In this document: positions 1 to 64,000 of the stretch, one piece after another
Position numbering within the stretch: the first letter of the stretch is position 1
How the letters are laid out: each line of letters starts with the position of its first letter
Assembly: GCA_030835135.1 (NCBI GenBank)
Contig: JAUQWO010000079.1
Coordinates: 62,001 to 126,000 of the forward strand
Origin: Bacteroidota bacterium
Lineage (GTDB): Bacteria > Bacteroidota > Ignavibacteria > UBA10030 > UBA6906
Direction of reading: 5' to 3'
Length of the DNA stretch: 64,000 nucleotides
Translations under genes and position numbers: made by a program
The notes under the pieces: generated by a model
The model's input: only the letters and a program-made list of their open reading frames with translations
What the model was told of the DNA's origin: nothing
The model's database searches: none

Positions 1-37
1 TCAACGGCCACGGAGGGGCCCCCTGAGGGGCGGGCGA

Positions 38-1192
38 TCAGGCCGCCCTGGGCCTCCGCTTCCGCCGGGAGCCATACTCTCTGATGATCTCTTCGTACAT
101 CCCGAGCATCTGCCGGATGATGTTCTGCCATGATTGTTGCTGCGCATGTGCGAGCGCCCCCTGCGCGAGGGATCGCCGGCGGGCCGGGTCGTTCAACACA
201 CCGTCGATGGCCCGGCTCATCGATCCCGCGTCCCGGGGCTCACACAGGATCCCGGTCACCCCGTCCTCGATCACGCCGGCTGCTCCACCCTTGCGCGCAC
301 AGACGGGGACGATCCCCGAGGCCATGGCTTCGAGAATAACGTTGCCAAATGTCTCTGTCGTGGAGGGAAACACGAACAGGTCGGCGGATGCATACGCCGC
401 CGCGAGCGACGCTCCTGACAACTGTCCGAGAAAGACCGCGCCCGGCATCAGCGATTCGAGCTCATGGCGGATGGGTCCGTCGCCGGCAAGCACCAGCGAA
501 ATGTCCGACCTCATCCCGCGCAGCTTTTCGTAGGTGGACACCAGCGTGCGGAGATCCTTTTCCCAGACGAGTCTTCCCGCATACAGGAGCACGTTGTGTC
601 CGGCGGGAACGCCGTGCGCGCTTTTCCACCCCTCCGACCGGAATTCCGGCCGGAACGCCTCTGTGTCAACCCCGTGCGGGAGAAGTCGGAGCTTCCGGAA
701 TCCGTGCGCGCTGAGCTCGTCCATGATCGGCTGAGAAGGGACCAGCAATCTCTCACAGCTGCCATAGAGACAACGGAGATATGTCCATCCAAATGGCTCG
801 AGGAACCTGATGTTGTAATACTCCGCGTAGCTCGCGAAGTGCGTGTGATAGGTCGCCACGACCGGGATACGGTGTCGCCGGCCAAAGTGCACGGCGGCAT
901 GACCGAGGCTGCAGGGACTATGGATGTGCAGCAGGTCCGGGCGGAAAGCAAGAACGTCCCGGCTGAAGAATCGTGGATCCGGCGATGCCATCCGGTAGTC
1001 ACGGTACAAGGGGAAACTGCACGAAGGGACGCCCACCAGGGGGATCTGAAGGGACCCCGGCGGAGGCAGCACGGGGGAGACGAACATGTGCTCGATCTGT
1101 GCTGCGCTGAGCGCTGCGGTCATGCGGTAGAGAACGCGGGTGACACCATCCTGGCCGGGCTGCAGACTTCCGGCGAAATAGGCGATACGCAT
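38..1192 (-). CDS. GT4-family glycosyltransferase
   Basis: Predicted GT-B-fold retaining glycosyltransferase (family GT4) of 384 residues that would transfer a sugar from a nucleotide donor to a lipid or glycan acceptor at the inner face of the membrane. The protein begins MRIAYFAGSLQPGQDGV, the usual first strand and glycine loop. The C-terminal half carries the donor-site GDGP motif (LVLAGDGPIRHEL) and the E-x7-E motif (TETFGNVILEAMASG). ATG 1192 was chosen because GGAGG lies just upstream; the frame stays open 48 codons further, but that stretch does not look like the family. The next gene is divergent, so this is the first visible gene of a leftward unit. The donor and acceptor cannot be told from sequence. 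The family call is firm; the pathway (exopolysaccharide, glycolipid or LPS) is open. Confidence 0.9.
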   Translation of the reverse strand: MRIAYFAGSLQPGQDGVTRVLYRMTAALSAAQIEHMFVSPVLPPPGSLQIPLVGVPSCSFPLYRDYRMASPDPRFFSRDVLAFRPDLLHIHSPCSLGHAAVHFGRRHRIPVVATYHTHFASYAEYYNIRFLEPFGWTYLRCLYGSCERLLVPSQPIMDELSAHGFRKLRLLPHGVDTEAFRPEFRSEGWKSAHGVPAGHNVLLYAGRLVWEKDLRTLVSTYEKLRGMRSDISLVLAGDGPIRHELESLMPGAVFLGQLSGASLAAAYASADLFVFPSTTETFGNVILEAMASGIVPVCARKGGAAGVIEDGVTGILCEPRDAGSMSRAIDGVLNDPARRRSLAQGALAHAQQQSWQNIIRQMLGMYEEIIREYGSRRKRRPRAA

Positions 1193-1307
1193 AGGCCCTC
1201 CGATGTTCTTCTCTTTATATAAACGATGCGGAAGGTGCCATGGTTGCACGAACAGGCGCCCGATGTGATCCGGACCCGGGACCCGAGCCTCGCCGGCGGG
1301 GCCCAAA

Positions 1308-1336
1308 TTGCTAATCCCGGCACGAATCGGTATCAT
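1308..1336 (+). promoter_or_regulatory. Putative promoter of the SGNH hydrolase gene
   Basis: TTGCTA (1308-1313), a 17-bp spacer and TATCAT (1331-1336), about 80 bases before the start codon at 1417. It follows the same -35/17/-10 layout as the other promoters proposed in this window. The rest of the gap between 1193 and 1416 shows nothing else clear. Confidence 0.45.
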
Positions 1337-1416
1337 ACTCCATCCCTGGAAGGATCACCCCGAACGCATCGGTATCCGTGATCGACCTGCCCTCACCGAA
1401 CCGGAAGTCCACGCAC

Positions 1417-2517
1417 ATGAACCTGATATCCCGCTGCTCCGGCATTCTCATCCTGCTCATCATCCTATGCGTACCATCACTGGCGGCAGATGCTCCTCCC
1501 GATTCGCTTACGTGGTATGAGCCACCCACCCCGAGCATCGAGGGCCGTGGTTGGTCCGGGGTGAAGCGGACGTATGACCGCCTGCCGGCTCGCGCTGAAG
1601 AGTTGGTACGCAAGCAGGTCTGGGACCTCTCACGGCAGAGTGCCGGAATGAGCATTCAATTCCGGACCGACGCGCAGGAGATCCAGGTGCGATACTCGCT
1701 GTTGCGGCCGGCTCTCGCCAAGCCGCACATGGCGGCAACGGGTGTGAGCGGTGCGGACCTGTACATGCAGACCGGGGCAGGAGAGTGGCGCTGGGTGGGC
1801 ACGGTGATGCCGGAGGACAGGATCGTTCGAGCAGCGCTGATCAAGCAGATGGCGCCGGGGGTCAGGACGTTCCGGATGTACCTTCCTTTGTACAATGGCG
1901 TCGACTCTCTCGCGATCGGGATCCCGCATGGTTCCCGCTTCGAGCCGATCGCGGCCCGGGCGGGAAGACCGATCGTCATGTATGGGACCTCCATCATGCA
2001 GGGTGCGTGTGCGTCACGCCCCGGCATGGCGATCACGGCGATCCTCGGACGCCGTCTGGATCACCCCACCATCAACCTCGGTTTCAGCGGGAATGGTTGG
2101 ATGGAGCCCGCGTTGGCCGAGCTCCTTGTGGAGATCGATGCTGCAGTATACGTGCTCGATTGCCTGCCGAACATGAAGCCCGCACAGGTTCGCGAACGCG
2201 TGGAACCGTTCGTGCGCACACTGCGTGCCGCGCGGCCGGGCGTGGCGATCGTGCTGGTGGAGGGCCGCATCTTCCCGAACGCCTTCGTGATCCCCGAACG
2301 GCGGCAGGCGCATGACGAGTCCCATGCGGCGCTGCGCGCGGTCTATGACACACTGATCAGGGAAGGCATGGGCGCGCTGTACTATCTGAAGAGTGATGAT
2401 CTGCTGGGAGCAGACGGAGAGGGGACGGTGGACGGTTCGCATCCCACGGACCTTGGCATGATGCGGTATGCGGATGCGTATGAGGTGGTGTTGCGCCGTG
2501 CGTTGCGGGGGGAATGA
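1417..2517 (+). CDS. Exported SGNH/GDSL-type hydrolase
   Basis: A 366-residue exported esterase-like protein. It starts with a signal peptide (MNLISRCSG followed by a hydrophobic run ending near SLAADA). A beta-sandwich-like N-domain (about 25-180) is followed by an SGNH domain: block I is GTSIMQGACAS with the nucleophile Ser, block II is NLGFSGNG with the oxyanion Gly/Asn, and the terminal DGSHPTDLG supplies the Asp-x-x-His pair. This two-domain layout is typical of bacterial SGNH hydrolases that deacylate polysaccharides or glycosides; the substrate here is unknown. ATG 1417 is preferred over an in-frame GTG at 1378 because CCGGAAG sits about ten bases upstream and the signal peptide begins there. 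It stands alone between a divergent GT4 gene and a convergent anti-sigma gene. Confidence 0.85.
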   Translation: MNLISRCSGILILLIILCVPSLAADAPPDSLTWYEPPTPSIEGRGWSGVKRTYDRLPARAEELVRKQVWDLSRQSAGMSIQFRTDAQEIQVRYSLLRPALAKPHMAATGVSGADLYMQTGAGEWRWVGTVMPEDRIVRAALIKQMAPGVRTFRMYLPLYNGVDSLAIGIPHGSRFEPIAARAGRPIVMYGTSIMQGACASRPGMAITAILGRRLDHPTINLGFSGNGWMEPALAELLVEIDAAVYVLDCLPNMKPAQVRERVEPFVRTLRAARPGVAIVLVEGRIFPNAFVIPERRQAHDESHAALRAVYDTLIREGMGALYYLKSDDLLGADGEGTVDGSHPTDLGMMRYADAYEVVLRRALRGE

Positions 2518-2561
2518 TCATGCGTCCCACGACGCCCCCCGGCACTCTCGCCCGGTGTGGG

Positions 2562-3572
2562 CTACGGAAGGAAACCGGTGGGGGTCCTGATCCCGATGAC
2601 CTTGCCGGGGACGCGGATCTGCAATGAGTCCGGTGGGAAGGTGAGCACGGTGGCTGCGCGGATCACATCATCGGGCAATAGGGAATCCAGCAGAAGAACG
2701 ATGCGGACCGTGTCACCGGCGCGTGAGACCCTCGCCGGGATCTGCCCGGGCCGGGAGTCCGCATCGCGGCGGTACATCCCCAGTATGACCTCCTGATCCA
2801 CGGTGAACCGGGTGGAGATCTGTGTCCCTGTCTTCCGCGCTCCCTGCATTTGAGCGCCTCTCGTTTCGACCGCCGCCTCCCCGGCGAAGATCTCCAGCGT
2901 CCGGACAGCTTTGTCCTTTGTTTCATCCGCGCCGATGATGTTCCCCCAGACAATGAACTCGCTTGCTGCGTTCTTCGGCAGGGGATCCGCGGCCTGGGGA
3001 GTCTCCGGCACAGGGGTCGGAGCTTCGTCCCGCGCGTCGGGGGCAGCGGCCGGAGCCAGAGCAAAGGTCTCGCTTTCGCGTTTCGCCTGGCCGGCAGACT
3101 GTTCCTCCGCGACCGCTCCCTTCAGGGTGATGGGGGGCGGAGCAGTCTCCTTCGTGCGTGCATCTGCGAGCTCCCGTGCGACAGGAGCAGCGTCCGGCGC
3201 GATGAGGCTATCGGCGGATCCGGCGCTGATGACAGTGGTGGCGGAGGGTTCAGGTGACACGCGGAGCCATTGGTAAACGATCCCGGTTCCGGCGATCACG
3301 AGTACGACCGCAGCCGCGGCGACGATTTGCGTCCAGGGTATCGGTGTGCTCCGCGGAGAGCCTACCCGTGCTGCGATCCGGGCCTTGAGCGCGGCGCGGG
3401 CCCACGATCGTGTGCCGCGGGCAATGCGCAGTTCCATGTCGTAGGCCGCTCTGCATTGCGGACACACCGCGCAATGCGCCTCGACGGCAGCGTGGCGCTC
3501 GGGAGCGAGGTGTCCGCACGCCGCTTCCTCGAGAAGCTCCGGGGGAATGTGGTTCTGGTCAGCCGTGCTCAT
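2562..3572 (-). CDS. Anti-sigma factor with zinc-finger-like N-terminus
   Basis: A 336-residue single-pass membrane protein. The N-terminal 60 residues carry an H-x6-C-x2-C cluster (HAAVEAHCAVCPQC), characteristic of zinc anti-sigma domains that sequester ECF sigma factors. A transmembrane helix follows at about 83-103 (IVAAAAVVLVIAGTGIVY). The remaining roughly 230 residues are Pro/Ala/Glu-rich and presumably periplasmic, ending in a small beta-rich segment that resembles no family I recognise. The start overlaps the end of the upstream sigma gene by 14 bases, so the two are translationally coupled. The inferred role is to hold the sigma factor inactive until an envelope signal arrives; that signal is unknown. 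Confidence 0.85.
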   Translation of the reverse strand: MSTADQNHIPPELLEEAACGHLAPERHAAVEAHCAVCPQCRAAYDMELRIARGTRSWARAALKARIAARVGSPRSTPIPWTQIVAAAAVVLVIAGTGIVYQWLRVSPEPSATTVISAGSADSLIAPDAAPVARELADARTKETAPPPITLKGAVAEEQSAGQAKRESETFALAPAAAPDARDEAPTPVPETPQAADPLPKNAASEFIVWGNIIGADETKDKAVRTLEIFAGEAAVETRGAQMQGARKTGTQISTRFTVDQEVILGMYRRDADSRPGQIPARVSRAGDTVRIVLLLDSLLPDDVIRAATVLTFPPDSLQIRVPGKVIGIRTPTGFLP

Positions 3573-4143
3573 GGCCGTCCCGTGATGAGCGCAACAAACG
3601 TTTCAGTTGCTCTTTGCATTGATACTTCTTTGATTTGGCAGTAGCCGCATTGGCGAATCCGAGCGTGCGGGCGGCCTCGTCCATCGATGCCTCTTCCCAG
3701 TAGAAAAGGACGAGCAGCGCGCGGCAGGGATCACCGAGTGCATCGAGGGCCGCATGGACCGCACTCAGGTCCTCGTCTGATTCAAGTGCCTCCAGCGGCG
3801 AAGGATCCCCGTGAGGAACATCATGCTGCTGCAGGTCCGCCGGGATCTCCCGCCGGCTGCGCGCGAGATGCCGGAGCCAGATGTTCCTTGCCGTGGCATA
3901 CAGGAAGGTGCCAATGGCTGCTGTATGCTCGTAACGCCCGCTCCGGACACGCTCCCACAGGATGACCAGTGCATCCTGGAGGACGTCGGCAGCATCATCG
4001 AGTGTTCCGTTATTACGCATCACCAGTGCCGTAATGGGGCGCCGGTGGGCCGCATACAGGGCCTCCAGCGCCGATTCGTCGCCGCGACGGATGCCGTCCA
4101 GGATCCTGGCATCGGAATTCAGAAAAAGGAGCGGCGGCCTCAT
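3559..4143 (-). CDS. ECF-type RNA polymerase sigma factor
   Basis: A 194-residue sigma-70 family protein of the extracytoplasmic-function group. Region 2 is visible as DDAADVLQDALVILWERV, which contacts core polymerase and the -10 element. Region 4 is the C-terminal helix-turn-helix (CRALLVLFYWEEASMDEAARTLGF and following basic residues), which reads the -35 element. Regions 1 and 3 are absent, as expected for the group. It is co-transcribed with the overlapping anti-sigma gene and divergent from the DUF4139 gene, whose promoter it may serve (inference). The regulon is not visible in the window. Confidence 0.93.
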   Translation of the reverse strand: MRPPLLFLNSDARILDGIRRGDESALEALYAAHRRPITALVMRNNGTLDDAADVLQDALVILWERVRSGRYEHTAAIGTFLYATARNIWLRHLARSRREIPADLQQHDVPHGDPSPLEALESDEDLSAVHAALDALGDPCRALLVLFYWEEASMDEAARTLGFANAATAKSKKYQCKEQLKRLLRSSRDGHEHG

Positions 4144-4191
4144 TTACCTTTCACTGGTGAATGTCATGAACGGGTGTAAGGTGAATGGCAC

Positions 4192-4220
4192 AACATACGA
4201 AGTTCACCGGATGGTATCAA
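4192..4220 (-). promoter_or_regulatory. Putative promoter of the sigma/anti-sigma operon
   Basis: Read leftward, TTGATA (4220-4215), a 17-bp spacer and TATGTT (4197-4192) lie about 50 bases before the sigma start codon. The -10 region extends to TATGTTGT, close to the Bacteroidota TAnnTTTG form. Confidence 0.45.
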
Positions 4221-4243
4221 CCAGAACCACAGGAGAAGACATC

Positions 4244-5734
4244 ATGCGCACTGCCGTCCGTACCATCATCGCCGCCGCGGCCATTCTGCTTGCCGCAGTC
4301 CCATCGGCCGCCCAGCCGCTGCGGACCACCACGGCGGGAGACCGTACTTCCGTCGATCTCACGATCTACAATCAGAACCTCTCCCTTATCCGTGAGGAGC
4401 GCACGCTGAACCTCGTGCGCGGCATGAGCCGGGCAGTGCTGCCGCAGATCCCGACCACGATCGACGGGACCTCGTTGCACTTCCTGAGCCTCACCGATCC
4501 GGCCGCCGTGCGCGTCCTGGAGCAGAACTACCAGTACGACCTGGTGCACCAATCGAGGCTCCTCGAACGGTATCTCGGCAAAGAGATCGAATTCGTTCGC
4601 GTGAACCCCGAAACGAACAAGGAGTATACCGTGACCGGCCGGCTCCTTTCGACCGGCTACAGCGGGCAGTCCATGATGAGTGGCATGGTGGCGGAGATCA
4701 ATGGCAAGATCGAGGTCAATCCCGCCGGACGCCTCGTCCTGCCGAGCCTGCCCGAAGGACTGATCATCCGCCCCCAATTGGAATGGCTGGTCTCCAATAC
4801 CCGGGAGGGTACGCACCGCGCCGAGATCAGTTATCTGGCAGGCGGTCTGAGCTGGTCCAGCGACTATGTGGCGTTGCTGAACGCGGAGGATACGAGGCTC
4901 GATCTGACGGGATGGGTCACGTTGACGAACAACTCCGGCACGTCGTTCGCGAACGCCGGGTTGAAGCTGGTGGCAGGTGATGTGAATGTTGTCCAGGAAG
5001 AATTCGCAGGACGGGTGCGCGCGCAGAAGACCATGATGGCCGAAGCCGCTGATGCAGCGCCGCAATTCCAGCAGACCGAGCTGTTCGAGTACAAGCTCTA
5101 CACCCTGCAGCGGAAGACCGACATCCGGGACAATGAGACCAAACAGGTGGAACTGATCGCGGCGAAGAACGTTCCTGCCCGCAAGATGTTCATCTACGAT
5201 GGTCTCGGCGATCAGTGGCGGTACTGGTATAACAACTATTCCTACCGCTCGCAGGGGAGTTTCGGGCAGTCATCCAATCCGAAGGTCGGTGTCTACATGA
5301 CCATCAAGAACGAGGAGAAGGGTGGCCTGGGCATTCCGTTGCCGAAGGGGAAGGTGCGTGTGTATAAGCGTGATGCGGATGGAAAGGAACAGTTCATCGG
5401 CGAGGACAGGATCGACCATACCCCGAAGGACGAGGAGATCCGGCTGTATCTTGGCAACGCATTCGATATCGTGGGTGAACGCGCACAGAAGGACTTCAAG
5501 ACGGTGGCCAGCGGCCATGTGGTCGAGGAGACGTTCGAGATCAAGATCCGCAATCACAAGAACGAAGCCGTTGAGGTGCAGGTGTATGAACATCCCTGGC
5601 GCTGGAGCCAGTGGGAAGTGGTGAGTGCGAGCAACGAATGGGAAAAGGTTGACCAGTCCACGCTCCGCTTCCCCGTGAAGCTGGGCAAGGACGGCGAGAA
5701 GGTGGTTCGGTATACGGTGCGCTATACCTGGTAG
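4244..5734 (+). CDS. Secreted DUF4139-domain protein
   Basis: A 496-residue protein with a clear signal peptide (MRTAVRTIIAAAAILLAAVPSAAQ). The mature part matches the DUF4139 layout: an opening strand on 'YNQNLSLIREERTLNL', a conserved segment around LPQIPTTIDGTSL, and a C-terminal beta-rich domain in which VRVYKRDADGKEQFIGEDRIDHT and the EETFEIKIRNHKNEAVEVQV stretch are recognisable. The biochemical function of the family is not established. ATG 4244 is chosen because AGGAGAAG lies six bases upstream and the signal peptide begins exactly there; 94 upstream in-frame codons overlap the divergent sigma gene and are not coding. Divergence from the ECF sigma pair suggests control by it. Confidence 0.85.
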   Translation: MRTAVRTIIAAAAILLAAVPSAAQPLRTTTAGDRTSVDLTIYNQNLSLIREERTLNLVRGMSRAVLPQIPTTIDGTSLHFLSLTDPAAVRVLEQNYQYDLVHQSRLLERYLGKEIEFVRVNPETNKEYTVTGRLLSTGYSGQSMMSGMVAEINGKIEVNPAGRLVLPSLPEGLIIRPQLEWLVSNTREGTHRAEISYLAGGLSWSSDYVALLNAEDTRLDLTGWVTLTNNSGTSFANAGLKLVAGDVNVVQEEFAGRVRAQKTMMAEAADAAPQFQQTELFEYKLYTLQRKTDIRDNETKQVELIAAKNVPARKMFIYDGLGDQWRYWYNNYSYRSQGSFGQSSNPKVGVYMTIKNEEKGGLGIPLPKGKVRVYKRDADGKEQFIGEDRIDHTPKDEEIRLYLGNAFDIVGERAQKDFKTVASGHVVEETFEIKIRNHKNEAVEVQVYEHPWRWSQWEVVSASNEWEKVDQSTLRFPVKLGKDGEKVVRYTVRYTW

Positions 5735-5757
5735 CCACGAACGCTCGCGAGAACAAG

Positions 5758-5805
5758 GCACAAGGCACACCAGCGCCTGCTTCCGGCTGCCGGTGTGCCT
5801 TGTGC
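5758..5805. terminator. Bidirectional hairpin between convergent genes
   Basis: A perfect 14-bp inverted repeat: GCACAAGGCACACC (5758-5771) pairs with GGTGTGCCTTGTGC (5792-5805), with a 20-base loop. It sits between the stop codons of the rightward DUF4139 gene (5734) and the leftward TonB-like gene (5848), as expected for a shared terminator. Flanking T-runs are short on both sides, so it may not act by the classic U-tract mechanism. Confidence 0.7.
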
Positions 5806-5835
5806 GTTTCTACCTTCTGCGTTTCTACCTTCTGC
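5806..5835. repeat. Tandem duplication of a 15-bp unit
   Basis: GTTTCTACCTTCTGC occurs twice head to tail (5806-5820 and 5821-5835), directly after the hairpin right arm. It looks like a slippage duplication in untranslated DNA. Confidence 0.8.
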
Positions 5836-5847
5836 CTGCTCTTCTGA

Positions 5848-7224
5848 CTAGTTCACCCTGAACGGTATCGTCAACCACTTCACCGCCGGCACGGAACCAG
5901 TCATCCCCGGCGAGAACGTGGACCGGAGGATCGCTGTCACGATCGGCTGGTTGAACGCGGGATTGGTGGATTTTGCGATCATGGTCTTGACCGGCTTTCC
6001 CGCCTGATCGATCTGCACCATGACGACCACTTCGCCCGAGGGCATGGCCTGTTGTTCGGTCGTGAACGAGGGTTGCACGAGGTCCACGATGCGCGGATCG
6101 CTGTCCGCCCTGGCCACGTCTGTCTGCACCTGCTGATTGACCGGGGCGATCTCCGCTGACGTGTTCGATGTCACGGTCTGTGCCGTGGAAGTCTGCAACT
6201 GCGCGGTCTCCGGCGGCACTGAATTCTGCACCGTCACGGGGTTCTCCGTGGCAGGTACAGGCGCCGGATCCGGGTTCTGCACGGGAGCACTTGCCTCGTG
6301 AAGATCTCCGGTCGTCTGCGGTGTGTTCACATCGGGCTTCACCGGTCTCTCTGAAGCGATACTCTGTTCTTCACTGCGCGCCAGCGACGCACTGTCGTCG
6401 GCAGCAGAGAGGATCGTCACCAATCCCGTACCTCCCACGAGTGTGGCGAGCAGGACCGAGAAGAGCCACCATTTCTTTCCACCCCTCCGGCCGTGCGCGG
6501 AATCCGAGGCCTCGAGCACTCCACCGGCTTCCGCGAAAGCCAGGGATGCTGACGGTGTGTGGGCCGGTGGTGCGGGGATCGAAGGCGCGGGCACCCATGC
6601 GGTGTCGGCGGCCTGGACCTCAACGATGCGTTCTTCCGGACGGGGGATCGGTGGAGCGGACGGGGCCACTTCTTCGGCGGCCGACGCGACCCCTGCCCGT
6701 TGCTGGAGTTCGACGAGCTGGCGGATGGTCCGCTCGTATTCAAGGGCGGTCTTGTCATCCGGCGCAATGATCTTCACGCGGCGGATCTCCACGAGCGCGC
6801 TGCCGTACGCACCCTTCTTCAGGTATTCGTCGGCGTGTTGGAAGTACTGCTCCTTCAGCTGTGACCGCGCAGCCTCACGGTCGACACGGTCCGGTGCCGG
6901 ACGCGGCGGTGGAGGCGGTGCGGCGACGGGCGTTGCCGGCACGCCGGAACGGACGGCCTGGACCGCACCGTGGATCAGGCCGGGCAACGAATCGAGGAGT
7001 TCCTTCTTCTGTGCTTCGCTCGGGTCGGTATCGCGCGGCAGGACGAGCAGCCGTTCGAGCTGCTTCTCCAGCGCGACGAAAAAGGTGGTCTGGGGATAGT
7101 GTGCCTTGATCTTCCGCAGCCGGATCAGGGCATCGGCGAACTGGCCACCTTCTGCCATCGCCTGGATCTCATAGACCTGTTCTGCCGCCAGGCCCTGCTG
7201 GGATGATGTCGGTCCGCTGCTCAT
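5848..7224 (-). CDS. TonB-like energy transducer with cytosolic TPR domain
   Basis: A 458-residue protein of unusual build. Residues 1-180 hold two TPR-like helical hairpins (about 15-60 and 118-172) joined by Pro-rich linkers; a single transmembrane helix follows at about 252-274 (WWLFSVLLATLVGGTGLVTI). A Pro/Thr/Gln-rich periplasmic linker spans 280-375, and the last 80 residues fit the TonB C-terminal fold (SGEVVVMVQIDQAGKPVKT ... TIPFRVN). Ordinary TonB proteins have only a few residues before the membrane helix; here about 250 precede it. The ATGA overlap with the upstream TPR gene implies coupling. Inferred role: driving outer-membrane receptors, with the cytosolic domain acting as a docking or sensing module. 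The TonB-like C-terminus is fairly clear; the function of the N-domain is unknown. Confidence 0.75.
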   Translation of the reverse strand: MSSGPTSSQQGLAAEQVYEIQAMAEGGQFADALIRLRKIKAHYPQTTFFVALEKQLERLLVLPRDTDPSEAQKKELLDSLPGLIHGAVQAVRSGVPATPVAAPPPPPRPAPDRVDREAARSQLKEQYFQHADEYLKKGAYGSALVEIRRVKIIAPDDKTALEYERTIRQLVELQQRAGVASAAEEVAPSAPPIPRPEERIVEVQAADTAWVPAPSIPAPPAHTPSASLAFAEAGGVLEASDSAHGRRGGKKWWLFSVLLATLVGGTGLVTILSAADDSASLARSEEQSIASERPVKPDVNTPQTTGDLHEASAPVQNPDPAPVPATENPVTVQNSVPPETAQLQTSTAQTVTSNTSAEIAPVNQQVQTDVARADSDPRIVDLVQPSFTTEQQAMPSGEVVVMVQIDQAGKPVKTMIAKSTNPAFNQPIVTAILRSTFSPGMTGSVPAVKWLTIPFRVN

Positions 7225-8345
7225 TCTCCGTTCGCCACTTTGTCATAGTGATAGATGAGTTTCAGGGGAGTGTTCGCCGATTGCTGATGATGGCGGAGCT
7301 CCTGCTGACGGATCTTGATCTCAGCCCGCTTGAGGTCCGTGTTCGTCGGGTCGAGGACATAGGCCTTTGCCAGTCCGTCCAGCGCACGCGTGAAATCGCC
7401 GCTCCGAGCGAACTCCTCTGCCGCCAGGATCTGCAGCCGGATCAGCCGGGCGGTCTCGGCGTTCGTCCGCGGGTCGGCATGTTCGCGTGCCGACGTATTC
7501 TTCCGTTTCCAGATCTCCTCTTCGAGGGCATGCAGCGACTGCGCCGCCGGATCGATCAGCTGGCCGAGAGCGATCTCGGTGAGTGCCTCATCGAACGCTG
7601 CCGCCGTCATGAGCTCACGCGCACGCGCGAGATGATGCGCCAGCCGCCCGAGTATCGCATCCTCCGCCAGCTTGTCCTGCTCGATGCGGTGGCTGGCGGC
7701 CTCGAGGGCCGTCTGCTGCATGTCCGACAACAACCTGCTGTAGTTGATCAACCGCTCACACTCGAGGAGATCGCGGTCGGCCGGATCGAGCACGAAGCCG
7801 CGCGCCACGAGCTGCATCGCTTCCATGAACTCGCCGCGTGCCGCCAGGTCACAGGCTTCTTCGCAGTAGGCCTGGATCGTGGACCGGACAACGGCATAGT
7901 GCGTGCCCGTGCCTGTGGGGGTTGAGGGAGCGCTGACCGCCGCGCTGATCTGCTCTTCAAGCGCGGTGATGTCGCCGTTCGTCGGGTCGAGCTGACGTGC
8001 TTCGCCGAGGATCGCAAGCGCCCCGCTGAAATCGCTGTTCGAGAGTGCGTCGTATGCCTTGCTCAGGAGACCAACGATTTCAGCGAGGGGCATCGCCGGA
8101 ACTGCTGGCGGTGCCGGAGTCTTTGTGACCGCGGCCGCGGGAAGAGGGGGAGGTGCTGCGGAGCCGCCTGCATCGGGAGGCATCAACGCTTTCACCCGCT
8201 CTTCGTACGCTTCCGCATAGCGGTTCTCGGGATTCTCTGCGCGGGCCTTCTGGATGAGAGCGAGTGCGCCGGCGAGGTTCCCCTCACGCACGCACTTGTC
8301 CGCCAGCTTAAGGAACATCGTATGTGGTGCGCCCGGTCTTTCCAT
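7221..8345 (-). CDS. Cytosolic TPR-repeat protein
   Basis: A 374-residue protein made almost entirely of TPR-type helical pairs, at about 13-55, 90-135, 158-200, 235-280 and 305-350. Each repeat carries the same 'GEFxEAxxxxARGFxLDPxxxDLxxxE' spacing. There is no signal peptide and no membrane helix, so it should be cytosolic. An Ala/Pro linker (58-85) separates repeat 1. It lies between two membrane-anchored TPR proteins and overlaps the TonB-like gene by 4 bases, so it is probably a soluble partner of their cytosolic domains (inference). AGGA is placed eight bases before ATG 8345. No enzymatic motif is seen. Confidence 0.75.
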   Translation of the reverse strand: MERPGAPHTMFLKLADKCVREGNLAGALALIQKARAENPENRYAEAYEERVKALMPPDAGGSAAPPPLPAAAVTKTPAPPAVPAMPLAEIVGLLSKAYDALSNSDFSGALAILGEARQLDPTNGDITALEEQISAAVSAPSTPTGTGTHYAVVRSTIQAYCEEACDLAARGEFMEAMQLVARGFVLDPADRDLLECERLINYSRLLSDMQQTALEAASHRIEQDKLAEDAILGRLAHHLARARELMTAAAFDEALTEIALGQLIDPAAQSLHALEEEIWKRKNTSAREHADPRTNAETARLIRLQILAAEEFARSGDFTRALDGLAKAYVLDPTNTDLKRAEIKIRQQELRHHQQSANTPLKLIYHYDKVANGE

Positions 8346-8569
8346 GGTCTTTGTCCTGCGTCACAGGGTACAAAGGGCATGCCATGGCAACAGATCGGAG
8401 TTTCTCCGCAAGCACCTACGAATTCGCCACTCGTTCGGCGATGGAGTGAGGGAAAAAGGGGAAAAGTGCGGGTGATGAAGGGACACTGGTAACACCGGAC
8501 CCCCCGAATCAGGCTGCGGGGAGGGGTCGGTGGAAGCTTCTACAAATTGCCATGCTGTTATTGCACCCC

Positions 8570-8591
8570 GCCGGTGACGCACGTCACCGGC
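8570..8591. terminator. Hairpin just after the membrane TPR gene; rest of the 251-bp gap empty
   Basis: GCCGGTGAC (8570-8578) pairs perfectly with GTCACCGGC (8583-8591) around a 4-base loop, starting five bases beyond the stop codon of the leftward gene that ends at 8597. No U-tract follows. It could be a processing or attenuation stem that partly separates the two halves of the leftward operon. The remaining gap (8346-8569) holds no ORF and no convincing promoter. Confidence 0.5.
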
Positions 8592-8596
8592 ATCTC

Positions 8597-9448
8597 TCAA
8601 GGCGCTACATCATGGGCCGACGAGTCCACACGGGCAGTATCCGGCGTTGTGGCGGGAGGGATCTTGTACACCGGCTCGTCCGCCTCCTCCGCGGGGATCG
8701 CCTGCTCCTCGGCCGGGGTGATCTTGATCGGCTGGGGCTGTTCGCGCTTCCAGAAGTAGTAGAATGCAAAGGCAAGGAGTGCGATCGTTGCGACGATCGC
8801 GATACGGAGCGGCCATACTGTCCGTTTCTCCTCCGGGGGCGGCGGGGGAGCCGGCTGCCCGACCGGTTCCGCGGGCTTGCGGACCGCGCCGTTCTCCAAT
8901 CCGCTTTCATCGAAGACCAGCGTCTTCCTCCTGCTGAGTTCGAGCATCTGCAGCACCTTCAATTCGAACTCCCGTGCAAACCGATCGCGGTCGTCGATGA
9001 TGAACACGCGCCTGATCTCGGAAAGGGCCTTGTCGTACTCCTTCTTCAGCACATAGGAATGCGCACGTTGCAGGTACTGGTTCTTGAGCCACTGGCGTGC
9101 TGCGCGCACCTGTTCACGCTGCTCGGGAGCCGGTTCCGGCTGACCCGCCGTCTCCGGGGCCGGTGTTGGCGGAGCTTCCGCGGCGGTCGCATTTGCCACG
9201 ATCCCGGCGAGCGAGTCGATGATATCCTTCCGCTGGTCGTCGGTCAGCGTCCCTGATGCCAGATGCTCCTGGATCTGTTCGATCTGCCGTTCGAATGCGA
9301 GAATGAAGACGTTGCTGGGATCGAGCCCCCGTGCCTTGCGTATCGCCGTGAGAGCTTCCTGGATCGCTCCGGAACCCGCGTGGTCGCGCGCTTCCCCGAG
9401 AAGCCGGCGAACGAGCGCCTGTGCGTGGGCTTTGTCGTCGTTAGTCAT
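8597..9448 (-). CDS. Membrane-anchored TPR protein, paralogue of the TonB-like protein
   Basis: A 283-residue protein whose first 175 residues align along their length with the TonB-like protein at 5848-7224: the same first hairpin (EALTAIRKARGLDPSNVFIL against DALIRLRKIKAHYPQTTFFV), the same middle helix (QRKDIIDSLAG against QKKELLDSLPG) and the same second hairpin (LKNQYLQRAHSYVLKKEYDK against LKEQYFQHADEYLKKGAYGS). A membrane helix lies at about 211-232, followed by only 50 Pro/Glu-rich residues with no TonB fold. ATG 9448 overlaps the last bases of the GH31 gene (stop at 9441-9443), so the two are coupled. Longer in-frame sequence upstream lies inside GH31 and is rejected. Likely a partner or regulator of the TonB-like protein; the function is unproven. 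Confidence 0.75.
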   Translation of the reverse strand: MTNDDKAHAQALVRRLLGEARDHAGSGAIQEALTAIRKARGLDPSNVFILAFERQIEQIQEHLASGTLTDDQRKDIIDSLAGIVANATAAEAPPTPAPETAGQPEPAPEQREQVRAARQWLKNQYLQRAHSYVLKKEYDKALSEIRRVFIIDDRDRFAREFELKVLQMLELSRRKTLVFDESGLENGAVRKPAEPVGQPAPPPPPEEKRTVWPLRIAIVATIALLAFAFYYFWKREQPQPIKITPAEEQAIPAEEADEPVYKIPPATTPDTARVDSSAHDVAP

Positions 9449-11918
9449 GGTCGATCTCGATTCGTTGCGCTGTCCGCGCGTCCGTGCACCGCACCGTGAT
9501 CTCACGGGCTGAAGCGTCATACGCCCAGCCGGCAACACCGGGAACCGGCACGGCGGCGAGCTGGCCCACCACCGTCCCGTTGATATGCACTGCCGTCGGC
9601 GGCTTGTCCGCATCGACGATCCGTATCGCCAGTGTGCGGGTGGGCGGGAGGTATGAACCCTCCGCCGCGCCGATATCGATGATGAGGCGGGGGCCGATCC
9701 GCTGTTGTGCGTGCGTGCGCCGCAGCAGAACGCCCTTCTGGAAATCGAAGGATATCCCGTCGTCCTCGTAGTACGACTGTGTGGAGGTCCCGTTCGCCCG
9801 CAACGGATACACGGTGAGCGTCAGCGGGTCGATCGGTTGCTCGCCGGTGTGTTGCATCACCTGTTGAGACGGAAGGATGGCACCTTCGCGCACGTAGAGC
9901 GGGATGCGTTCCAGCGGTGCGGCCACCGTGGTGTCGCGGCCCCCCGTAACCGGCACGCCCGTCCAGAGATCGTACCAGGTTCCGTGAGGGAATCGCACCT
10001 CACGTGAACGGGCGTCCGCGGTGAGGACCGGCGCGACGAGGATATCACGTCCGAACAGGAAGCTGGACGATTCCTGCAGGAAGCGTCCGTCCGATGGATA
10101 CTCCAGGAGAAGCGGCCGCATGGCAGGGAGGCCGGTGGCGCTGGCTTCGGCCATGACGTTGTACATGTACGGGAGCAGACGATACCGCAGCTGGAGGCTT
10201 GCTCGGTTGATCGCGGTGAACGCCTCACCGTACTCCCATGGCTCCTTGTTCTTCTCGTTGATCACGGAGTGGGCGCGCATCAGCGGGGTGAAGACGCCGA
10301 GCTGCATCCACCGCGCGAACAGTTCACCGGATGGGTAGCCGATGAATCCGCCGATGTCGCTGCCGCAGAACGGCTGACCGGACAGGCCCCAGTTGAGACA
10401 CATCGTGAGGGCGAGGGAGAGGTGCTCCCACGAGGAGACGTTGTCTCCCGTCCACCCCGCGCTGTACCGCTGTCCACCCGCATACGAGGCACGGGTGAGG
10501 ACGAACGGGCGTTCGGCCGGATTATGGCGGAGGGCGCCTTCGTACGATGCCCGCGTCATCTGCATCCCGTAGACGTTGTGGTTCCTGGAATGCGGGGTGC
10601 GCAGCCCGCCGTCGTTGTGGATCACGTTCAGGTCGACGGTTTTCGTGGGCACATTGAAGACCGATGGCTCGTTCATGTCATTCCAGAATCCGCGCACGCC
10701 GGAGCGCACGAGATCCTCCATCTGATCGCCCCACCACCGCCGCCCACCCTCGGAGGAGAAGTCCGGGAATGCACACCGGCCCGGCCAGACATCCCCGTAG
10801 AACACCCGTCCGTCGGGGTAGGTGAGGAAGTGCTTTCCGGCAAGTCCGGTGGTGAATGCCGCATAGGTCGAATCGGCCTTGATGCCGGGGTCAAGGATGA
10901 CGGCAACGTGGAAGCCGTCCGCGGTGAGGTCCCGGAGCAACTGCTGGGGCGCGGGAAAATTCTTCGCGCTCCAGGTGAAGACGCGGTACCCTTCCATGTA
11001 GTCGATGTCGAGGTAGATCACATCACAGGGCATGGATCGTGAACGGAAACCCCGGGCGATCTCGCGGACCCGTGTGTCCGGCGCATAGCTCCACCGGCAC
11101 TGCTGGTAGCCGAGCGCCCAGCGCGGCGGCAGGGGCATGCGCCCGACGAGGGCCGTGAAGCGCTCGATCACCGTACGCGGGGCGGGGCCGGCGATGACAT
11201 AGTAATTGAGTTCTCCCCCCTCGGCGCCGAAGGCATACTGATCGCGGGATTCCTTGCCCATGTCGAAGGACGACCAGTACGTGTTGTCGAAGAAGACCCC
11301 GTGCGCTTTCCCGCCATCGACCGCCATGAAGAACGGGATCGATTGATACAACGGATCGGTGGTGGAGCCATACGCCGGGATGTCGGAATTCCACATCGTG
11401 ACCGCGCTGTTGCGCTTGTCCAGCGTTCCCGATTTCTCGCCAAGCCCGTAATAATGAGCGTCGGGAGGCATGCTCTGCCACACGCGCACGGAGGCCGTTG
11501 CCCCGGCCGTCCAGGCCATCCCCTTGTCCGGATGATCCTGTGTCAGGACCCTGCCGGTGGAATCGGTGATGGTGATCCGCACGGGCTTCTTGGTGATCGT
11601 CACCCGCAGTGCAGGTGTGGTGAGCGTGAGCGCCCCCGGGGCGTCGGCGAATTCGGTTGCCGGTGCCGGCCACCGTGCGGGGATCACGGCATGCGACACG
11701 TCAGGGGGGAGTTTCCCTGATGGTGATGGTGGGATGCAGCGGACGCGCGCGACATGGTCGCTGAGCAGGCTGACCTCGACCGTGGCGCCGGTTGCTTTCA
11801 GGATAACGGTGTTGCCCCCGCGTACGACGTACGAATCGGCGTTGCCGATGCTCTGCCATCCGGCCTCGAGCCGGAGTGCCATGAGGAGAAGGAGGGAACA
11901 CAACACAAGCCGTCGCAT
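9441..11918 (-). CDS. Exported GH31 alpha-glucosidase-family hydrolase
   Basis: An 825-residue glycoside hydrolase of family 31, which cleaves terminal alpha-glucosidic (or alpha-xylosidic) bonds with retention. A signal peptide (MRRLVLCSLLLLMALRLEAG) puts it in the periplasm or outside. The N-terminal beta-sandwich is followed by the barrel with nucleophile Asp414 in WNDMNEPSVF and acid/base Asp492 in WTGDNVSSWEH; the C-terminal beta-domains are present, so it is full length. ATG 11918 has AGGA at a proper distance; an ATG five codons earlier has none. It lies 22 bases after the MalK-like ATPase gene, so uptake and hydrolysis are co-expressed. Context argues for maltodextrin or starch oligomers as substrate, but GH31 specificity cannot be fixed by motif alone. 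Confidence 0.93.
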   Translation of the reverse strand: MRRLVLCSLLLLMALRLEAGWQSIGNADSYVVRGGNTVILKATGATVEVSLLSDHVARVRCIPPSPSGKLPPDVSHAVIPARWPAPATEFADAPGALTLTTPALRVTITKKPVRITITDSTGRVLTQDHPDKGMAWTAGATASVRVWQSMPPDAHYYGLGEKSGTLDKRNSAVTMWNSDIPAYGSTTDPLYQSIPFFMAVDGGKAHGVFFDNTYWSSFDMGKESRDQYAFGAEGGELNYYVIAGPAPRTVIERFTALVGRMPLPPRWALGYQQCRWSYAPDTRVREIARGFRSRSMPCDVIYLDIDYMEGYRVFTWSAKNFPAPQQLLRDLTADGFHVAVILDPGIKADSTYAAFTTGLAGKHFLTYPDGRVFYGDVWPGRCAFPDFSSEGGRRWWGDQMEDLVRSGVRGFWNDMNEPSVFNVPTKTVDLNVIHNDGGLRTPHSRNHNVYGMQMTRASYEGALRHNPAERPFVLTRASYAGGQRYSAGWTGDNVSSWEHLSLALTMCLNWGLSGQPFCGSDIGGFIGYPSGELFARWMQLGVFTPLMRAHSVINEKNKEPWEYGEAFTAINRASLQLRYRLLPYMYNVMAEASATGLPAMRPLLLEYPSDGRFLQESSSFLFGRDILVAPVLTADARSREVRFPHGTWYDLWTGVPVTGGRDTTVAAPLERIPLYVREGAILPSQQVMQHTGEQPIDPLTLTVYPLRANGTSTQSYYEDDGISFDFQKGVLLRRTHAQQRIGPRLIIDIGAAEGSYLPPTRTLAIRIVDADKPPTAVHINGTVVGQLAAVPVPGVAGWAYDASAREITVRCTDARTAQRIEIDHD

Positions 11919-11940
11919 GAGAGGTTCCTGCATGTCGGTG

Positions 11941-13044
11941 TCAGAGTGCCTGCTCGGTTGCGGCGTCGAACAGATGAATGCGGGAGAGATCGAACAGGAG
12001 CTCGCACGGTTTGCCGACCTCGGGTGCCTGCTCCGAGGCGATCCGGGCGACGAGGTGCGAAGCCGACCCGGACGAGAAGTAGATGAAGATCTCGTTGCCG
12101 ACCGGTTCAACGACCTCGACCGTGGCGGGTACCGTTGCCAGTGCGCCGACGCCTGAGGGCGGGTGAAGGTAGATATGTTCGGGGCGGATGCCGAGGGTCA
12201 CGTTCCCGTGCTGGCCCTGTCCCACGCGGGCGGCGAGCTCGGACGGGAGCGTGAGATGCGTCCACGCCGTCGTTTGCGTGAACGCGAGAGCGCCGTTTCG
12301 GGAGAGGGATCCCGGGATGAAGTTCATCGTCGGGCTGCCGATGAACCCTGCCACGAATTTATTGACGGGCCGGTGATAGATCGCGAGTGGCGCATCGACC
12401 TGCTGGACCACCCCGTCGCGCATGACGACGATGCGGTCGCCCATGGACATGGCCTCGATCTGGTCGTGGGTGACGTAGATCATGGTGGTCTTCAGGCGGT
12501 GATGCAGCCGTGAGATCTCGGTGCGCATCTGGACGCGCAGGTTCGCGTCGAGGTTGCTCAATGGTTCGTCGAAGAGGAATACCTTGGGTTGGCGGACGAT
12601 CGCGCGTCCGAGTGCGACACGCTGGCGTTGGCCACCGGAGAGGGCTTTGGGTTTGCGGTCGAGGTACGACTCGATCCCGAGGATCTTCGCGGCCTCGCGC
12701 ACGCGCTGGTCGATCTCCGCCTTCGGATACTTGCGGAGCTTGAGTCCGAAGGCCATGTTCTCGTACACGCTCATGTGTGGATAGAGCGCGTAGTTCTGGA
12801 ACACCATGGCGATGTCCCGGTCCTTGGGTGCCACATCGTTGACCACGCGGCCATCGATGCTGATGGTACCGCCGGAGATCTCTTCCAGACCGGCGATCAT
12901 GCGGAGGACGGTGGACTTCCCGCAGCCTGATGGGCCGACGAGGACGACGAATTCCTGATCGCGGATCGTGGTGGTAACTTCGCGGACAGCTGTGACCTTG
13001 CCTTCATAGACCTTGGACACCGAATCGAGCTTTACTTCGGCCAT
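11941..13044 (-). CDS. MalK/UgpC/MsmK-type sugar ABC transporter ATPase
   Basis: A 367-residue ATPase subunit of a carbohydrate ABC importer (CUT1 type). Visible motifs are Walker A GPSGCGKST, Q-loop VFQNYALYPH, signature LSGGQRQR, Walker B VFLFDEPLSNLD and the switch His in YVTHDQIEA. After residue 240 comes the OB-fold regulatory extension (ending in VELLF-like CELLFDLSRIHLFD), diagnostic of the MalK group. No permease gene adjoins it; the only matching MalEFG-like genes in the window lie 29 kb away (41974-44999), so it probably energises that importer in trans, as MsmK-type shared ATPases do. First gene of the leftward glucan operon, driven by the promoter at 13102-13130. Confidence 0.95.
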   Translation of the reverse strand: MAEVKLDSVSKVYEGKVTAVREVTTTIRDQEFVVLVGPSGCGKSTVLRMIAGLEEISGGTISIDGRVVNDVAPKDRDIAMVFQNYALYPHMSVYENMAFGLKLRKYPKAEIDQRVREAAKILGIESYLDRKPKALSGGQRQRVALGRAIVRQPKVFLFDEPLSNLDANLRVQMRTEISRLHHRLKTTMIYVTHDQIEAMSMGDRIVVMRDGVVQQVDAPLAIYHRPVNKFVAGFIGSPTMNFIPGSLSRNGALAFTQTTAWTHLTLPSELAARVGQGQHGNVTLGIRPEHIYLHPPSGVGALATVPATVEVVEPVGNEIFIYFSSGSASHLVARIASEQAPEVGKPCELLFDLSRIHLFDAATEQAL

Positions 13045-13101
13045 AGGGAAGATTCCTCTCTAGGGGAGCCAAACGTGCGCGGATGGGAGGTGCATACGAA
13101 G

Positions 13102-13130
13102 AATATATTAAGGAGGGCTGAGAAACACAA
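13102..13130 (-). promoter_or_regulatory. Putative promoter of the ATPase-GH31-TPR operon
   Basis: Read leftward, TTGTGT (13130-13125), a 17-bp spacer and TATATT (13107-13102), about 58 bases before the ATPase start codon. The second LacI-type site (13135-13148) lies just upstream of its -35 element. Confidence 0.55.
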
Positions 13131-13134
13131 GCTT

Positions 13135-13148
13135 TGGAAGGGGTTCCG
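13135..13148. promoter_or_regulatory. Probable second LacI-family operator
   Basis: TGGAAGGGGTTCCG keeps the half-sites and spacing of the perfect operator at 13231-13244 (TGGAA-N4-TTCCA) with one half-site mismatch. It abuts the -35 box of the leftward promoter. The centres of the two sites are 96 bp apart, about nine helical turns, which would permit looping. Confidence 0.55.
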
Positions 13149-13199
13149 GTCGGCGTGGAAGTCCGGATGGAAATGAAAGGGCACGGTCACAGATTTTGC

Positions 13200-13230
13200 T
13201 TGACTCGGGTGATGGAAAGGTGTACCTTTG
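13200..13230 (+). promoter_or_regulatory. Putative promoter of the lacI-type gene
   Basis: TTGACT (13200-13205), 17-bp spacer, TACCTT (13223-13228); the full TACCTTTG matches the Bacteroidota TAnnTTTG -7 motif. The perfect operator starts at the very next base, so a bound repressor would cover the transcription start. Confidence 0.65.
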
Positions 13231-13244
13231 TGGAAGCGCTTCCA
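13231..13244. promoter_or_regulatory. Perfect palindromic LacI-family operator
   Basis: TGGAAGCGCTTCCA is a perfect 14-bp palindrome with the central CG typical of LacI/GalR-family operators. It follows directly on the -10 element of the regulator's own promoter, which suggests autorepression. Confidence 0.75.
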
Positions 13245-13299
13245 GAGTTACCCCTGGGGTCCTCCCCGAAACCGATGTGTCACAGCAATGCTCTCCTCG

Positions 13300-14373
13300 A
13301 TGGGTGTTACGATCTATGATCTGGCCCGAGAAGCCGGCGTCGGTATCGGGACCGTGTCGCGGTGTCTGAATAACCACCCGCACGTCTCTCCCGCTACACG
13401 GGCCCGGGTCCTCTCCATCGTGAAGCGGCTCAATTATCAGCCGCATGCCGGAGCCCAGCGCCTCGCCTCCCGCCGCACCAACACGATCTCCGTCATCATC
13501 CCGTCGTTCACTAACTACTTCTACGTGCAGACCCTGCAGGGTGTGCAGGACGTTGCAGCGGACATCGGGATGGACCTCATGCTGTACGGTGTCAGTCATA
13601 CGGCACAGGTCGAACACTACCTCCGCCGCTCGCTCCACCGCGGCCACGTGGATGGCGTGCTGTTCTTCAGTATGATCCTGCCGGAGAGCTTTGTCGCGCG
13701 CTTCCAGCAGATGCGACTCCCCATGGTCCTCGTCGATGCCTATCACCCGGCGTTCGATTCGATCCGGGTCCAGAACAACGAAGGCGGCTACAGCGCCACG
13801 CATCACCTGCTTTCGCTCGGGCACCGGGATATTGCGATGATCAATGCGAGCCTCGACACCCAGCCGGCAAGGGAGCGGATGGACGGCTACCGGCGTGCGC
13901 TGGAAGGTGCGGGCATCCCGTTCCGCGAGGACCGCGTCATCATCTCGTCCGCGGGGAAGAATGACGGGTTCAATCGGGACGCCGGCCGCGATTCCATGCG
14001 TCGGCTGCTCACGACCACGTCGGGACCCGGCCGTCCGACCGCGGTCTTCATCGCCAGCGACGTCCAGGCCATCGGTGCATTGGAGGGAGCGCGTGCGGAA
14101 GGCGTGCGCATCCCGGAAGACCTCGCGGTGGTCTCGTTCGATGATATCGAACTTGCGCAGTACGCCGAGCTGACCACGATGCGGCAGCCGATGTATGAGA
14201 TCGGCCGGCTCGCGATGGAAAAATTGATCGCACGCATGAAAGATGCCGATGCCGCTCCCACGCTGTCGTCGTTCGTACCCGACCTCATCGTGAGGCGATC
14301 GTGCGGGGCCGCGGCCCATGCGCTTGCGGGCATTCCGGTCCCGTCCCAACCCGCACCGGTCCAGCATTCGTAA
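13300..14373 (+). CDS. LacI/GalR-family transcriptional regulator
   Basis: A 357-residue repressor. The N-terminal helix-turn-helix plus hinge is clear (TIYDLAREAGVGIGTVSRCLNN, then VLSIVKRLNYQPHAGAQRLAS), and the rest is a periplasmic-binding-protein-like effector domain (ISVIIPSFTNYFYVQTLQG ... AVVSFDDIELAQYAELTTMRQP). Start: ATG 13300 puts the HTH at residue 4 as usual; ATG 13288 is an equal alternative and neither has a Shine-Dalgarno sequence. It is divergent from the ATPase/GH31 operon and directly upstream of the TonB receptor gene, so it most likely represses alpha-glucan genes and is released by a maltose-type sugar (inference). The two TGGAA-N4-TTCC sites in the gap are the probable targets. 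Confidence 0.93.
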   Translation: MGVTIYDLAREAGVGIGTVSRCLNNHPHVSPATRARVLSIVKRLNYQPHAGAQRLASRRTNTISVIIPSFTNYFYVQTLQGVQDVAADIGMDLMLYGVSHTAQVEHYLRRSLHRGHVDGVLFFSMILPESFVARFQQMRLPMVLVDAYHPAFDSIRVQNNEGGYSATHHLLSLGHRDIAMINASLDTQPARERMDGYRRALEGAGIPFREDRVIISSAGKNDGFNRDAGRDSMRRLLTTTSGPGRPTAVFIASDVQAIGALEGARAEGVRIPEDLAVVSFDDIELAQYAELTTMRQPMYEIGRLAMEKLIARMKDADAAPTLSSFVPDLIVRRSCGAAAHALAGIPVPSQPAPVQHS

Positions 14374-14394
14374 TACAACAGGAGCCATTCACGC

Positions 14395-17223
14395 ATGAAC
14401 CTCCGTACCACGCTACTCCTCATCCTCGCCCTCGGTATCGCCGTGTCCGCCTTCGCTGGCAACACGGGGAAGATCGCGGGAATCGCGAAGGACGCGCAGA
14501 CAGGGGAGACCCTCGTCGGCGTGAACGTCGTCATCGAGGGGACGTCGATGGGCGCTGCCACGAACCTCGACGGCCAGTATGTCATCCTGAACGTGCCTCC
14601 GGGCAAATATACGCTGATCGCGTCCGCCGTGGGCTTCAATAAGAAGACCATCACGAACGTGTCGGTCTCCATCGACCTCACCACGACGATCGACTTCACG
14701 ATATCGTCGCAGGTCGTGGATGTTGGCGAGGAAGTGGTCGTCACGGCCGAGCGTCCGCTCGTCCAGCGGGACCTCACGGCGAAGACCGCGGTGGTCGGCG
14801 GCGACCAGATCGCGGCCCTGCCGGTGACCGAGGTGGCGCAGGTGCTGCAACTGCAGGCGGGCTTCGTCGCCGGCAGCCTGCGTGGCGGCCGCAAGGGCGA
14901 GGTCGCGTACTGGATCGACGGTGTGCCCGTGACCGACGGCTTCAACGGCTCGCAGATCGTCGAGGTGAACAAGAACCTCGTGCAGGAACTCCAGCTCGTC
15001 TCCGGCGCCTTCAATGCCGAATACGGACAGGCGATGTCCGGCATCGTCAATATCGCCACCAAGGAAGGGAGCCCGCGGTTCGCAGGCGGGGCGGGGGCGT
15101 ACATCGGACAGTACGTCACGACGTACAATGGCGATTCGTTGTTCCCGGGCCTCGGGTCATTCAAGCCCACCGCGATCCGGAATTTCGAAGCGAACTTGAG
15201 CGGGCCGGTCATCGGCGAAGACCTGACCTTCTTCATCAATGGCCGCTACATCTACTTCGACGGGTGGCGCAAGGGATACCGCCGGTACACGCCGTCCAAC
15301 ATCTCCTATACGGATGACATCACCCGTCAGTTCACGATGTACCGCGATGCATCAGGCCGCGGCGACAGCGCGGTGGTGCCCATGAACTGGAGCGAACGGT
15401 ACTACGGCCAGGGCAAGCTCACCTGGCGCATCTCGCCCGTGATCAAGCTCAACGCGAACTACATCTATGATTACAACAAGTCCCAGGCGTACGACCGGAA
15501 CTACTTCTACAATCCGGATGGCAAGGGCGTGGATATCAACGACAGCCATACCCTCATCATGCAATTGTCGCACACGCTCAGTTCTTCCACGTTCTATACC
15601 CTCGGCGCGTCATGGTTCCAGCGCGGATCGAAATACCGCCTGTACGATCTGACGTACGAGCCGGCGACCGACGGGTCGGGCGATCTCATCGAAGCACTCA
15701 ATCCCTCGGGTCCTCATTATGTGCATCCGAAACTGTTCCTGACGGACGATCCGTACAGCTTCTATACCGGCGGTACCGACATGGGCCGGTTCCGCCGCAC
15801 GACAACGACGAAGCTGGTGAAGCTGGATGTCTCCTCGCAGCTCGATTTCTCGAATCTGGTGAAGGCCGGCGCCGAGATCCGGTTGAACAATGTGTTCTAC
15901 GAGAACATCACGCTCCAGCCCATCGCAGAGCAGTCGGACATCAATCTGGCGACCGCGAACCCCTACATCCGGACGCGCATCCTCCCGCTCTCCTCGCTCT
16001 ATCATGACATGTACAATCACAGTCCGAAGGAGCTCTCGGCGTACATCCAGGACAAGATGGAGTTCAAGGACTTCATCCTGAATATCGGTATCCGTTTCGA
16101 CTACTTCGATCCCGATGGCTACGTCCTGAACGATGAGCACCCCGATGTGAATGATCCGTTGCACTCCACGTACACGGTGGACGATCCCAACATCTACAGC
16201 CCCATCAAGCCCGAGAATCGCGCGAAGTCGCTTGCCGAACGCATGACCTACTGGTACCGCAAGGCCAAGGCGAAGTGGCAGTTCAGCCCGCGCATCGGCG
16301 GCTCCTTCCCGATCACGGCGGAAGGCATCGTGCACTTCTCCTACGGGCACTTCTTCCAGGTGCCGCGGTTCGAACGGCTCTATGAGAACCCCGACTTCAA
16401 GATCGGATTCGGGACGGGGAATCAGGGCGTGGTCGGGAATGCAGACCTGGAACCGGAACAGACGATCAACGCCGAGATCGGCGTGCAGCAGCAGCTGGCG
16501 CCGGACCTCTCGGTGGACGTGACCGCGTACCTGCGTGACATCCGCGGCCTCACGGGCACGCGGGCAGACGAGATCATCGTCTTCGGCGGGAGCGCCAAGT
16601 ACAGCAAGTATGTGAACAGCGATTTCGGGTTTGTGAAGGGCATCGTGCTCACGTTGAACAAGCGATTCGGTGGCGGGTTCTCGGCCACGGTCGATTACAC
16701 GTATCAGGTGGCCAAGGGGAGTGCCTCGGACCCGCAGGAAGCCCGGAACGCGGTCGCGGGCGGTTCATTGCCGGAGGTCCAGCTCACGCCGCTCGGGTGG
16801 GACCAGCGTCACACGCTCAACATGACCGCATCGTATGCCGCACCGCACTGGGGTGTGAGCGCCATCGGTCAGTATGGTAGCGGCACGCCGTACACGCCGC
16901 GCCGTGCAGCGGACATCACGACACTCCTCACGAACAGCCAGTTGAAACCCGGCTTCTTCAACATTGACCTCCGTGCCTATTATGAGATCAAGGTCGATCC
17001 GTTCAACGTCGTGATCTTTGCACGTGCGTTCAATCTGCTGGACATCCGGAACGAAACGGACGTGTTCGATGACACCGGCCGTGCAGGCTTCACCACGGAT
17101 GAGGCCCGGGTCAGTCTGACGAATCCGCGCCAGCGCATCAATTCACTCGACGAGTGGTACCGGCGTCCGCAGAACTACTCGGAGCCCCGTCGTCTCGAAT
17201 TCGGCATGAATCTGGAGTTCTAG
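14395..17223 (+). CDS. TonB-dependent outer-membrane receptor
   Basis: A 942-residue outer-membrane receptor. Signal peptide at 1-20, then a carboxypeptidase-regulatory-like beta-sandwich (about 24-110: GKIAGIAKDAQTGETLVGVN ... PPGKYTLIASAVGF), a plug domain (about 115-230, including YWIDGVPVTDGF and SGIVNIATKEGS), and a 22-strand-type barrel ending in the aromatic terminus RRLEFGMNLEF. This is the SusC-like arrangement, but no SusD-type lipoprotein follows; the next genes encode a large secreted protein and a PorV-like protein. It would import oligosaccharides using TonB energy; the TonB-like protein at 5848 is the obvious local candidate (inference). AGGAG precedes the start. The 22-base gap to the regulator gene may allow read-through. 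Confidence 0.92.
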   Translation: MNLRTTLLLILALGIAVSAFAGNTGKIAGIAKDAQTGETLVGVNVVIEGTSMGAATNLDGQYVILNVPPGKYTLIASAVGFNKKTITNVSVSIDLTTTIDFTISSQVVDVGEEVVVTAERPLVQRDLTAKTAVVGGDQIAALPVTEVAQVLQLQAGFVAGSLRGGRKGEVAYWIDGVPVTDGFNGSQIVEVNKNLVQELQLVSGAFNAEYGQAMSGIVNIATKEGSPRFAGGAGAYIGQYVTTYNGDSLFPGLGSFKPTAIRNFEANLSGPVIGEDLTFFINGRYIYFDGWRKGYRRYTPSNISYTDDITRQFTMYRDASGRGDSAVVPMNWSERYYGQGKLTWRISPVIKLNANYIYDYNKSQAYDRNYFYNPDGKGVDINDSHTLIMQLSHTLSSSTFYTLGASWFQRGSKYRLYDLTYEPATDGSGDLIEALNPSGPHYVHPKLFLTDDPYSFYTGGTDMGRFRRTTTTKLVKLDVSSQLDFSNLVKAGAEIRLNNVFYENITLQPIAEQSDINLATANPYIRTRILPLSSLYHDMYNHSPKELSAYIQDKMEFKDFILNIGIRFDYFDPDGYVLNDEHPDVNDPLHSTYTVDDPNIYSPIKPENRAKSLAERMTYWYRKAKAKWQFSPRIGGSFPITAEGIVHFSYGHFFQVPRFERLYENPDFKIGFGTGNQGVVGNADLEPEQTINAEIGVQQQLAPDLSVDVTAYLRDIRGLTGTRADEIIVFGGSAKYSKYVNSDFGFVKGIVLTLNKRFGGGFSATVDYTYQVAKGSASDPQEARNAVAGGSLPEVQLTPLGWDQRHTLNMTASYAAPHWGVSAIGQYGSGTPYTPRRAADITTLLTNSQLKPGFFNIDLRAYYEIKVDPFNVVIFARAFNLLDIRNETDVFDDTGRAGFTTDEARVSLTNPRQRINSLDEWYRRPQNYSEPRRLEFGMNLEF

Positions 17224-17224
17224 C

Positions 17225-20200
17225 ATGAAAACGATCCGGCTTCTTCTTTTCCTGTCAGCGACAGCACTTCTTGTGGCCGGCTACGGACACGCCCAGAGCG
17301 GCCGCGAGTACCGCCGGTCAGCCGTCATGAACGGCAACCAGGTCCGCACGGTGTTCGGCAACTGGGGCGTCATCGGCCAGCCGACGGACACCCGTCCGCG
17401 TGGCTCCTGGAAGAACGATAACAACGGCTACCTCGGCGATGTGAGTCCCTTCGTCGGTGCCGAGGTCCGGTGGCAGGATACCTCCTTCCGTTCCGTGGTC
17501 TCGAGTCCGGTGGCGCGCCCGACGCAGCTCGCGGACCTCGATCCGGCGACGGGTGAGAACTGGACGTTCGAACCTGTGAACGGGTACTTCGCGCCGTCGC
17601 CGAACCAGAACATCGCGATGAGCAATGATGCGAGGACCTGGCCGGAGGTATGGCCCGATAAGTTGGGAGATGGTGTGGATCCGGGCTGGAAGGGCTCCTG
17701 GAACGGCTACTTTGGCAAACGCATCAGCGCCGATCTGGAATCGTATTTCGTCATGGACGACAATGTGGACCGCCGGTTCAACTTCCCGTTGAACAACGCG
17801 CGGGGCATCGCGTTCAAACCGGATTCCACCAACGTCAGCCGGAACGGCCTCGCGCTCGAAGTACGCGTGCGCGCGATGCAATGGGCGCAGTTCCTGGCCC
17901 AGGACAACATCTTCTGGCTGTATGAGATCGCCAACAAAGGCACGACCACCTATGACCGCGCCGTGTTCGGCATGCTCGTGGGTACCTATATCGGCGTCAC
18001 GGGCAGTGACGGCAGCCCGCAGGAGTACGACGACGACTGGTCGTTCTATGATGTGTTCACCAACATCACGTACACGGCGGACTTCGACCGGAACACGCTC
18101 CGCAACCCGCGCTGGAATCAGCGCTTCCCGGTCGGCATGGTCGGGTATGCCTTCCTGGAGAGCCCGGGTAACCCGTTCGACGGCATCGACAACGATGGCG
18201 ATGCGGATTCCACGACCATCGGGAGCGCCGCGCCGCAATTCGATGCAACGAGCTTCGACTCGACGTCGATCCGTGCCGGACAGACCATCATCCTGATCCG
18301 TGATGACTACAGCAGGGTGGCGTTCCTCGTTCCGAACCGCGACTCGGTGAAGATCAAGACCCGTGGCATGCGCGACTCGGTCTGGATCTATCCGGGCAGG
18401 ACCAAGGTCGTGGAAGGCAATATCGTCCGCGATATTCTCGGGAACGACGTGGTGAACCGCAATGCCTATGACGGTATCGACAACAATTTCAACGGCCTGA
18501 TCGACGAGAACCGGTACCTCCACTACCGTCAGTTCAAGCGGAACCGGAACGCCCCGTTCCAGGTCCTTCTCGACATCCTCCGCCCCGTCCGGCACGCCGA
18601 CGTGGCCGCGGGCGGCGTGGCCAACCCCCTCAGTCTGATCGACGAGCGCCGGAACGACCGGATCGATAACGATCAGGACTGGAACATCGCGTTCGATGAC
18701 GTCGGGCGCGACGGCATCGGGTCGACCGCGGTGAATTATCCGGGACCGGACGCCGGGGAAGGCGACGGCCTGCCCACCTCAGGGTACGATGTCCTGGGGA
18801 AGGACACCGGACTGCCGGGCGAGCCGAACGTCGATAAGACCGACGTGGATGAGTCGGACCAGATCGGCCTCTCGAGCTTCTACTACTTTACGCCCGCCAA
18901 CGTGGTGCGGCTCGGTGATGATGAAGAACTCTGGAAGGACCTTGCGCCCGGTTATTTCGATGTGCCGACGTCCATCGTGAACAACAAACCGGAGCGTGGC
19001 GAGGACGGCGATTTCATCTACGGCTCGGGGTACTTTCCGCTGCTGGCGGGTGCGACCGAACGGTTCTCCCTGGCTCTGGTGTACGGTGGCGGCAAAGGTG
19101 GGAGCGTCCAGGATGACATCAACGATCTGTTGAAGAACAAGCGCACCGTCCAGAAGATCTACGATGCGAACTATCAGTTCCCGACGCCGCCGGACAAACC
19201 GACGCTGGTCGCCGTTCCCGGTGACCGTCAGGTGACGTTGTACTGGGACCGCGTTGCCGAAGCGACCGTAGATCCGGTGCTGCGTACGCGCGACTTCGAA
19301 GGGTACAAGATCTACAAGTCCACCGACCCCGACTTCAGCGACGTCTTCACGATCACCGATGCAACGGGGACGCCCCGCGGGTATCAGCCGCTCGTGCAGT
19401 TCGACATCGTGAACGGCATCCGGGGGTACTTCCAGGCATCCGGCGAACTGTTCCAGGCCGCCGCCGGTTATTCGTTCCGGATGGGCGATGACACCGGACT
19501 CAAGCATTCGTACGTGGACACGGAGGTGGAGAACGGGCGCCGGTACTACTATGCGATCGTTGCCTATGACCGCGGCGATGAAGTGACCGGGATCTTCCCG
19601 GGCGAGAACACCAAGCAGGTGCGCGTGCTCTCCACCGGCGAAGTGGAGAGGGACATCAACGTTGCCGTGGTGACACCCAACGCCCGCAGCGCCGGGTACG
19701 TTGCGCCGGGATCGGGGGTATCCGCGGTGCATCAGGCAGGACCGGCCACCGGTTCGATGATGTTCGGCATCCTCGACCCGAAGGCGCTCACCGGTCATCG
19801 CTACCGTGTCAGTTTCACGGACACGCAGATGGACAGCATCGACAACAACGCCAACGGGAAGCTCGATCTTGCCGACAGCACCGAATGGTCACGGATCACG
19901 ACCTCCTATTCCGTCGAGGATATGGCCGTGATAACGGAGCAGTTCATCAGTCAGGATACGGTGAACATCAGCCTGGGCCGGAAGAATCTGATCGCCGGCA
20001 CGATCACGGTCAGGAATCAGCAGGGGAGCACCATTGATCCCGCGAACTACGTGCTGAACACCGCCCGTGGCGCCATCCGTGGCAGTGGCCCCGGCACCCT
20101 GCCTGCGGGTACCTACACGATCAGCTACCGGTACTACCCCGTGTTCCGGAGTCCGAACCTTCAGGGGTCACCGTACCAGGTGGAGAACGGCGAATCGGAC

Positions 20201-21076
20201 ATCTTTGACGGCGTCACGCTGCTGTTCAGCAATTTCTGGTCGGTGAAGGACACCGCGGATGCGACCACCGGCTGGGTAGGCAAGAGTGCGTACGTCGTCA
20301 ACCTCGGCGCGACGAACCTTCCGTTGCTGGATCCTCCGCTCCTGGGCTACAAGCGGTCGGCGGACTACGAGATACAATTCGCGAACAGCGTCGTCGACAC
20401 TTCGACGGTGGGTCCGTTCCCGTACGACGTTGCCATCCCGGTGAACTTCCGGGTGTACAACCGGACCGACAGCACGTTCGCGAAATTCCTCTTCACCGAA
20501 GGTCCCTCCGCGAACGGCAACGGCAAGATGTCGCCGCTGGACGAGCTGATCGTCATGGAGAACAACCCCCGGGGCGAACTCTCGCCCACATGGGACCTGT
20601 TCATCCTAGCGAAGGTAGGCGATCCCTCGGACACAGTGTACAATCTGGGCAACGGGGACAAGTTCATTTTCAAGATGACGAAGCCGTTCCGGAACGGTGA
20701 TGTGTTCGAGTTCGTCACCGAGGTGCCGAAAGTGGACAACGCGGTTGCCGGCGGGAGTCTGGACCGCATCCGCGTGGTCCCGAACCCCTATGTGACCGCC
20801 GCGGAGTTCGAACCGCCGTTGAACCCGGGTATCACGAGCGGGCGCGGCGAGCGCAAGATGGATTTCACCCATCTTCCTGCCGGGGCCATCATCAAGATCT
20901 TCACGTCGCGCGGGGATCATGTGGTCACCTTGTATCACGACGGTGCCATCGAGGATGGGACGGTGTCGTGGAACCTGAAGACGAAGGAGAATCTGGACAT
21001 TGCCTTCGGCGTCTATTTCTATGTCGTTGAATCGCCGGTGGGGAACAAGACCGGCAAGATCGCGATCATTAAGTGA
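17225..21076 (+). CDS. Large secreted protein with FN3-like module and Ca-binding-like repeats
   Basis: A 1283-residue exported protein (signal peptide MKTIRLLLFLSATALLVAGYGHAQ), one base after the receptor stop codon. Four short Asp/Asn-rich segments resemble calcium-binding D-x-D-N-D-G/D-x-N-G loops: near residues 318 (GIDNDGDADS), 417 (YDGIDNNFNGLIDE), 478 (RIDNDQDW) and 870 (DSIDNNANGKLDLADS). A fibronectin type III-like domain lies at about 658-760 (PPDKPTLVAVPGDRQVTLYW). The C-terminus (RVVPNPYV ... FGVYFYVVES ... GKIAIIK) resembles T9SS sorting domains. It occupies the place a SusD protein has in other glycan loci, but no sequence resemblance to SusD is visible. Likely a surface partner of the receptor; no catalytic motif found. 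Confidence 0.75.
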   Translation: MKTIRLLLFLSATALLVAGYGHAQSGREYRRSAVMNGNQVRTVFGNWGVIGQPTDTRPRGSWKNDNNGYLGDVSPFVGAEVRWQDTSFRSVVSSPVARPTQLADLDPATGENWTFEPVNGYFAPSPNQNIAMSNDARTWPEVWPDKLGDGVDPGWKGSWNGYFGKRISADLESYFVMDDNVDRRFNFPLNNARGIAFKPDSTNVSRNGLALEVRVRAMQWAQFLAQDNIFWLYEIANKGTTTYDRAVFGMLVGTYIGVTGSDGSPQEYDDDWSFYDVFTNITYTADFDRNTLRNPRWNQRFPVGMVGYAFLESPGNPFDGIDNDGDADSTTIGSAAPQFDATSFDSTSIRAGQTIILIRDDYSRVAFLVPNRDSVKIKTRGMRDSVWIYPGRTKVVEGNIVRDILGNDVVNRNAYDGIDNNFNGLIDENRYLHYRQFKRNRNAPFQVLLDILRPVRHADVAAGGVANPLSLIDERRNDRIDNDQDWNIAFDDVGRDGIGSTAVNYPGPDAGEGDGLPTSGYDVLGKDTGLPGEPNVDKTDVDESDQIGLSSFYYFTPANVVRLGDDEELWKDLAPGYFDVPTSIVNNKPERGEDGDFIYGSGYFPLLAGATERFSLALVYGGGKGGSVQDDINDLLKNKRTVQKIYDANYQFPTPPDKPTLVAVPGDRQVTLYWDRVAEATVDPVLRTRDFEGYKIYKSTDPDFSDVFTITDATGTPRGYQPLVQFDIVNGIRGYFQASGELFQAAAGYSFRMGDDTGLKHSYVDTEVENGRRYYYAIVAYDRGDEVTGIFPGENTKQVRVLSTGEVERDINVAVVTPNARSAGYVAPGSGVSAVHQAGPATGSMMFGILDPKALTGHRYRVSFTDTQMDSIDNNANGKLDLADSTEWSRITTSYSVEDMAVITEQFISQDTVNISLGRKNLIAGTITVRNQQGSTIDPANYVLNTARGAIRGSGPGTLPAGTYTISYRYYPVFRSPNLQGSPYQVENGESDIFDGVTLLFSNFWSVKDTADATTGWVGKSAYVVNLGATNLPLLDPPLLGYKRSADYEIQFANSVVDTSTVGPFPYDVAIPVNFRVYNRTDSTFAKFLFTEGPSANGNGKMSPLDELIVMENNPRGELSPTWDLFILAKVGDPSDTVYNLGNGDKFIFKMTKPFRNGDVFEFVTEVPKVDNAVAGGSLDRIRVVPNPYVTAAEFEPPLNPGITSGRGERKMDFTHLPAGAIIKIFTSRGDHVVTLYHDGAIEDGTVSWNLKTKENLDIAFGVYFYVVESPVGNKTGKIAIIK

Positions 21077-21084
21077 GGATGACC

Positions 21085-22119
21085 ATGAAAACACTCCGTA
21101 GTCTGACCGTGGTGTGCGCGATCGCCGGAATGCTGGTCATCCTGGGTGTGCAGGAGCCGGTGACCGCACAGAGCAAAGTAGGGACCACCGCCGCGCAGTT
21201 CCTCGGCATCTCGGTGGGTCCGCGGGCCATTGCCATGGGCAGTGCGTTCGTCGCGTCGAATGATGATGCCACATCGCTGTACTGGAATCCCGGCGCCTTC
21301 CAGCAGGCCGGGACCTCCCAGCTCACGTTCTCGAACACCGACTGGCTCGTCGGCACCAAGTTCCGCTGGTTCGGTCTGATGCTGAATCTTGGCAGCGAGG
21401 ATGCTGTCGGCATCAGTCTCACGCAGCTCGACTATGGCGAGGAGGACGTCACGACCGTTGCGTCCCCGAACGGGACCGGCGAACGGTGGTCGGCCCAGGA
21501 CCTGGCGATCGGTGTGTCCTATTGCCGCCGCCTCACGGACCGGTTCTCGATGGGCGGCACGGTGAAGTATGTGGAGCAGCGGATCTGGAACGAGAGCGCG
21601 AGCACGTTCGCATTCGATCTCGGGTTGTTGTTCGTCACGGGCTTCAACGACATGCGGCTCGGTGTGTCGATGTCGAATTTCGGCGGCGAAATGACATTGG
21701 CCGGGCGCGACCTGCTCGAGCGCGTAGATATCGATCCGCTGAACTCGGGATCGAACAAGGCGCTGGTGGGGAACCTCAAGACCGATCCCTGGGCCATCCC
21801 GTTGCTGTTCCGTGTCGGTGTGGCGATGGATGCCTACAAGGATGAGATGTTCCGTGTCACGGTTGCTGCCGATGCGTTGCGCCCGAACGACAATGATGAA
21901 TCGGTGAACGTCGGTGGCGAGTTCGCGTTCAACGATATGGTCTTCCTCCGCGGGGGGTACAAATCGGTCTTCGGGAAGGGACTTGAGGAGGGACTGTCGC
22001 TGGGTGCCGGCGTGAAGTACACCGCCGAGGGGATCGGTGCGCTGGAGGTTGACTATGCGTTCACGAAGTTCGGCTTGTTCGGCAACATCAATACCATCGC
22101 TCTTTCCGTGGCATTCTGA
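21085..22119 (+). CDS. porV: PorV/PorQ-family outer-membrane protein
   Basis: A 344-residue outer-membrane beta-barrel of the PorV/PorQ (UPF0164) family. After a signal peptide come the family hallmarks: AAQFLGISVGPRAIAMGSAF, then DATSLYWNPGAF, and a string of amphipathic strands to the C-terminal aromatic residue. PorV is known from T9SS as the shuttle that receives cargo and hands it to the sortase-like PorU. ATG 21085 has GAGGA five bases upstream; a GTG at 21073 overlapping the previous stop is possible. It is in an operon with the receptor and the large secreted protein, so it could be a dedicated exporter or anchor for this glucan system and not the housekeeping PorV. The symbol denotes family only. 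Confidence 0.82.
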   Translation: MKTLRSLTVVCAIAGMLVILGVQEPVTAQSKVGTTAAQFLGISVGPRAIAMGSAFVASNDDATSLYWNPGAFQQAGTSQLTFSNTDWLVGTKFRWFGLMLNLGSEDAVGISLTQLDYGEEDVTTVASPNGTGERWSAQDLAIGVSYCRRLTDRFSMGGTVKYVEQRIWNESASTFAFDLGLLFVTGFNDMRLGVSMSNFGGEMTLAGRDLLERVDIDPLNSGSNKALVGNLKTDPWAIPLLFRVGVAMDAYKDEMFRVTVAADALRPNDNDESVNVGGEFAFNDMVFLRGGYKSVFGKGLEEGLSLGAGVKYTAEGIGALEVDYAFTKFGLFGNINTIALSVAF

Positions 22120-22217
22120 TCAGGGGGACGGTGCGTCCGTGCGGCATGCGAAGGAAAGGATGGCCGGGGGGAGCTCGTGACGATGCGGTGACGTGACGGG
22201 TGAGGGGTCGATCGGGC

Positions 22218-22246
22218 TTGACACGGAGAAGGCAATTGTCTACGTT
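22218..22246 (+). promoter_or_regulatory. Putative strong promoter of the surface binding-protein gene
   Basis: Consensus TTGACA (22218-22223), 17-bp spacer, TACGTT (22241-22246), about 70 bases before ATG 22316. No LacI-type TGGAA-N4-TTCCA site is seen in this gap (22120-22315). Confidence 0.65.
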
Positions 22247-22315
22247 GCACAACACTTTTCGTTTCACGTTGTTTCCGTTGTACCCACAATCCACTACACA
22301 TACAAGGAGTGCATC

Positions 22316-25300
22316 ATGAAACACTTCGCAAAACTTCTGCTTTCGCTGTTGGTGATCGCAGGGGTCTCTTTGGGTTATGCCGGGAGCGCCGAGAAGACCG
22401 CAGAGGAAGGCGGCAAGGTCATCGTTCCGATGAACCCTGCGAACCTCGACGGTCTGAACAGCGGATGGGTTCCCGTCATGCCTGACCAGGGTTCCGTCAC
22501 CTACGGTGGCGCACAGTACCTTGCTCCGGCAACGGTGTTCCTGAGCGGTTACAGCACGACGGCGGACTACCTGTACCGTTCGTACGATCATGGGAACAGC
22601 TGGACGAGGCTGGCCCCGCCGACGAGCAACAAGGGTTTCGTCTTCGCAGCGCGTGACAGCAACCTGGTCGTTGCCGGCACGTTCGGCGGCACCGTGCTCC
22701 GTTCAACGGACGGTGGTGCGACGTGGGACACGACCTATCAGCACGTGGACTACATCGACGGCATCGTGTTCGTCGGCCAGGACACCCTCGTGGCGTCCGG
22801 TGACTTTGACGACAAGGGCTTCCTGATGATCCGCAGCACGGACGCCGGGCAGACCTGGACGCGGCAGACGATCGCTCCGGCGGATTCCGCCATGAGCTAT
22901 GCGTACGCCACGTACCGTCAGTCCATCGCGGTGTACAACAAGACCGTGTGGGTGACCCTGTACAAGAGCGGCGTCAATGCCCGCATCATGAAGAGCGTCG
23001 ATGCCGGTGCCACATGGACATCGTGGGAAGTGCCGTTGACGGGTGGCACGGCCCAGAACTACTATCTCCGTTCCATCAATATGCTGGATGACAGCATCGG
23101 CTTCGCGGTCGACCGTCAGGTCGGCTCGGGCCTCGCGAACTATCTCCACCGGACCACCAATGGCGGTCTGACCTGGAGCGATACGCTGAACATGCAGGCT
23201 GGTGCCCACGCGGAAGCCCGCGTGAAGACGGCGAAAGGTATCCCGGGAACGAACAAGGTCATCGTCGGCGGTTTCGGCGCATCGACGGCCAAGATGTGGA
23301 TCTCGGACAACCTCGGTGTTGCCGGCAGCTTCACGCCGGTCGCGGTCCCCGGCACCGATATCACGAACATCGCGATCCTTGATTCCACGCACATGATCAC
23401 GGCTGGAATCAATACCGTGCTGAAGTACACGGGCAAGAACGTGCGTCAGGTGACGTTCCGGCTGAATACCGCGACCGTGCCCGACACGCTGCCGGTGACA
23501 GGTCAGACCGTCCAGATCCGCGGTGGTGTCAATCACGCCGGTGGTGTCTCGCCGATCACCTGGGGCAGCGAAGCCCAGAACAGCATGACCAAGGTCGGTG
23601 GTGACTACTGGAAGAAGACCGTGTACATGCAGGTCGGTGATACGCTGAGCTACAAGTATGTGATCGCGTATTCGACCGGCACGGGCTGGGAGCAGGGTGT
23701 GGTGCCGGCGGATTTCCCGGCGCAGACCAACGCGAACCGCTCGCTGATCGTGCCCGACAAGGACACGACCCTGAATGTCGAGTTCTGGAACAACGGTGCC
23801 AACACCCGTCCGCAGTACTTCCGTCCGTACGCTGACGCGGCCGATTCGTTCTTCACGGTGTACTTCCGCGTGAACATGAACGGCGTCATCTCCGGCGGTA
23901 CCTATGGGTACAACGGTGACAAGGACACGCTCGCGGTGCGTGGCGGCGGTTCGGCCGGCAGCGATCTGGATTGGGGACGTTCCTCGTTCCTGACCCGTGA
24001 ATCCCCGGCATCGAACGGCGACGGCTATACCAGCCCCGCGAATTCGTTCTGGTCGGCGGGTGTGAAGATCAAGAAAGCCGGCCTCACCGAAGGCGCGACG
24101 ATCGGGTTCAAGTACCTCATCGGCTCCGACTGGAACCGTCCGGGTACCGGTGCGAAGGCAGACGAGGCCACGGACCGCAATTTCAAGGTCCCGGTCGGCT
24201 TCCAGGATACCACGCTGACGTGGGTGTACTTCAACAACGAAACCCCGACCGTGCGGGCGAACCCCGACACGATCAAGATCACGTTCCGTGCGAACCTGGC
24301 CCAGGCCGCTGCCAATGGCGGGTTCAACGTGACGACGGATACCCTGTATGTCCGCACCGGCTACTTCAATACGACCAACGAGTCGGGCCGGAGCAAGATG
24401 ATGACCCGTGTTTCCGGTACCATCTTCCAGCTGTCGGATACGATCATCACCGCAAAGAAGAAGGTCATGGACTATCAGTACTATACGGTCCGTGACGGGC
24501 AGGACATCCGCGAAACCTATTACAACTTCTTCTACACCGGGCCGGTGCCGTCGGAAGCAGAACGCCGCCAGGTGATGATCGATTCGCTCGCATCGAAGAC
24601 CGTGGCTCAGGTCGTGCTCGATACGGCGACCTCGATCACCGTCGCCCGCCGTCAGCCCGTGTTCCCGAACGGACGCAAGCTCGCCCGCACGGTGAACGTG
24701 AAGTGGGAAGTGGACCTCCGTCCGGCCTACTACCAGGTGAAGCTGGGTGGCGATTCGCTGTCCGACATCCAGGGCACGTACACGATCCATACCTCCGAAG
24801 TCGATTCCATCATGAAGTGGGGCGTGTGGATCAACGGTCCGGCCGCTGGTGGCTGGAGCAACGACGGTGGCGATTGGGGTCTGCCGCTGGCAAGCAACCT
24901 TGCCAAGAAGCTGTATGACAACGGCACCAACGGCGACCGTGTCGCCGGCGACTCCATCTTTACGCGTCAGATCCTTGCGTCACCGGACAGCGTCGCGATC
25001 GGCACGAAGGACCGTGTCGGCCAGACCTTCAAGTTCGGTATCCGTGGTGGTGACAACGAAGGCGGCAAGGGCGGTTTCGGCAACAACCACAATGAGAACA
25101 TCGTGGACACCGACACCATCTACACCCTGAGCAGCCAGTTCGGCAGCATCAACCCGGCATTCTACGATGCATGGGATTATGACCTGCGCAAGCCCAAGAC
25201 CCCGACGAGCGTGTTCGATGCGGACAAGCCGCTGGTGTACGAACTTGCACAGAACTATCCGAACCCCTTCAACCCGACAACCAAGATCGAATACTCCATC

Positions 25301-25495
25301 CCGCTGCAGTCGCAGGTGGAACTGAAGGTCTACAACGTGGTCGGTCAGGAAGTGGCAACGCTGGTGAACGAGGTCCAGAAGTCCGGTGTCCATAACGTGA
25401 AGTTCAGCGCAACGAACTTTGCCAGTGGCGTGTATTTCTACCGGCTGGTTGCTGGCAACTTCGTCAGCGTGAAGAAGATGGTGCTGGTGAAGTAG
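22316..25495 (+). CDS. T9SS-exported Asp-box and starch-binding-like multimodular protein
   Basis: A 1059-residue surface protein. Signal peptide MKHFAKLLLSLLVIAGVSLGYAG. Residues about 50-378 form a beta-propeller-like region with five Asp-box motifs (SYDHGNSW, STDGGATW, STDAGQTW, SVDAGATW, TTNGGLTW). Then four beta-sandwich modules follow at about 379-503, 510-645, 650-760 and 795-965; the first resembles starch-binding CBM20/E-set folds (VTFRLN ... YWKKTVYMQVGDTLSYKYVI). The last 85 residues are a classic T9SS sorting domain (ELAQNYPNPFNPTTKIEYS ... GVYFYRLVAG). No glycosidase residues were identified, so it is best seen as a glucan-binding surface protein, like SusE/SusF in role but not in sequence (inference). 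AAGGAG precedes the ATG; own promoter at 22218 and own terminator at 25516. Confidence 0.8.
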   Translation: MKHFAKLLLSLLVIAGVSLGYAGSAEKTAEEGGKVIVPMNPANLDGLNSGWVPVMPDQGSVTYGGAQYLAPATVFLSGYSTTADYLYRSYDHGNSWTRLAPPTSNKGFVFAARDSNLVVAGTFGGTVLRSTDGGATWDTTYQHVDYIDGIVFVGQDTLVASGDFDDKGFLMIRSTDAGQTWTRQTIAPADSAMSYAYATYRQSIAVYNKTVWVTLYKSGVNARIMKSVDAGATWTSWEVPLTGGTAQNYYLRSINMLDDSIGFAVDRQVGSGLANYLHRTTNGGLTWSDTLNMQAGAHAEARVKTAKGIPGTNKVIVGGFGASTAKMWISDNLGVAGSFTPVAVPGTDITNIAILDSTHMITAGINTVLKYTGKNVRQVTFRLNTATVPDTLPVTGQTVQIRGGVNHAGGVSPITWGSEAQNSMTKVGGDYWKKTVYMQVGDTLSYKYVIAYSTGTGWEQGVVPADFPAQTNANRSLIVPDKDTTLNVEFWNNGANTRPQYFRPYADAADSFFTVYFRVNMNGVISGGTYGYNGDKDTLAVRGGGSAGSDLDWGRSSFLTRESPASNGDGYTSPANSFWSAGVKIKKAGLTEGATIGFKYLIGSDWNRPGTGAKADEATDRNFKVPVGFQDTTLTWVYFNNETPTVRANPDTIKITFRANLAQAAANGGFNVTTDTLYVRTGYFNTTNESGRSKMMTRVSGTIFQLSDTIITAKKKVMDYQYYTVRDGQDIRETYYNFFYTGPVPSEAERRQVMIDSLASKTVAQVVLDTATSITVARRQPVFPNGRKLARTVNVKWEVDLRPAYYQVKLGGDSLSDIQGTYTIHTSEVDSIMKWGVWINGPAAGGWSNDGGDWGLPLASNLAKKLYDNGTNGDRVAGDSIFTRQILASPDSVAIGTKDRVGQTFKFGIRGGDNEGGKGGFGNNHNENIVDTDTIYTLSSQFGSINPAFYDAWDYDLRKPKTPTSVFDADKPLVYELAQNYPNPFNPTTKIEYSIPLQSQVELKVYNVVGQEVATLVNEVQKSGVHNVKFSATNFASGVYFYRLVAGNFVSVKKMVLVK

Positions 25496-25515
25496 GGCGT
25501 CACACCGATGTCCGG

Positions 25516-25553
25516 GAAGGCGGTTCCGGCTCCTCCGGAGCCGCCTTCTTTTT
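25516..25553 (+). terminator. Rho-independent terminator
   Basis: Outer arms GAAGGC (25516-25521) and GCCTTC (25543-25548) plus inner arms GGCTCC/GGAGCC form a GC-rich stem directly followed by a T-run (TTTTTG). It lies about 20 bases after the stop codon of the 1059-residue surface protein gene. Confidence 0.85.
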
Positions 25554-25617
25554 GTTTGCGGCAGCCGCAGGACAACGCAACGAACGTAACGACGTGAACG
25601 TGAGTGCCACTACCTCC

Positions 25618-27423
25618 ATGATCCGATCCCTGTTCCCCCTCCTCCTGGTCTTCACGTGCAGCGTGGCGGCCCAGACCGGCCCCGCGGAGCACGCGGTGAT
25701 CGCACGGGTGGGACATGCCTTCATCAGCGAACGGGAGTTCGTGGAGCGCTTTGAACTGACGCCGGGCCTCTACCGTCATCGAAAGCCGCAGCTGGAAGCC
25801 GAGAAGCTCCAGATGCTGTATTCGATGGTGGCCGAGAAACTCCTGGCCCAGGAAGCCACCGCACGCGCACTCGATACCACCGCGCTCTTTCGTGCTGCAC
25901 TCGCGGATCTGACGAAGCTTCTTGTCCGCGATGAACTCTACCGTCAGGAAGTACGTGCGCATGTCCGGATCACGCCGGCCGAGGTCCGCCAGGGAGTGCA
26001 GCGCGCACGCGAGCGGCGGCTCATTCGCTTCCTCTTCTTCGAACGGGAAGAAGATGCCCGGTTCATCCGCGGACAACTCCGTTCGACCGCCGATCTGGAC
26101 CGGCTCGCACTGGATCCGACGATGCAGGCGATGAAGGATACCGCGACCGTGCACTGGGGCGATGCTGATGAAGCGATCGAGCAGGCGGTCTATGCCCTCG
26201 GCCGCAATGCTCTGTCGCCCGTCGTTCGTGCTGGCAACGGCTTCTATATCCTCCGGCTGGTCTCCGTTGCTCCGGATGCGGCTGTTCTCGCATTCCCCGC
26301 GGAGACACTGAAGGAGCGCGTGGAGTCGACCCTCCGGGTCCGGAAAGAACGGGTGCGTGAAGCGGCATTCCTTGAAGACCTGCTCGCGTCACGCCCGGCC
26401 TCATCACCGCCGGCGACGTTCCGGATCGTGGCGGAGACGGTGGCACGGATCTTCCGCGATGCCTATACACCTCCCTCGATGGCGTTCACACCGGCGATGC
26501 GCGACGCGGCACTCATGCGGCTCGCCGGTCGGACCGCTGACACCCTGATCATCGCAGGCGACAGGATCTGGACGGTCGCCGAAGCCCTCGACCGCCTGGT
26601 CCAACGCGGGTTCACCATGACCGGCGATTCGGTCCGTGGTACGGCAGCCCGGTTGTACACCGTCTTCCGCGAATGGGCACACCAGGAACTCCTCGCCCAG
26701 GAAGGGCTGGCACGTGGGCTCGATCGTCATCCTGAGGTCGTTCGCCGGCTTGGCCCGTGGAAGGATCATTATCTCGCCGGGATGGTCGAACGGAAGATCA
26801 GCGACAGGGTCGAGATCACCGAGGCGGAGGTCTATGCCTACCTCACGAGCACTGATGCCTCCGTGCAGGTCCCGGAGGTACGCCTGCGCGTGTTGCGGAC
26901 GGGAAGTATGGATGAGATGCAGGCCGCGTTCAGGATGATGGAGCAGGGCCGATCGTTCGAAGAGGCGATCGCGGCGTGCGGGACGGATGACCGCCACGGC
27001 GACACGGGGTTCTTTCCTGTTACCGCCCGCCCGCCGCTCGGGTTCCTCGCGTCACGACTCGATCCCGGACAGTTCTACGGCCCCTTTCGTGATTCGTCCG
27101 GATACGTCTACATGCAACTGGTTGAGAAAAGGAATGACAGGGATCCGGTCGACACCACGGGTGCGGCACGCCTGGCAGCGGCACGCGACGAGGTGCACCG
27201 GATGAAGACCCGCCGCACCATCACCCGGTTCCTGGCGCGGAGCGCGGCCAGCAATGGATTCGAGGTGTACCAGGACCGGCTGAAGATGGTGAACGTGACG
27301 CCGATCCCGATGCTCGCGTACCGGCTGCTCGGGTTCGGCGGGCGCATGTTCGATGTGCCGTTCGTGCAGCCACAGATCGACTGGCTGAATGAAGAGCCTC
27401 CACACGAGGTGATCCTCCCGTGA
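25618..27423 (+). CDS. SurA-like periplasmic peptidyl-prolyl isomerase
   Basis: A 601-residue exported protein with a signal peptide (MIRSLFPLLLVFTCSVAAQ). It has a SurA-type N-terminal helical domain (VIARVGHAFISEREFVERFE ... EKLLAQEATARAL), a first parvulin-like domain at about 130-220 (IRFLFFEREEDARFIRGQL ... VVRAGNGFYILRL), a helical middle part, and a second parvulin-like domain at about 420-510 (VRLRVLRTGSMDEMQAAF ... GPFRDSSGYVYMQLVEKRND). Such proteins escort and isomerise outer-membrane proteins. ATG 25618 is chosen for the signal peptide; no Shine-Dalgarno is evident and a GTG at 25594 is possible. Coupled to the next gene by a GTGA overlap at 27420. It may assist the many exported glucan proteins nearby. 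Confidence 0.82.
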   Translation: MIRSLFPLLLVFTCSVAAQTGPAEHAVIARVGHAFISEREFVERFELTPGLYRHRKPQLEAEKLQMLYSMVAEKLLAQEATARALDTTALFRAALADLTKLLVRDELYRQEVRAHVRITPAEVRQGVQRARERRLIRFLFFEREEDARFIRGQLRSTADLDRLALDPTMQAMKDTATVHWGDADEAIEQAVYALGRNALSPVVRAGNGFYILRLVSVAPDAAVLAFPAETLKERVESTLRVRKERVREAAFLEDLLASRPASSPPATFRIVAETVARIFRDAYTPPSMAFTPAMRDAALMRLAGRTADTLIIAGDRIWTVAEALDRLVQRGFTMTGDSVRGTAARLYTVFREWAHQELLAQEGLARGLDRHPEVVRRLGPWKDHYLAGMVERKISDRVEITEAEVYAYLTSTDASVQVPEVRLRVLRTGSMDEMQAAFRMMEQGRSFEEAIAACGTDDRHGDTGFFPVTARPPLGFLASRLDPGQFYGPFRDSSGYVYMQLVEKRNDRDPVDTTGAARLAAARDEVHRMKTRRTITRFLARSAASNGFEVYQDRLKMVNVTPIPMLAYRLLGFGGRMFDVPFVQPQIDWLNEEPPHEVILP

Positions 27424-29393
27424 ACGCGCAGGACCGGGTCCGAACGATCTCCCGTGGGAAGCGGCTGGCATTCAGTCTGGTTCCCACGCTCGGGATCATT
27501 CTGCTCCTTGTGGCGGCGGAGTACATCCTGCGCGCGACCGGTTCGGCCGTGGATGATGGCCTGGTCAGCGAGGTGCAATTCGATGGGACCACCTGGTATC
27601 AGACCAACCGGTCCTACCTCCGGCGCTATTTCCCGCCGCAGAGTCCCCTGGTGCCCGAATTCAAGACGGTCCTGTTTCGCAAGGAGAAGCTGCCCGGGAC
27701 CTTCCGTGTGTTCTGTCTCGGCAGCTCGTCGATGTTCGGTACGCCGTACGACATGAACGCGAACATCCCGGGAATACTCCGGAGGCAACTGCGTACCAGG
27801 TATCCGTCGAAGGAATGGGAGGTCATCAATCTCGGTGCCTCGGCGATCAACAGCAACGTCGTGCGGGACTTTGCGCCGGAGCTGCTGCAGTTCACGCCGG
27901 ATCTCATCCTGATCTACATGGGGCACAACGAATACTATGGCCCCGATGGTCTTGGCGCATCGTTCCTGGAGAAGATGGTCCCAGACCTCACGCCGCTCAA
28001 GTATCGCGCGCGTCGCCTCCGTCTGGTGCAACTCCTGCAGGGGTGGTTGGCGTCCGCGGACGCCGGCCAGGGGACAGCGGCGAACCTCATGCAGCAGGTC
28101 TCCCGGGGACAGCACGTGCCGCTTCATTCGGTGGAGAGTGACCTGGTCATGCAGCGGTTCGGGCAGAATCTCGATGCGATCCTGACCACGTTCACAAAGG
28201 CGGGCGTCCCTGTCCTGATCAGCGATCTGGCCTCGAATGTCATGTTCCCGCCGTTCGCTGCCGACACGCTGATCGCAGACACACCCGCGGCGGTCTTTGA
28301 CGCAGCCATGCGTGCCGACGTTGCGGTGCACCGCTACGCCGACATGATCCGGAGGGCGGACGGTCTCGGCACAACAGGGGCGGATCATCCGGTTGCACAG
28401 TACTGGAAGGGCGTTGCCCTCCGTGCCCTCGGCCGTCCGGCTGATGCTGCACCGCTGCTCAGGGCGGCCCGCGATAACGACCTTCTCAAGTTCCGGGCGC
28501 CGGGGGTGGTGGACTCGATCATCCACGCAACTGCGGAGCGCTGCGGAGTACCCTGCATTTCTGCGGACACGCTCCTGCAGCGTGCGTCGGCGGATGGCAT
28601 TGCAGGTGATTCGCTGTTCTGGGAGCATCTCCATCCGACGCCCGCGGGATACTACTGTATCGCGTCGGGATTCCTGGATGCCATCACCCGGAGCGGCGTC
28701 GTGCGGGAACCTCCCGCCACCCTCGTGCCGGTCCCGTTCCATATGGATTCGTTGCATATCTGCTGGCTGGACCTTGCGTACGGCGATGCGTCCATCCGGC
28801 ATCTGACCGGCCGCTGGCCATTCGAGCACTACGTGCGGAGCCCGCTGGTCCTCGGCGGAGCGGATCCCCCGCTTGCGGACCTCGTGCGCGACACGCACGC
28901 GAGGCGACTGGCTTGGAACGATGCGTGCTATCGTTCGGCGACGATGTTCTGGCGGAACGGGCGGATGCAGGAAGCCCTGACGACCTATAGGGCGATGCTC
29001 GAGGAGTACCCGTACAGTTTCTATACGAACTATCTTGCGGGAAGTCTGCTGAACACGATGGGGCGGGGTGCTGAAGCGGTCGGCTATCTGAAGACCTCCG
29101 TGCACTCCAATCCTGACTATCTCCAAGCACGTCTGGACCTCGGTCTGCTCGATGTGAATGCGGGGAGATACCGGGAAGGCGAAGAGCAATTGCGGTTCGT
29201 GGTACAGAAGGCCGGGTCGTCACCTGAGGACGTGCGGATGAAGGCGAATGCGCTGTATGGCCTCGGTGCCGCTGCGTTCAACCGTGGCGATCAGGCGACC
29301 ACCGCGCGGGCCGTCGAGGAAGCGTTGCGCCTTGCGCCGGGATACCCTGACGCGCTCCGGCTACAAGCCGCGGTGCGGCAGATGGGGAGCTGA
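27420..29393 (+). CDS. Membrane-anchored SGNH-hydrolase-like protein with C-terminal TPRs
   Basis: A 657-residue protein with an N-terminal membrane helix (about 17-38) and an SGNH-like domain: block I FCLGSSSMFGTPYD with the likely nucleophile Ser103, block II NLGASAINSN, block III YMGHNEYYGP and block V EHLHPTPAGYY, with Glu in the place of the usual Asp. The last 170 residues are TPR repeats (ALTTYRAMLEEYPYSFYTNYLAG ...). Function unknown; similar architectures act in O-acylation or deacylation of surface glycans, but that is inference. The GTG start overlaps the preceding stop codon. Its closest relative in the window is the convergent gene at 29454-31433. Confidence 0.78.
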   Translation: MNAQDRVRTISRGKRLAFSLVPTLGIILLLVAAEYILRATGSAVDDGLVSEVQFDGTTWYQTNRSYLRRYFPPQSPLVPEFKTVLFRKEKLPGTFRVFCLGSSSMFGTPYDMNANIPGILRRQLRTRYPSKEWEVINLGASAINSNVVRDFAPELLQFTPDLILIYMGHNEYYGPDGLGASFLEKMVPDLTPLKYRARRLRLVQLLQGWLASADAGQGTAANLMQQVSRGQHVPLHSVESDLVMQRFGQNLDAILTTFTKAGVPVLISDLASNVMFPPFAADTLIADTPAAVFDAAMRADVAVHRYADMIRRADGLGTTGADHPVAQYWKGVALRALGRPADAAPLLRAARDNDLLKFRAPGVVDSIIHATAERCGVPCISADTLLQRASADGIAGDSLFWEHLHPTPAGYYCIASGFLDAITRSGVVREPPATLVPVPFHMDSLHICWLDLAYGDASIRHLTGRWPFEHYVRSPLVLGGADPPLADLVRDTHARRLAWNDACYRSATMFWRNGRMQEALTTYRAMLEEYPYSFYTNYLAGSLLNTMGRGAEAVGYLKTSVHSNPDYLQARLDLGLLDVNAGRYREGEEQLRFVVQKAGSSPEDVRMKANALYGLGAAAFNRGDQATTARAVEEALRLAPGYPDALRLQAAVRQMGS

Positions 29394-29453
29394 GCTCGGG
29401 CGCCGTGTGCATCCGGCAGCCGCTGTGCAGACCCCCAGGGAGTCGAAGTTCAT

Positions 29454-31433
29454 TTATTGAGCGTTGATCTCGGCCATCAGAGCCACGGCGGGACCATAGT
29501 CCGGCTTGAGACGGAGCACCTCGGCAAGCCGCTTCACGGCGAGGTCTGTATGTCCGGCCCGACGGTGCGCAAGCGCGAGAAGATAGCCGTTCTCCACCTG
29601 TTCGGGGGCCGACTGGATGAACCCGAACATGGCGCTGTACATCTTCTCTGCCTCCTCCGGACGTTTGGTCCGGAGGGCGATATCGCCCAGGGCCCGGTAC
29701 GCCAGCTGTGTGGGCTTGACGGTGAGCGAGGTGCGCAGGAGGGATTCCATTTCCGGGATCCTGTTGGTCTCCAGGTACACCCGCGCGAGCTGAAGGTACG
29801 GCATGACGTTCACGACCGGGAATTGATCGATGATCGTGCGGTACTCGCGTTCGAGACCGGCAACGTCGCCTCGGGAGCTGTAGTACTCGACCGCTCCCTC
29901 ATGTGCCTGCAGCCAGTGGATCTCACCGCGCGTTGCGCGGTCCGCGATGAGCCCGAAGGTGTCGTTCTTTGCGATCGCACTGACCAGTCCCTCCGTCTCC
30001 TGGAACGGCCAGGCGGTGATGAGGACCTCGGTGCGCCGTTCGGCGAGTCGTTCATCGAGCGGGGTGACGCGGCGGTCGCGCCAGAGCGTCGCATCGGCGA
30101 TCGTGTCGCGCCGCTCCCATTCCTCCGCGGGGGCGAGGATACCGCGGGACCGCATGGCCTCCGCGTATCCGCGTGCCAGGAGGAACTGGCCGTACGATGA
30201 CGGATGCAGGTGCTCGAGGATCAGTCCGTACCCGATCAGACTATCGCGGGCATGTGCGGCGAAGATCCGCTCCATGTCGACCGTGGCGGTCAGGTGACCA
30301 TCGTCCATGGCGAGGATCGCATCATTGAAATCCGTGCTCGTCCGGAACCGCAACTCATCCCGGTCGCGCGCGAGCCGGTACGCAGCGCGTGCTTCCTCGC
30401 GGTGTCCGAGCGTGTCGAGACAGCGCGCGATACGGAAATGAGTCTCGGCGTGATCCGGAAGGATCTGGAGGGCGGTGCGGTACGAGGACAGCGCGGAGGC
30501 GAACGCTCCGGTCATCATCGCGGACTCTCCGGCATTGAATGCGGTGTGGAAGTGCAGTTGCTCGGCCGGTATCAGGGGAGAGGGGTCCGTGGACATGAAC
30601 GGTGGGAGGCCGCGCAGGTTGGAGACTTGCGTGCCGATGATCAGTGGCACCCCGCGCGCGGTGCACAGCGTGCGCATGTCGTCCAGATTCGCCCGGAAGG
30701 CATCGAGTCCGTCGCGATAGAGCGGGCTGTCGTACGGAATGTACCGTCCGCGGGCCAGCTTCTCCATCATGGTCCCGCGCGATGCAGGGTCATCGCCGGC
30801 GAAGAGCTTGCCGAGCAGGGCATAGCCATCGCGCAGTGCCAGGAAGGTACGCAGGTGGATGAGGCGGAGGGACAGATTGGCGAGCCAGCGGGACCCCCCC
30901 ATGGATTCACGGGAGGCGACGCCGAGGGCACCATAGAATTCGTTGTGGCCATCGTACACGACGATCAGATCGGGTTCCTTATCCATGACCTCGCGTGTCA
31001 TGTCCAGTGCCGTAAAGCTGTTCGTTGCGGTCATCCCGAGGTTGATGACCTCGATATGCCGGTCGGGGAATACCGCTCGGAGGCGGTCGCGGAGGGAGGA
31101 AGAGAACGCGGCATTGTACCAGTACGGAAATCCGACGGTCGTTGAGCCACCGAGGCAGACGATGCGGAATGTGCCGGCGGGTTTCGGCACGAGAAAGTAA
31201 TCCGGCGAGGTGGACGGCAGAAAGGAGACCCGGGTGAAGTAGCGGTGCTTCACGCCGGGGTTCATGATATGATACTCCCGGCCGTTGATGATCTCCGTTG
31301 TGAAGAGGGACAGATCGGGCCCGTATCCCATCAGGCGCAGGCCTCCCTCGATGAAGCCGAAGAGAAGGACCGGGAACGCGATCATGATCGCGTAGTACAA
31401 CCGTCGCCGCTGGTTCGTCATAGGTGTTCGCAT
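29454..31433 (-). CDS. Membrane-anchored SGNH-hydrolase-like protein with C-terminal TPRs (paralogue)
   Basis: A 659-residue protein with the same plan as the gene at 27420-29393: membrane helix near residues 12-33 (YYAIMIAFPVLLFGFIEGGL), SGNH blocks CLGGSTTVGFPYW, NLGMTATNSF, YDGHNEFYGA and EHLHPSSYGQF, then TPR repeats. The pairs CLG-S-S/T, HNE-YG and EHLHP align one to one, so the two are paralogues now facing each other tail to tail. Start: ATG 31433 or ATG 31421; neither has a Shine-Dalgarno, and TATATTG about 25 bases upstream of 31433 could be a -10 element. The 60-base convergent gap shows no terminator. Function unknown. Confidence 0.76.
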   Translation of the reverse strand: MRTPMTNQRRRLYYAIMIAFPVLLFGFIEGGLRLMGYGPDLSLFTTEIINGREYHIMNPGVKHRYFTRVSFLPSTSPDYFLVPKPAGTFRIVCLGGSTTVGFPYWYNAAFSSSLRDRLRAVFPDRHIEVINLGMTATNSFTALDMTREVMDKEPDLIVVYDGHNEFYGALGVASRESMGGSRWLANLSLRLIHLRTFLALRDGYALLGKLFAGDDPASRGTMMEKLARGRYIPYDSPLYRDGLDAFRANLDDMRTLCTARGVPLIIGTQVSNLRGLPPFMSTDPSPLIPAEQLHFHTAFNAGESAMMTGAFASALSSYRTALQILPDHAETHFRIARCLDTLGHREEARAAYRLARDRDELRFRTSTDFNDAILAMDDGHLTATVDMERIFAAHARDSLIGYGLILEHLHPSSYGQFLLARGYAEAMRSRGILAPAEEWERRDTIADATLWRDRRVTPLDERLAERRTEVLITAWPFQETEGLVSAIAKNDTFGLIADRATRGEIHWLQAHEGAVEYYSSRGDVAGLEREYRTIIDQFPVVNVMPYLQLARVYLETNRIPEMESLLRTSLTVKPTQLAYRALGDIALRTKRPEEAEKMYSAMFGFIQSAPEQVENGYLLALAHRRAGHTDLAVKRLAEVLRLKPDYGPAVALMAEINAQ

Positions 31434-31472
31434 AGTCCAATTGGTGGGTTCATTCAATATACAAGGTTCACT

Positions 31473-32972
31473 GTGGAAAGAAAAGGCTGGAGAGCATGGG
31501 GGAAGGATGTTGTCGGTCGGATCTTCATTGCGCTTGGTCTTGTGGGCGCGGTCGTCCCCTTGCCGGTCGCCGCGCAGCCGCACGTGCCCGCCTGGGTGGG
31601 CGATGCGGTGTTCTACCAGATCTTTCCGGAGCGCTTTGCCAACGGCGATCCGACGAACGACCCCCGCGGCGTGCAACCGTGGGGAGGCGTGCCCCGCAAC
31701 GACAACTTCTTCGGGGGCGACCTTGCGGGTATCATCGACCATCTCAACCATCTCCAGAGCCTCGGTATCACGGCGGTCTATCTCAACCCGATCTTTGCTT
31801 CGCCGAGCAATCATAAGTACAATACGACGGACTACATGCGGATCGATCCTTCGTTCGGGGATGATGTGGCGTTCCGAATGCTCGTGGACGAATGCCACGC
31901 GCGGGGGATCCGCGTGATCCTGGATGGGGTCTTCAACCATACATCGACCGATTTCTTCGCGTTCGCCGACCTGCGCAAACGGGGAGCGCGGTCGGTCTAC
32001 CGTTCATGGTACAACGTGACCAGCTTTCCGATCGCCCCACCCCAGACCCCGAACTATGAGTGCTGGTGGGGCCACGGCACGATGCCGAAACTCATGACTG
32101 CCGACCCCTCCGTCCGGTCGTATATCTACGGCGTCACGCGCAAGTGGATGAGTTACGGCATCGATGGGTGGCGGCTGGATGTAGCGAACGAGATACCGCA
32201 CGACTTCTGGAAGGCCTGGCGGACCGTGGTAAAGTCGATCAATCCCGACGCGTACATCTGTGCCGAGATCTGGGACAATGCATCGGCATGGCTGAACGGG
32301 AATGAATTCGATGCAACGATGAATTACAGGTTCCGGACCGCGGTGCTGAATGGACTGATCTCGCGCACCACGACCCTTGCCGCGATGGATTCCGCGCTCA
32401 CGTCACACCGGGCCGACTACAGCCCCGGGGTCAATCATGCATTGCTGAATCTCCTCGGCAGCCATGATACCGAGCGGATCCTTACCGTGGCGGGTGGTGA
32501 CACGGCGGCGGTCAGGCTGGCCATGCTCCTCCAGTTCACGTACCCCGGCGCCCCGATGGTCTACTATGGGGATGAGTTCGGAATGAAGGGTGGCAAGGAC
32601 CCGGGGTGCCGGGGGACCATGGTGTGGGACGGGAAGGACCAGGACACCACGATGTTCCGTTTCGTCCGCGGCATGACCGCCCTGCGCCGATCGCATCCCG
32701 TCTGGAGCCGCGGCAACATTCATACGCTGCTGGTTGACGATGACCGGCGTGTGTATGCGTACGAGCGGACGGGAATGGGCGTGCGGGGCGTGGTTGTGAT
32801 GAACGATGGCACTGCACCGGCAACGGTGCGCGTTCCGACCAGCACCGAACGCGGCCTGACCTGCTCCGAGGTGTGGCCCGCGCCCGGCGTGCCGTGTCCG
32901 ACCAGCGAAGGATGTCTCGAGATCACAGTCCCCGCCCGGTCCGGGCGGGTGTTCCTGGAGGTGAAGGAATGA
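31473..32972 (+). CDS. Exported GH13 alpha-amylase/neopullulanase-type enzyme
   Basis: A 499-residue GH13 enzyme acting on alpha-1,4 (and possibly alpha-1,6) glucans. A signal peptide (about residues 15-35, ending in PLPVAAQP) exports it. Conserved regions are complete: DGVFNHT, GWRLDVANE with nucleophile Asp236, ICAEIWD with acid/base Glu265 and LLGSHDTER with Asp332. The opening AVFYQIFPERFANGDPTND and the early barrel are typical of the neopullulanase/cyclomaltodextrinase side of GH13, though the N-terminal immunoglobulin-like domain of classic neopullulanases is missing. Start GTG 31473 (AAGG six bases upstream); no in-frame ATG lies between it and the signal peptide. ATGA overlap with the next amylase gene shows an operon. 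Confidence 0.9.
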   Translation: MERKGWRAWGKDVVGRIFIALGLVGAVVPLPVAAQPHVPAWVGDAVFYQIFPERFANGDPTNDPRGVQPWGGVPRNDNFFGGDLAGIIDHLNHLQSLGITAVYLNPIFASPSNHKYNTTDYMRIDPSFGDDVAFRMLVDECHARGIRVILDGVFNHTSTDFFAFADLRKRGARSVYRSWYNVTSFPIAPPQTPNYECWWGHGTMPKLMTADPSVRSYIYGVTRKWMSYGIDGWRLDVANEIPHDFWKAWRTVVKSINPDAYICAEIWDNASAWLNGNEFDATMNYRFRTAVLNGLISRTTTLAAMDSALTSHRADYSPGVNHALLNLLGSHDTERILTVAGGDTAAVRLAMLLQFTYPGAPMVYYGDEFGMKGGKDPGCRGTMVWDGKDQDTTMFRFVRGMTALRRSHPVWSRGNIHTLLVDDDRRVYAYERTGMGVRGVVVMNDGTAPATVRVPTSTERGLTCSEVWPAPGVPCPTSEGCLEITVPARSGRVFLEVKE

Positions 32973-35900
32973 GCAGCGTGGAGAAGGCTGGGGTTCTGTT
33001 CGTGATCGCGGTCCTGGCTGTTGCGGGGGCCAGATCACAGGATAGCGTGGATGTGACGTTCCGGTATGAGGTCGCGGGGAAGACCGCCGTGTCCGTCCCG
33101 GGCGAATTCAACGGATGGAACAACACCGCGGCACCGATGGCCAATGCCGGTGGCAACGTCTGGACGAGGACCATCCGGCTCCGGGAAGGGGGGAACCCCA
33201 CACCACCGGCCGTCGGCATCCCCGGCGCGTGGCAGTACAAATTCTACTATACCGGCGCATCGCCGTGGCCGAACGATCCCCTCAACCATCATCAGAACGC
33301 GAGCGACAACGGCAATTCGTACGTGTACGTGCGCCATCCGACCATCTACCAGTTCATCCCGAACCAGCGGATGGCGGTGCGCACCACGGCGTTCCCCGTG
33401 ATCTCTGCCTACCTCTTCCCGCGTGTCGGTGCGACCGTGGACACGTCCACGCTCTCCCTTGTGCTCGATGACGTGACGTACACCGGCGTCGGTTCATTGT
33501 ATGATCCGGGAACACAGCGGTTCTCGTTCACCCCGCCGCTCCCATTGTCGAACGGTGACCACACGGCGATCCTGCGGGCGGGCGCATCGGCCGACACCGT
33601 CCATTTCACCACGAGCGCAGGGTTCGTGCAGATCACGACGCGTGGCGGGTTTGCGACGGTGAGGAGCATCGTGGCGGTGCGTGGCCTGGTCCAGGACACG
33701 AATGCCGTCACCGTTCGCCTTGTGCGCAACGGCGCCGATACGACAACAGGGGTTGCCGTGGGTGGACGGTGGGTGATCAGCGATACCCTGGCGGCGGGAG
33801 TGAATGTGTTCAGGGCTATCGCAGACTCCGCGGGTCTACCCATCGTCGCCGATCCGATCTCCGTCATCAGGGAGGTCTCCCGCGCTCCCATCGCGCGGCT
33901 GAGCATCACCGCGGTCAGTGGCACCATCACGTTCGATGCCGCGACCAGCAGTGATCCCGAGGGGCTGCCGATCGCGGGATACACATGGCGGGATGATCCC
34001 GCGACCCCGCTCGGCCTGGATGGACAGACCGGGTCCAGCGTGACCCTTGCAGCTCCGCAGGCACCGGGTGAGTACTACCTCGGAGTGATCGTTGCGGATC
34101 AGGAAGGCCTGCGCGACACCATCCGGGCCGTGTTCACCGTGACGCCCGATCAGGCGGTTGCCGTCCCCGGGATCGCGTGGAACCCGGGGTGGGCGACGAG
34201 CGGGCGCATTTATTTCCTGTTCCCGAAAGCGGTGTCGCAGCAGGGAACCCTCGCCGCCGCGGCAACCCATCTCCAGCGCGTGCGAGACCTCGGCTTCTCG
34301 GTGATCTGGCTGATGCCTGTGATGAAGAATGCGTTCCCGATCAACAATGGCACCGGCCCGGGATACAACATCACGGATTTCTATACCATCGCCCCGGAAT
34401 ACGGAACGAATGAGGACTTTCGCGCATTCATGACCCAGGCGCATGCCCTGGGACTCAAGGTGATCCTGGATATCACCCCCAATCACAGCAGCAGGTCCCA
34501 TCCGTGGGCAACGGATGCCCGGGCGTACGGGGAGGATTCACCCTTCTGGTCCTGGTATGAGCATACGATGATCGCGCACAACACGAATGGTCTGGGCCAA
34601 TCGTACGATGCCTATGGCTTCACCTACTACTCCGGATTCAGCGATCAGCTGCTGAATCTGAATTGGAGCGATCCGGATCTGCGGCGCGAAATGATCCGCA
34701 TGCTCTCGTACTGGGTGAAGGAGTACGACGTTGATGGGTACCGGTTCGACGTGTACTGGGGTCCCCACCGCCGGTACGGAGAAGTGGCAATGGGGAAGCC
34801 GGTGCGCGACGCGCTCAAACGCATCAAGCCCGATCTTCTCCTGCTTGCGGAAGATGACGGCACGGGGTCGGGTACGGAGGTGATCTATGCCGACAACGTG
34901 CTCGGAGACGTCAATGGCGGCGTGGATGCCGCGTACGATTTCAAACTGTACTTCAACCAGATCCGCGGCTTCGGGTGGACGGCGAACTCCATCAACGCAC
35001 TGCATGCCGAGATCGACAACAACGGATTCTTCCCCGGTGAACATGCACTGTACATGCGGTTCATGGAATCGCAGGACGAGGACCGCATCGTCTATGTCTA
35101 TTCCGGTGCATTCGCGCTGGATGCGCCGACCACGTTCCGCCGGACCATGCCGATGGCCACGGTACTCTTCACCGCGCCGGGCCTGCCCATGCTTTGGAAC
35201 GGTCAGGAGGTGGGATGGGGCTATGGTATCGGCGGGGCCAAGGAGGCACGTGCACGCAGCGTCATCGATTGGCAATATCAGGGCCGGAGTGTCCTTTCGC
35301 CACACTATCAGCGCCTTGCGACACTCCGCGGACAGTTCCCGGCATTCACGACCCCGAAACTGGACACGGATGCCAATGGCTCGGTGAATGCCGCCGATGC
35401 ATCCGTTTTCGTGCGCGTGCCGACGGGGAACGGCATGGTCTATGCGTTCTCACGGCCGTATACGGGTCAGAACGGTGTGACGGTCGTGAACATGGAGCCA
35501 ACGGAGCAGAGCGCGGTGATCGAGCTCGTCGACGGCATCTCCGTGCGATTCCCTGATGACGTCAAACCCGGGTCCACGGTGTACCTGAATGACCTCATGG
35601 CGGATACGACGATCGTCACAACACTGTCGGGGCTCGGGTCGGTCCCGGTGACCCTGCCCGGATTCGGGAGCAAGGTGTTCACCGTCTCGGTCACGCGCGA
35701 CACGTTGAAGATCCTCCATCCGGTGACGGATGTGACGGGCCGCGAAGCGTTACCGGCGGCGTTTGCCCTGCATCCGAACTATCCCAATCCATTCAATCCG
35801 GCGACCGTCGTTTCCTTCGATCTCCCTGCGATGGCGGAGGTTTCAGTCGTGGTCTTCGACGTCCTCGGCCGGGAGTGTGCCCGTCTGCTGGACGGGGTGA

Positions 35901-36043
35901 AAGAGGCCGGCACACACCGCGTGATCTGGGATGCAGCGTCGGATACCGGTGTGCGGGCATCGGGTGTGTACTTCGTCCGTGTTGTTGCCAGGGATGCGCG
36001 GTCCGTGCGATCGGCCACGCGCAGCATGCTCTATATCAAGTGA
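32969..36043 (+). CDS. T9SS-exported multidomain GH13 alpha-amylase
   Basis: A 1024-residue secreted amylase. Signal peptide, then a glycogen-binding-like E-set domain (about 25-135: VSVPGEFNGWNN ... WQYKFYY), beta-sandwich spacer domains, and a GH13 barrel from about 400 to 800 with nucleophile Asp594 (GYRFDVYWG), acid/base Glu628 (LLLAEDDG) and Asp703 (MESQDEDR, replacing the more usual NHD). A dockerin-like calcium segment (DTDANGSVNAADASV) falls near 810. The final 80 residues are a T9SS sorting domain (NYPNPFNPATVVSFDLP). It should be surface-attached or released and attack polymeric starch. ATG 32969 overlaps the preceding stop codon; longer frames upstream lie within the previous gene. 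Confidence 0.9.
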   Translation: MSSVEKAGVLFVIAVLAVAGARSQDSVDVTFRYEVAGKTAVSVPGEFNGWNNTAAPMANAGGNVWTRTIRLREGGNPTPPAVGIPGAWQYKFYYTGASPWPNDPLNHHQNASDNGNSYVYVRHPTIYQFIPNQRMAVRTTAFPVISAYLFPRVGATVDTSTLSLVLDDVTYTGVGSLYDPGTQRFSFTPPLPLSNGDHTAILRAGASADTVHFTTSAGFVQITTRGGFATVRSIVAVRGLVQDTNAVTVRLVRNGADTTTGVAVGGRWVISDTLAAGVNVFRAIADSAGLPIVADPISVIREVSRAPIARLSITAVSGTITFDAATSSDPEGLPIAGYTWRDDPATPLGLDGQTGSSVTLAAPQAPGEYYLGVIVADQEGLRDTIRAVFTVTPDQAVAVPGIAWNPGWATSGRIYFLFPKAVSQQGTLAAAATHLQRVRDLGFSVIWLMPVMKNAFPINNGTGPGYNITDFYTIAPEYGTNEDFRAFMTQAHALGLKVILDITPNHSSRSHPWATDARAYGEDSPFWSWYEHTMIAHNTNGLGQSYDAYGFTYYSGFSDQLLNLNWSDPDLRREMIRMLSYWVKEYDVDGYRFDVYWGPHRRYGEVAMGKPVRDALKRIKPDLLLLAEDDGTGSGTEVIYADNVLGDVNGGVDAAYDFKLYFNQIRGFGWTANSINALHAEIDNNGFFPGEHALYMRFMESQDEDRIVYVYSGAFALDAPTTFRRTMPMATVLFTAPGLPMLWNGQEVGWGYGIGGAKEARARSVIDWQYQGRSVLSPHYQRLATLRGQFPAFTTPKLDTDANGSVNAADASVFVRVPTGNGMVYAFSRPYTGQNGVTVVNMEPTEQSAVIELVDGISVRFPDDVKPGSTVYLNDLMADTTIVTTLSGLGSVPVTLPGFGSKVFTVSVTRDTLKILHPVTDVTGREALPAAFALHPNYPNPFNPATVVSFDLPAMAEVSVVVFDVLGRECARLLDGVKEAGTHRVIWDAASDTGVRASGVYFVRVVARDARSVRSATRSMLYIK

Positions 36044-36050
36044 GGCGTTC

Positions 36051-38726
36051 ATGAATTGCGATCTCATACGATCCGTGCCCACCCGCCGTCGGGGTGCGAG
36101 CCGCAGATGGAACGGCGTCGCGATCGCCGCTGGCTGCCTTCTCACGGTGTCGCTGGCATCAGCGCAACCGGCAGCGGCGGATGGCGGTGTGCGTTTCCGC
36201 CTTCCCGCCGGGAATGAGCGATCAGTATCCGTTGTGGGCGACTTCAACGGCTGGAGCAAGGATGAGCTGAAGATGCGCCGGGAAGGCAGCGAGTGGATCG
36301 CCGTGGCGAAGCTCCGGCCAGGGATGCAGAACTATAAGTTCGTTGTCGACGACGAGCGCTACCTCCTCGACCCCGCCAATCCCGTCACGATCGACAACTA
36401 TAACCGTACCGCACAGAACTCCGCGTTCTATGTTGAGGAGGACGGCACGGTCCTGCTCATCGGCGCGGCGCCGGGTTCGAATGGCAACCGCGGGGATGCG
36501 TATCCCGTCCGGACCGATCGGCAGACGCTCTTCGTGAACATCATCTGGCACCAGCATCAGCCGCTGTATGCCGATCCGGCGACGGATCAGCTGGCGGGCC
36601 CATGGGTCCGCACGCATGGGACGAAAGACTACTACGACATGGCCGCCATGCTGCGTGGCTACCCGGATGTGCACTGCACCTTCAACCTGACCACATCGCT
36701 GCTCCACCAGCTCCGCGAATATTACCTGAACCGCATCGGCCCATACGTGAACGTGAAGAAGGGCACCATCGATGTCACGGGGTTCTGGAAACGATGGAAA
36801 GGGAAGACCGATCCCTGGATCGATCTCGCGCTGACCCCCGCGGCGTCCTACACGGCGGAACAGCAGAAGTTCGTGTATCAGAATCCGTGGAGCGCACTGG
36901 GGGTGAGTGAAGTGATGATGGAGCGCTTCCCGGAGTACCGCGCCTTGCGCGACCGTGCACATGCGGCGATGGCCGGCGGACCTCACCTCAGCGTCGATGA
37001 ACAGCGTGCGATCACGTTCTGGTTCTATCTGGCGAATTTCGACCCTGATTTTCTGCGGGGTCCTGTGCTTCTACCCGGCGGGAGCGTCTGCGATATGAGC
37101 GCGTACGTGGAAGAGCGCCCGGCAGGCCAGTTCCGCCTGCGCGGCCCGGTGACGGATGCTGACTGCCGCAGGATCGTCGTCGAGACGTACAAAGTGCTTG
37201 CCGCGGTGATCCCGGTCCACCGCGACCTCCGCTATGATCCGCAGCGGCACACCGGACAGATCGACATCATCACGACGCCGTTCTATCATCCGATCCTTCC
37301 ATTGATCTTCGATTCGGACCTCGCCCGCACGTGTCAGCCGAACGATGCCCTTCCGACACGATATGCATACCCGGAAGATGCCGACGCGCAGGTCGTCAAA
37401 GCGGTCCGGATGTACCGGTCGATCTTCGGCGCCGATCCCACCGGCATGTGGCCGGGAGAGGGATCGGTCGCGCAGCCGGTGCTGCAGATACTCAGGGATC
37501 ACGGCATCCTCTGGACAGCGAGCGACGTGAAAGTGCTGCGCAATTCGCGGCCGGCCGGCAAGCCGAACACGACGCCGTACCGGTTCCCTGCCGGGCAAAA
37601 GGGTATGGCTCTGGTGTTCCGCGACACGGAACTCTCCGACCGGATCGGGTTCAAGTATCAATCGATGGAAGGCGAAGAGGCCGCCGAAGACTTCGTGAAG
37701 AGTCTCCTCGACATGGCCCCGCCCGGGGGGTCCCCGGACGCGCTCGTGACGGTGATCCTGGATGGCGAGAACGCATGGGAATGGTATGCCAGGGACCAGG
37801 ACGGGAAGGCTTTCCTGCATGCGCTCTACCGGAAGCTGAGTGTCCTCGCGAGGAGCGGTCAGGTCGTCCCCGTGACCATGAGTGAGTATATCAACGGCAA
37901 CCGTGCGCGCGGGGTGCAGGCCCACCCGATAGCCGGGCTGCCATCGATGGAGTGGCTCTGGCCCGGCTCCTGGATCAATGGCAATTACGACACCTGGGTC
38001 GGCGAACCGGAAGAGAACGCAGCGTGGGAGTATCTGGGCATCGCGCGCAACGACCTTGCACGGTCAGGCGTTCGGCGGCCTGACCCGCGCTCGGCCGCTC
38101 CCCGGACGAACACGAAGGCGTGGTATGCGTGGATGGCGTGGGAAGAGATGTATGCGGCGGAAGGGTCCGACTGGTTCTGGTGGTATGGAGGAGACCAGAC
38201 CGCACCGGCCGGTGATACACCATTCGATCAGGGATTTCTCGCGCATCTCAACAATGTGTATCGCTTCGGCAGACTGGCCGGTGGCAGGTTCCCTGCACGG
38301 ACCTTCACGCCCATCCTCACAGCGGCAGGGCCTGCGGGATCCGGCCGATCGGGAGCGACCGCGGGCACAGGCGCCATGGCGAAGAGTGCTTCCGGAGAAC
38401 GCGAGGTCCTGTTCATGTGCGATGCGTCGCGCGAGCGCGTCACCACCTCGATCTTCATCGCCGGCGAACTGCCGTCACTCGGCGCCTGGCGGCCGAACGT
38501 TGTTCCCATGCGCGATGACGGGATGGACGGTGACGAGCGGGCCGGGGACGGCATCTGGACCTTCCGAGTCATGCTTCCTGCCGGCACGCGCGTTGCGTAC
38601 AAGTACACCAACAGCGGGGCGCCCGGACAGTGGATGCCCGGCGACGAGTTCGCGCAGCGCAACCGCACCGTGGTCATTGAAGAGAGTTCAAATCCCAGTA
38701 TCATACGTGACACATTTGGACAGTAA
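36051..38726 (+). CDS. Exported GH57 glycoside hydrolase with flanking glucan-binding domains
   Basis: An 891-residue GH57-family enzyme (amylopullulanase, 4-alpha-glucanotransferase or alpha-amylase activities are known in the family). After an N-terminal signal-like segment (about 20-40, ending SLASAQPAAA) comes an E-set/CBM48-like domain (SVVGDFNGWSKDELKMRR). The GH57 domain starts at IIWHQHQPLY (His167), has candidate nucleophile Glu470 in MWPGEGSVAQ and acid/base Asp571 in LDGENAWEWY. A C-terminal CBM20-like module (about 785-891: SIFIAGELPSLGAWRPN ... VAYKYTNSG) follows. The well-studied GH57 enzymes are mostly intracellular; an exported one with binding modules at both ends is less common. 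GAGG lies before ATG 36051. Part of the amylase operon. Confidence 0.87.
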   Translation: MNCDLIRSVPTRRRGASRRWNGVAIAAGCLLTVSLASAQPAAADGGVRFRLPAGNERSVSVVGDFNGWSKDELKMRREGSEWIAVAKLRPGMQNYKFVVDDERYLLDPANPVTIDNYNRTAQNSAFYVEEDGTVLLIGAAPGSNGNRGDAYPVRTDRQTLFVNIIWHQHQPLYADPATDQLAGPWVRTHGTKDYYDMAAMLRGYPDVHCTFNLTTSLLHQLREYYLNRIGPYVNVKKGTIDVTGFWKRWKGKTDPWIDLALTPAASYTAEQQKFVYQNPWSALGVSEVMMERFPEYRALRDRAHAAMAGGPHLSVDEQRAITFWFYLANFDPDFLRGPVLLPGGSVCDMSAYVEERPAGQFRLRGPVTDADCRRIVVETYKVLAAVIPVHRDLRYDPQRHTGQIDIITTPFYHPILPLIFDSDLARTCQPNDALPTRYAYPEDADAQVVKAVRMYRSIFGADPTGMWPGEGSVAQPVLQILRDHGILWTASDVKVLRNSRPAGKPNTTPYRFPAGQKGMALVFRDTELSDRIGFKYQSMEGEEAAEDFVKSLLDMAPPGGSPDALVTVILDGENAWEWYARDQDGKAFLHALYRKLSVLARSGQVVPVTMSEYINGNRARGVQAHPIAGLPSMEWLWPGSWINGNYDTWVGEPEENAAWEYLGIARNDLARSGVRRPDPRSAAPRTNTKAWYAWMAWEEMYAAEGSDWFWWYGGDQTAPAGDTPFDQGFLAHLNNVYRFGRLAGGRFPARTFTPILTAAGPAGSGRSGATAGTGAMAKSASGEREVLFMCDASRERVTTSIFIAGELPSLGAWRPNVVPMRDDGMDGDERAGDGIWTFRVMLPAGTRVAYKYTNSGAPGQWMPGDEFAQRNRTVVIEESSNPSIIRDTFGQ

Positions 38727-38732
38727 GCCCCC

Positions 38733-40673
38733 ATGAAGACCTATACACCACCGAAGGCCCTGGACCTCGTCGCCGATGCATTGAAGCGAAAAGTGAAGGA
38801 GACACGCCTGCGCAAGTACAATTACAGCGTGCCCTCCATCTGGAATTCCGGCCGGGGCAAACCCAAAGCCACCCGTGTGCAGCCCTACGAGTACTATCTG
38901 GGCGTCGTGAAGAAACTCAAGGCCGCGCGTGCACCCAAACCCGGACCGGCCACCGGCGGTGAATGGTCAAGGGATGCAGTGATCTACAATCTGTTCATCC
39001 GAACAGCCACGGCCTATGACCACAACGGGAACGGCACGCTCGACCTTCCCGTCAATCCGGAAGGGTTGCGTGAAACGGGGACGTTCCTCAAGGCGATGGC
39101 GATGCTGCCGTATATGAAGCGCCTCGGTGCCACAACGGTGCATGTCCTCCCGATCACCGCGATCGGGCACGACGGCAACAAGGGCACGCTCGGCTCTCCC
39201 TATGCGATCAGGAACCCGTACGAGCTGGATGAAACGCTGAGCGAACCGTCGCTCGGCCTGGATGTGAAGGTCGAGTTCCGTGCGTTCGTCGAAGCGGCGC
39301 ACCGCCTCGGGTTGCGTGTGGTGGTGGAATTCGTGTTCCGCACCTCGGCCAAGGACGGCGATTGGGTGAAGGAGCATCCCGAATGGATGTATTGGATCAA
39401 GGACGCCGTGCCGCCGCGCGGACCGGGCGAGATGGACGAACACAAATACGGCAGTCCGCTCTTCTCACGGGATGAACTCCACAGGATCCATCATGACGTG
39501 AACAGCGGCAATCTCGGCAACCTGCTCCCGCCGCATCAGGTGTACCGCGACTTCTTCACGGCGCCTCCGAAGCCGGAGAACGTGAACAAGGAAGGCGGGC
39601 GCTATGTGGGGGTCCTCGACGATGGCACGCGGGTGCGCATCCCGGGGGCATTCGCCGACTGGCCGCCGGATGACAACCAGCCGCCGTGGGGCGACGTTAC
39701 CTACCTGCGGATGTACACCCATTCGGATTTCAATTACATCGGCTATAATACGATCCGCATGTATGACACGCGGCTCACCCAGCCGGCGCATGTGAATCGT
39801 CCGCTCTGGGACCGCATCATCGGGATCATCCCGTACTATCAGCGTGAGTTCGGCATCGATGGCGTCATGATCGACATGGGCCATGCACTCCCCATGGCAC
39901 TCAAAGAAGAACTCGTCGCGAAGGCCCGGTCGGCCAACCCCGATTTCGCATTCTGGGATGAGAATTTCTCGATCACCCAGCGGAGCAGGGAAGAAGGCTA
40001 CAACGCCGTGTTCGGCTTCCTCTGGGTGGACCAGGCGCACCAGGACCGGATCCGGCGGCTCGTGGAACGGCTGGCGCACGAAGGATTCCCCATTCCGTTC
40101 TTTGCGACACCCGAGAACCACAATACACCCCGGGCCGCGGCCCGGCCGGGCGGTCTGCCGTATGCGCGGTGGACGATCTGCGTGAATGCCTTTCTGCCTG
40201 CGATCCCGTTCATCCACTCGGGCTTTGAACTGGCGGAGAAATTCCCGATCAACACGGGGCTCGACTTCACGTCGGACGATCTCAAACGGTTGCCCTCGGA
40301 GACCCTGCCGTTATTCAGTGAGTATGGATACAACTGGCAGAGTGCGGAGGAGTTCACGCACCTGATCACGAAGGTCCTTGCCATCAGGAAGAAGTATGCG
40401 CCCGTGATCACCGACCCGACGCCGGCAACCTTCCGGATGCTGGAGGAACACAATGGCCAGGTCCTCGCCTTCGAACGGCACCAGGCGCATGGCCGCAAGC
40501 GGATCGCCGTGGTGGGGAACATGGACTTCCATCACCCGCAGATGACAGCGACCCGGCCTGTAACGAAACGGAAGACGGTGACCGACCTCCTGACAGGGAA
40601 GAAGATGAAGCTCGAGGACGGCTGGCTCAAGGTCCAGCTGGCCCCGGGTGAATGTCTCATTGTTGAACTCTAG
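38733..40673 (+). CDS. Cytosolic GH13-like alpha-glucan enzyme with altered catalytic motif
   Basis: A 646-residue alpha-amylase-superfamily protein without signal peptide. It has a helical N-terminus, a barrel opening at WSRDAVIYNLFIRTATAYD, a candidate nucleophile Asp381 (IDGVMIDMGHAL), acid/base Glu410 (FAFWDENFS) and a fourth-region motif TPENHNTPR in which the usual catalytic Asp after His463 reads Asn464. The C-terminal beta-domain (about 560-646) is present. It may be a maltosyl- or glucanotransferase, or a hydrolase with an unusual active site; the motif leaves activity uncertain. It lies six bases after the GH57 gene and before two transport systems, consistent with handling imported maltodextrins in the cytosol. 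Confidence 0.75.
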   Translation: MKTYTPPKALDLVADALKRKVKETRLRKYNYSVPSIWNSGRGKPKATRVQPYEYYLGVVKKLKAARAPKPGPATGGEWSRDAVIYNLFIRTATAYDHNGNGTLDLPVNPEGLRETGTFLKAMAMLPYMKRLGATTVHVLPITAIGHDGNKGTLGSPYAIRNPYELDETLSEPSLGLDVKVEFRAFVEAAHRLGLRVVVEFVFRTSAKDGDWVKEHPEWMYWIKDAVPPRGPGEMDEHKYGSPLFSRDELHRIHHDVNSGNLGNLLPPHQVYRDFFTAPPKPENVNKEGGRYVGVLDDGTRVRIPGAFADWPPDDNQPPWGDVTYLRMYTHSDFNYIGYNTIRMYDTRLTQPAHVNRPLWDRIIGIIPYYQREFGIDGVMIDMGHALPMALKEELVAKARSANPDFAFWDENFSITQRSREEGYNAVFGFLWVDQAHQDRIRRLVERLAHEGFPIPFFATPENHNTPRAAARPGGLPYARWTICVNAFLPAIPFIHSGFELAEKFPINTGLDFTSDDLKRLPSETLPLFSEYGYNWQSAEEFTHLITKVLAIRKKYAPVITDPTPATFRMLEEHNGQVLAFERHQAHGRKRIAVVGNMDFHHPQMTATRPVTKRKTVTDLLTGKKMKLEDGWLKVQLAPGECLIVEL

Positions 40674-40684
40674 GAGCGCTTCGC

Positions 40685-41968
40685 ATGTACGCATTCCAGC
40701 ACCGGCTCGCACGGAGTTTCTACGCGCTCATCAGTCTGCCATCCACGGCGATGGGGTTCGCCCTCTCCGTCCAGATCTCCGCACTGAGCTGGCTCCTCAC
40801 GACGCGCTACCATCTGGACATCCACCAGGTGGGGATCGTGTGGGCGGCCGGTCCGCTTGCCGGGATCGTTGGTCAGGTGGTGATCGGCCTCATCAGTGAC
40901 CGTGTCTGGTTCTGGGGAGGCCGTCGCAGACCGTTCATCGTGATCGGCGGCACGCTGGCAGCGCTGATGCTGCTGGCACTGCCGAACATCGGCGCGATCG
41001 ACGGAGCCCTGGGTGTCGGGAACCTGCTGGTGGTGGCAACGGCAGTGGCCCTCACCCTGGACCTTGCCATCAACATCAGCTTCAACCCGACCCGCTCGAT
41101 CATTGCCGATGTGACGCCGGAAGGGGCTGCCCGGACGCGCGGCTATACCTGGATGCAGACGATCAGCGGGTTCTTCGGTGTCCTCGCCTACGTGATCGGT
41201 GCGGCGGCCGGCAATTTCATGCTCATCTACACCGGCGTGGGCGTCGTGCTCGCCTTCTCCCTGATCCCGGTGTTCTTCGTGGAGGAGCCCCGCGAACTGG
41301 CGGGTGCCGCATCAACGGGCGAGGGGGCGGCAGCTGTTCGCCGGACGCAATGGGGTCAGCTCCTTGAACTCTTCGGCGCCCATGCGTTCGCGTGGATCGG
41401 CGTGCAAACGATGTTCGTGTATATCATCGCGTTCATACAGCAGAAGATGCCGCTTCCCGCTGATGCCGCGCTGGCGGCGGAGGAGACAGGCCGGATCATC
41501 CCGATCGCGTTCGCGGTGCTCAATACCGTGGGCTTCCTCCTCCCGGCCCCGGTGCTCGAACCGCTTGCGCGGCGGATCGGCCGCGTGCGTGTGCATACCA
41601 TCGCCATGGCCATCATGGCCGCCGGCTACTTCGGGATCGTCGCCGCAGGCGATACCCCGGTCATGCTCTATCTCCTCATGGCCGTCGTCGGGATCGGCTG
41701 GGGCTCGGTGGTTTCACTGCCGTTCGCGATCATGTCGGAGAAAGTCGAGTCCGGCCGCATGGGGCTGTTCATGGGACTCTTCAATTTGTCCGTGGTGATC
41801 CCGCAATTGCTCGTGAGTCTCGTGCTCGGGTCGGTCATTCAGGCCGCCGGCGACAAGACCATCATCTTTGTGATCAGCGGAACGGCCCTCGCCGCGTCCA
41901 CGTTCCTCTGGACATTCATCCGCGACGATCGTGGAGAGCAGCCCACCGTCCCGCCAGGAGGTCATTGA
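40685..41968 (+). CDS. MFS sugar transporter (SLC45/GPH-like)
   Basis: A 427-residue, 12-helix major facilitator. After helix 2 the hallmark GLISDRVWFWGGRRRPFIVIG loop matches the D-R-x-x-x-x-GRRRP signature of sucrose/maltose symporters of the SLC45/GPH type. Helices are evident throughout, with a short cytosolic loop near residues 195-220. Likely a proton-coupled maltose or glucoside importer (inference from family and operon). AGGAGCG precedes the start. A second member is encoded at 44999-46351, across the ABC importer genes; the two share only the general signature. Confidence 0.85.
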   Translation: MYAFQHRLARSFYALISLPSTAMGFALSVQISALSWLLTTRYHLDIHQVGIVWAAGPLAGIVGQVVIGLISDRVWFWGGRRRPFIVIGGTLAALMLLALPNIGAIDGALGVGNLLVVATAVALTLDLAINISFNPTRSIIADVTPEGAARTRGYTWMQTISGFFGVLAYVIGAAAGNFMLIYTGVGVVLAFSLIPVFFVEEPRELAGAASTGEGAAAVRRTQWGQLLELFGAHAFAWIGVQTMFVYIIAFIQQKMPLPADAALAAEETGRIIPIAFAVLNTVGFLLPAPVLEPLARRIGRVRVHTIAMAIMAAGYFGIVAAGDTPVMLYLLMAVVGIGWGSVVSLPFAIMSEKVESGRMGLFMGLFNLSVVIPQLLVSLVLGSVIQAAGDKTIIFVISGTALAASTFLWTFIRDDRGEQPTVPPGGH

Positions 41969-41973
41969 AAGCC

Positions 41974-43230
41974 ATGAAGTACCTTCGGCAGGGCCTGGTG
42001 TTCATGCTGGTGGCCGTTGTGGCCGCCGCTGCGGCCATCCCATGGACTGGTTGCCACCGGCGCGATGACGGCCGTATCCGGATCACCATGTGGCATCAGG
42101 ACCGGATCGACGTGCGCCTCATCCTGCAGCGTCAGCTCGACCGGTTCATGCAGCTGCATCCGGAGGTGAGGGTGGAGCAGCTCTTCAAGGAGACCGAAGA
42201 GCTTCGCTCCGGGTTCATCATCGCCGCACTGGCCGGGCAGGGGCCTGAGATCGTGTATGGCCCCTCGGATCAGGTAGGGCCATTCGAGATCATGCAGATC
42301 ATCACGCCGCTGGAGGGCATCTTCGAGAAGGAATGGCTGGCGCAGTACGACCCCCGTGGGCTGACGTGGTACAAGGATCACCTGTATCAGGTCGCGGACA
42401 AACTCGGGAACCACCTTACGCTCGTCTACAATAAGAAGCTGGTGCCGGTCCCACCGACCACGGACGAGGAACTCGTGAAGATCGGCAAGCGGCTCACCGC
42501 CGACCTGAATGGCGATGGGAAGCCCGACCGGTACGGGTTGACGTGGAACTACACCGAGCCGTTCTTCTTCATCCCCTTCATGACCGGCTTCGGGGGGTGG
42601 ATCATGGACGATCAGGGGAACCCGACGCTGAATGGTCGTGGCACCATCGACGGACTCGGCTTCGTCAAGCAGCTCCGTGATGTCCACCGCATCATTCCGA
42701 ACGAAGCCGACTACAATGTGGCGGACATCCTGTTCAAGGATGGGAACGCCGGCATGATCATCAACGGCGACTGGTCGTGGGCAGGGTACAAGAATGCCGG
42801 TCTCGATATCGGTGTGGCGCCGCTCCCAAAGATCACCTCCACCGGCCTCTGGTGCGAGCCGATGGTCTCACCGAAGGGCTTCTCGATGAACGTGAACATC
42901 GCGCCGGAGAAGCGTCAGTGGGTGATCGAGCTGATCCGGTATCTGATGAGTCCGGAGAACCAGCTGGAATCCACGAAGGAGCTCTTCACCATGCCAACGC
43001 ATATGGCGGTGCAGCAGGGCGACTTCGTGCAGGGGAATGAGATCCTCCGCAATTCAGCCCTCCAGATCGCGCACGGCCGGACGATGCCGGTCGTTCCCGA
43101 AGTGCGTGCGATCTGGGATGCCATGCGTCCCGGGTATCAGGCCGTGCTTGCCGGGCGGGTCAGCGCGGAACAGGCCGCCGCCGAAATGCAGGCCATGGCA
43201 CTCCGGCGGATCAAAGAAATGAACGAATAG
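41974..43230 (+). CDS. Extracellular solute-binding protein of a sugar ABC importer (MalE-type)
   Basis: A 418-residue binding protein of the CUT1 family. The N-terminus is a hydrophobic signal ending AIPWTGC, a possible lipobox (Cys28, with Trp instead of Leu at -3), so it is probably a lipoprotein in the periplasmic face of the inner membrane. The MalE-like fold is visible in ITMWHQDRIDVRLILQ, GPEIVYGPSDQ, LTLVYNKKLVP and NAGMIINGDWSWAGYK. ATG 41974 was taken because AGGAGG lies 11 bases upstream; a TTG at 41965 is too close to it. First gene of the binding-protein-plus-two-permeases set; expected ligand maltodextrin. Confidence 0.92.
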   Translation: MKYLRQGLVFMLVAVVAAAAAIPWTGCHRRDDGRIRITMWHQDRIDVRLILQRQLDRFMQLHPEVRVEQLFKETEELRSGFIIAALAGQGPEIVYGPSDQVGPFEIMQIITPLEGIFEKEWLAQYDPRGLTWYKDHLYQVADKLGNHLTLVYNKKLVPVPPTTDEELVKIGKRLTADLNGDGKPDRYGLTWNYTEPFFFIPFMTGFGGWIMDDQGNPTLNGRGTIDGLGFVKQLRDVHRIIPNEADYNVADILFKDGNAGMIINGDWSWAGYKNAGLDIGVAPLPKITSTGLWCEPMVSPKGFSMNVNIAPEKRQWVIELIRYLMSPENQLESTKELFTMPTHMAVQQGDFVQGNEILRNSALQIAHGRTMPVVPEVRAIWDAMRPGYQAVLAGRVSAEQAAAEMQAMALRRIKEMNE

Positions 43231-43237
43231 GCCCACC

Positions 43238-44146
43238 ATGAACCTCTCGCCACGCACACGACACCGGCTGTACCTGTTCTTCCTGGTCGCGCCCACGTTC
43301 GTGATCCTGTTCGGCGTCGTCATCTATCCGTTCTTCTACAACGTCATCCTGTCGCTGTCGAACATGAGTCTGCGGCACATCCGCGACTGGCAGATCATCG
43401 GGTTCGGACAGTACGTGAAGGTGTTCACCGAACCGTCGCAACCCGATTTCTATATGGTCTTCGGCAAGACGATCATCTGGACCGTGGTGAACGTCGTCTG
43501 TCACGTGGTGATCGGCGTCTTTCTTGCCCTCGTGCTCAACCAGAAGGAGATCAAAGGGAAATGGTTGTTCCGGGCGATCCTGGTGCTCCCCTGGGCGGTG
43601 CCACAATTGATCGTTGCGCTCACCTGGCGGGGGATGTTCAACTACGAGTATGGTTCCATCAATCTGATGCTCACGCAATGGCTCGGCGTCGAGGGTGTGC
43701 AGTGGCTCCGGCAACCGCTCGAGGCGTTCATCGCCGTGATCGTGACGAATGTCTGGCTGGGGTTCCCGTTCATGATGGTGATCGCGCTGGGCGCACTGCA
43801 GAGCATACCGCATGACCTGTACGAGGCAGCGGACATCGACGGCGCGCGGTGGTACCACAAGCTGTGGCACATCACGGTGCCGCTCATCCGCCCGGTGATG
43901 GTACCGGCCATCACGCTGGGCACGATCTGGACATTCAACAACCTGAACATCGTCTGGCTGGTGAGCAACGCGGGTGAGCCATCGGACCAGACACACCTGC
44001 TCGTGTCGTTCGTCTATAAAGCAGCCTTCAATTTCTACCGGTACGGCTACGGCGCGGCGCTGTCGATGGTGATCTTCGCCATCCTCCTCGTGTTCAGCCT
44101 GAGCTTCATGCGCCGTTCCAAAGCCACCGATAACGTCTATTCCTGA
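43238..44146 (+). CDS. MalF-type ABC sugar permease
   Basis: A 302-residue inner-membrane permease with six predicted helices. The EAA loop that docks the ATPase is visible as YEAADIDGARWYHKLWHITVPLIRP, close to the CUT1 consensus EAA-x3-DGA-x8-I-x-LP. It lacks the large periplasmic loop of enteric MalF and so is the shorter, common CUT1 form. It lies between the binding protein and MalG-type genes and needs an ATPase encoded elsewhere, most likely the gene at 11941. Confidence 0.93.
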   Translation: MNLSPRTRHRLYLFFLVAPTFVILFGVVIYPFFYNVILSLSNMSLRHIRDWQIIGFGQYVKVFTEPSQPDFYMVFGKTIIWTVVNVVCHVVIGVFLALVLNQKEIKGKWLFRAILVLPWAVPQLIVALTWRGMFNYEYGSINLMLTQWLGVEGVQWLRQPLEAFIAVIVTNVWLGFPFMMVIALGALQSIPHDLYEAADIDGARWYHKLWHITVPLIRPVMVPAITLGTIWTFNNLNIVWLVSNAGEPSDQTHLLVSFVYKAAFNFYRYGYGAALSMVIFAILLVFSLSFMRRSKATDNVYS

Positions 44147-44156
44147 GGACCATCGC

Positions 44157-44999
44157 ATGGTACGCAGCAGAACCGCGACCACCATCCGTGTCGCAGCCAG
44201 CTATGTGGTGCTGATCGTCTTTGCGGTCATCGCCCTGTATCCCGTCTGGCAGATCGTGAACATCTCGCTCCGACCCGCCGACCGGTTGCTGTCCACATCG
44301 TTGGAATTGATCCCCGACCAGGCATCCTTCAGGAATTACGTCGATCTCTTCACCGAGCGTCCGTTCTTCACGTGGCTCCTGAACAGCACCTTCGTTGCGC
44401 TCGTGGTCACCGCCACCGGCGTCGCGCTCGCATCGATGGCCGGGTACGCCTTCTCCCGGTATTCGTTCATCGGGAAGAAATTCGGTCTGCTCAGTCTCCT
44501 TGTCACCCAGATGTTCCCGGCAACGATGCTGCTCCTGCCGATGTACATCATGCTGGTGCAGCTGCACCTGATCAATACGTATATCGGCATCGTGGTCATG
44601 TACTCGGCAACGGCCCTGCCGTTCTGCATCTGGCAGATGAAAGGGTACTATGACACGATCCCGCCCAGTCTCGAGGAGGCCGGACGCATCGATGGGGCCT
44701 CGCAGAGCCAGATCTTCTTCCGGATCATCCTCCCGCTGGCGGCACCGGCGCTGGTGATCACGGCGCTCTTCTCGTTCATGGCGTCCTGGACGGAATATGT
44801 GGTGGCCGCGCAGATCCTGCAGGATACGGAGCTGTGGACGTTGCCTCTTGGCCTGAAATCGTTCGAATCCAACATGGGGTCGGAGTGGGGTCTGTACGGC
44901 GCCGCTTCGGTCATCGTCACCATCCCGGTCGTCGTCCTGTTCCTGTCGCTCAGCCGCTGGCTCGTCTCCGGCCTGACGCTCGGCAGCGTGAAAGGGTGA
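44157..44999 (+). CDS. MalG-type ABC sugar permease
   Basis: A 280-residue permease with six helices. The EAA loop reads LEEAGRIDGASQSQIFFRIILPLAAP, followed by the terminal helix and the basic tail ending TLGSVKG. Together with the preceding gene it forms the heterodimeric channel. GAGGA precedes the start. Its stop codon overlaps the start of the second MFS gene (TGATG). Confidence 0.93.
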   Translation: MVRSRTATTIRVAASYVVLIVFAVIALYPVWQIVNISLRPADRLLSTSLELIPDQASFRNYVDLFTERPFFTWLLNSTFVALVVTATGVALASMAGYAFSRYSFIGKKFGLLSLLVTQMFPATMLLLPMYIMLVQLHLINTYIGIVVMYSATALPFCIWQMKGYYDTIPPSLEEAGRIDGASQSQIFFRIILPLAAPALVITALFSFMASWTEYVVAAQILQDTELWTLPLGLKSFESNMGSEWGLYGAASVIVTIPVVVLFLSLSRWLVSGLTLGSVKG

Positions 45000-46351
45000 T
45001 GCCACACACCAGTATCGGAATGCACGTCATGGAAAAACCGCGGTTGTCGTTCTGGCAGATCTGGAACATGAGCGTTGGCTTCTTCGGCATCCAGTTCGGG
45101 TGGGGCCTGCAGATGGCGAACATGAGCGCCATCTACGAGTATCTCGGTGCGTCGCAGAAGGAGATCGCCTGGTTGTGGATCGCTGCCCCGCTCACCGGAT
45201 TGATCGTCCAACCCATCGTGGGGTATGCGAGCGACCGGACCTGGGGGAGGCTCGGCCGGCGCCGCCCGTACTTCCTCGTGGGCGCCGTTCTCTCGACGCT
45301 CGCCCTCATCGCGATGCCGAATGCCTCCGCCGTGTGGATGGCCGCCGGCCTCCTCTGGATCCTGGATGCCAGCATCAACATCACCATGGAGCCGTTCCGC
45401 GCCTTCGTCGGCGATATGCTGCCGCAAAGCCAAAGGAAGACCGGATTCGCCATGCAGAGCCTGTTGATCGGCCTGGGCGCGGTGCTCTCGTCGGCACTGC
45501 CGTATCTGTTGACGAACTGGTTCGGTGTCGCGGACGTGGCCGGGGAGGGTTCGATCCCGCGGACCGTGCAGCTGGCGTTCTACATCGGGTCGGCGGTCTT
45601 CCTCGCGGCGGTGCTGTACACGATCCTCCGGACGAAAGAATACCCGCCCGATGATCTCGAGGCATTCCGGAGGCACAACGATGCGACCGCCGGGGCGGGG
45701 AAGGCGTTCGTGGAGATCTTTCGCGGCATAACATCCATGCCCACCGCCATGAAGCAGCTGGCGGTCGTGCAGTTCTTCACCTGGTTCGCGATGTTCTGTA
45801 TGTGGATCTACTTCGTCCCCGCGGTCGCAACGGTGGTGTTCGGTGGAACCCCGGGTTCTCCGGAGTATCAGGCGGGCAACGAATGGGGAGGTGTGTGCTT
45901 TTCGGTCTACAACGGGACGGCCTTCGTGTTTGCCTTCGTGCTGCTTGCTCTCGTGCGGCGATTCTCGCCACGCTCGATCCACAGGGTGTGTCTGCTGGCG
46001 GGTGGCCTCGGTCTGATCCTGGCCGCGGCGTTCCACGATCAGTATCTGCTTCTCGGATCGATGGTGCTCGTCGGTATCGCCTGGGCGAGCATTCTCTCGA
46101 TGCCCTACGCCATGCTCTCGAATGCGATCCCCCCGGAGAAGATGGGATTCTATATGGGCGTCTTCAACTTCTTCATTGTCCTGCCGCAGATCCTCGCGTC
46201 CGTGGGACTGGGCGTGCTCATGACCACCGTGCTGGGCGATGACCCGATGCGCGCGGTGGTGCTGGGAGGAGGATCGATGATCGTCGCCGGGCTGAGCGTA
46301 GGAGTGGTGTCGAAGCAGGTCGATGACTTCGGCACACCGGCGGCTCCGTGA
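44999..46351 (+). CDS. Second MFS sugar transporter (maltose/sucrose symporter-like)
   Basis: A 450-residue MFS protein of the same SLC45-like group: GWGLQMANMSAIYEYLGAS in helix 1 and VGYASDRTWGRLGRRRPYFL after helix 2 are hallmarks of known maltose/sucrose symporters. A long central loop (about 195-245) is present. Start ATG 44999 overlaps the permease stop; ATGs at 45020 and 45029 are alternatives. It closes the operon, converging on a GNAT gene with a ten-base gap and no clear terminator. Confidence 0.87.
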   Translation: MPHTSIGMHVMEKPRLSFWQIWNMSVGFFGIQFGWGLQMANMSAIYEYLGASQKEIAWLWIAAPLTGLIVQPIVGYASDRTWGRLGRRRPYFLVGAVLSTLALIAMPNASAVWMAAGLLWILDASINITMEPFRAFVGDMLPQSQRKTGFAMQSLLIGLGAVLSSALPYLLTNWFGVADVAGEGSIPRTVQLAFYIGSAVFLAAVLYTILRTKEYPPDDLEAFRRHNDATAGAGKAFVEIFRGITSMPTAMKQLAVVQFFTWFAMFCMWIYFVPAVATVVFGGTPGSPEYQAGNEWGGVCFSVYNGTAFVFAFVLLALVRRFSPRSIHRVCLLAGGLGLILAAAFHDQYLLLGSMVLVGIAWASILSMPYAMLSNAIPPEKMGFYMGVFNFFIVLPQILASVGLGVLMTTVLGDDPMRAVVLGGGSMIVAGLSVGVVSKQVDDFGTPAAP

Positions 46352-46361
46352 CGGGGCAGAC

Positions 46362-46904
46362 CTACGGCCGGGGGTCGGTCCGCAGTATGCCGTAACTGAG
46401 GAGATCGGTCGTTCTGCCGTCCTTGTACACCGCACCCCGCAGCCTGCCTTCGAATGTGAACCCGGTCTTTTCGAGCACACGTGCCGATGCCGGGTTCCAG
46501 GCGAACACCTGAGCGAAGATGCGGTCGATATCGAGGTGCGCGAACCCCCACGCAGTCACCGCCCGCACCGCGTCGCTCGTGATCCCCCTGCCCCAGTACT
46601 CCTCGCCCAGCCAGTAGCCCAGCTCGGCGCTCCGCCGCATGAAATCTCCCTGTCTGTGGAGACCGATCCCGCCGATGGCCTCTCCGGCCGAAGCGATGGC
46701 GAATGCCGTCTCGGGGCGGTCCAGCATCACCTCCCGGATCCAGGCCTGCGCATGGGCGGTGTTGTACGGGAAGGGGAAGAGATCGCGCAGGTTCACCCAT
46801 ACATTGCGGTTGTTCGCGTGTCGGGCGATGGCAGCGGCATCGTCGAGGACAAAACTTCTGACCGCGAAGTCGCCGATCGGCAGGAACGTGTTGTAGGTGG
46901 GCAT
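46362..46904 (-). CDS. GNAT-family N-acetyltransferase (RimJ-like)
   Basis: A 180-residue acetyltransferase. The acetyl-CoA pyrophosphate loop is visible as EEYWGRGITSDAVRAV, with the later strand-helix RIFAQVFAWNPASARVLEKTGF typical of the RimJ/RimL group that acetylate protein N-termini or small amines. The substrate is unknown. It stands alone on the minus strand between the MFS gene and a small membrane-protein gene. Confidence 0.9.
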   Translation of the reverse strand: MPTYNTFLPIGDFAVRSFVLDDAAAIARHANNRNVWVNLRDLFPFPYNTAHAQAWIREVMLDRPETAFAIASAGEAIGGIGLHRQGDFMRRSAELGYWLGEEYWGRGITSDAVRAVTAWGFAHLDIDRIFAQVFAWNPASARVLEKTGFTFEGRLRGAVYKDGRTTDLLSYGILRTDPRP

Positions 46905-46964
46905 ACGTGTATCCGGAAGAACGGTCCCGGAACGGTCCGGGGATCCTTGTGCGTTGGTGGTGCG

Positions 46965-47177
46965 TCAGAACAGGATGGGGATGAGGATGTACGCCATGCT
47001 CAGTCCCGAAACGATGAGCGAGGCGAACATGCCCAGGGCCCAGAAGAACATCGGGAGTTCGCCGTCTTTCCGTCGTGCTTGCGTGAGGGCATTGCGCCAG
47101 CACCAGACCGCCGAGGCGAATGCCCCGGCAGCGATGGTCCCGAACACAAGAAGGAGAATGAGGTCAAGGCGTCCCAT
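46965..47177 (-). CDS. Small two-helix membrane protein
   Basis: A 70-residue protein with two transmembrane segments: LDLILLLVFGTIAAGAFASA and, after a short basic loop (NALTQARRKDGE), FFWALGMFASLIVSGLSMAY. No recognised family. ATG 47177 is chosen because a TATATTTG promoter element ends only four bases upstream, which would make the transcript nearly leaderless; a longer frame to 47285 would run through that promoter. A response regulator gene is transcribed divergently. Confidence 0.65.
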   Translation of the reverse strand: MGRLDLILLLVFGTIAAGAFASAVWCWRNALTQARRKDGELPMFFWALGMFASLIVSGLSMAYILIPILF

Positions 47178-47180
47178 ATA

Positions 47181-47211
47181 CAAATATACGAAAGGCGATC
47201 CGCTGTTCCAA
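47181..47211 (-). promoter_or_regulatory. Putative promoter giving a near-leaderless transcript
   Basis: Read leftward, TTGGAA (47211-47206), 17-bp spacer and TATATTTG (47188-47181), the full Bacteroidota-type -7 motif. The start codon follows four bases later. Confidence 0.6.
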
Positions 47212-47219
47212 GCCGAGGG

Positions 47220-47248
47220 TTGCAGTTCAGCCAGTGGGTGGGTATATT
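47220..47248 (+). promoter_or_regulatory. Putative promoter of the response regulator gene
   Basis: TTGCAG (47220-47225), 17-bp spacer, TATATT (47243-47248) followed by GC. It lies back to back with the leftward promoter at 47181-47211 and about 30 bases before ATG 47279. Confidence 0.6.
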
Positions 47249-47278
47249 GCAATGGTCGAATCATCGGAAGGAGCGGGA

Positions 47279-47662
47279 ATGGCATCGTCAGCCGGCACGT
47301 CGATCCTGATCGTGGAGGATGAAGCGGAACTGCGCAACCTGTTTGCGCTGATACTGGAGATGGAGGGGTTCACCGTGTTGCAGGCCGCTGACGGGCAGAA
47401 GGGGCTGGAGATCCTCACCGCGCACCCGGGGCCGATCCGGATGGTGATCACCGACCTGAACCTCCCGAAAGTGGGGGGTATGGACCTGATCAATCAGGCC
47501 CGCGCGCTCTACCCCGGGGTCAAGATCGTTGGTACCAGCGGCATGGCCGGCGACAAGGTGCGTGAGATGGTGATGCGTGCCGGGGCCGATGATTTCATCC
47601 CGAAGCCGTTCCAGGCACAGGATGCCATACGCAAGCTGAAGGCGATCCTGGATCAGCCATGA
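47279..47662 (+). CDS. Single-domain response regulator
   Basis: A 127-residue CheY-like receiver domain with no output domain. The acidic pocket is VEDEAE, the phospho-acceptor is Asp59 in MVITDLNLP, the switch Thr is in VGTSGM and the conserved Lys is in IPKPF. ATG 47279 has GGAAGGAG five bases upstream, better than ATG 47252. Coupled by overlap to the YjbQ gene. No partner kinase adjoins it; the hybrid kinase at 52193 is the nearest. Confidence 0.92.
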
Positions 47663-48072
47663 AAGCAGCGACGGAGTACCTCTGGTTCCAGACCCGCACC
47701 AAGCGCGACTACATCAATATCACCGCGAAGGTCCAGGAGATCGTCAGCGCCAGCGCCATCCGCGAGGGCATGGTGCTGGTCTCGGCCATGCATATCACGG
47801 CCGGCGTGTATGTCAATGATGCGGAGGATGGTCTGATCCAGGACATCGACGAATGGCTCGAGACACTGGCGCCGTATCGCGATGGATACCGTCATCACCG
47901 GACGGGAGAGACCAACGGTGATGCGCATCTGAAGAGTCTGCTCGTCCATCATGAGGTCATCGTTCCGGTCACGAACGGGGCGTTGGATCTGGGGCCCTGG
48001 CAGCAGGTGTACTATGCGGAATTTGACGGCATGCGGCGCAAGCGGCTTGTCGTGAAAGTGCTCGGTGAATAA
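47659..48072 (+). CDS. yjbQ: YjbQ/UPF0047-family protein
   Basis: A 137-residue member of the YjbQ (UPF0047) family, annotated elsewhere as a secondary thiamine-phosphate synthase on the basis of weak activity. The signature stretch [18 protein letters not shown] with its His, then [15 protein letters not shown] and the closing [16 protein letters not shown] are all present, so it is complete. Its physiological role is uncertain. ATGA overlap with the response regulator gene. Confidence 0.9.
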
Positions 48073-48107
48073 CACTCTGTCGTTCCATCCCTGAAGCAGG
48101 AGCTCCC

Positions 48108-49478
48108 ATGAAGTCCATCGTCCGGGCCGGATACATCCTCACCCTTCTGGCCGTGTTGCACGCTGCCTCGGCGTCACAGATGGTGAAGCCCACCGTTCCC
48201 ATGAGCGTCACCGCCGATATCTACCGGTTCCGCGGAAGCGATGACGCCCATGTGCTCGTCGAGATCGCTTACGCGTTCCCCGAGGGCGCCCTCACCTACA
48301 AACCCGACTCCGCCGGATTGATGGGCGGTGGCGCGGTGAGTGTTCTCATCTATCAGCGCGACTCGCTCGTCTCCAGTGAAGGGTGGGTCACCCCGCACCG
48401 TGTCGCGGACACCTCTTCGTTCTCCCGCGGGATGAATCTTGTGGGTCTGCACCGGCTGGAACTTGGCGCAGGGGACTATGTCCTGCGCGTCCTCGTGAGG
48501 GACCGTTTCGCGCCGGAGCGTCGCGACAGCATTGGTGTGCGCCTGCCCATCAGGCTCTTCACGACGGCTGCTCCCGCGTTGAGCGACCTCGAGTTTGCGT
48601 CCGTCATCCGGCAGGGCAACCAGGGCGGCCTCTTCTATAAGAATACCCTGGATGTCGTGCCGAACGTGGGTGGTATGTTCAGCGAGGACCAGCGCTGCAA
48701 TTACTATATTGAAGCATATAACCTCACCAGTGGTCAGGATACCGGTCAGTTCGTCGTCCGGACCAGTGTCCTCGATGCGGTCGGCAAGGAGATCATCACG
48801 CGCGACCGTCCGCGCCGCCGCGCCGGTGAATCGAGCGTGATCGTGGACAATATCCCCGTGAAGAATCTCCGCACCGGGACCTATGCGATGGTCGTCTCGC
48901 TCCTCGACCGTGACGGAAAGCCATCGAGTTCCGCGAGCAGGAAGCTCTACGTGTACAATGAGACCCTCGGCATCGATTCGACGCTCCTCACCACGGCGTC
49001 CACGCTGCCCATGCCCCAGTACATGTCCATGGATGAGGCGGAGATCGACCGCGAATTTCAGTGGGCCAAGTATGCTGCGATGGACGATGAGAAGACCCAG
49101 TTCGCCAGCCTGAAAGGGATCGATGCCAAGCGCCGGTTCATGACGGATTTCTGGCGCCAACGGAGTGCGGGTCTCCGCGAGGAGTACCTCGCGCGCGTCG
49201 CGTATGCGAACGCCAATTTCCGGGTCCTCTCACGCGAGGGGTACAAAACCGACCGGGGCCGGGTGGTGATCGTGTACGGTCAGCCGGACGATATCGACCG
49301 CCACCCCAACGAGACCGAAGTACGGCCGTATGAGGTCTGGTCGTACAATAATATTCAGGGAGGCGTCATCTTCGTGTTCGTGCTCCGGAATGCAGCGGGG
49401 GATTATGAACTCGTGCACTCCACGCACCGGGACGAACTGCACGATGAGAACTGGGACCGCGTCGGGATCACCCGGTAA
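48108..49478 (+). CDS. Exported GWxTD-domain protein
   Basis: A 456-residue exported protein (signal peptide MKSIVRAGYILTLLAVLHAASAS). The first 300 residues are beta-rich. The C-terminal 150 residues match the GWxTD domain seen mainly in Bacteroidota/Chlorobi-related and Acidobacteria genomes (FWRQRSAGLREEYLARVAYANANF ... GRVVIVYGQPDDIDRHP ... YEVWSYNN). The motif that names the domain is degenerate here: GYKTDRGRV stands where GWxTDRG is usual. Function is not established. Followed by lipid A acyltransferase-like and heptosyltransferase-like genes, so an envelope role is plausible. Confidence 0.82.
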   Translation: MKSIVRAGYILTLLAVLHAASASQMVKPTVPMSVTADIYRFRGSDDAHVLVEIAYAFPEGALTYKPDSAGLMGGGAVSVLIYQRDSLVSSEGWVTPHRVADTSSFSRGMNLVGLHRLELGAGDYVLRVLVRDRFAPERRDSIGVRLPIRLFTTAAPALSDLEFASVIRQGNQGGLFYKNTLDVVPNVGGMFSEDQRCNYYIEAYNLTSGQDTGQFVVRTSVLDAVGKEIITRDRPRRRAGESSVIVDNIPVKNLRTGTYAMVVSLLDRDGKPSSSASRKLYVYNETLGIDSTLLTTASTLPMPQYMSMDEAEIDREFQWAKYAAMDDEKTQFASLKGIDAKRRFMTDFWRQRSAGLREEYLARVAYANANFRVLSREGYKTDRGRVVIVYGQPDDIDRHPNETEVRPYEVWSYNNIQGGVIFVFVLRNAAGDYELVHSTHRDELHDENWDRVGITR

Positions 49479-49505
49479 CAGCCGGTTCTCAGGGCACGGA
49501 CAGCA

Positions 49506-50429
49506 ATGACGTCCACCATAGAATACCTGGGGTTTCGCGCACTCGCCATCCTCGTCAGCCGCGCGCCGTACCGGTGGGTCGGGGCCATGGGATCGCTCCT
49601 GGGGCTGGCGGTGATGCACCTGACGGGATACCGTCGGGCCGTCACGATGGATAATCTTCGCCGCGCCTTTCCTGACAAGGAACAGCGCGAGCTGGACCGT
49701 ATCGCCCACGGTGCCTACCGCAACTACGGGCGGGCGATCCTCGAGATGCTGTGGGCGGGAGGGCAATCGGCCGACGCGCTCCGTGCGCGGATCCATCCGC
49801 GCAATATCGGGGTGCTCCGGGAAGCGCTCGCCGGCGGTCATGGGACCATCCTGATGTCCGCCCACTTCGGATCGTGGGAGTTCCTCCTCACCGGTCTCAA
49901 ATTGCATATCCCGGAACCCTTTGTCGCGATCGCACAGCGCCAGCGCAATGAACGCATCGATGCGATGATCGACGAGCGGCGCCGGCGCTTCGGCGTGACG
50001 ACCGTGCCCATGGGACCGTCGGTGCGGGAGGTCCTCCGTGCACTGGGCGATGGGAAAGTGATCATCATTCTCGGTGATCAGAGCGGCCCCCGTGAATCCG
50101 TCTTCATCCCGTTCTTCGGCCGGCCGTCGGCGACCCATCGCGGCGCTGCAGCATTCGCCCTCCGCGCACAGGCACCCATCGTCCTGGTGCTGCTGATGCG
50201 CCGTGAGGACGGGGATTATGATGCGGTGTTCGAGCGCATCCCGACCGCGGGCCTGACCGGCGATCGTGAAGCGCAGATCGTGGAACTCACCGCACGGCAC
50301 ACCGCTGTGCTGGAGCGGTACATCAGAGAACGGCCGGACCACTGGCTGTGGATGCACAAACGGTGGAAGCACACGCCGGAGTATGAAGCACGGATGAACG
50401 GGGCGGCGGTCCATGCGGAGCTCCCATGA
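49506..50429 (+). CDS. LpxL/HtrB-family lipid A acyltransferase-like protein
   Basis: A 307-residue acyltransferase of the lauroyl/myristoyl lipid A group. The catalytic H-x4-E pair is His120 and Glu125 in SAHFGSWE; downstream GDQSGP and FFGRPSATHRGAAAFALRA match the conserved substrate region. A hydrophobic N-terminal helix anchors it in the inner membrane. It would add secondary acyl chains to a lipid A or similar glycolipid. Overlaps the heptosyltransferase gene by four bases. Confidence 0.9.
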   Translation: MTSTIEYLGFRALAILVSRAPYRWVGAMGSLLGLAVMHLTGYRRAVTMDNLRRAFPDKEQRELDRIAHGAYRNYGRAILEMLWAGGQSADALRARIHPRNIGVLREALAGGHGTILMSAHFGSWEFLLTGLKLHIPEPFVAIAQRQRNERIDAMIDERRRRFGVTTVPMGPSVREVLRALGDGKVIIILGDQSGPRESVFIPFFGRPSATHRGAAAFALRAQAPIVLVLLMRREDGDYDAVFERIPTAGLTGDREAQIVELTARHTAVLERYIRERPDHWLWMHKRWKHTPEYEARMNGAAVHAELP

Positions 50430-51481
50430 CCGGGAGCCGGCGGTTCCTCGTCTTCCATACCGCGTTCATCGGTGACCTCGTCCTCATGCTGCCGGTCACG
50501 CAGGCGTTGCGCGCGGCATATCCTGATGCCTGGATCGGCGTGGTGGCCATCCCCGCTGCCGGATCACTTCTGGCGGGGCACCCCTCGATCGACGACGTGA
50601 TCGTGTACGATAAGAAGGGCAGTGACCGCGGGGCGGGCGGTTTCCTCCGGCTCGTGAGCAGGATACGTTCTTTGCATGCACACGTGGCCATCGTGCCGCA
50701 TCGCTCAGTGCGCAGCGCACTGGCTGTCTGGTTCGCAGGCATCCCGCGCCGCATCGGCTTTACCACGAGCGCCGGCGCACCGTTGTTCACGGACCGCGTG
50801 GCATATCTCCCGGCCGCGCACGAAGTGGACAGGGACCTTGCGCTTCTGACTCCGCTCGGAGTCGATCCCCACGATGTCCGTCGTCCGTACTTCCCACCGT
50901 CGCCCGCTGACGCCGCAGTGGTGGACCGCGTCGCAGGCCTGACGGGAGGGATGTTCACCGGGGCTCCCCTGATCGCTCTCGCCCCGGGGTCGGTCTGGTT
51001 TACCAAGCGCTGGCCCGCGCGCCATTTCGTCTCGCTCGCGCTGGGTCTGGGTGCGGCTGGCTGCCGGGTCGTGCTGGTGGGAGGTCCGGAGGACCGGACC
51101 ATGTGCGACCAGATCGCGGCGGCGTGCGGAGATGCATCCGTGACGAACCTGGCAGGCGCACTCACGCTGCGACAATCGGCTGAACTCCTGCGCCGGTGCA
51201 GGCTCGTTGTCACCAACGACAGTGCCCCGCTGCACATTGCGGGGGCGGTGGGCACCACCACCTTCGCGGTGTTCGGTGCGACGGTCCCCGCGTTCGGATT
51301 CGGACCGCTCGGTCCGTTCGACCGAACCTTTGGGGTGGAGGGGCTGTCCTGCCGACCGTGTGCGATCCATGGCGGCACCCGTTGTCCTATCGGTACCTTT
51401 GACTGCATGGAACGCCTGGCACCGGACGAGATCCTCCAGGCCGCCCTCGATCTCGTACAGGAGCACAGGGAGGAACGCTGA
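50426..51481 (+). CDS. waaF: GT9 ADP-heptose:LPS heptosyltransferase-like protein
   Basis: A 351-residue GT-B enzyme of family 9. The N-terminus FHTAFIGDLVLMLPVTQALR and the donor-site block VTNDSAPLHIAGAVGTTTFAVFG are the defining motifs; FTKRWPARHFVSLALGL is the conserved middle segment. It would add heptose to the inner core of LPS. Coupled to the acyltransferase gene, consistent with lipid A-core assembly. The symbol reflects the closest known family; the exact sugar is not proven. Confidence 0.85.
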   Translation: MTGSRRFLVFHTAFIGDLVLMLPVTQALRAAYPDAWIGVVAIPAAGSLLAGHPSIDDVIVYDKKGSDRGAGGFLRLVSRIRSLHAHVAIVPHRSVRSALAVWFAGIPRRIGFTTSAGAPLFTDRVAYLPAAHEVDRDLALLTPLGVDPHDVRRPYFPPSPADAAVVDRVAGLTGGMFTGAPLIALAPGSVWFTKRWPARHFVSLALGLGAAGCRVVLVGGPEDRTMCDQIAAACGDASVTNLAGALTLRQSAELLRRCRLVVTNDSAPLHIAGAVGTTTFAVFGATVPAFGFGPLGPFDRTFGVEGLSCRPCAIHGGTRCPIGTFDCMERLAPDEILQAALDLVQEHREER

Positions 51482-52132
51482 ATGGCACTCACGCTTGCTG
51501 TCGATCGTGAACACCCTGCTGACAGGCCACTCGTTCTCGCGGCGGAGGTGATCCAGGCCGGCGGGGTGATCGTCTATCCAACCGAGACGGTCTACGGGAT
51601 CGGTTCGAATGCGTGGGACGGGACGGCGATCGCCAAGATCCGTGCGTTGAAGCGGCGGACCGATCAGAAACCCATTCTGGTGATCGTGGGATCGCGCGAA
51701 CAACTCGTCTCCGTGGTGGACGGCATCAGTCCTCTGGCGGAACGCTGCATGGATGCGTTCTGGCCGGGCCCGCTGACCCTGGTCTTCAAAGCATCCAACC
51801 GCGTCCCCGATCTCCTCTCGCGCGGCACGGGTACGATCGGCGTCCGCATCCCGTCCAGTCCTGTCTGTCTCCGGCTTCTGGAACTTGCCGGCTGCCCGCT
51901 GACATCGACGAGTGCGAATCTCTCCGGCATGCCGCCGCTCCTCTCCGTGCAGGAGATCAGGAAGGCCATCCCCCTCGGCATCGACCTCGTCTTGGATGCG
52001 GGTTCACTCCCGCCGTCGGAACCATCCACGGTACTCGATGTGACCGGCGATCAGCCCCGGCTTCTCAGGGCCGGTGCGGTCAGCGAAGCGCGGCTCCGGG
52101 AGATCGTGCCGGCACTGGTGGTTGCGGGGTAG
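51482..52132 (+). CDS. tsaC: L-threonylcarbamoyladenylate synthase (TsaC/Sua5)
   Basis: A 216-residue YrdC-fold protein that makes threonylcarbamoyl-AMP from threonine, bicarbonate and ATP, the first step of t6A modification of tRNAs reading ANN codons. Family motifs: YPTETVYGIGSNAWD, IRALKRRTDQKPILV and the late TSTSANLSGMPPL. It is the short TsaC-like form without the Sua5 C-terminal domain. It begins immediately after the previous stop codon, so it is probably in the same operon. Confidence 0.95.
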   Translation: MALTLAVDREHPADRPLVLAAEVIQAGGVIVYPTETVYGIGSNAWDGTAIAKIRALKRRTDQKPILVIVGSREQLVSVVDGISPLAERCMDAFWPGPLTLVFKASNRVPDLLSRGTGTIGVRIPSSPVCLRLLELAGCPLTSTSANLSGMPPLLSVQEIRKAIPLGIDLVLDAGSLPPSEPSTVLDVTGDQPRLLRAGAVSEARLREIVPALVVAG

Positions 52133-52192
52133 CGTCAGATCGCGGCCTGAGTACACGCCGCGACGCATGCATTGTCAGCGGAGGAAAGGGGT

Positions 52193-54778
52193 ATGGTCTC
52201 CCAGCGTCCGAAGTACCTGACGGTCCCGGTCATTCTCGCCTGTATCGCGATCGTCGCAGCGCTCGTTGTCATGGGTGCTGTGGCGATCATGGACCACCGC
52301 GCGGATGCGGAACACCGGATCGCATCGGAACTGGCAGCCGTCGTTGACCTGAAGCTTGAACAGCTGACCTCCTGGCGGCGCGAGCGCATCTCCGACGCGA
52401 GCTTCGTGGCGAACAACACCCAGATCCACAGGAACGTCGTGCTGTTGCGCTCCTCCTCGCCCCCGCCTGCTGCGCGCAAAGAGATGCTCGAATGGATGCG
52501 GTCGATGTACCGGAATGGCCAGTACGGCCGCATCGTACTCTTCGATCCTTCCCGCCGGGTGGTCGTTTCGGTGCCCGATTCCAGCGCGGGCCCCGGTCCG
52601 TTCGCTGCCACACTGCTCGACGAAGCGGCACGCAGGCGTCGCGTCCTGTTCTCCGACCTGACCGTGGAGGATGGGGGGCGCCCCGTCCTCGATGTGGTCA
52701 TCCCCATGTTCGCCGGGTCGCACCAGGAGGCTCCCCTGACCGGCTCGGTGGTCCTCAGCATCGACCCCGACCGCGTCATGTTCCCGATGCTCCGTTCGTG
52801 GCCGTTCCCGAGTGCGACCGCCCAGCTCGCCCTGGTCCGTCGGGAGGGACCCGTGGTCCGGTTCCTGACGGAGGTCCATGATACCTCCACGCATCCTCTC
52901 GCATTGCTTATCCCCGCGGAGTATGCGACACACCCCGCGGCGTTGGGCATCCGGGGGGAGACGGGTCTCCTCCGTGGCACGGGGTTCGGTGCGCGTGCCG
53001 TGCTCGGGGTGGTGCGGCCCGTGCCTGAGACGCCGTGGTTCCTCGAGGCTCAGGTGGAAGAAGAGGAGGTCTATGCGCCCGTCAACGAGTATGCGCGCTT
53101 CATCATCGCACTGATCGGGCTCCTGGTGGCGGTCGGAGCGGTGAGCGTGGCGCTCTTCCTCCGGAAGAAAGAGGCGGACCACTACCGGAATGAATACGAG
53201 CAGTCGATCGAACGCCAGGCGCTGGTCCGCCACTACGACTACCTGACACGGTATGCAAATGACATCGTGGTGTTGTTCGATGACGGCGGCAGGATCCGTG
53301 AGATCAATAATCGCGGCGAGTCATCCTACGGCTATGAGCGAAGTGCGTTCTTCGACCTGACCGTCGATGCGCTCCGGTTCTGGCCCGAGAGTCCGGAAGA
53401 ATCGGCCCGGCTCCGCACGGAGCTCGATGAGGACACCGGGGAACACCATGGCGTGCTGTTCGAGGCGGACCACCGGCGCGCGGATGGATCGACGTTCCCG
53501 GCCGAGGTGAGCGCGCGGCGTCTGACGGTGGACGGGGGGAGGTTCATCCATGCGATCATCCGCGACATCAGTGAACGCAAGCGCACGGAGCAGGCCCTGA
53601 TCGCCGCCAAGGAGCGGGCAGAGGAAGCGGGTGTCTTTCAACGGGTGCTCCTCGAGAACATGAGCCATGAGTTGCGGACACCGATGCAGGGCATCCTCGG
53701 GTTCGCGCGACTCCTGGCGTCGGGGAGCCGGGAGGCTGCGCAACGGGAAATGGCCGGGAACATCCTGGCCTCCGGCAGACGTCTCATGTCGACCCTGGAC
53801 TCCATCCTGTTGCTGTCGGAACTGGAGGCGGGGACGCTTGCCCCCCGTCTCCCCGTGCAGCGTGTGGATGAACTCGTTGAGGTCACTGCCCGCTCGTTCG
53901 CGGGTGACGCCGAAGCGAAGGGGTTGACGTACGCGGTGAACTGCTCGGTGCGGACGGTCTATGCCGCCCTCGATCCCGATCTCTTCCGCCGGGCTCTGGG
54001 ATACCTGATCGAGAACGGCATCAAGTTCACGCCCGCCGGTTCGATCGCGGTGGGGGTAAAGGTTGTCGTGAACGATGGGAGTGAATCCGTCGCCATCAGC
54101 GTAACGGACACGGGGATCGGGATCGCCCAACACCATCAGGGGGTGATCTTTGAGGCATTCCGGCAAGCGAGCGCCGGCATGACGCGGGACTATGAGGGTG
54201 CGGGGTTGGGGCTGACGCTTGCGGGCCGGATCGTGAAGGCCATGGGGGGTGTGCTGAGCGTTGAGAGCGACGAGGGGAAGGGAGCCTCGTTCACAATGGT
54301 GTTCCCTTGCGCGCCGACCCCTGCGGCAACGGGACATGCGATCCTGGCGCAGGACCCTCCTGCGCGCACGCCCCTCCCGGGCGCCCTGCGCCCCACGGTG
54401 CTGCTGGTGGAGGACAATTTTCTGAACGCGATCGTCGCGCGGCAATTTCTGGAGGGGATGTGTGATGTGGTGCATGCGCCCGATGGACCGCGGGCACTCA
54501 ACATCGCACGCGAACGGCACTTCTCCATCGTCCTCATGGATATCCACCTGGGGGCCGGTATCGATGGCGTCGAAGTAGTGGAGGAGTTGAGGAAGTTGCC
54601 GGGATACGACGACGTTCCCATCGCAGCGGTCACGGGGTACACGAATTCCGTCGACCGTGCCCGGTTCGAAGCGGCAGGCATGGAGCACTTCCTGGCGAAG
54701 CCGTACGACAAATCGGACATGGTCAGCCTTGTGAGCGCGGTCCTCGGTGTCAGTGCCGCGACGGACGAGAACGGGTGA
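52193..54778 (+). CDS. Hybrid sensor histidine kinase
   Basis: An 861-residue membrane sensor. Membrane helices lie at about 11-33 and 303-323 and enclose a roughly 270-residue periplasmic sensor domain that looks Cache-like. A PAS domain follows (about 350-465: ANDIVVLFDDGGRIREINNR), then HisKA with His492 in NMSHELRTP, the ATPase domain (LIENGIKFTPAG, DTGIGI, GAGLGLTLAGRI) and a receiver with Asp783 in IVLMDIHLG. ATG 52193 has GGAGG upstream; a TTG at 52172 is weaker. No response regulator adjoins it, so its output may go to a distant partner or to the regulator at 47279. Ligand unknown. Confidence 0.93.
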   Translation: MVSQRPKYLTVPVILACIAIVAALVVMGAVAIMDHRADAEHRIASELAAVVDLKLEQLTSWRRERISDASFVANNTQIHRNVVLLRSSSPPPAARKEMLEWMRSMYRNGQYGRIVLFDPSRRVVVSVPDSSAGPGPFAATLLDEAARRRRVLFSDLTVEDGGRPVLDVVIPMFAGSHQEAPLTGSVVLSIDPDRVMFPMLRSWPFPSATAQLALVRREGPVVRFLTEVHDTSTHPLALLIPAEYATHPAALGIRGETGLLRGTGFGARAVLGVVRPVPETPWFLEAQVEEEEVYAPVNEYARFIIALIGLLVAVGAVSVALFLRKKEADHYRNEYEQSIERQALVRHYDYLTRYANDIVVLFDDGGRIREINNRGESSYGYERSAFFDLTVDALRFWPESPEESARLRTELDEDTGEHHGVLFEADHRRADGSTFPAEVSARRLTVDGGRFIHAIIRDISERKRTEQALIAAKERAEEAGVFQRVLLENMSHELRTPMQGILGFARLLASGSREAAQREMAGNILASGRRLMSTLDSILLLSELEAGTLAPRLPVQRVDELVEVTARSFAGDAEAKGLTYAVNCSVRTVYAALDPDLFRRALGYLIENGIKFTPAGSIAVGVKVVVNDGSESVAISVTDTGIGIAQHHQGVIFEAFRQASAGMTRDYEGAGLGLTLAGRIVKAMGGVLSVESDEGKGASFTMVFPCAPTPAATGHAILAQDPPARTPLPGALRPTVLLVEDNFLNAIVARQFLEGMCDVVHAPDGPRALNIARERHFSIVLMDIHLGAGIDGVEVVEELRKLPGYDDVPIAAVTGYTNSVDRARFEAAGMEHFLAKPYDKSDMVSLVSAVLGVSAATDENG

Positions 54779-54793
54779 CCGGCGGTACGGCGA

Positions 54794-55450
54794 TCAGGGC
54801 CACAGATGCTGGCGCAGGACCAGGAACGCCTGTTCGACATTCTTCTTTTCGAGCAACAGGGTGAGTTCGGTCATCGTTGAGACCACCTCGACCACGTTGA
54901 TGCCCGCCCATGTCAGCTGCTTGAGTATCGCGTAGTAGACCCCCGGCACCTCCACCACTTTTGGTGTCAGGTGGATGCCGAGTGCGGCGAGGTTCCGCAC
55001 ACGCGACACCCTCCGTTCCCCGCGGAAGACCTTTTCCACGACCTCTTCGAGATCCTCCTGAACCATCACGGTCATCTCATGCACCCCCTGCGTGCAGGTG
55101 ATGAAGTGGTCGCCCTGTTTCCTGACGCGGTCGATGAGCCGCACCTGACACTGGAGAATGGTGTCCGAATTCCGGAAAGTGAACTCCGTGATGTTGGACC
55201 GCACCGTGAGGTCGCGGACGAGCCGGAGGATGCCCCGCGGATCGCCCGCCCGGTGTTGGAGGTGCGGCGCAAGACGCCGGAGGGCCATGACCAGTGCGGC
55301 GGTCCCCGCCTTCTTCATGCATGCCTTCTCCACGCGCGGCCGGATGGTGCGGGCGACGGCGGAGAGATTCAGGAGTCCGGCGGCAAGACATTCTTCGAGC
55401 ACGGGCGATTCGTGCACCACCTGTTCGACGGCTGCGGCGATCGTGAGCAT
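54794..55450 (-). CDS. ACT-domain protein, probable amino-acid-responsive regulator
   Basis: A 218-residue cytosolic protein. The N-terminal 70 residues are helical (VVHESPVLEECLAAGLLNLS, ARTIRPRVEKACMKKAGTAA) and could form a winged-helix-like DNA- or partner-binding unit. The C-terminal part holds ACT-like segments (TVMVQEDLEEVVEKVF; then VPGVYYAILKQLTWAGINVVEV ... LTLLLEKKNVEQAFLVL), like those of aspartate kinase. It lacks any kinase domain. It is divergent from the LysW operon with a 106-base shared gap, so sensing lysine or a related amino acid to control that operon is the natural inference. Not a family of known function. Converges on the histidine kinase with a 15-base gap. Confidence 0.7.
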   Translation of the reverse strand: MLTIAAAVEQVVHESPVLEECLAAGLLNLSAVARTIRPRVEKACMKKAGTAALVMALRRLAPHLQHRAGDPRGILRLVRDLTVRSNITEFTFRNSDTILQCQVRLIDRVRKQGDHFITCTQGVHEMTVMVQEDLEEVVEKVFRGERRVSRVRNLAALGIHLTPKVVEVPGVYYAILKQLTWAGINVVEVVSTMTELTLLLEKKNVEQAFLVLRQHLWP

Positions 55451-55480
55451 GTCTCAAATATAACATTGTGTCTCAAAATA
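55450..55480. promoter_or_regulatory. Direct repeat TGTCTCAAA, possible operator
   Basis: TGTCTCAAATA (55450-55460) and TGTCTCAAAATA (55469-55480) are near-identical direct repeats 19 bases apart. They cover the start codon/-10 region and the spacer/-35 edge of the leftward ACT-gene promoter, a natural autoregulatory position. Confidence 0.5.
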
Positions 55481-55485
55481 GTCAA
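55455..55485 (-). promoter_or_regulatory. Putative promoter of the ACT-domain gene
   Basis: Read leftward, TTGACT (55485-55480), 17-bp spacer and TATATTTG (55462-55455), the full TAnnTTTG form. The start codon (55450) follows four bases later, so the message would be nearly leaderless. Confidence 0.65.
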
Positions 55486-55500
55486 AGGTGCGGCGGTTTT

Positions 55501-55529
55501 TTGACTCTCCACCCGCCGGGTCGTATCCT
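55501..55529 (+). promoter_or_regulatory. Putative promoter of the LysW operon
   Basis: TTGACT (55501-55506), 17-bp spacer, TATCCT (55524-55529), 27 bases before ATG 55557. It is 15 bases from the divergent -35 box, so one bound protein could affect both. Confidence 0.6.
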
Positions 55530-55556
55530 GGTGCATTCACAGCCAAGGAGTGTACC

Positions 55557-55730
55557 ATGTCCACCGTCCCCGTCTGTCCCGTGTGCGATGCGGAAGTGCA
55601 TCTGCAGGGAACCACCATCGTCTCGGAACTCGTGGTCTGCGATTCCTGCTCGTGCATGCTGGAGGTCCGCTCGCTCGACCCCCTGCAACTCGCCGAAGCT
55701 CCCCAGGAACAAGAAGACTGGGGCGAATGA
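55557..55730 (+). CDS. lysW: LysW amino-group carrier protein
   Basis: A 57-residue acidic carrier protein. Four cysteines (7, 10, 28, 31) in CPVC and CDSC form the zinc site, and the C-terminus is EDWGE, the motif whose last Glu side chain is linked to the amino group of alpha-aminoadipate (or glutamate) during biosynthesis. An extra Cys33 follows the second pair. AAGGAG lies six bases before ATG 55557. The stop codon overlaps the homocitrate synthase start. It protects the amino group and presents intermediates to LysX, LysZ, LysY and LysJ encoded downstream. Confidence 0.95.
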   Translation: MSTVPVCPVCDAEVHLQGTTIVSELVVCDSCSCMLEVRSLDPLQLAEAPQEQEDWGE

Positions 55731-56899
55731 TGATCTCCATCCTCGATACCACCCTGCGTGAAGGCGAGCAGACCCCGGGGGTCTACTTCGACACGCACAT
55801 CAAGCTCGCCGTGGCCGACCTGTTGTCACGGATCGGTGTCGACATCGTCGAGGCCGGGCACCCGGCGGTGACCGAACAGATCCGCGAGGCTGTCCGGCAA
55901 CTTGCCCATCGCGGCCTCCGGCCCCGCATCGGGGCCCACGCCCGTTCCCTGGAGACCGACGTGGAGCTCGCCCTGGAATGCGGCGTCTCGTTCCTCGGCG
56001 TGTTCTATTGCGTGTCGGATGAGCGTCTGGAAGGGAACAAGCGTACCCTCAACGACGCCATCGACCAGATCTGTGCCACGGTCCGGTATGCCCGGCAGCG
56101 GAACAGCGATCTCCTGATCCGCTATACCCCGGAAGATGCCGTCCGCAGCCCGTTCGCCAATGTGCTGCAGGCGGCCTCCGCCGCCGTCGAGGCCGGCGCG
56201 GATATCATCAGTATCGCGGACACGACGGGGTACATGATCCCGGGAACGTCCCGCAACATGTTCGACTACGTCCGGGATCTCCGCGAGGGCCTTGCGGCGA
56301 AGAACCTCCGTCCGCGGATCGCCGTGCACTGCCACAACGACCGGGGCCTGGCCCTGGCCAATGCCCTCGATGCCTATCGCGCCGGCGCCTCGATCATCGA
56401 CGCCTCGGTACTCGGGTTGGGCGAGCGGGCGGGCATCGTGGATCTCGCCACGCTCCTCACGGTCCTGCGGTTTGATTACAACGAAGGCCCGCAATGGGAC
56501 CTGACGCTGCTCCCGGAGCTGTACGAACTCGTCAGCAGATTCGCAGGGATCCCCATCCCCGCCACTCTTCCGGTGATGGGAGGCAACGCCTTCAAGCATT
56601 GCGCGGGGATCCATACGCAGGCGGCGGTGCGCGACCCGCGTCACTACCAGAGTCTGCCGCCCGAACTGGTGGGCCGGCGCTCCGAGATAGCACTCGACCA
56701 CATGTCCGGACTTTCTTCGATTCGCGCGTGCCTCACGGAGATCGGCGAAGTCGCGGAGGATGGCCTCGTGCGGGCACTCCTGCAGCGGGTGAAGCAGATC
56801 GGTCAGACCGGACGCACCGTGGACCTGCATGAGCTGTCGCTGCTGGTCAATGCGCTCCGGCACCCCACGCCGGTGGCCGCGATGGAGACCGTCCCATGA
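55727..56899 (+). CDS. Homocitrate synthase-family enzyme
   Basis: A 390-residue member of the homocitrate/2-isopropylmalate synthase family, which condenses acetyl-CoA with 2-oxoglutarate (lysine route) or related 2-oxo acids. Active-site motifs: [14 protein letters not shown] at the N-terminus, the metal-binding [14 protein letters not shown] and the [15 protein letters not shown] loop. It lacks the C-terminal leucine-type regulatory domain of isopropylmalate synthase. Its place right after lysW makes homocitrate synthase, the first step of alpha-aminoadipate lysine synthesis, the best call; NifV- or citramalate-type activity is less likely. ATG 55727 overlaps the lysW stop; ATG 55730 is the alternative. 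Confidence 0.88.
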
Positions 56900-57750
56900 T
56901 CCGGATCGGGTTCCTCCATTCCGTCCTCCGGAAGGACGAAAAGCTCCTGCTGGACGCATTCCAGGCATGGCCGGACGTCGAGGTGGTTCCCATCGACGAC
57001 CGGGAGATCCGGTTCACGCTGGGTGAGAAGGGCCGCCCTTTCGATGTCGTCGTTGAGCGGTGCATCAACCACTCCCGCGCACTCCACGCGCTCAGGATCT
57101 TCGAAAGTCAGGGCGTACGCTGTGTGAATACCTCACACACCGCATGGACCTGCGGGGACAAATTGCTCACGTCGATCGTGCTTGCGGAGAACACTCTCCC
57201 GCAGCCCGAGGTGCGGGTCGCCTTTACGGAAGAGTCGGCACTTGCGGCGATCGAGGAGATGGGTTACCCGGTCGTGCTCAAGCCCGCCGTCGGCTCCTGG
57301 GGGCGGCTGCTGGCAAAGGTGAACGACCGTGATGCCGCGGAGGCGCTGCTCGAACACAAGACCACGCTCGGCAGCTATCATCACTCGATCTTCTACATCC
57401 AGAAGTATGTCGAGAAACAGGGGCGGGACATCCGCAGCTTCGTCATCGGCGACCGGTGTGTGGCGGCGATCTATCGTACGTCGCCCCATTGGATCACCAA
57501 TACGGCCCGCGGCGGCATGGCCACCGAGTGTCCGGTGGATGCGGCCCTTGCCGATCTTTCGGTGCGCGGCGCGCGTGCGGTCGGCGGCGATATCGTGGCG
57601 CTCGATATTTTCGAGACCGGGTCCGGCTATCAGATCAACGAGATCAACTACACCATGGAGTTCAAGAACAGCATCACGCCGACGGGAGTGGACATCCCGC
57701 GCCTGATCGCCGAACACGTTGTGAAGGTGGGAAGGGAACGGCATGGATAG
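56896..57750 (+). CDS. lysX: LysX, LysW-aminoadipate ligase
   Basis: A 284-residue ATP-grasp enzyme of the RimK group that joins the amino group of alpha-aminoadipate to the terminal Glu of LysW using ATP. The ATP-grasp segments are [19 protein letters not shown] and the metal-binding [12 protein letters not shown], which closely resembles the NHTMEFKNS segment I recall from Thermus LysX. That favours aminoadipate over glutamate as substrate. Overlaps the previous gene by four bases and the next by eight. Confidence 0.93.
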
Positions 57751-58789
57751 GATCCGCACCGCGATCGTCGGCGCCTCGGGATACACCGGCGGCGAACTTC
57801 TCAGGATCCTCCTGGGCCACCCCTCGGTGGAAGTCACGCAGGCCACCTCGGAACGCCTCGCCGGTAAGCCGGTGATCCTCGCACACCCCAATCTGCGCGG
57901 ACGGACCGACCTGAGGTTCACATCGCTTTCCTCACTCGCGCCGTGCGATGTCCTGTTCCTCTGCCTTCCGCATGGAACGACCGCCCGTCAGTTCGACACC
58001 CTTGCACAGCAGGCACCGCGGATCATCGACCTGAGTGCGGACTTCCGATTGAAAGATACCGTGGCATACGAGAAGTGGTATGGTGGGCCGCATCCCGCCC
58101 CCGGACGTCTCGGGGAGTTCGTCTATGGCATCCCGGAACTTCATCGCGAGGAGATCCGCCGGGCACGCTATGTGGCCACGGCGGGATGCAACGCCACGGC
58201 ATCGATCCTCGGACTCCGCCCCTTATACGCAGCAGGGCTGGTCCAGCCAGGACGCACGGTCGTGGACGTGAAGGTGAGCTCCAGTGAGGGTGGGGGGGTC
58301 CCTTCGACCGCCTCGCATCATCCGGAACGGGCGGGCGTGATCCGCTCGTACAAACCCACCGGCCACCGCCATCAGGCTGAGCTCCGGCAGGAACTCGGAC
58401 TGGCGGCGGATGAGCCTCTGCATTTCTCCGCCACCGCGGTGGACATCGTCCGTGGGTTGCTGGTCACGGCTCATGTCTTCCCGTCGCGGCCGTTGCAGGA
58501 GATCGATCTCTGGAAGACCTACCGTGCTGCGTACGGCACGGAACCGTTCATCCGGCTGGTCAAGACGAAAGATGGCGTGCACCGGTATCCGGAACCGAAA
58601 TTGTTGTGGGGGACGAACTACTGCGACATCGGCTTTGATATAGACCGGGACACCGGCAGGGTCGTGGTGCTTGCGGCGATCGACAATCTGGTGAAAGGCA
58701 GCGGCGGCCAGGCGGTCCAATGCATGAATCTTATGCACGGCGTGCCGGAGACCGCGGGCCTTGAATTCACCGGTCTGCATCCGGTGTGA
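57743..58789 (+). CDS. lysY: LysY, LysW-aminoadipyl-phosphate reductase (ArgC family)
   Basis: A 348-residue NADPH-dependent reductase of the ArgC family, here expected to reduce the LysW-bound aminoadipyl phosphate to the semialdehyde. The N-terminal Rossmann motif is [16 protein letters not shown]; the catalytic Cys149 is in [14 protein letters not shown]; the later HHPERAG and HRHQAEL segments carry conserved His residues. Operon position between lysX and the amidotransferase-like gene supports LysY over ArgC, though bifunctional enzymes are known. Confidence 0.93.
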
Positions 58790-58791
58790 TC

Positions 58792-59442
58792 ATGTGCCGA
58801 TTGCTAGCTGTCATCGCGCGTGCGCCGGTCGATGTGCATCATCATCTGAACGCCTTTACGCGCGTGTGCCGGGAGAGTCCCGAATACCAGGGGCATGGCT
58901 GGGGGTATGCCGTGTTACGGAGCGGCGGATGGGAACGGTATCGCACTGTGACACCGATCTGGGACGATGCGACCCGGCCAGGCGGTGACGTCCGCGTGCT
59001 TCTTGCGCACGCCCGCAGCGCGTTCCGAGATGAAGGCATCGAGGTCGGGAACAACATGCCGTTCGTCGATGACCCGCAGGCATTCCTTTTCAACGGCGAG
59101 CTGCACGGGGTACGGTTGCCGATCGCAGGCCGGACCGGTGCGGAACGGTTGTTCCGTTATCTTCGCCGGCCGGCTGCTACCCACGCGCCGGAGGCGGTCA
59201 CGCGGGCCATGGATATTCTCAAGGACCGGGCAACGCACATCCGGGCATGCAATTTCATCATCGCGGACCCCGCGGTCGTGATCGTGCATTCATTGTTCGC
59301 CGGCGAGTCCGCGTATTTCACCCTGCACCAGCACCGGACGGCCGACACTCTGACGATCTGTTCGGCCCCGTATGACGATGGGGACCCCGGGTGGGTGCCC
59401 ATGAACCAGGACAACGTGGAGATGTTCCCGTGCTCATTCTGA
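58792..59442 (+). CDS. Class II glutamine amidotransferase-like protein (EgtC/YafJ type) inside the LysW operon
   Basis: A 216-residue Ntn-hydrolase of the class II amidotransferase fold. After Met removal Cys2 (MCRLLAVI) would be the N-terminal nucleophile; HARSAF carries the Arg that binds the glutamyl carboxylate, NNMPF and FLFNGELHG supply the conserved Asn/Gly oxyanion residues. It is a stand-alone domain, as in YafJ and EgtC; EgtC is known to hydrolyse a gamma-glutamyl amide bond. ATG 58792 is required for an N-terminal Cys, excluding the GTG at 58786. Tight packing (2 bases after lysY, 13-base overlap with lysZ) argues for a role in the pathway. Inference: it may free lysine from LysW in place of LysK, which is not encoded here. 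Confidence 0.85.
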   Translation: MCRLLAVIARAPVDVHHHLNAFTRVCRESPEYQGHGWGYAVLRSGGWERYRTVTPIWDDATRPGGDVRVLLAHARSAFRDEGIEVGNNMPFVDDPQAFLFNGELHGVRLPIAGRTGAERLFRYLRRPAATHAPEAVTRAMDILKDRATHIRACNFIIADPAVVIVHSLFAGESAYFTLHQHRTADTLTICSAPYDDGDPGWVPMNQDNVEMFPCSF

Positions 59443-60221
59443 AGATCGGCGGTGGCGCCGGTATCAACATCGAGGGGATCGCTGACGATCTGGCCGGAGC
59501 GCCCGAACCCGCGGTCATTGTGCATGGCGCCAATGCATGGCGCGATGATCTTGCGGACCGCCTTGGCGTGGCCCGGGAGGTCGTGACCTCGGTGCGGGGA
59601 TACGACAGTGTGCTCGCGACGGAGGCAACGATGGACGTCATGCTCATGGCGTATGCCGGGCTCCGGAACAAGAGGATCGTCGAGACATTGCAGCGGCGGA
59701 ACGTCGCGGCGATCGGACTGACGGGTCTCGACGGACGTCTCATCCGGGGAAAACGCAACCCCGGGATCCAGGTCCGCCAGGGTGAGAAGATCCTGCTGCG
59801 CCGTGATCTATCCGGGAAGCCGCAGGGGATCAATGTGCCGCTCCTGAAGCTCCTCATGGAGAACGGGTATACACCCGTGCTCACCGTACCGATCTGCGAC
59901 GAGCAGGGGTTCGCGATCAGCGCGGACAACGATGACATCACGGCCGCGTTGCACCGGGAACTGCGCGCGTCGATGGTCGTGAGCCTGCTCGAAGCGCCCG
60001 GGTTCCTGTCCGATCCGGCGGACCCCGGATCCGTCATCGCCTCGATGTCCAGGGCTGATGTGAAGCAATGGGAAGAGCGTTCAACGGGACGCATCAAGCG
60101 CAAATTGCATGCGATCAACGGGATCATGGAGGAACATCCGACCCGTGTCATCCTGGCCGATGGCCGGACGGCGCATCCTCTTGCCGATGCCCGGGCAGGG
60201 AGGGGGACGGTGATCGCATGA
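59430..60221 (+). CDS. lysZ: LysZ, LysW-aminoadipate kinase (ArgB family)
   Basis: A 263-residue amino-acid kinase that phosphorylates the side-chain carboxylate of LysW-bound aminoadipate. The family opening LILKIGGGAGIN, the VIVHGANA substrate loop and the nucleotide-site region DEQGFAISADNDDITAAL are clear. GTG 59430 is taken as start, with GGAG eight bases upstream; the previous ATG in frame lies deep in the upstream gene. Overlaps both neighbours, so translation of the operon is fully coupled. Confidence 0.93.
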   Translation: MLILKIGGGAGINIEGIADDLAGAPEPAVIVHGANAWRDDLADRLGVAREVVTSVRGYDSVLATEATMDVMLMAYAGLRNKRIVETLQRRNVAAIGLTGLDGRLIRGKRNPGIQVRQGEKILLRRDLSGKPQGINVPLLKLLMENGYTPVLTVPICDEQGFAISADNDDITAALHRELRASMVVSLLEAPGFLSDPADPGSVIASMSRADVKQWEERSTGRIKRKLHAINGIMEEHPTRVILADGRTAHPLADARAGRGTVIA

Positions 60222-61372
60222 CGACGGTCTACACAGAGGAGAGCCGGGCACTGGGGGTGTATGCACGGCGCGGAGTGACGCTTGTGCGTGGGGAGAACGC
60301 GTTCGTGTGGGACGACAGGGGGAACCGCTATATCGATTGTGTGGCCGGCCATGGTTCGGCGAATATCGGGCATGCGAATCCCCGCGTGGCCGCGGCCGTT
60401 GCGACGCAGGCGTTGCGCTTCACGGCCTGCAGCAACGTCTTCTTCAACGATGCGCGTTCGGCATACCTCGACCTTCTGCTCAGTGTCGCCCCCGCGCCGT
60501 TGGAGCGAGCGTTCCTGTGCAACTCGGGTGCGGAGGCCGTTGAGGCGGCGATCAAATTTGCACGCCACACCACCGGACGGGTGGAGGTCGTCAGCACGTA
60601 CCGCGCATTCCACGGGAGGACCCTCGGGGCGCTGAGTACCACGCATAATCCAGCCTATCGTGAGAACGTCGGGCCGCTTCCCTCCGGGGTGACGTTCATC
60701 CCGTACAACGAGCCGGCCGCCCTCACGGCCGCGGTCACCGATGCGACCGCCGCCGTGATCCTGGAGGTGGTTCAGGGCGAGGGGGGCGTGCATCCCGGCA
60801 CTCGCGAGTTCTTTGCGGCCGTCGGGCGTGCCTGCCGCGAGCATGGGGCATTGCTGATCGTGGACGAAGTACAAACGGGGTTCGGTCGCACAGGGAGGAT
60901 GTTCGCGTTCGAGCATGCCGGATTGGAGCCTGACCTGGTGTGTCTGGCAAAATCCATGGCCGGGGGGTTGCCGATGGGGGCCGTGGTGTGCTCGGCCCGC
61001 ATTGTTGCCACGCCCGGGATGCATGGGACGACATTTGGAGGGAATCCCGTGTGTTGTGCCGCGGCGCAGGCGACCCTCGAGTTCATTCTCGAAACCGGCC
61101 TGGTCGATGCAGCGGCAGAGAAAGGGGAATACCTCGGGGGGCGGCTCGCTGCCATCGCATCACCCCGCATCCGCGAAGTGCGCAGGCTGGGCCTCATGGT
61201 GGGCATCGATCTGCGTGAGAAAGCCAGGCCCTCAATTGAGAGGCTGCAGAATGCCGGGGTGCTCGCCATGCCCGCGGGGCCGACGGTCGTGCGCCTCCTC
61301 CCCCCGCTCACGATCGGGTACGCCGAGCTTGACCGGGTCGCCGCGGCTCTCGAGCAGGTCCTGACCACCTGA
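60218..61372 (+). CDS. lysJ: LysJ, LysW-aminoadipate semialdehyde aminotransferase
   Basis: A 384-residue PLP-dependent class III aminotransferase (ArgD/LysJ group) that converts the LysW-bound semialdehyde to LysW-lysine. Motifs: FLCNSGAEAVEAAIKFAR for the phosphate site, LIVDEVQTGFGRTG with the PLP-binding Asp, and Lys245 in VCLAKSMAGGLP as Schiff-base lysine. Last gene of the operon; no lysK-type M20 hydrolase follows, and no homoaconitase or homoisocitrate dehydrogenase gene lies in the window. No clear terminator follows the stop codon. Confidence 0.92.
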   Translation: MTTVYTEESRALGVYARRGVTLVRGENAFVWDDRGNRYIDCVAGHGSANIGHANPRVAAAVATQALRFTACSNVFFNDARSAYLDLLLSVAPAPLERAFLCNSGAEAVEAAIKFARHTTGRVEVVSTYRAFHGRTLGALSTTHNPAYRENVGPLPSGVTFIPYNEPAALTAAVTDATAAVILEVVQGEGGVHPGTREFFAAVGRACREHGALLIVDEVQTGFGRTGRMFAFEHAGLEPDLVCLAKSMAGGLPMGAVVCSARIVATPGMHGTTFGGNPVCCAAAQATLEFILETGLVDAAAEKGEYLGGRLAAIASPRIREVRRLGLMVGIDLREKARPSIERLQNAGVLAMPAGPTVVRLLPPLTIGYAELDRVAAALEQVLTT

Positions 61373-61396
61373 TCCCGTCTCTCCCGTGCCCCATTC

Positions 61397-61425
61397 TTGC
61401 AATTGGAGGGGCGATTTCGTACATT
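61397..61425 (+). promoter_or_regulatory. Putative tRNA-Arg promoter
   Basis: TTGCAA (61397-61402), 17-bp spacer, TACATT (61420-61425), 58 bases before the tRNA 5' end. Confidence 0.55.
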
Positions 61426-61483
61426 GATACGCAACGCCATTCCGGCAATTGCGAACGGTGGTGCAGTACCATGCACGCCCGAT

Positions 61484-61557
61484 GCGCCTGTAGCTCAATT
61501 GGATAGAGTGTTGGCCTCCGGAGCCAAAGGTTTCGGGTTCGACTCCCGACAGGCGCA
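61484..61557 (+). tRNA. tRNA-Arg (anticodon CCG)
   Basis: A 74-nt cloverleaf. The acceptor stem GCGCCTG pairs with CAGGCGC, with discriminator A at 61557. The D-arm holds AGCTCAATTGGATAGAG; the anticodon stem TTGGC/GCCAA frames the loop CTCCGGA with CCG at 61518-61520; the T-arm is TCGGG-TTCGACT-CCCGA. CCA is not encoded. It reads CGG arginine codons. Confidence 0.97.
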
Positions 61558-61596
61558 CAGGTTTTCCCCATCTGCAATCCGTTACGATAGGATCTC

Positions 61597-62286
61597 ATGC
61601 TCAAACCAAAGAAGAAGATCTCGAAGCGCGAACTGAAGCAGGATTCGCTGCTCACCACCTACGTGCAGGTCACGTCCTTCTACGAACAGTACAAGAAGCA
61701 GATCAGTATCGGCGTCACGGCCGTGGCGGTCGTGATCATCGCCCTGGTGATCTTCCTGAAGAACCGGGCCGACAGCAATGAGCAGGCTCTGACGCAGCTC
61801 GCCGCGGTCCATGGGGTGTATGATGCCGGTCAGTATCAACAGGCGATCGATGGTGTCCCGGCGCAGAACATCCGTGGACTGAAGGAGATCGTGGACAACC
61901 ACGGCGGGACCAGGGGTGGCGATCTGGCCGGATTCTATCTCGCCGATTCGTATTTCCAGCTGGGCAAGTACGCCGAAGCACTTGAAGCGTTCGAGTCGTG
62001 CAGCGCGTCTGAGGCCCTCGTGGAATCCTCGCGCCTTGCCGGGATCGCCGCGTGCCATGAAGCACTTGGGCACTATGCTGATGCAGCCCGCGCATTCGAG
62101 AAGTCCGCGGGTGAGGATGTCACCGACGGCACGGCCGCCGAGCATCTGAACGATGCGGCCCGTAACTTTGCGTTGGCCGGCGACAAGGAACGCGCGATCG
62201 ATATCTTGAAGCGCATCAAGAAGAACTACCCGACGACCACGTACGGTCGCGAAGCAGACAGGTTCATCGCCCAGCTGTCGGTGTAA
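61597..62286 (+). CDS. TPR-repeat membrane protein (YfgM/CpoB-like layout)
   Basis: A 229-residue protein with a Lys-rich cytosolic N-terminus, one membrane helix at about 35-54 (ISIGVTAVAVVIIALVIFL) and an outward TPR domain (FYLADSYFQLGKYAEALEAFE, GIAACHEALGHYADAARAFEK, FALAGDKERAIDILKRIKKN). The plan is like YfgM, a chaperone-linked partner of the SecYEG translocon, but TPR sequence alone cannot prove this. AGGA is placed before ATG 61597, 39 bases after the tRNA. Confidence 0.8.
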   Translation: MLKPKKKISKRELKQDSLLTTYVQVTSFYEQYKKQISIGVTAVAVVIIALVIFLKNRADSNEQALTQLAAVHGVYDAGQYQQAIDGVPAQNIRGLKEIVDNHGGTRGGDLAGFYLADSYFQLGKYAEALEAFESCSASEALVESSRLAGIAACHEALGHYADAARAFEKSAGEDVTDGTAAEHLNDAARNFALAGDKERAIDILKRIKKNYPTTTYGREADRFIAQLSV

Positions 62287-62328
62287 CCCCTCGCTCCCGG
62301 CGAGAGGCGGGGCCAACGGAAGGAGTGC

Positions 62329-63678
62329 ATGGGGCTTCTCCCTGACAGGGCGCTTACCCGCACCGTTCTCAAGATCTCGACTCCGGCGGTCGCCGGGCTG
62401 TCGATGCAGATGGTTGTGACCGTGACCGAGACGGCCATGGTCGGCCGCCTCACCGGGGCCAACATCGTCCTCGCCGCCATGGCCCTCGCTTCGCTCGCCG
62501 CGTGGGCCATCACCAGCGCGTTCTCCAGTCTCGCCACGGGCACACACGTCCTCGTCGCACGCCGTTCCGGTTCCCGTCAGCATGTCGGGGCAGGGGACGT
62601 GCTCAACAACTCGCTCCTCCTCTCGCTGTTCATCGGTCTCCTCGTCGGACTTCCGGGCTATACGTTCGCCTACGATTTCATCGATTTCTTCGCGGCGAAC
62701 CCGGATGTGGCCAGGGCGGGGACGGGGTACATGCAGTGGCGGTTCATCGGCATAGGGTTCTTCCTCTTCGTCGTGTCCTATCGCGGATTCTTCAATGGGA
62801 TCGGGCATACGAAGGTATTCCTCTACTCCGCGATCATCATCAACCTGTCGAACATCGTCTTTAACTATGTGCTGATCTTCGGCGGATTCGGCATCCCGGC
62901 CATGGGATTGACCGGCGCCGGTCTGGCGGTGGCCCTCTCGAATGTCGTGGGCTGGTTGTTCTTTATAGGTGCAACTTTTCTGCCGGAATACCGAAAAACC
63001 TACAAGTACTACTCGAAGTTCAGCCTCCGGGGCGATGTTCTGAGCCAGATCGTGCGGATCTCGCTTCCGGTGTCGTTCCAGAATATCCTGATCCTTCTCG
63101 GCTTCCTCGTGTTCGCTGCGATCGCCGGGTATATCGGGACGACGGAACAGGCCGCGACGCAGGTGGTGATATCCGCCCTGTTCATGTCGTTCCTCCCCTG
63201 CTTCGGTTTCGGCATGGGAGCACAAACCCTGGTCGGTCAGAGCATGGGCAATCACGAGTACACGCTGGCGCACCGGTATGGCCTGGAGGCGGCCCGTCTC
63301 GCCACCTACTTCACGATCCTGCTCGGCCTCGTCTTCATCCTGTTCCCCGATGCGGTGATCAGCATCATCACCAACGATCCCGAAGTGACCGCGATCGCGC
63401 ATCCGGTGCTCCAGATCGCGGGGGCTGCACAGATGTTCTACGCGTCGGGCATCGTCCTTGCCCATGCGCTCCAGGCAGCAGGGGCGACCGTGTACGTGAT
63501 GTGGGTGGAGGTCCTGACCCATTGGGTGATCTTCCTGCCCGTCTCGTATGTGCTCGGGGTGGTCCTGGGCGCCGGGCTGGTGGGTGCCTGGCTGGCACTC
63601 CCGGCATATATCATCGCCTACAGTCTGCTGGTTTACGGGAAGTATCGTCGCGGCACCTGGCTTCACATGAGAGTCTGA
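62329..63678 (+). CDS. MATE-family multidrug/organic cation exporter
   Basis: A 449-residue, 12-helix transporter of the MATE family, which exports drugs or metabolites in exchange for sodium or protons. The family opening (KISTPAVAGLSMQMVVTVTETAMVGRL) and the repeat in the second half (ISLPVSFQNILILLGFLVFAAIAG ... GFGMGAQTLVGQSMG) are clear. GGAAGGAG lies before ATG 62329. A GC-rich inverted repeat (CTCGC/GCGAG) sits in the 42-base gap from the previous gene but lacks a T-run. Confidence 0.93.
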   Translation: MGLLPDRALTRTVLKISTPAVAGLSMQMVVTVTETAMVGRLTGANIVLAAMALASLAAWAITSAFSSLATGTHVLVARRSGSRQHVGAGDVLNNSLLLSLFIGLLVGLPGYTFAYDFIDFFAANPDVARAGTGYMQWRFIGIGFFLFVVSYRGFFNGIGHTKVFLYSAIIINLSNIVFNYVLIFGGFGIPAMGLTGAGLAVALSNVVGWLFFIGATFLPEYRKTYKYYSKFSLRGDVLSQIVRISLPVSFQNILILLGFLVFAAIAGYIGTTEQAATQVVISALFMSFLPCFGFGMGAQTLVGQSMGNHEYTLAHRYGLEAARLATYFTILLGLVFILFPDAVISIITNDPEVTAIAHPVLQIAGAAQMFYASGIVLAHALQAAGATVYVMWVEVLTHWVIFLPVSYVLGVVLGAGLVGAWLALPAYIIAYSLLVYGKYRRGTWLHMRV

Positions 63679-63684
63679 CAGACC

Positions 63685-64000
63685 ATGAAGTTCCGGCGGG
63701 TCCTTTTTGTCGTTGGCGCCTTTGTGCTGCTCCTCCTGAAGTTCGCGGCGGACATCTTCCGCAAGAACGTGGAGCTGCAAATGGGTGGGTTGCTGGCGCT
63801 CCGCGAGCTCGCCGCGGTGGGGATCTTTGTCCTCATCTTCATGGCACTCCGGCCGGTCTTCCCCGAACGTGCTTCCATCCGTCCCGTCCGCTGGCTCGGC
63901 CTTCAGCTCATCACCCTCGGCGTCTTTCTGGTGGTCATGCTGCTGCTCGGATTTCTCCCCGGGGATGGTTTCGATGCGAAGGACCTGGGGCTGCTGCCCC
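63685..64000 (+). CDS. Truncated membrane protein at window end
   Basis: An open frame running off the window (105 residues visible) with three likely membrane helices: VLFVVGAFVLLLLKFAAD, GLLALRELAAVGIFVLIFMA and LGLQLITLGVFLVVMLLLGF. It starts six bases after the MATE stop codon. No family recognised; it could be the membrane part of a larger protein such as a sensor kinase. Confidence 0.6.
   Translation, partial: MKFRRVLFVVGAFVLLLLKFAADIFRKNVELQMGGLLALRELAAVGIFVLIFMALRPVFPERASIRPVRWLGLQLITLGVFLVVMLLLGFLPGDGFDAKDLGLLP

Follow-up and report, generated by a model that had tools for sequence, protein, structure and literature searches.

A lineage-specific pair of a soluble TPR protein and a TPR-anchored TonB-type protein as a candidate trans-envelope adaptor in Ignavibacteria

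Three consecutive minus-strand genes, here called A, B and C, lie downstream of a MalK-type ATPase–GH31 operon in the 64-kb stretch of DNA that we analysed (the window). Two of them, B, encoding a soluble TPR protein, and A, encoding a TonB-type protein with a cytosolic TPR domain, represent a version of TonB-type machinery that is specific to this lineage and has not been described before; nothing relevant was found in the papers searched on TPR-TonB fusions or on TonB and TPR proteins in Ignavibacteria. We tentatively read the B-A pair, at slightly under even confidence, as a two-component trans-envelope adaptor in which B would be docked by its tail, ExbB/ExbD probably do not drive A in the usual way and C is a possible competitor.

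An earlier note on this DNA had described three related helical-repeat genes after GH31 and sugar ATPase genes, with a receptor gene at 14395. The coordinates of the trio agree with that description, and Pfam matches confirm the GH31, MalK-type ATPase, LacI and TonB-dependent receptor neighbours:

5848..7224, minus strand: gene A, 458 aa, with TPR part, transmembrane (TM) helix, proline-rich linker and TonB C-terminal domain (TonB_C)
7221..8345, minus strand: gene B, 374 aa, soluble TPR protein with no TM helix (Pfam TPR_14 and TPR_19; AF2)
8597..9448, minus strand: gene C, 283 aa, TPR domain, TM helix and short periplasmic tail, without TonB_C
9441..11900 (the stretch scanned with Pfam), minus strand: GH31 glycosidase gene, overlapping the start of C
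11941..13044, minus strand: MalK-type sugar ABC ATPase (Pfam), first gene of the ABC-GH31-C operon
13294..14373, plus strand: LacI-family regulator (Pfam)
14395..17223, plus strand: TonB-dependent receptor with a CarboxypepD_reg domain (Pfam)

The C ATG overlaps the GH31 stop (9441), B starts 251 bases past C, and the B stop and A start overlap by 4 bases (ATGA). No RNA families were found in the first 22 kb of the window.

A is built of the following parts, with a basic stretch between the TPR part and the TM helix:

residues about 10-176: two three-helix TPR-like units, cytosolic
residues about 253-275: single TM helix
residues about 277-375: periplasmic linker, Pro/Thr-rich and disordered in the AF2 model
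residues about 377-458 (5848..6096, minus strand): TonB C-terminal domain (AF2, Foldseek; sub-threshold Pfam and NCBIfam matches)

AF2 models, which drew on four A and four B sequences, gave this C-domain a pLDDT of 83-90 in most blocks, and Foldseek on the model returned TonB C-domains as the best PDB matches (1u07, 6fip, 6i97 and 2gsk; E 1.8e-4 and probability 1.00 for 1u07, TMt 0.77 for 6i97). With a family profile, TonB chains of the PDB were also matched (E=1.8e-9). By sequence the domain stays below the Pfam thresholds (TonB_2, E=7.5e-4; TonB_C, E=6e-3), and the window's A falls below the curated cut-offs of TonB_C (17.4 vs 24.6 bits) and tonB_Cterm (22.1 vs 27.1 bits); the homologue of A in family f9 exceeds the latter with 39.3 bits. 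Assignment of the modelled C-domain to the TonB fold is thus firm by fold and, of the three proteins, A alone carries such a domain, as had been proposed.

With standard TonB (PF03544, TIGR01352) A shares this C-terminal fold, a single N-in TM helix and a proline-rich linker. TonB proteins generally lack a cytoplasmic domain (PMC8262864), whereas that of A spans about 250 residues; A further differs in having no histidine of the TM SHLS motif, in its sub-threshold family scores and in its own branch of the TonB_C tree, where a single branch with support 99/96, obtained from few columns and among long branches, splits A-type domains from the standard TonBs of the class. The best-conserved part of A is TPR unit 2 (45% vs 37% for TonB_C). 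TonB_C itself is kept in families f1, f6, f9 and f13 at a mean identity of 37%, equal to that of TPR unit 1, which argues that it is under selection there.

The AF2 model of B (mean pLDDT 79) is a string of units, each a TPR hairpin plus a third helix, and Pfam TPR_14 and TPR_19 match above cut-off. Profile-profile comparison of the A/C TPR domain with B returned a probability of 98.5%, that is, the same kind of repeat in all three proteins, while A and C align by BLASTP over 177 N-terminal residues (34% identity, E=6e-22), in line with the figure of about 175 reported before. At its C-terminus, B carries a further element:

7224..7268, minus strand: C-terminal tail of B, PLKLIYHYDKVANGE, conserved and unstructured, candidate peptide for docking on the TPR domain of A/C

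Residues 358-374 have a pLDDT below 50 in the AF2 model, and the alignment reveals a conserved L-K-L-I/V-Y stretch that closes the protein. The tail occurs in 23 of the 25 B genes with an A/C gene directly downstream (the two A-adjacent exceptions are L052_3 and L087_7) vs 0 of 8 B-type genes not followed by such a gene, a difference with p 3e-6, uncorrected for phylogeny. In family f5, it is absent from the first of two B proteins and present in the second, which adjoins the partner. This partner is a TPR domain only (160 aa, without TM or TonB_C); therefore the tail, if it docks on the partner, should dock on the TPR domain. The pattern across sequences suggests that the B tail probably docks on its partner's TPR domain, although the association may reflect mere orthology of the A-adjacent B genes.

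The third gene has a history of its own. Within the window's family, genera g2, g3 and g7 have a full TPR-TM-TonB_C protein adjoining GH31 or the ATPase, and the TPR-domain tree groups C with these GH31-adjacent proteins (99/95), apart from the window's A. This orthology indicates that TonB_C was lost from C, which on these alignments appears better described as a TonB-type protein minus its C-domain than as a membrane paralogue. The same grouping rules out that C arose by recent duplication of the neighbouring gene A. A decayed TonB_C remnant was sought in the C-B gap and none was found.

Four genomes belonging to two genera (G000, G001, G010 and G016) share the order ABC-GH31-C-B-A. The C-domain of A folds as TonB and the trio stays linked in related genomes, the two points on which the earlier note had staked its proposal. 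Among 245 genomes of the class, the A/C TPR domain occurs in 22 and coincides with B in 18 (Fisher p 1.6e-21); the remaining genomes hold the domain only (4; B's contig cut in two), B only (2) or neither (221). A sample of 345 genomes of the phylum contained the domain in 6, all from the window's own taxonomic order, and none outside it. In 25 cases the gene that immediately follows B is of the A/C type, and A is found without B in some genomes (G004, G008 and others). Judged from these gene orders, it is the B-A pair that makes up the deeper unit; several families of the class have it, for the most part without sugar genes nearby.

The surroundings and composition of the pair vary between families. 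The f6 pair has no adjoining sugar genes. In two f9 genomes, the order is FecI (an ECF sigma factor)-FecR-TonB-dependent receptor-B-A, with a weak STN match in the receptor (E=0.01). This position right after a FecI-FecR-receptor cluster suits an ordinary receptor-energising TonB and counts against the adaptor reading. In f5, two B proteins and the 160-residue TPR protein follow histidine kinases and response regulators in an operon-like run, and in genus g11 of f1 the partner has a TM helix and no TonB_C; two lineages thereby retain the pair without TonB_C. The earlier suggestion of a link between the trio and the sugar importer fares poorly against this record: the GH31-adjacent copy of f1 belongs to the C lineage, B-A has a sigma-54-like promoter of its own, and the f5, f6 and f9 neighbours differ. 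As a general function, a trio-specific sugar-importer link is rejected because B-A lacks sugar genes in other families.

Two elements point to the separate control of B-A and C:

8370..8384, minus strand: sigma-54-type (-24/-12) promoter-like element, TGGCATGCCCTTTGT, 24 nt upstream of B
13231..13244, no strand assigned: LacI-family-type operator, a perfect palindrome, TGGAAGCGCTTCCA, between the divergent LacI and ABC genes, before ATPase-GH31-C

TGGCATGCCCTTTGT fits TGGC/TTGY at -24/-12 spacing and is conserved across genera, and TGGCRY-N4-TTTGY with sigma-54 spacing has this single match in the whole window. Sigma-54-like elements precede 13 of the 18 starts of B/A operons in f1 vs 0 of 294 other f1 ORFs; in a held-out test on ten operons that had not been used to see the pattern, the count was 5/10 vs 0/294 (p 1.2e-8). 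The genome encodes an RpoN DNA-binding domain, and neither a sigma-70 promoter nor a terminator was found in the C-B gap. We propose that B-A in the window's lineage is expressed from this predicted sigma-54-type promoter. As for the LacI-type operator, only the palindrome at 13231 is taken into account, since imperfect matches (up to 3 mismatches) occur as often as chance predicts, and no match precedes B-A. With one type of element before B and the other before ATPase-GH31-C, B-A and C probably respond to different signals.

Coupling of A to ExbB/ExbD, as envisaged in the earlier note, is not supported. The SHLS motif in the TM helix supplies the Ser and the His by which, in E. coli, TonB touches ExbB and TolA touches TolQ, and the His is essential (PMC12215075). 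A mid-helix histidine is missing from all 28 A-type proteins (0/28), vs 12/17 standard TonBs of the class that have it; five standard-looking TonBs of f6 lack it as well, and the test is therefore not absolute. No ExbB/ExbD gene adjoins the pair. Further TonB genes are present in the genome, and one of these adjoins ExbB and an ExbD-like gene. On these sequence features, A is probably not driven by ExbB/ExbD in the standard TonB manner. Our reading is that A uses a TonB-type contact module in another role, with the f9 locus keeping a receptor-dedicated role alive. There is a parallel in SjdR of Anabaena, a TonB-annotated membrane protein whose role is thought to be other than transport, but which, unlike A, is short and has no true TonB_C and no TPR (PMC8262864).

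The alternative that survives best, which we nonetheless consider rather unlikely, is that A is an ExbB/ExbD-driven TonB dedicated to a neighbouring receptor, as HasB is to HasR, with its TPR domain and B exerting cytosolic control of transport. The TonB fold of A would suit such a protein, as would the proximity of the receptor at 14395 and of sugar genes, which is conserved in f1, and the FecI-FecR-receptor-B-A order of the two f9 genomes, weak as the receptor's STN match is. In f1, a receptor and an ECF pair lie within about 10 kb but outside the operon. Precedent comes from HasB of Serratia, a TonB paralogue dedicated to its receptor, whose locus also encodes a sigma/anti-sigma pair of its own (PMC9008036). 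HasB resembles A in being an extra TonB beside the genome's standard one and in its sigma/anti-sigma locus, as in the f9 version, but it has TonB topology, hence no cytosolic TPR domain, has no TPR partner and works with ExbB. The missing ExbB-contacting histidine and the lack of adjoining ExbB/ExbD genes speak against this role for A. Moreover, among the inspected f5 and f6 neighbours no receptor gene was recognised and no linked sigma/anti-sigma pair plus receptor was seen, and the f5 pair persists despite loss of TM and TonB_C.

Proteins of the Myxococcus gliding machinery offer another comparison, and one of them, GltJ (AgmX), has cytosolic zinc-ribbon and GYF domains. By analogy, the cytosolic domain of A would recruit a soluble partner and a TolQR/AglRQS-type motor would move the TonB domain for surface attachment, motility or secretion, which we regard as improbable. 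The case for it is the layout shared with GltG (PglI), a bitopic protein with a cytosolic interaction domain, TM helix, proline-rich periplasmic part and TonB_C (FHA-TM-Pro-rich-TonB_C) that binds the motor protein AglR and has TPR proteins encoded among its co-clustered genes (PMC3169522). The sigma-54-type promoter is also in keeping with this analogy, as is a weak match (E=0.005, well short of the cut-off) between C and the model of SgmX, a TPR protein of type IV pili. However, GltG comes from another phylum, its cytosolic domain is FHA, not TPR, and its gene is clustered with motor and outer-membrane gliding genes, whereas the pair has no adjoining motor or motility genes in any family inspected, and no gliding or AglRQS motor genes were recognised in the inspected neighbourhoods. 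Pfam and NCBIfam found no FHA in A, whose cytosolic domain is helical and TPR-like, neither FHA nor GYF. Finally, a TPR scaffold confined to the cytosol (B together with the A/C TPR domain), for example in signalling, with TM and TonB_C as an occasional membrane or cell-wall tether, would suit the f5 pair among kinases and regulators and the absence of TonB_C from C and from f1 genus g11, but is hardly probable given that TonB_C is retained under selection in f1, f6, f9 and f13.

In the trans-envelope adaptor that we favour, A would be anchored in the inner membrane and its cytosolic TPR domain would be the docking site for B, bound through the conserved L-K-L-I/V-Y tail. The TonB-type domain of A would reach across on the long proline-rich linker to an outer-membrane or periplasmic partner, and the state or abundance of B would thereby be coupled to periplasmic or outer-membrane contact, or the reverse. 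C, made as part of the sugar operon, still has the membrane anchor and the domain for docking but no longer the outer contact, and so could act as a competing, inert site for B at the membrane. We infer that B recruits A, which would serve as an envelope adaptor of TonB type with a TPR anchor. Taken in full, a trans-envelope signalling or scaffolding device in which a sigma-54-controlled TPR protein is peptide-docked on an ExbB/ExbD-independent TPR-TonB-like protein with swappable TonB output, and C is a competitor linked to the sugar operon, seems to us unlikely.

Because TonB proteins generally have no cytoplasmic domain (PMC8262864), a route for cytosolic information to the outer membrane through TonB has been little explored. 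The B-A pair is a compact, testable case of this, with a defined candidate docking peptide and a predicted sigma-54 promoter, and C, f5 and genus g11 of f1 make up a natural domain-loss set. The pair also represents an apparent escape of a TonB-type protein from the ExbB/ExbD motor.

Upstream of B, the gene for the soluble TPR protein, lies a sigma-54-type promoter element (8370-8384, minus strand), which has a single match in the entire 64-kb window and is kept across genera of the family. We also noted a perfect LacI-type operator, TGGAAGCGCTTCCA (13231-13244), between the LacI and ABC ATPase genes, with a promoter-like pair, TTGACT / TACCTT, on the plus strand immediately upstream of it. 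Sigma factor and other regulatory genes, and B-like proteins in other settings, were located in the window and in related loci from other genomes (L numbers, coordinates within each locus) as follows.

2562-5734: DUF4139, ECF sigma factor and anti-sigma-like genes, near A (TPR-TonB_C)
L038:392-2398: after the A-type gene, a B-like protein that carries a TM helix of its own at the C-terminus and lacks the proposed docking tail
L083:6841-8940: B-like TPR protein (family f13), no A partner adjoining
L048:7539-10552; L049; L090: TPR pair (family f5) without TM or TonB_C, in the same run as histidine kinases and response regulators
L080:2972-11431; L081:2333-10473: single run of FecI-like sigma factor, FecR, TonB-dependent receptor, then B and A

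In other genera of f1, look-alikes of the 2562-5734 genes adjoin the A/C genes (C being the relative of A that lacks TonB_C in the window), and the f13 gene adjoins, as judged by eye, a rodA-looking gene. The receptors in the L080 and L081 runs match STN weakly; both runs are candidate cell-surface-signalling loci with their own TPR-TonB pair.

Follow-up and report, generated by a model that had tools for sequence, protein, structure and literature searches.

Two genes of the window (the whole 64,000-nucleotide stretch of DNA that was analysed), A (27420–29393, forward strand) and B (29454–31433, reverse strand), encode membrane-anchored SGNH-TPR paralogues of 657 and 659 amino acids, respectively. 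In a reading to which we attach an even chance, both would be SGNH end enzymes, anchored in the inner membrane and facing the periplasm, of a relay that brings a small group, with carbamoyl as the likeliest candidate, through the membrane to a glycan or glycoprotein. A partner set was found for these proteins, comprising a NodU/CmcH-type carbamoyltransferase, an SxtJ-like membrane protein and a DUF5989 microprotein with a C-terminal FxYxxF motif, which suggests an undescribed route of surface-sugar decoration. We infer carbamoyl as the moved group and a surface glycan or glycoprotein as the acceptor.

Arrangement and paralogy of genes A and B

The two genes lie tail to tail with 60 bp between their stop codons, in agreement with the earlier note, which had described facing paralogues of about 658 codons. 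A starts with GTG and overlaps by 4 nt the stop of an ORF for a SurA/parvulin-like PPIase (25552–27423, forward strand), and a GH13 alpha-amylase gene (31542–32972, forward strand; start set by a codon-bias gene-calling script) is divergent from B. The proteins align over nearly their full length with 28% identity (E 3e-49) and share the order of N-terminal membrane anchor, SGNH domain, TPR insert ahead of block V and C-terminal TPR array. The anchor is a transmembrane helix in A (27453–27536, forward strand; residues 12–39) and a transmembrane segment in B (31338–31394, reverse strand; residues 14–32); the K/R-rich stretch ahead of the helix of A points to an N-in and C-out orientation. TPR helices are placed between SGNH blocks III and V (A, 28287–28475, forward strand, residues 290–352; B, 30354–30539, reverse strand, residues 299–360), and the C-terminal arrays follow (A, 28914–29387, forward strand, residues 499–656; B, 29469–29804, reverse strand, residues 544–655). 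The earlier description of a fusion of SGNH and TPR thus holds in that both domains are present, but the architecture is not a simple fusion, as part of the TPR is inserted inside the SGNH domain. Pfam matched TPR in both proteins, while Lipase_GDSL_2 exceeded its curated cut-off in A and fell under it in B (23.5 vs 32.9 bits); the SGNH assignment of B is therefore based on alignment and structure.

The family alignment, tree and neighbourhoods were built from the best 80 of 559 relatives (78 loci) and lean to close kin. The tree, obtained by a quick method, assigns A and B to separate clades of 14 and 10 rows, respectively, both with SH-aLRT 100, and orthologues of both proteins are found in several genomes. 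Judged from this phylogeny, which the earlier note had proposed, A and B are ancient paralogues, and a recent duplication was rejected on the grounds of the separate, well-supported clades and the presence of both orthologues in several genomes. A and B lie in a starch-use region, and the genome contains five SGNH-TPR copies in four glycoside-hydrolase neighbourhoods, each copy beside glycoside hydrolase genes. Against a glycan-related role, the earlier note had set the prospect of widespread unlinked copies with no glycan context; the copies are indeed widespread and unlinked, but all five in this genome adjoin glycoside hydrolases. The A/B neighbourhood is kept in Ignavibacteriota and beyond, and a homologue of the SurA/parvulin-like PPIase occurs in 14 of the 78 loci from the best 80 of 559 relatives. 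The survey of immediate neighbours counted 90 genes at 55 loci; before the count, 23 of the 78 loci had been set aside as near-duplicates or members of the A/B clades, together with genes outside the range of 90–1100 amino acids. Genes at the loci were called by the codon-bias script, which disregards those shorter than 60 amino acids and may overlook starts or put them in the wrong place.

SGNH fold and catalytic residues

Block I reads GSSS with Ser103 in A (27720–27731, forward strand) and GGST with Ser97 in B (31140–31151, reverse strand); the nucleophile Ser is present in 94 of the 95 family rows, the remaining one being a gap, and the profile GESTT aligns with GDSLT of 9otv. In block III, both proteins have GHNE, with Asn170 in A (27921–27932, forward strand) and Asn164 in B (30939–30950, reverse strand), the usual SGNH form being GxND, and the Asn occurs in 93 of the 95 rows. 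Block V is EHLHP in both, as the earlier note had read it, with Glu402 and His405 in A (28623–28637, forward strand) and Glu407 and His410 in B (30201–30215, reverse strand); the His is found in 92 of the 95 rows, and the acid position holds 72 Glu, 19 Asp, one Asn and three gaps, all these rows coming from the best 80 of 559 relatives. Glu therefore does stand in place of the usual Asp, but it is the norm of the SGNH-TPR family and no exception; its interpretation as lost or odd activity was rejected. In the alignment with Axe2, EHLHP is paired with DRVHP, placing Glu opposite Asp191 and His opposite His194.

The AF2 model of A has a pLDDT of 94.6 and a pTM of 0.92. As a fold search with this whole model was dominated by TPR proteins, the domain of B was modelled separately (pLDDT 93.4). 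The structure prediction that the earlier note had suggested gives a three-layer SGNH fold, with EstL5 matched over 199 residues at Z 19.7 and rmsd 2.7, Axe2 entries at Z 18.4–18.7 and PatB at Z 16.5; the closest folds are true esterases (EstL5, Axe2 and CEX). Axe2, an acetyl-xylooligosaccharide esterase, and EstL5 share the SGNH core, the block I Ser and the block V acid-x-x-His with A and B; unlike A and B, their solved chains of about 205–220 residues have no TPR.

Partner genes and the DUF5989 motif

Among 148 sampled genomes of the phylum, SGNH-TPR and DUF5989 occur together in 53 and are both missing from 90, with five genomes having DUF5989 only and none SGNH-TPR only (Fisher p 8e-35, on counts that are not phylogenetically independent); the scores of the genome searches are limited to the top candidates of an initial pass. 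The 60 relatives divide into 34 with both, one with SGNH-TPR only, three with DUF5989 only and 22 with neither, and families f3, f5 and f6 contain 16 genomes with both, 15 with neither and none mixed, a sub-cut-off match in G042 being counted as absent. Co-occurrence with the carbamoyltransferase is less complete, as this enzyme was found in 33 of the 60 relatives compared with 37 having DUF5989 over the cut-off, and no such enzyme was found in five of the 35 relatives with SGNH-TPR (G003, G006, G011, G018 and G020). MBOAT was used as a control in the 148 genomes (21 with both, 32 with SGNH-TPR only, 33 with MBOAT only and 62 with neither; p 0.60). As there was neither an association in this set nor an MBOAT (PF03062) match in the window's genome, MBOAT was rejected as the SGNH-TPR partner. 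The SxtJ-like partner matches Pfam PF19588 and shows no sign of MBOAT identity, with no invariant His in 13 rows.

In the loci from the best 80 of 559 relatives, at least one trio gene is present in 23 of 78, in 21 of them no more than 300 bp from the SGNH-TPR frame (stop-to-stop frames); 18 of the 78 loci have the complete trio close to the SGNH-TPR gene, and the carbamoyltransferase is present in 18 of the 23 trio-bearing ones. Among cultured relatives, Flagellimonas hadalis and Croceivirga radicis (L072 and L086) have the block adjacent to the SGNH-TPR gene, and Dyadobacter frigoris (L088) has it at another place in its genome. The window's genome has one trio, directly downstream of carB, on a different contig from A and B and unlinked to all five SGNH-TPR genes (nearest 44 kb); among the 53 phylum genomes, 28 likewise have no trio within 10 kb of an SGNH-TPR gene. 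In G009, another trio stands ahead of carA. The 19 genomes behind 20 fetched loci are mostly from other phyla, and 17 of them have DUF5989, one (G206) by a partial match. A single-contig Nitrospiraceae chromosome record (L078) has the SGNH-TPR gene and no DUF5989, and its sole PF02543 match, weak and partial (29.2 bits, positions 269–345), is taken for a putative TsaD-like protein; G211 (L061, 2.3 Mb) and G006 (94% complete) yielded neither DUF5989 nor the carbamoyltransferase. Conversely, eight genomes have DUF5989 without an SGNH-TPR match, namely G092, G095, G101, G107 and G162 of the phylum and G009, G014 and G040 of the relatives. Among the ORFs of these stretches that were scanned with Pfam, a different SGNH protein was seen within the block of G162 alone (L115:6079-7224), capsule/polysaccharide genes were seen in G095 and G107, neither kind was found in G092, and no SGNH protein was found in G009 (67% complete), G014 (92%) or G040 (91%); the only DUF5989 match of G101 has an internal stop.

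FxYxxF forms the C-terminus of DUF5989 in 24 of 24 proteins, in all 20 from further loci and in all five from more genomes (49 proteins in all), and among 786 called genes of at least 60 amino acids only three end in this motif, all of them DUF5989. The K/R residues ahead of the helix suggest that this C-terminus faces outward. According to passages of PMC12148441, FXYXXF on DltX and PatA is an acyl shuttle to the SGNH Ser, and SGNH transferases of the Dlt/PatB kind move acetyl or D-alanyl groups. When eight DUF5989 proteins were searched by hmmscan at E ≤ 10, DltX was not among the matches; the shuttle likeness therefore lies in motif and topology and not in detected homology.

The Dlt (DltB-DltX-DltD), PatA-PatB and AlgI-AlgJ-AlgX systems, as described in those passages, resemble the arrangement proposed for A and B in having an outer-face SGNH transferase and a donor made in the cytoplasm, and in Dlt and PatA a membrane peptide ends in FxYxxF as in DUF5989, a microprotein in Dlt as here (PMC12148441). 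Unlike these MBOAT-SGNH systems, the window's genome combines a carbamoyltransferase and an SxtJ-like protein, with no MBOAT match, and its SGNH proteins have inserted and C-terminal TPR arrays. No open-licence paper searched tied SGNH-TPR or DUF5989 to a carbamoyltransferase; closest among the published cases so covered come the sxt block and, in PMC4010436, the Pantoea cluster. In sxtI-sxtJ-sxtK-sxtL, likened here by description, a carbamoyltransferase, SxtJ, a protein of about 54 amino acids and a GDSL-fold protein are listed side by side, SxtK being taken as DUF5989-like by size and position, and a small molecule is the postulated substrate of SxtL (about 425 amino acids, compared with 657 for A) (PMC2679770, PMC2684587, in the passages on this block). 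In contrast to the sxt block, the trio and A/B of the window's genome are on separate contigs. The Pantoea PNP-1 cluster likewise brings together an SGNH/GDSL gene (pnp1B) and a NodU/CmcH carbamoyltransferase gene (pnp1D), but it is a natural-product cluster, and the passages on it do not name DUF5989, SxtJ or TPR (PMC4010436).

The proposed relay, its rivals and its meaning

In the proposed mechanism, the carbamoyltransferase would activate carbamoyl phosphate, and SxtJ would load the group onto the Tyr near the C-terminus of DUF5989, in the way that DltB loads DltX. This Tyr would pass the group to Ser103 of A or Ser97 of B, after which His405 and Glu402 (A) or His410 and Glu407 (B) would drive its transfer to a hydroxyl of the acceptor. 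Choice of the acceptor may lie with the TPR surrounding the active site, and a single donor module could therefore serve several acceptors; for A and B, a first guess would be that the acceptor is a glycan or glycoprotein associated with alpha-glucan use. The wider proposal is tentative and falls somewhat short of an even chance: a transmembrane system free of MBOAT and AT3, in which one donor trio supplies, through the DUF5989 FxYxxF Tyr, a set of SGNH-TPR proteins (five here) that O-carbamoylate different surface glycans or glycoproteins and are linked to different polysaccharide-use loci. Modification of a surface glycan, which the earlier note had put forward as a possibility, is consistent with the conserved catalytic residues, the probable periplasm-facing anchor, the glycan locus and the partner set with its shuttle motif.

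It is unlikely, in our estimate, that A and B are instead hydrolases which remove the group added by the trio or trim acyl groups during glycan breakdown. The true esterases among the closest folds and the adjoining glycoside hydrolases favour such a role, as does SxtL, beside sxtI-J-K, for which decarbamoylation is postulated (PMC2679770, in the passage on it), but hydrolysis leaves unexplained both the FxYxxF shuttle and the presence of DUF5989 in all 53 phylum genomes that have these membrane-anchored enzymes. That the proteins are ordinary carbohydrate esterases of polysaccharide-use loci, linked to the trio by shared ancestry or lifestyle, is very doubtful: glycoside hydrolases beside all five copies and the conserved A/B neighbourhood are in line with it, but trio genes adjoin in 23 of the 78 loci (best 80 of 559 relatives) and the patchy presence of SGNH-TPR and DUF5989 is matched within families. 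To our knowledge, moreover, alpha-glucans are not normally acylated.

A relay that is real but moves a group other than carbamoyl, or in which the carbamoyltransferase has a side role, is quite unlikely. The acetyl or D-alanyl groups moved by comparable SGNH transferases (PMC12148441, in the passages mentioned) and the slightly lower frequency of the enzyme than of DUF5989 among the relatives point that way; against it, both Pfam domains are present in the two carbamoyltransferases scanned, the enzyme is found in most trio-bearing loci, and carB or carA adjoins the trio in two genomes. The idea of non-catalytic glycan or protein receptors, the glycan version of which was raised in the earlier note, found no support and is highly improbable; a large TPR surface would suit protein binding, but Ser, Asn and His are near-invariant, Glu or Asp fills 91 of the 92 rows with a residue at the acid site (best 80 of 559 relatives), and the fold is like that of solved esterases.

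DUF5989 is a family of unknown function according to its Pfam entry, and PMC2679770 likewise lists SxtJ and SxtK as unknown. Should DUF5989 prove to be an equivalent of DltX that carries carbamoyl, the carbamoyl relay would constitute a further route of envelope modification across the membrane, without MBOAT or AT3. It would also provide a role for the large SGNH-TPR family in Bacteroidota, Calditrichota and related phyla, and the products of sxtJ, sxtK and sxtL would be recast as parts of a relay.

Anatomy and setting of the facing SGNH-TPR genes

The region of the window is an alpha-glucan locus, in which genes A and B, encoding membrane-anchored SGNH-TPR proteins, lie among genes for GH31, a MalK-type ATPase, LacI, a TonB receptor, a PorV-like protein, a type IX secretion-tail protein, a PPIase, two GH13 proteins, a GH57 protein with CBM20, an MFS protein and a sugar ABC transporter. 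Gene A (27420-29393, + strand, 657 aa) and gene B (29454-31433, - strand, 659 aa) are both full-length, and the claim of the earlier note that they are tail-to-tail paralogues of one fusion architecture holds; they are separated by 60 bp and share 28% identity over nearly their entire length. Each has an N-terminal transmembrane segment preceded by K/R, an SGNH core, TPR helices, block V reading EHLHP and a C-terminal TPR array. Between blocks III and V, the SGNH domain is interrupted by about two TPR hairpins, which is a new anatomical point.

AF2 gave a model of A (82-row alignment; pLDDT 94.6, pTM 0.92) and one of the SGNH domain of B alone (pLDDT 93.4, pTM 0.90). A fold search with the whole A model returned a match list filled by TPR proteins; the B domain matched EstL5 with Z 19.7 over 199 residues (rmsd 2.7), several Axe2 entries (Z 18.4-18.7) and PatB (Z 16.5). 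Across 95 aligned family ORFs from the best 80 of 559 relatives, Ser103 is conserved in 94 rows (with one gap), Asn170 in 93 and His405 in 92. At the acid position of block V, 72 rows have Glu, 19 Asp and one Asn, with three gaps. When a sequence profile was made for the region around block V, EHLHP aligned to DRVHP of Axe2, so the Glu takes the place of Axe2 Asp191 and the His that of His194. According to PDB titles, S15A, D191A and H194A are catalytic mutants of Axe2.

The genome of the window (4.9 Mb) contains five full-length SGNH-TPR copies, namely A, B, two on contig C31 and one on C88; four have Glu in block V and one has Asp. A quick maximum-likelihood tree was built from 91 rows (from the best 80 of 559 relatives); it placed A in a clade of 14 rows and B in one of 10, each with support of 100. 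A and B are ancient paralogues retained side by side. Their tail-to-tail order recurs in three fetched loci (L020, L024 and L025) and, by coordinates, in four of the 60 relatives searched (G002, G010, G012 and G016), and four further loci (L013, L016, L021 and L080) retain the pair with a PPIase gene in between.

At least two homologues from a set of twelve window-locus genes occur in 27 of the 78 loci fetched from the best 80 of 559 relatives. The remaining paralogues of the genome adjoin fucosidase-like and GH18-like proteins (third), two GH29 fucosidases (fourth) and GH16, GH2 and CBM9 proteins (fifth); by coordinates, three of its nine GH29 matches are no more than 3 kb away from an SGNH-TPR gene. 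Among 90 immediate neighbours in 55 loci outside the A and B clades (from the best 80 of 559 relatives) were 16 with a Por_Secre tail, eight with a parvulin domain, seven GH13, five SxtJ and four carbamoyltransferases. In the window, a SurA/parvulin-like PPIase gene (25552-27423, +), with homologues in 14 of the 78 loci, overlaps A by 4 nt. B and a GH13 amylase gene may have a common control region, because both diverge from a 108-bp gap (31434-31541). A 1283-aa protein (17225-21076, +), without a Pfam match at E 0.001, has homologues in 20 of the loci (Ignavibacteriota, Calditrichota and others), often adjacent to a TonB receptor and a PorV-like gene, and may be a surface binding partner of a SusD-less receptor.

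Linkage and co-occurrence with carbamoyltransferase, SxtJ and DUF5989

Two proteins emerged when the neighbours of SGNH-TPR genes were clustered: a carbamoyltransferase and a membrane protein of 140 aa. In the examples scanned, Pfam identified them as Carbam_trans_N/C and SxtJ, and a microprotein of about 55 aa as DUF5989. At least one gene of this trio is present in 23 of the 78 loci (best 80 of 559 relatives; carbamoyltransferase 18, SxtJ 20, DUF5989 23, all three 18), and in 21 of these 23 no more than 300 bp separate the SGNH-TPR frame from the closest trio gene. The trio is located within the glucan locus proper in L066 and L085. The genome of the window has one trio, immediately behind carB on C88, and 44 kb separate its DUF5989 gene from the closest SGNH-TPR gene; at the trio, carB, carbamoyltransferase, SxtJ and DUF5989 genes are consecutive on the same strand (L091:7548-13697). 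A carA gene adjoins the trio of G009 (L120). A TPR-less SGNH protein with, by eye, a hydrophobic N-terminus is encoded inside a carbamoyltransferase-DUF5989-SxtJ block of G162 at L115:6079-7224, with a Wzi capsule gene nearby.

Among 60 relatives, SGNH-TPR and DUF5989 occurred together in 34 genomes, SGNH-TPR only in one, DUF5989 only in three and neither in 22; the counts against carbamoyltransferase were 30, 5, 3 and 22. Across 148 phylum genomes, each at least 90% complete, those for DUF5989 were 53, 0, 5 and 90 (Fisher p 8e-35), and those for an MBOAT control 21, 32, 33 and 62 (p 0.60). These p-values are only a guide because Fisher tests disregard shared ancestry. Better evidence is the match within order families f3, f5 and f6, where, on our reading, 16 genomes have both, 15 neither and none is mixed, G042 being scored absent for a match below the cut-off. 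Of the 53 phylum genomes with both, 25 have SGNH-TPR and DUF5989 no more than 10 kb apart and 28 do not. DUF5989 was also found, once as a partial match, in 17 of the 19 genomes behind fetched loci, mostly of other phyla; the two in which it was not found belong to L061 and L078. L078 comes from a Nitrospiraceae chromosome recorded as a single contig, which carries an SGNH-TPR gene (L078:10007-11866) without DUF5989 and whose sole carbamoyltransferase match is weak and partial; this SGNH-TPR protein has either another function or another donor.

A putative tyrosine-to-serine relay and its targets

In all 24 DUF5989 proteins of the loci and the genome of the window, PFIYxxF forms the exact C-terminal end after one transmembrane segment, and the same end is found in 20 further fetched genomes and five more (G009, G014, G040, G107 and G162). 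Among 786 called genes of at least 60 aa from the window and the loci (best 80 of 559 relatives), F.Y..F lies within three residues of the end in three, all DUF5989. According to an excerpt of a published account (PMC12148441), the Tyr of the outward C-terminal FXYXXF of DltX or the MBOAT PatA carries an acyl group to an SGNH Ser. Therefore, DUF5989 has the motif and single-helix build of this shuttle and, we infer, its orientation. A Pfam scan of eight DUF5989 proteins gave no DltX match at E<=10, so this is a likeness rather than demonstrated homology.

A and B may thus be the last transferases of a relay that works similarly to MBOAT-SGNH systems but without MBOAT. A group, probably carbamoyl, would be activated in the cytoplasm and loaded onto the DUF5989 tyrosine with SxtJ assisting; the tyrosine would pass it on to the SGNH serine, from which it would be transferred to a surface glycan or glycoprotein. 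The arrangement resembles the sxtI-J-K-L block, and SxtL is postulated as decarbamoylating in passages of its description (PMC2679770, PMC2684587), which keeps alive the reading of A and B as hydrolases that take off the group added by the trio or trim acyl groups of glycans. According to an excerpt of its report (PMC4010436), a Pantoea natural-product cluster also combines one SGNH gene with a NodU/CmcH gene. No publication linking SGNH-TPR or DUF5989 with carbamoyltransferase was found in a search of open-licence papers.

For A and B as transferases, one shared donor with acceptor-specific enzymes fits the numbers, because most of the 21 genomes of the family of the window have a single DUF5989 match and up to six SGNH-TPR matches, fragments counted. 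A parallel for such a division of labor exists in plants, in the RWA/TBL acetylation system. Where SGNH-TPR is absent, the trio stands in a capsule or polysaccharide setting (G095 and G107) or is accompanied by an SGNH protein without TPR, with a Wzi gene nearby (G162), which points to extracellular glycans as the targets.
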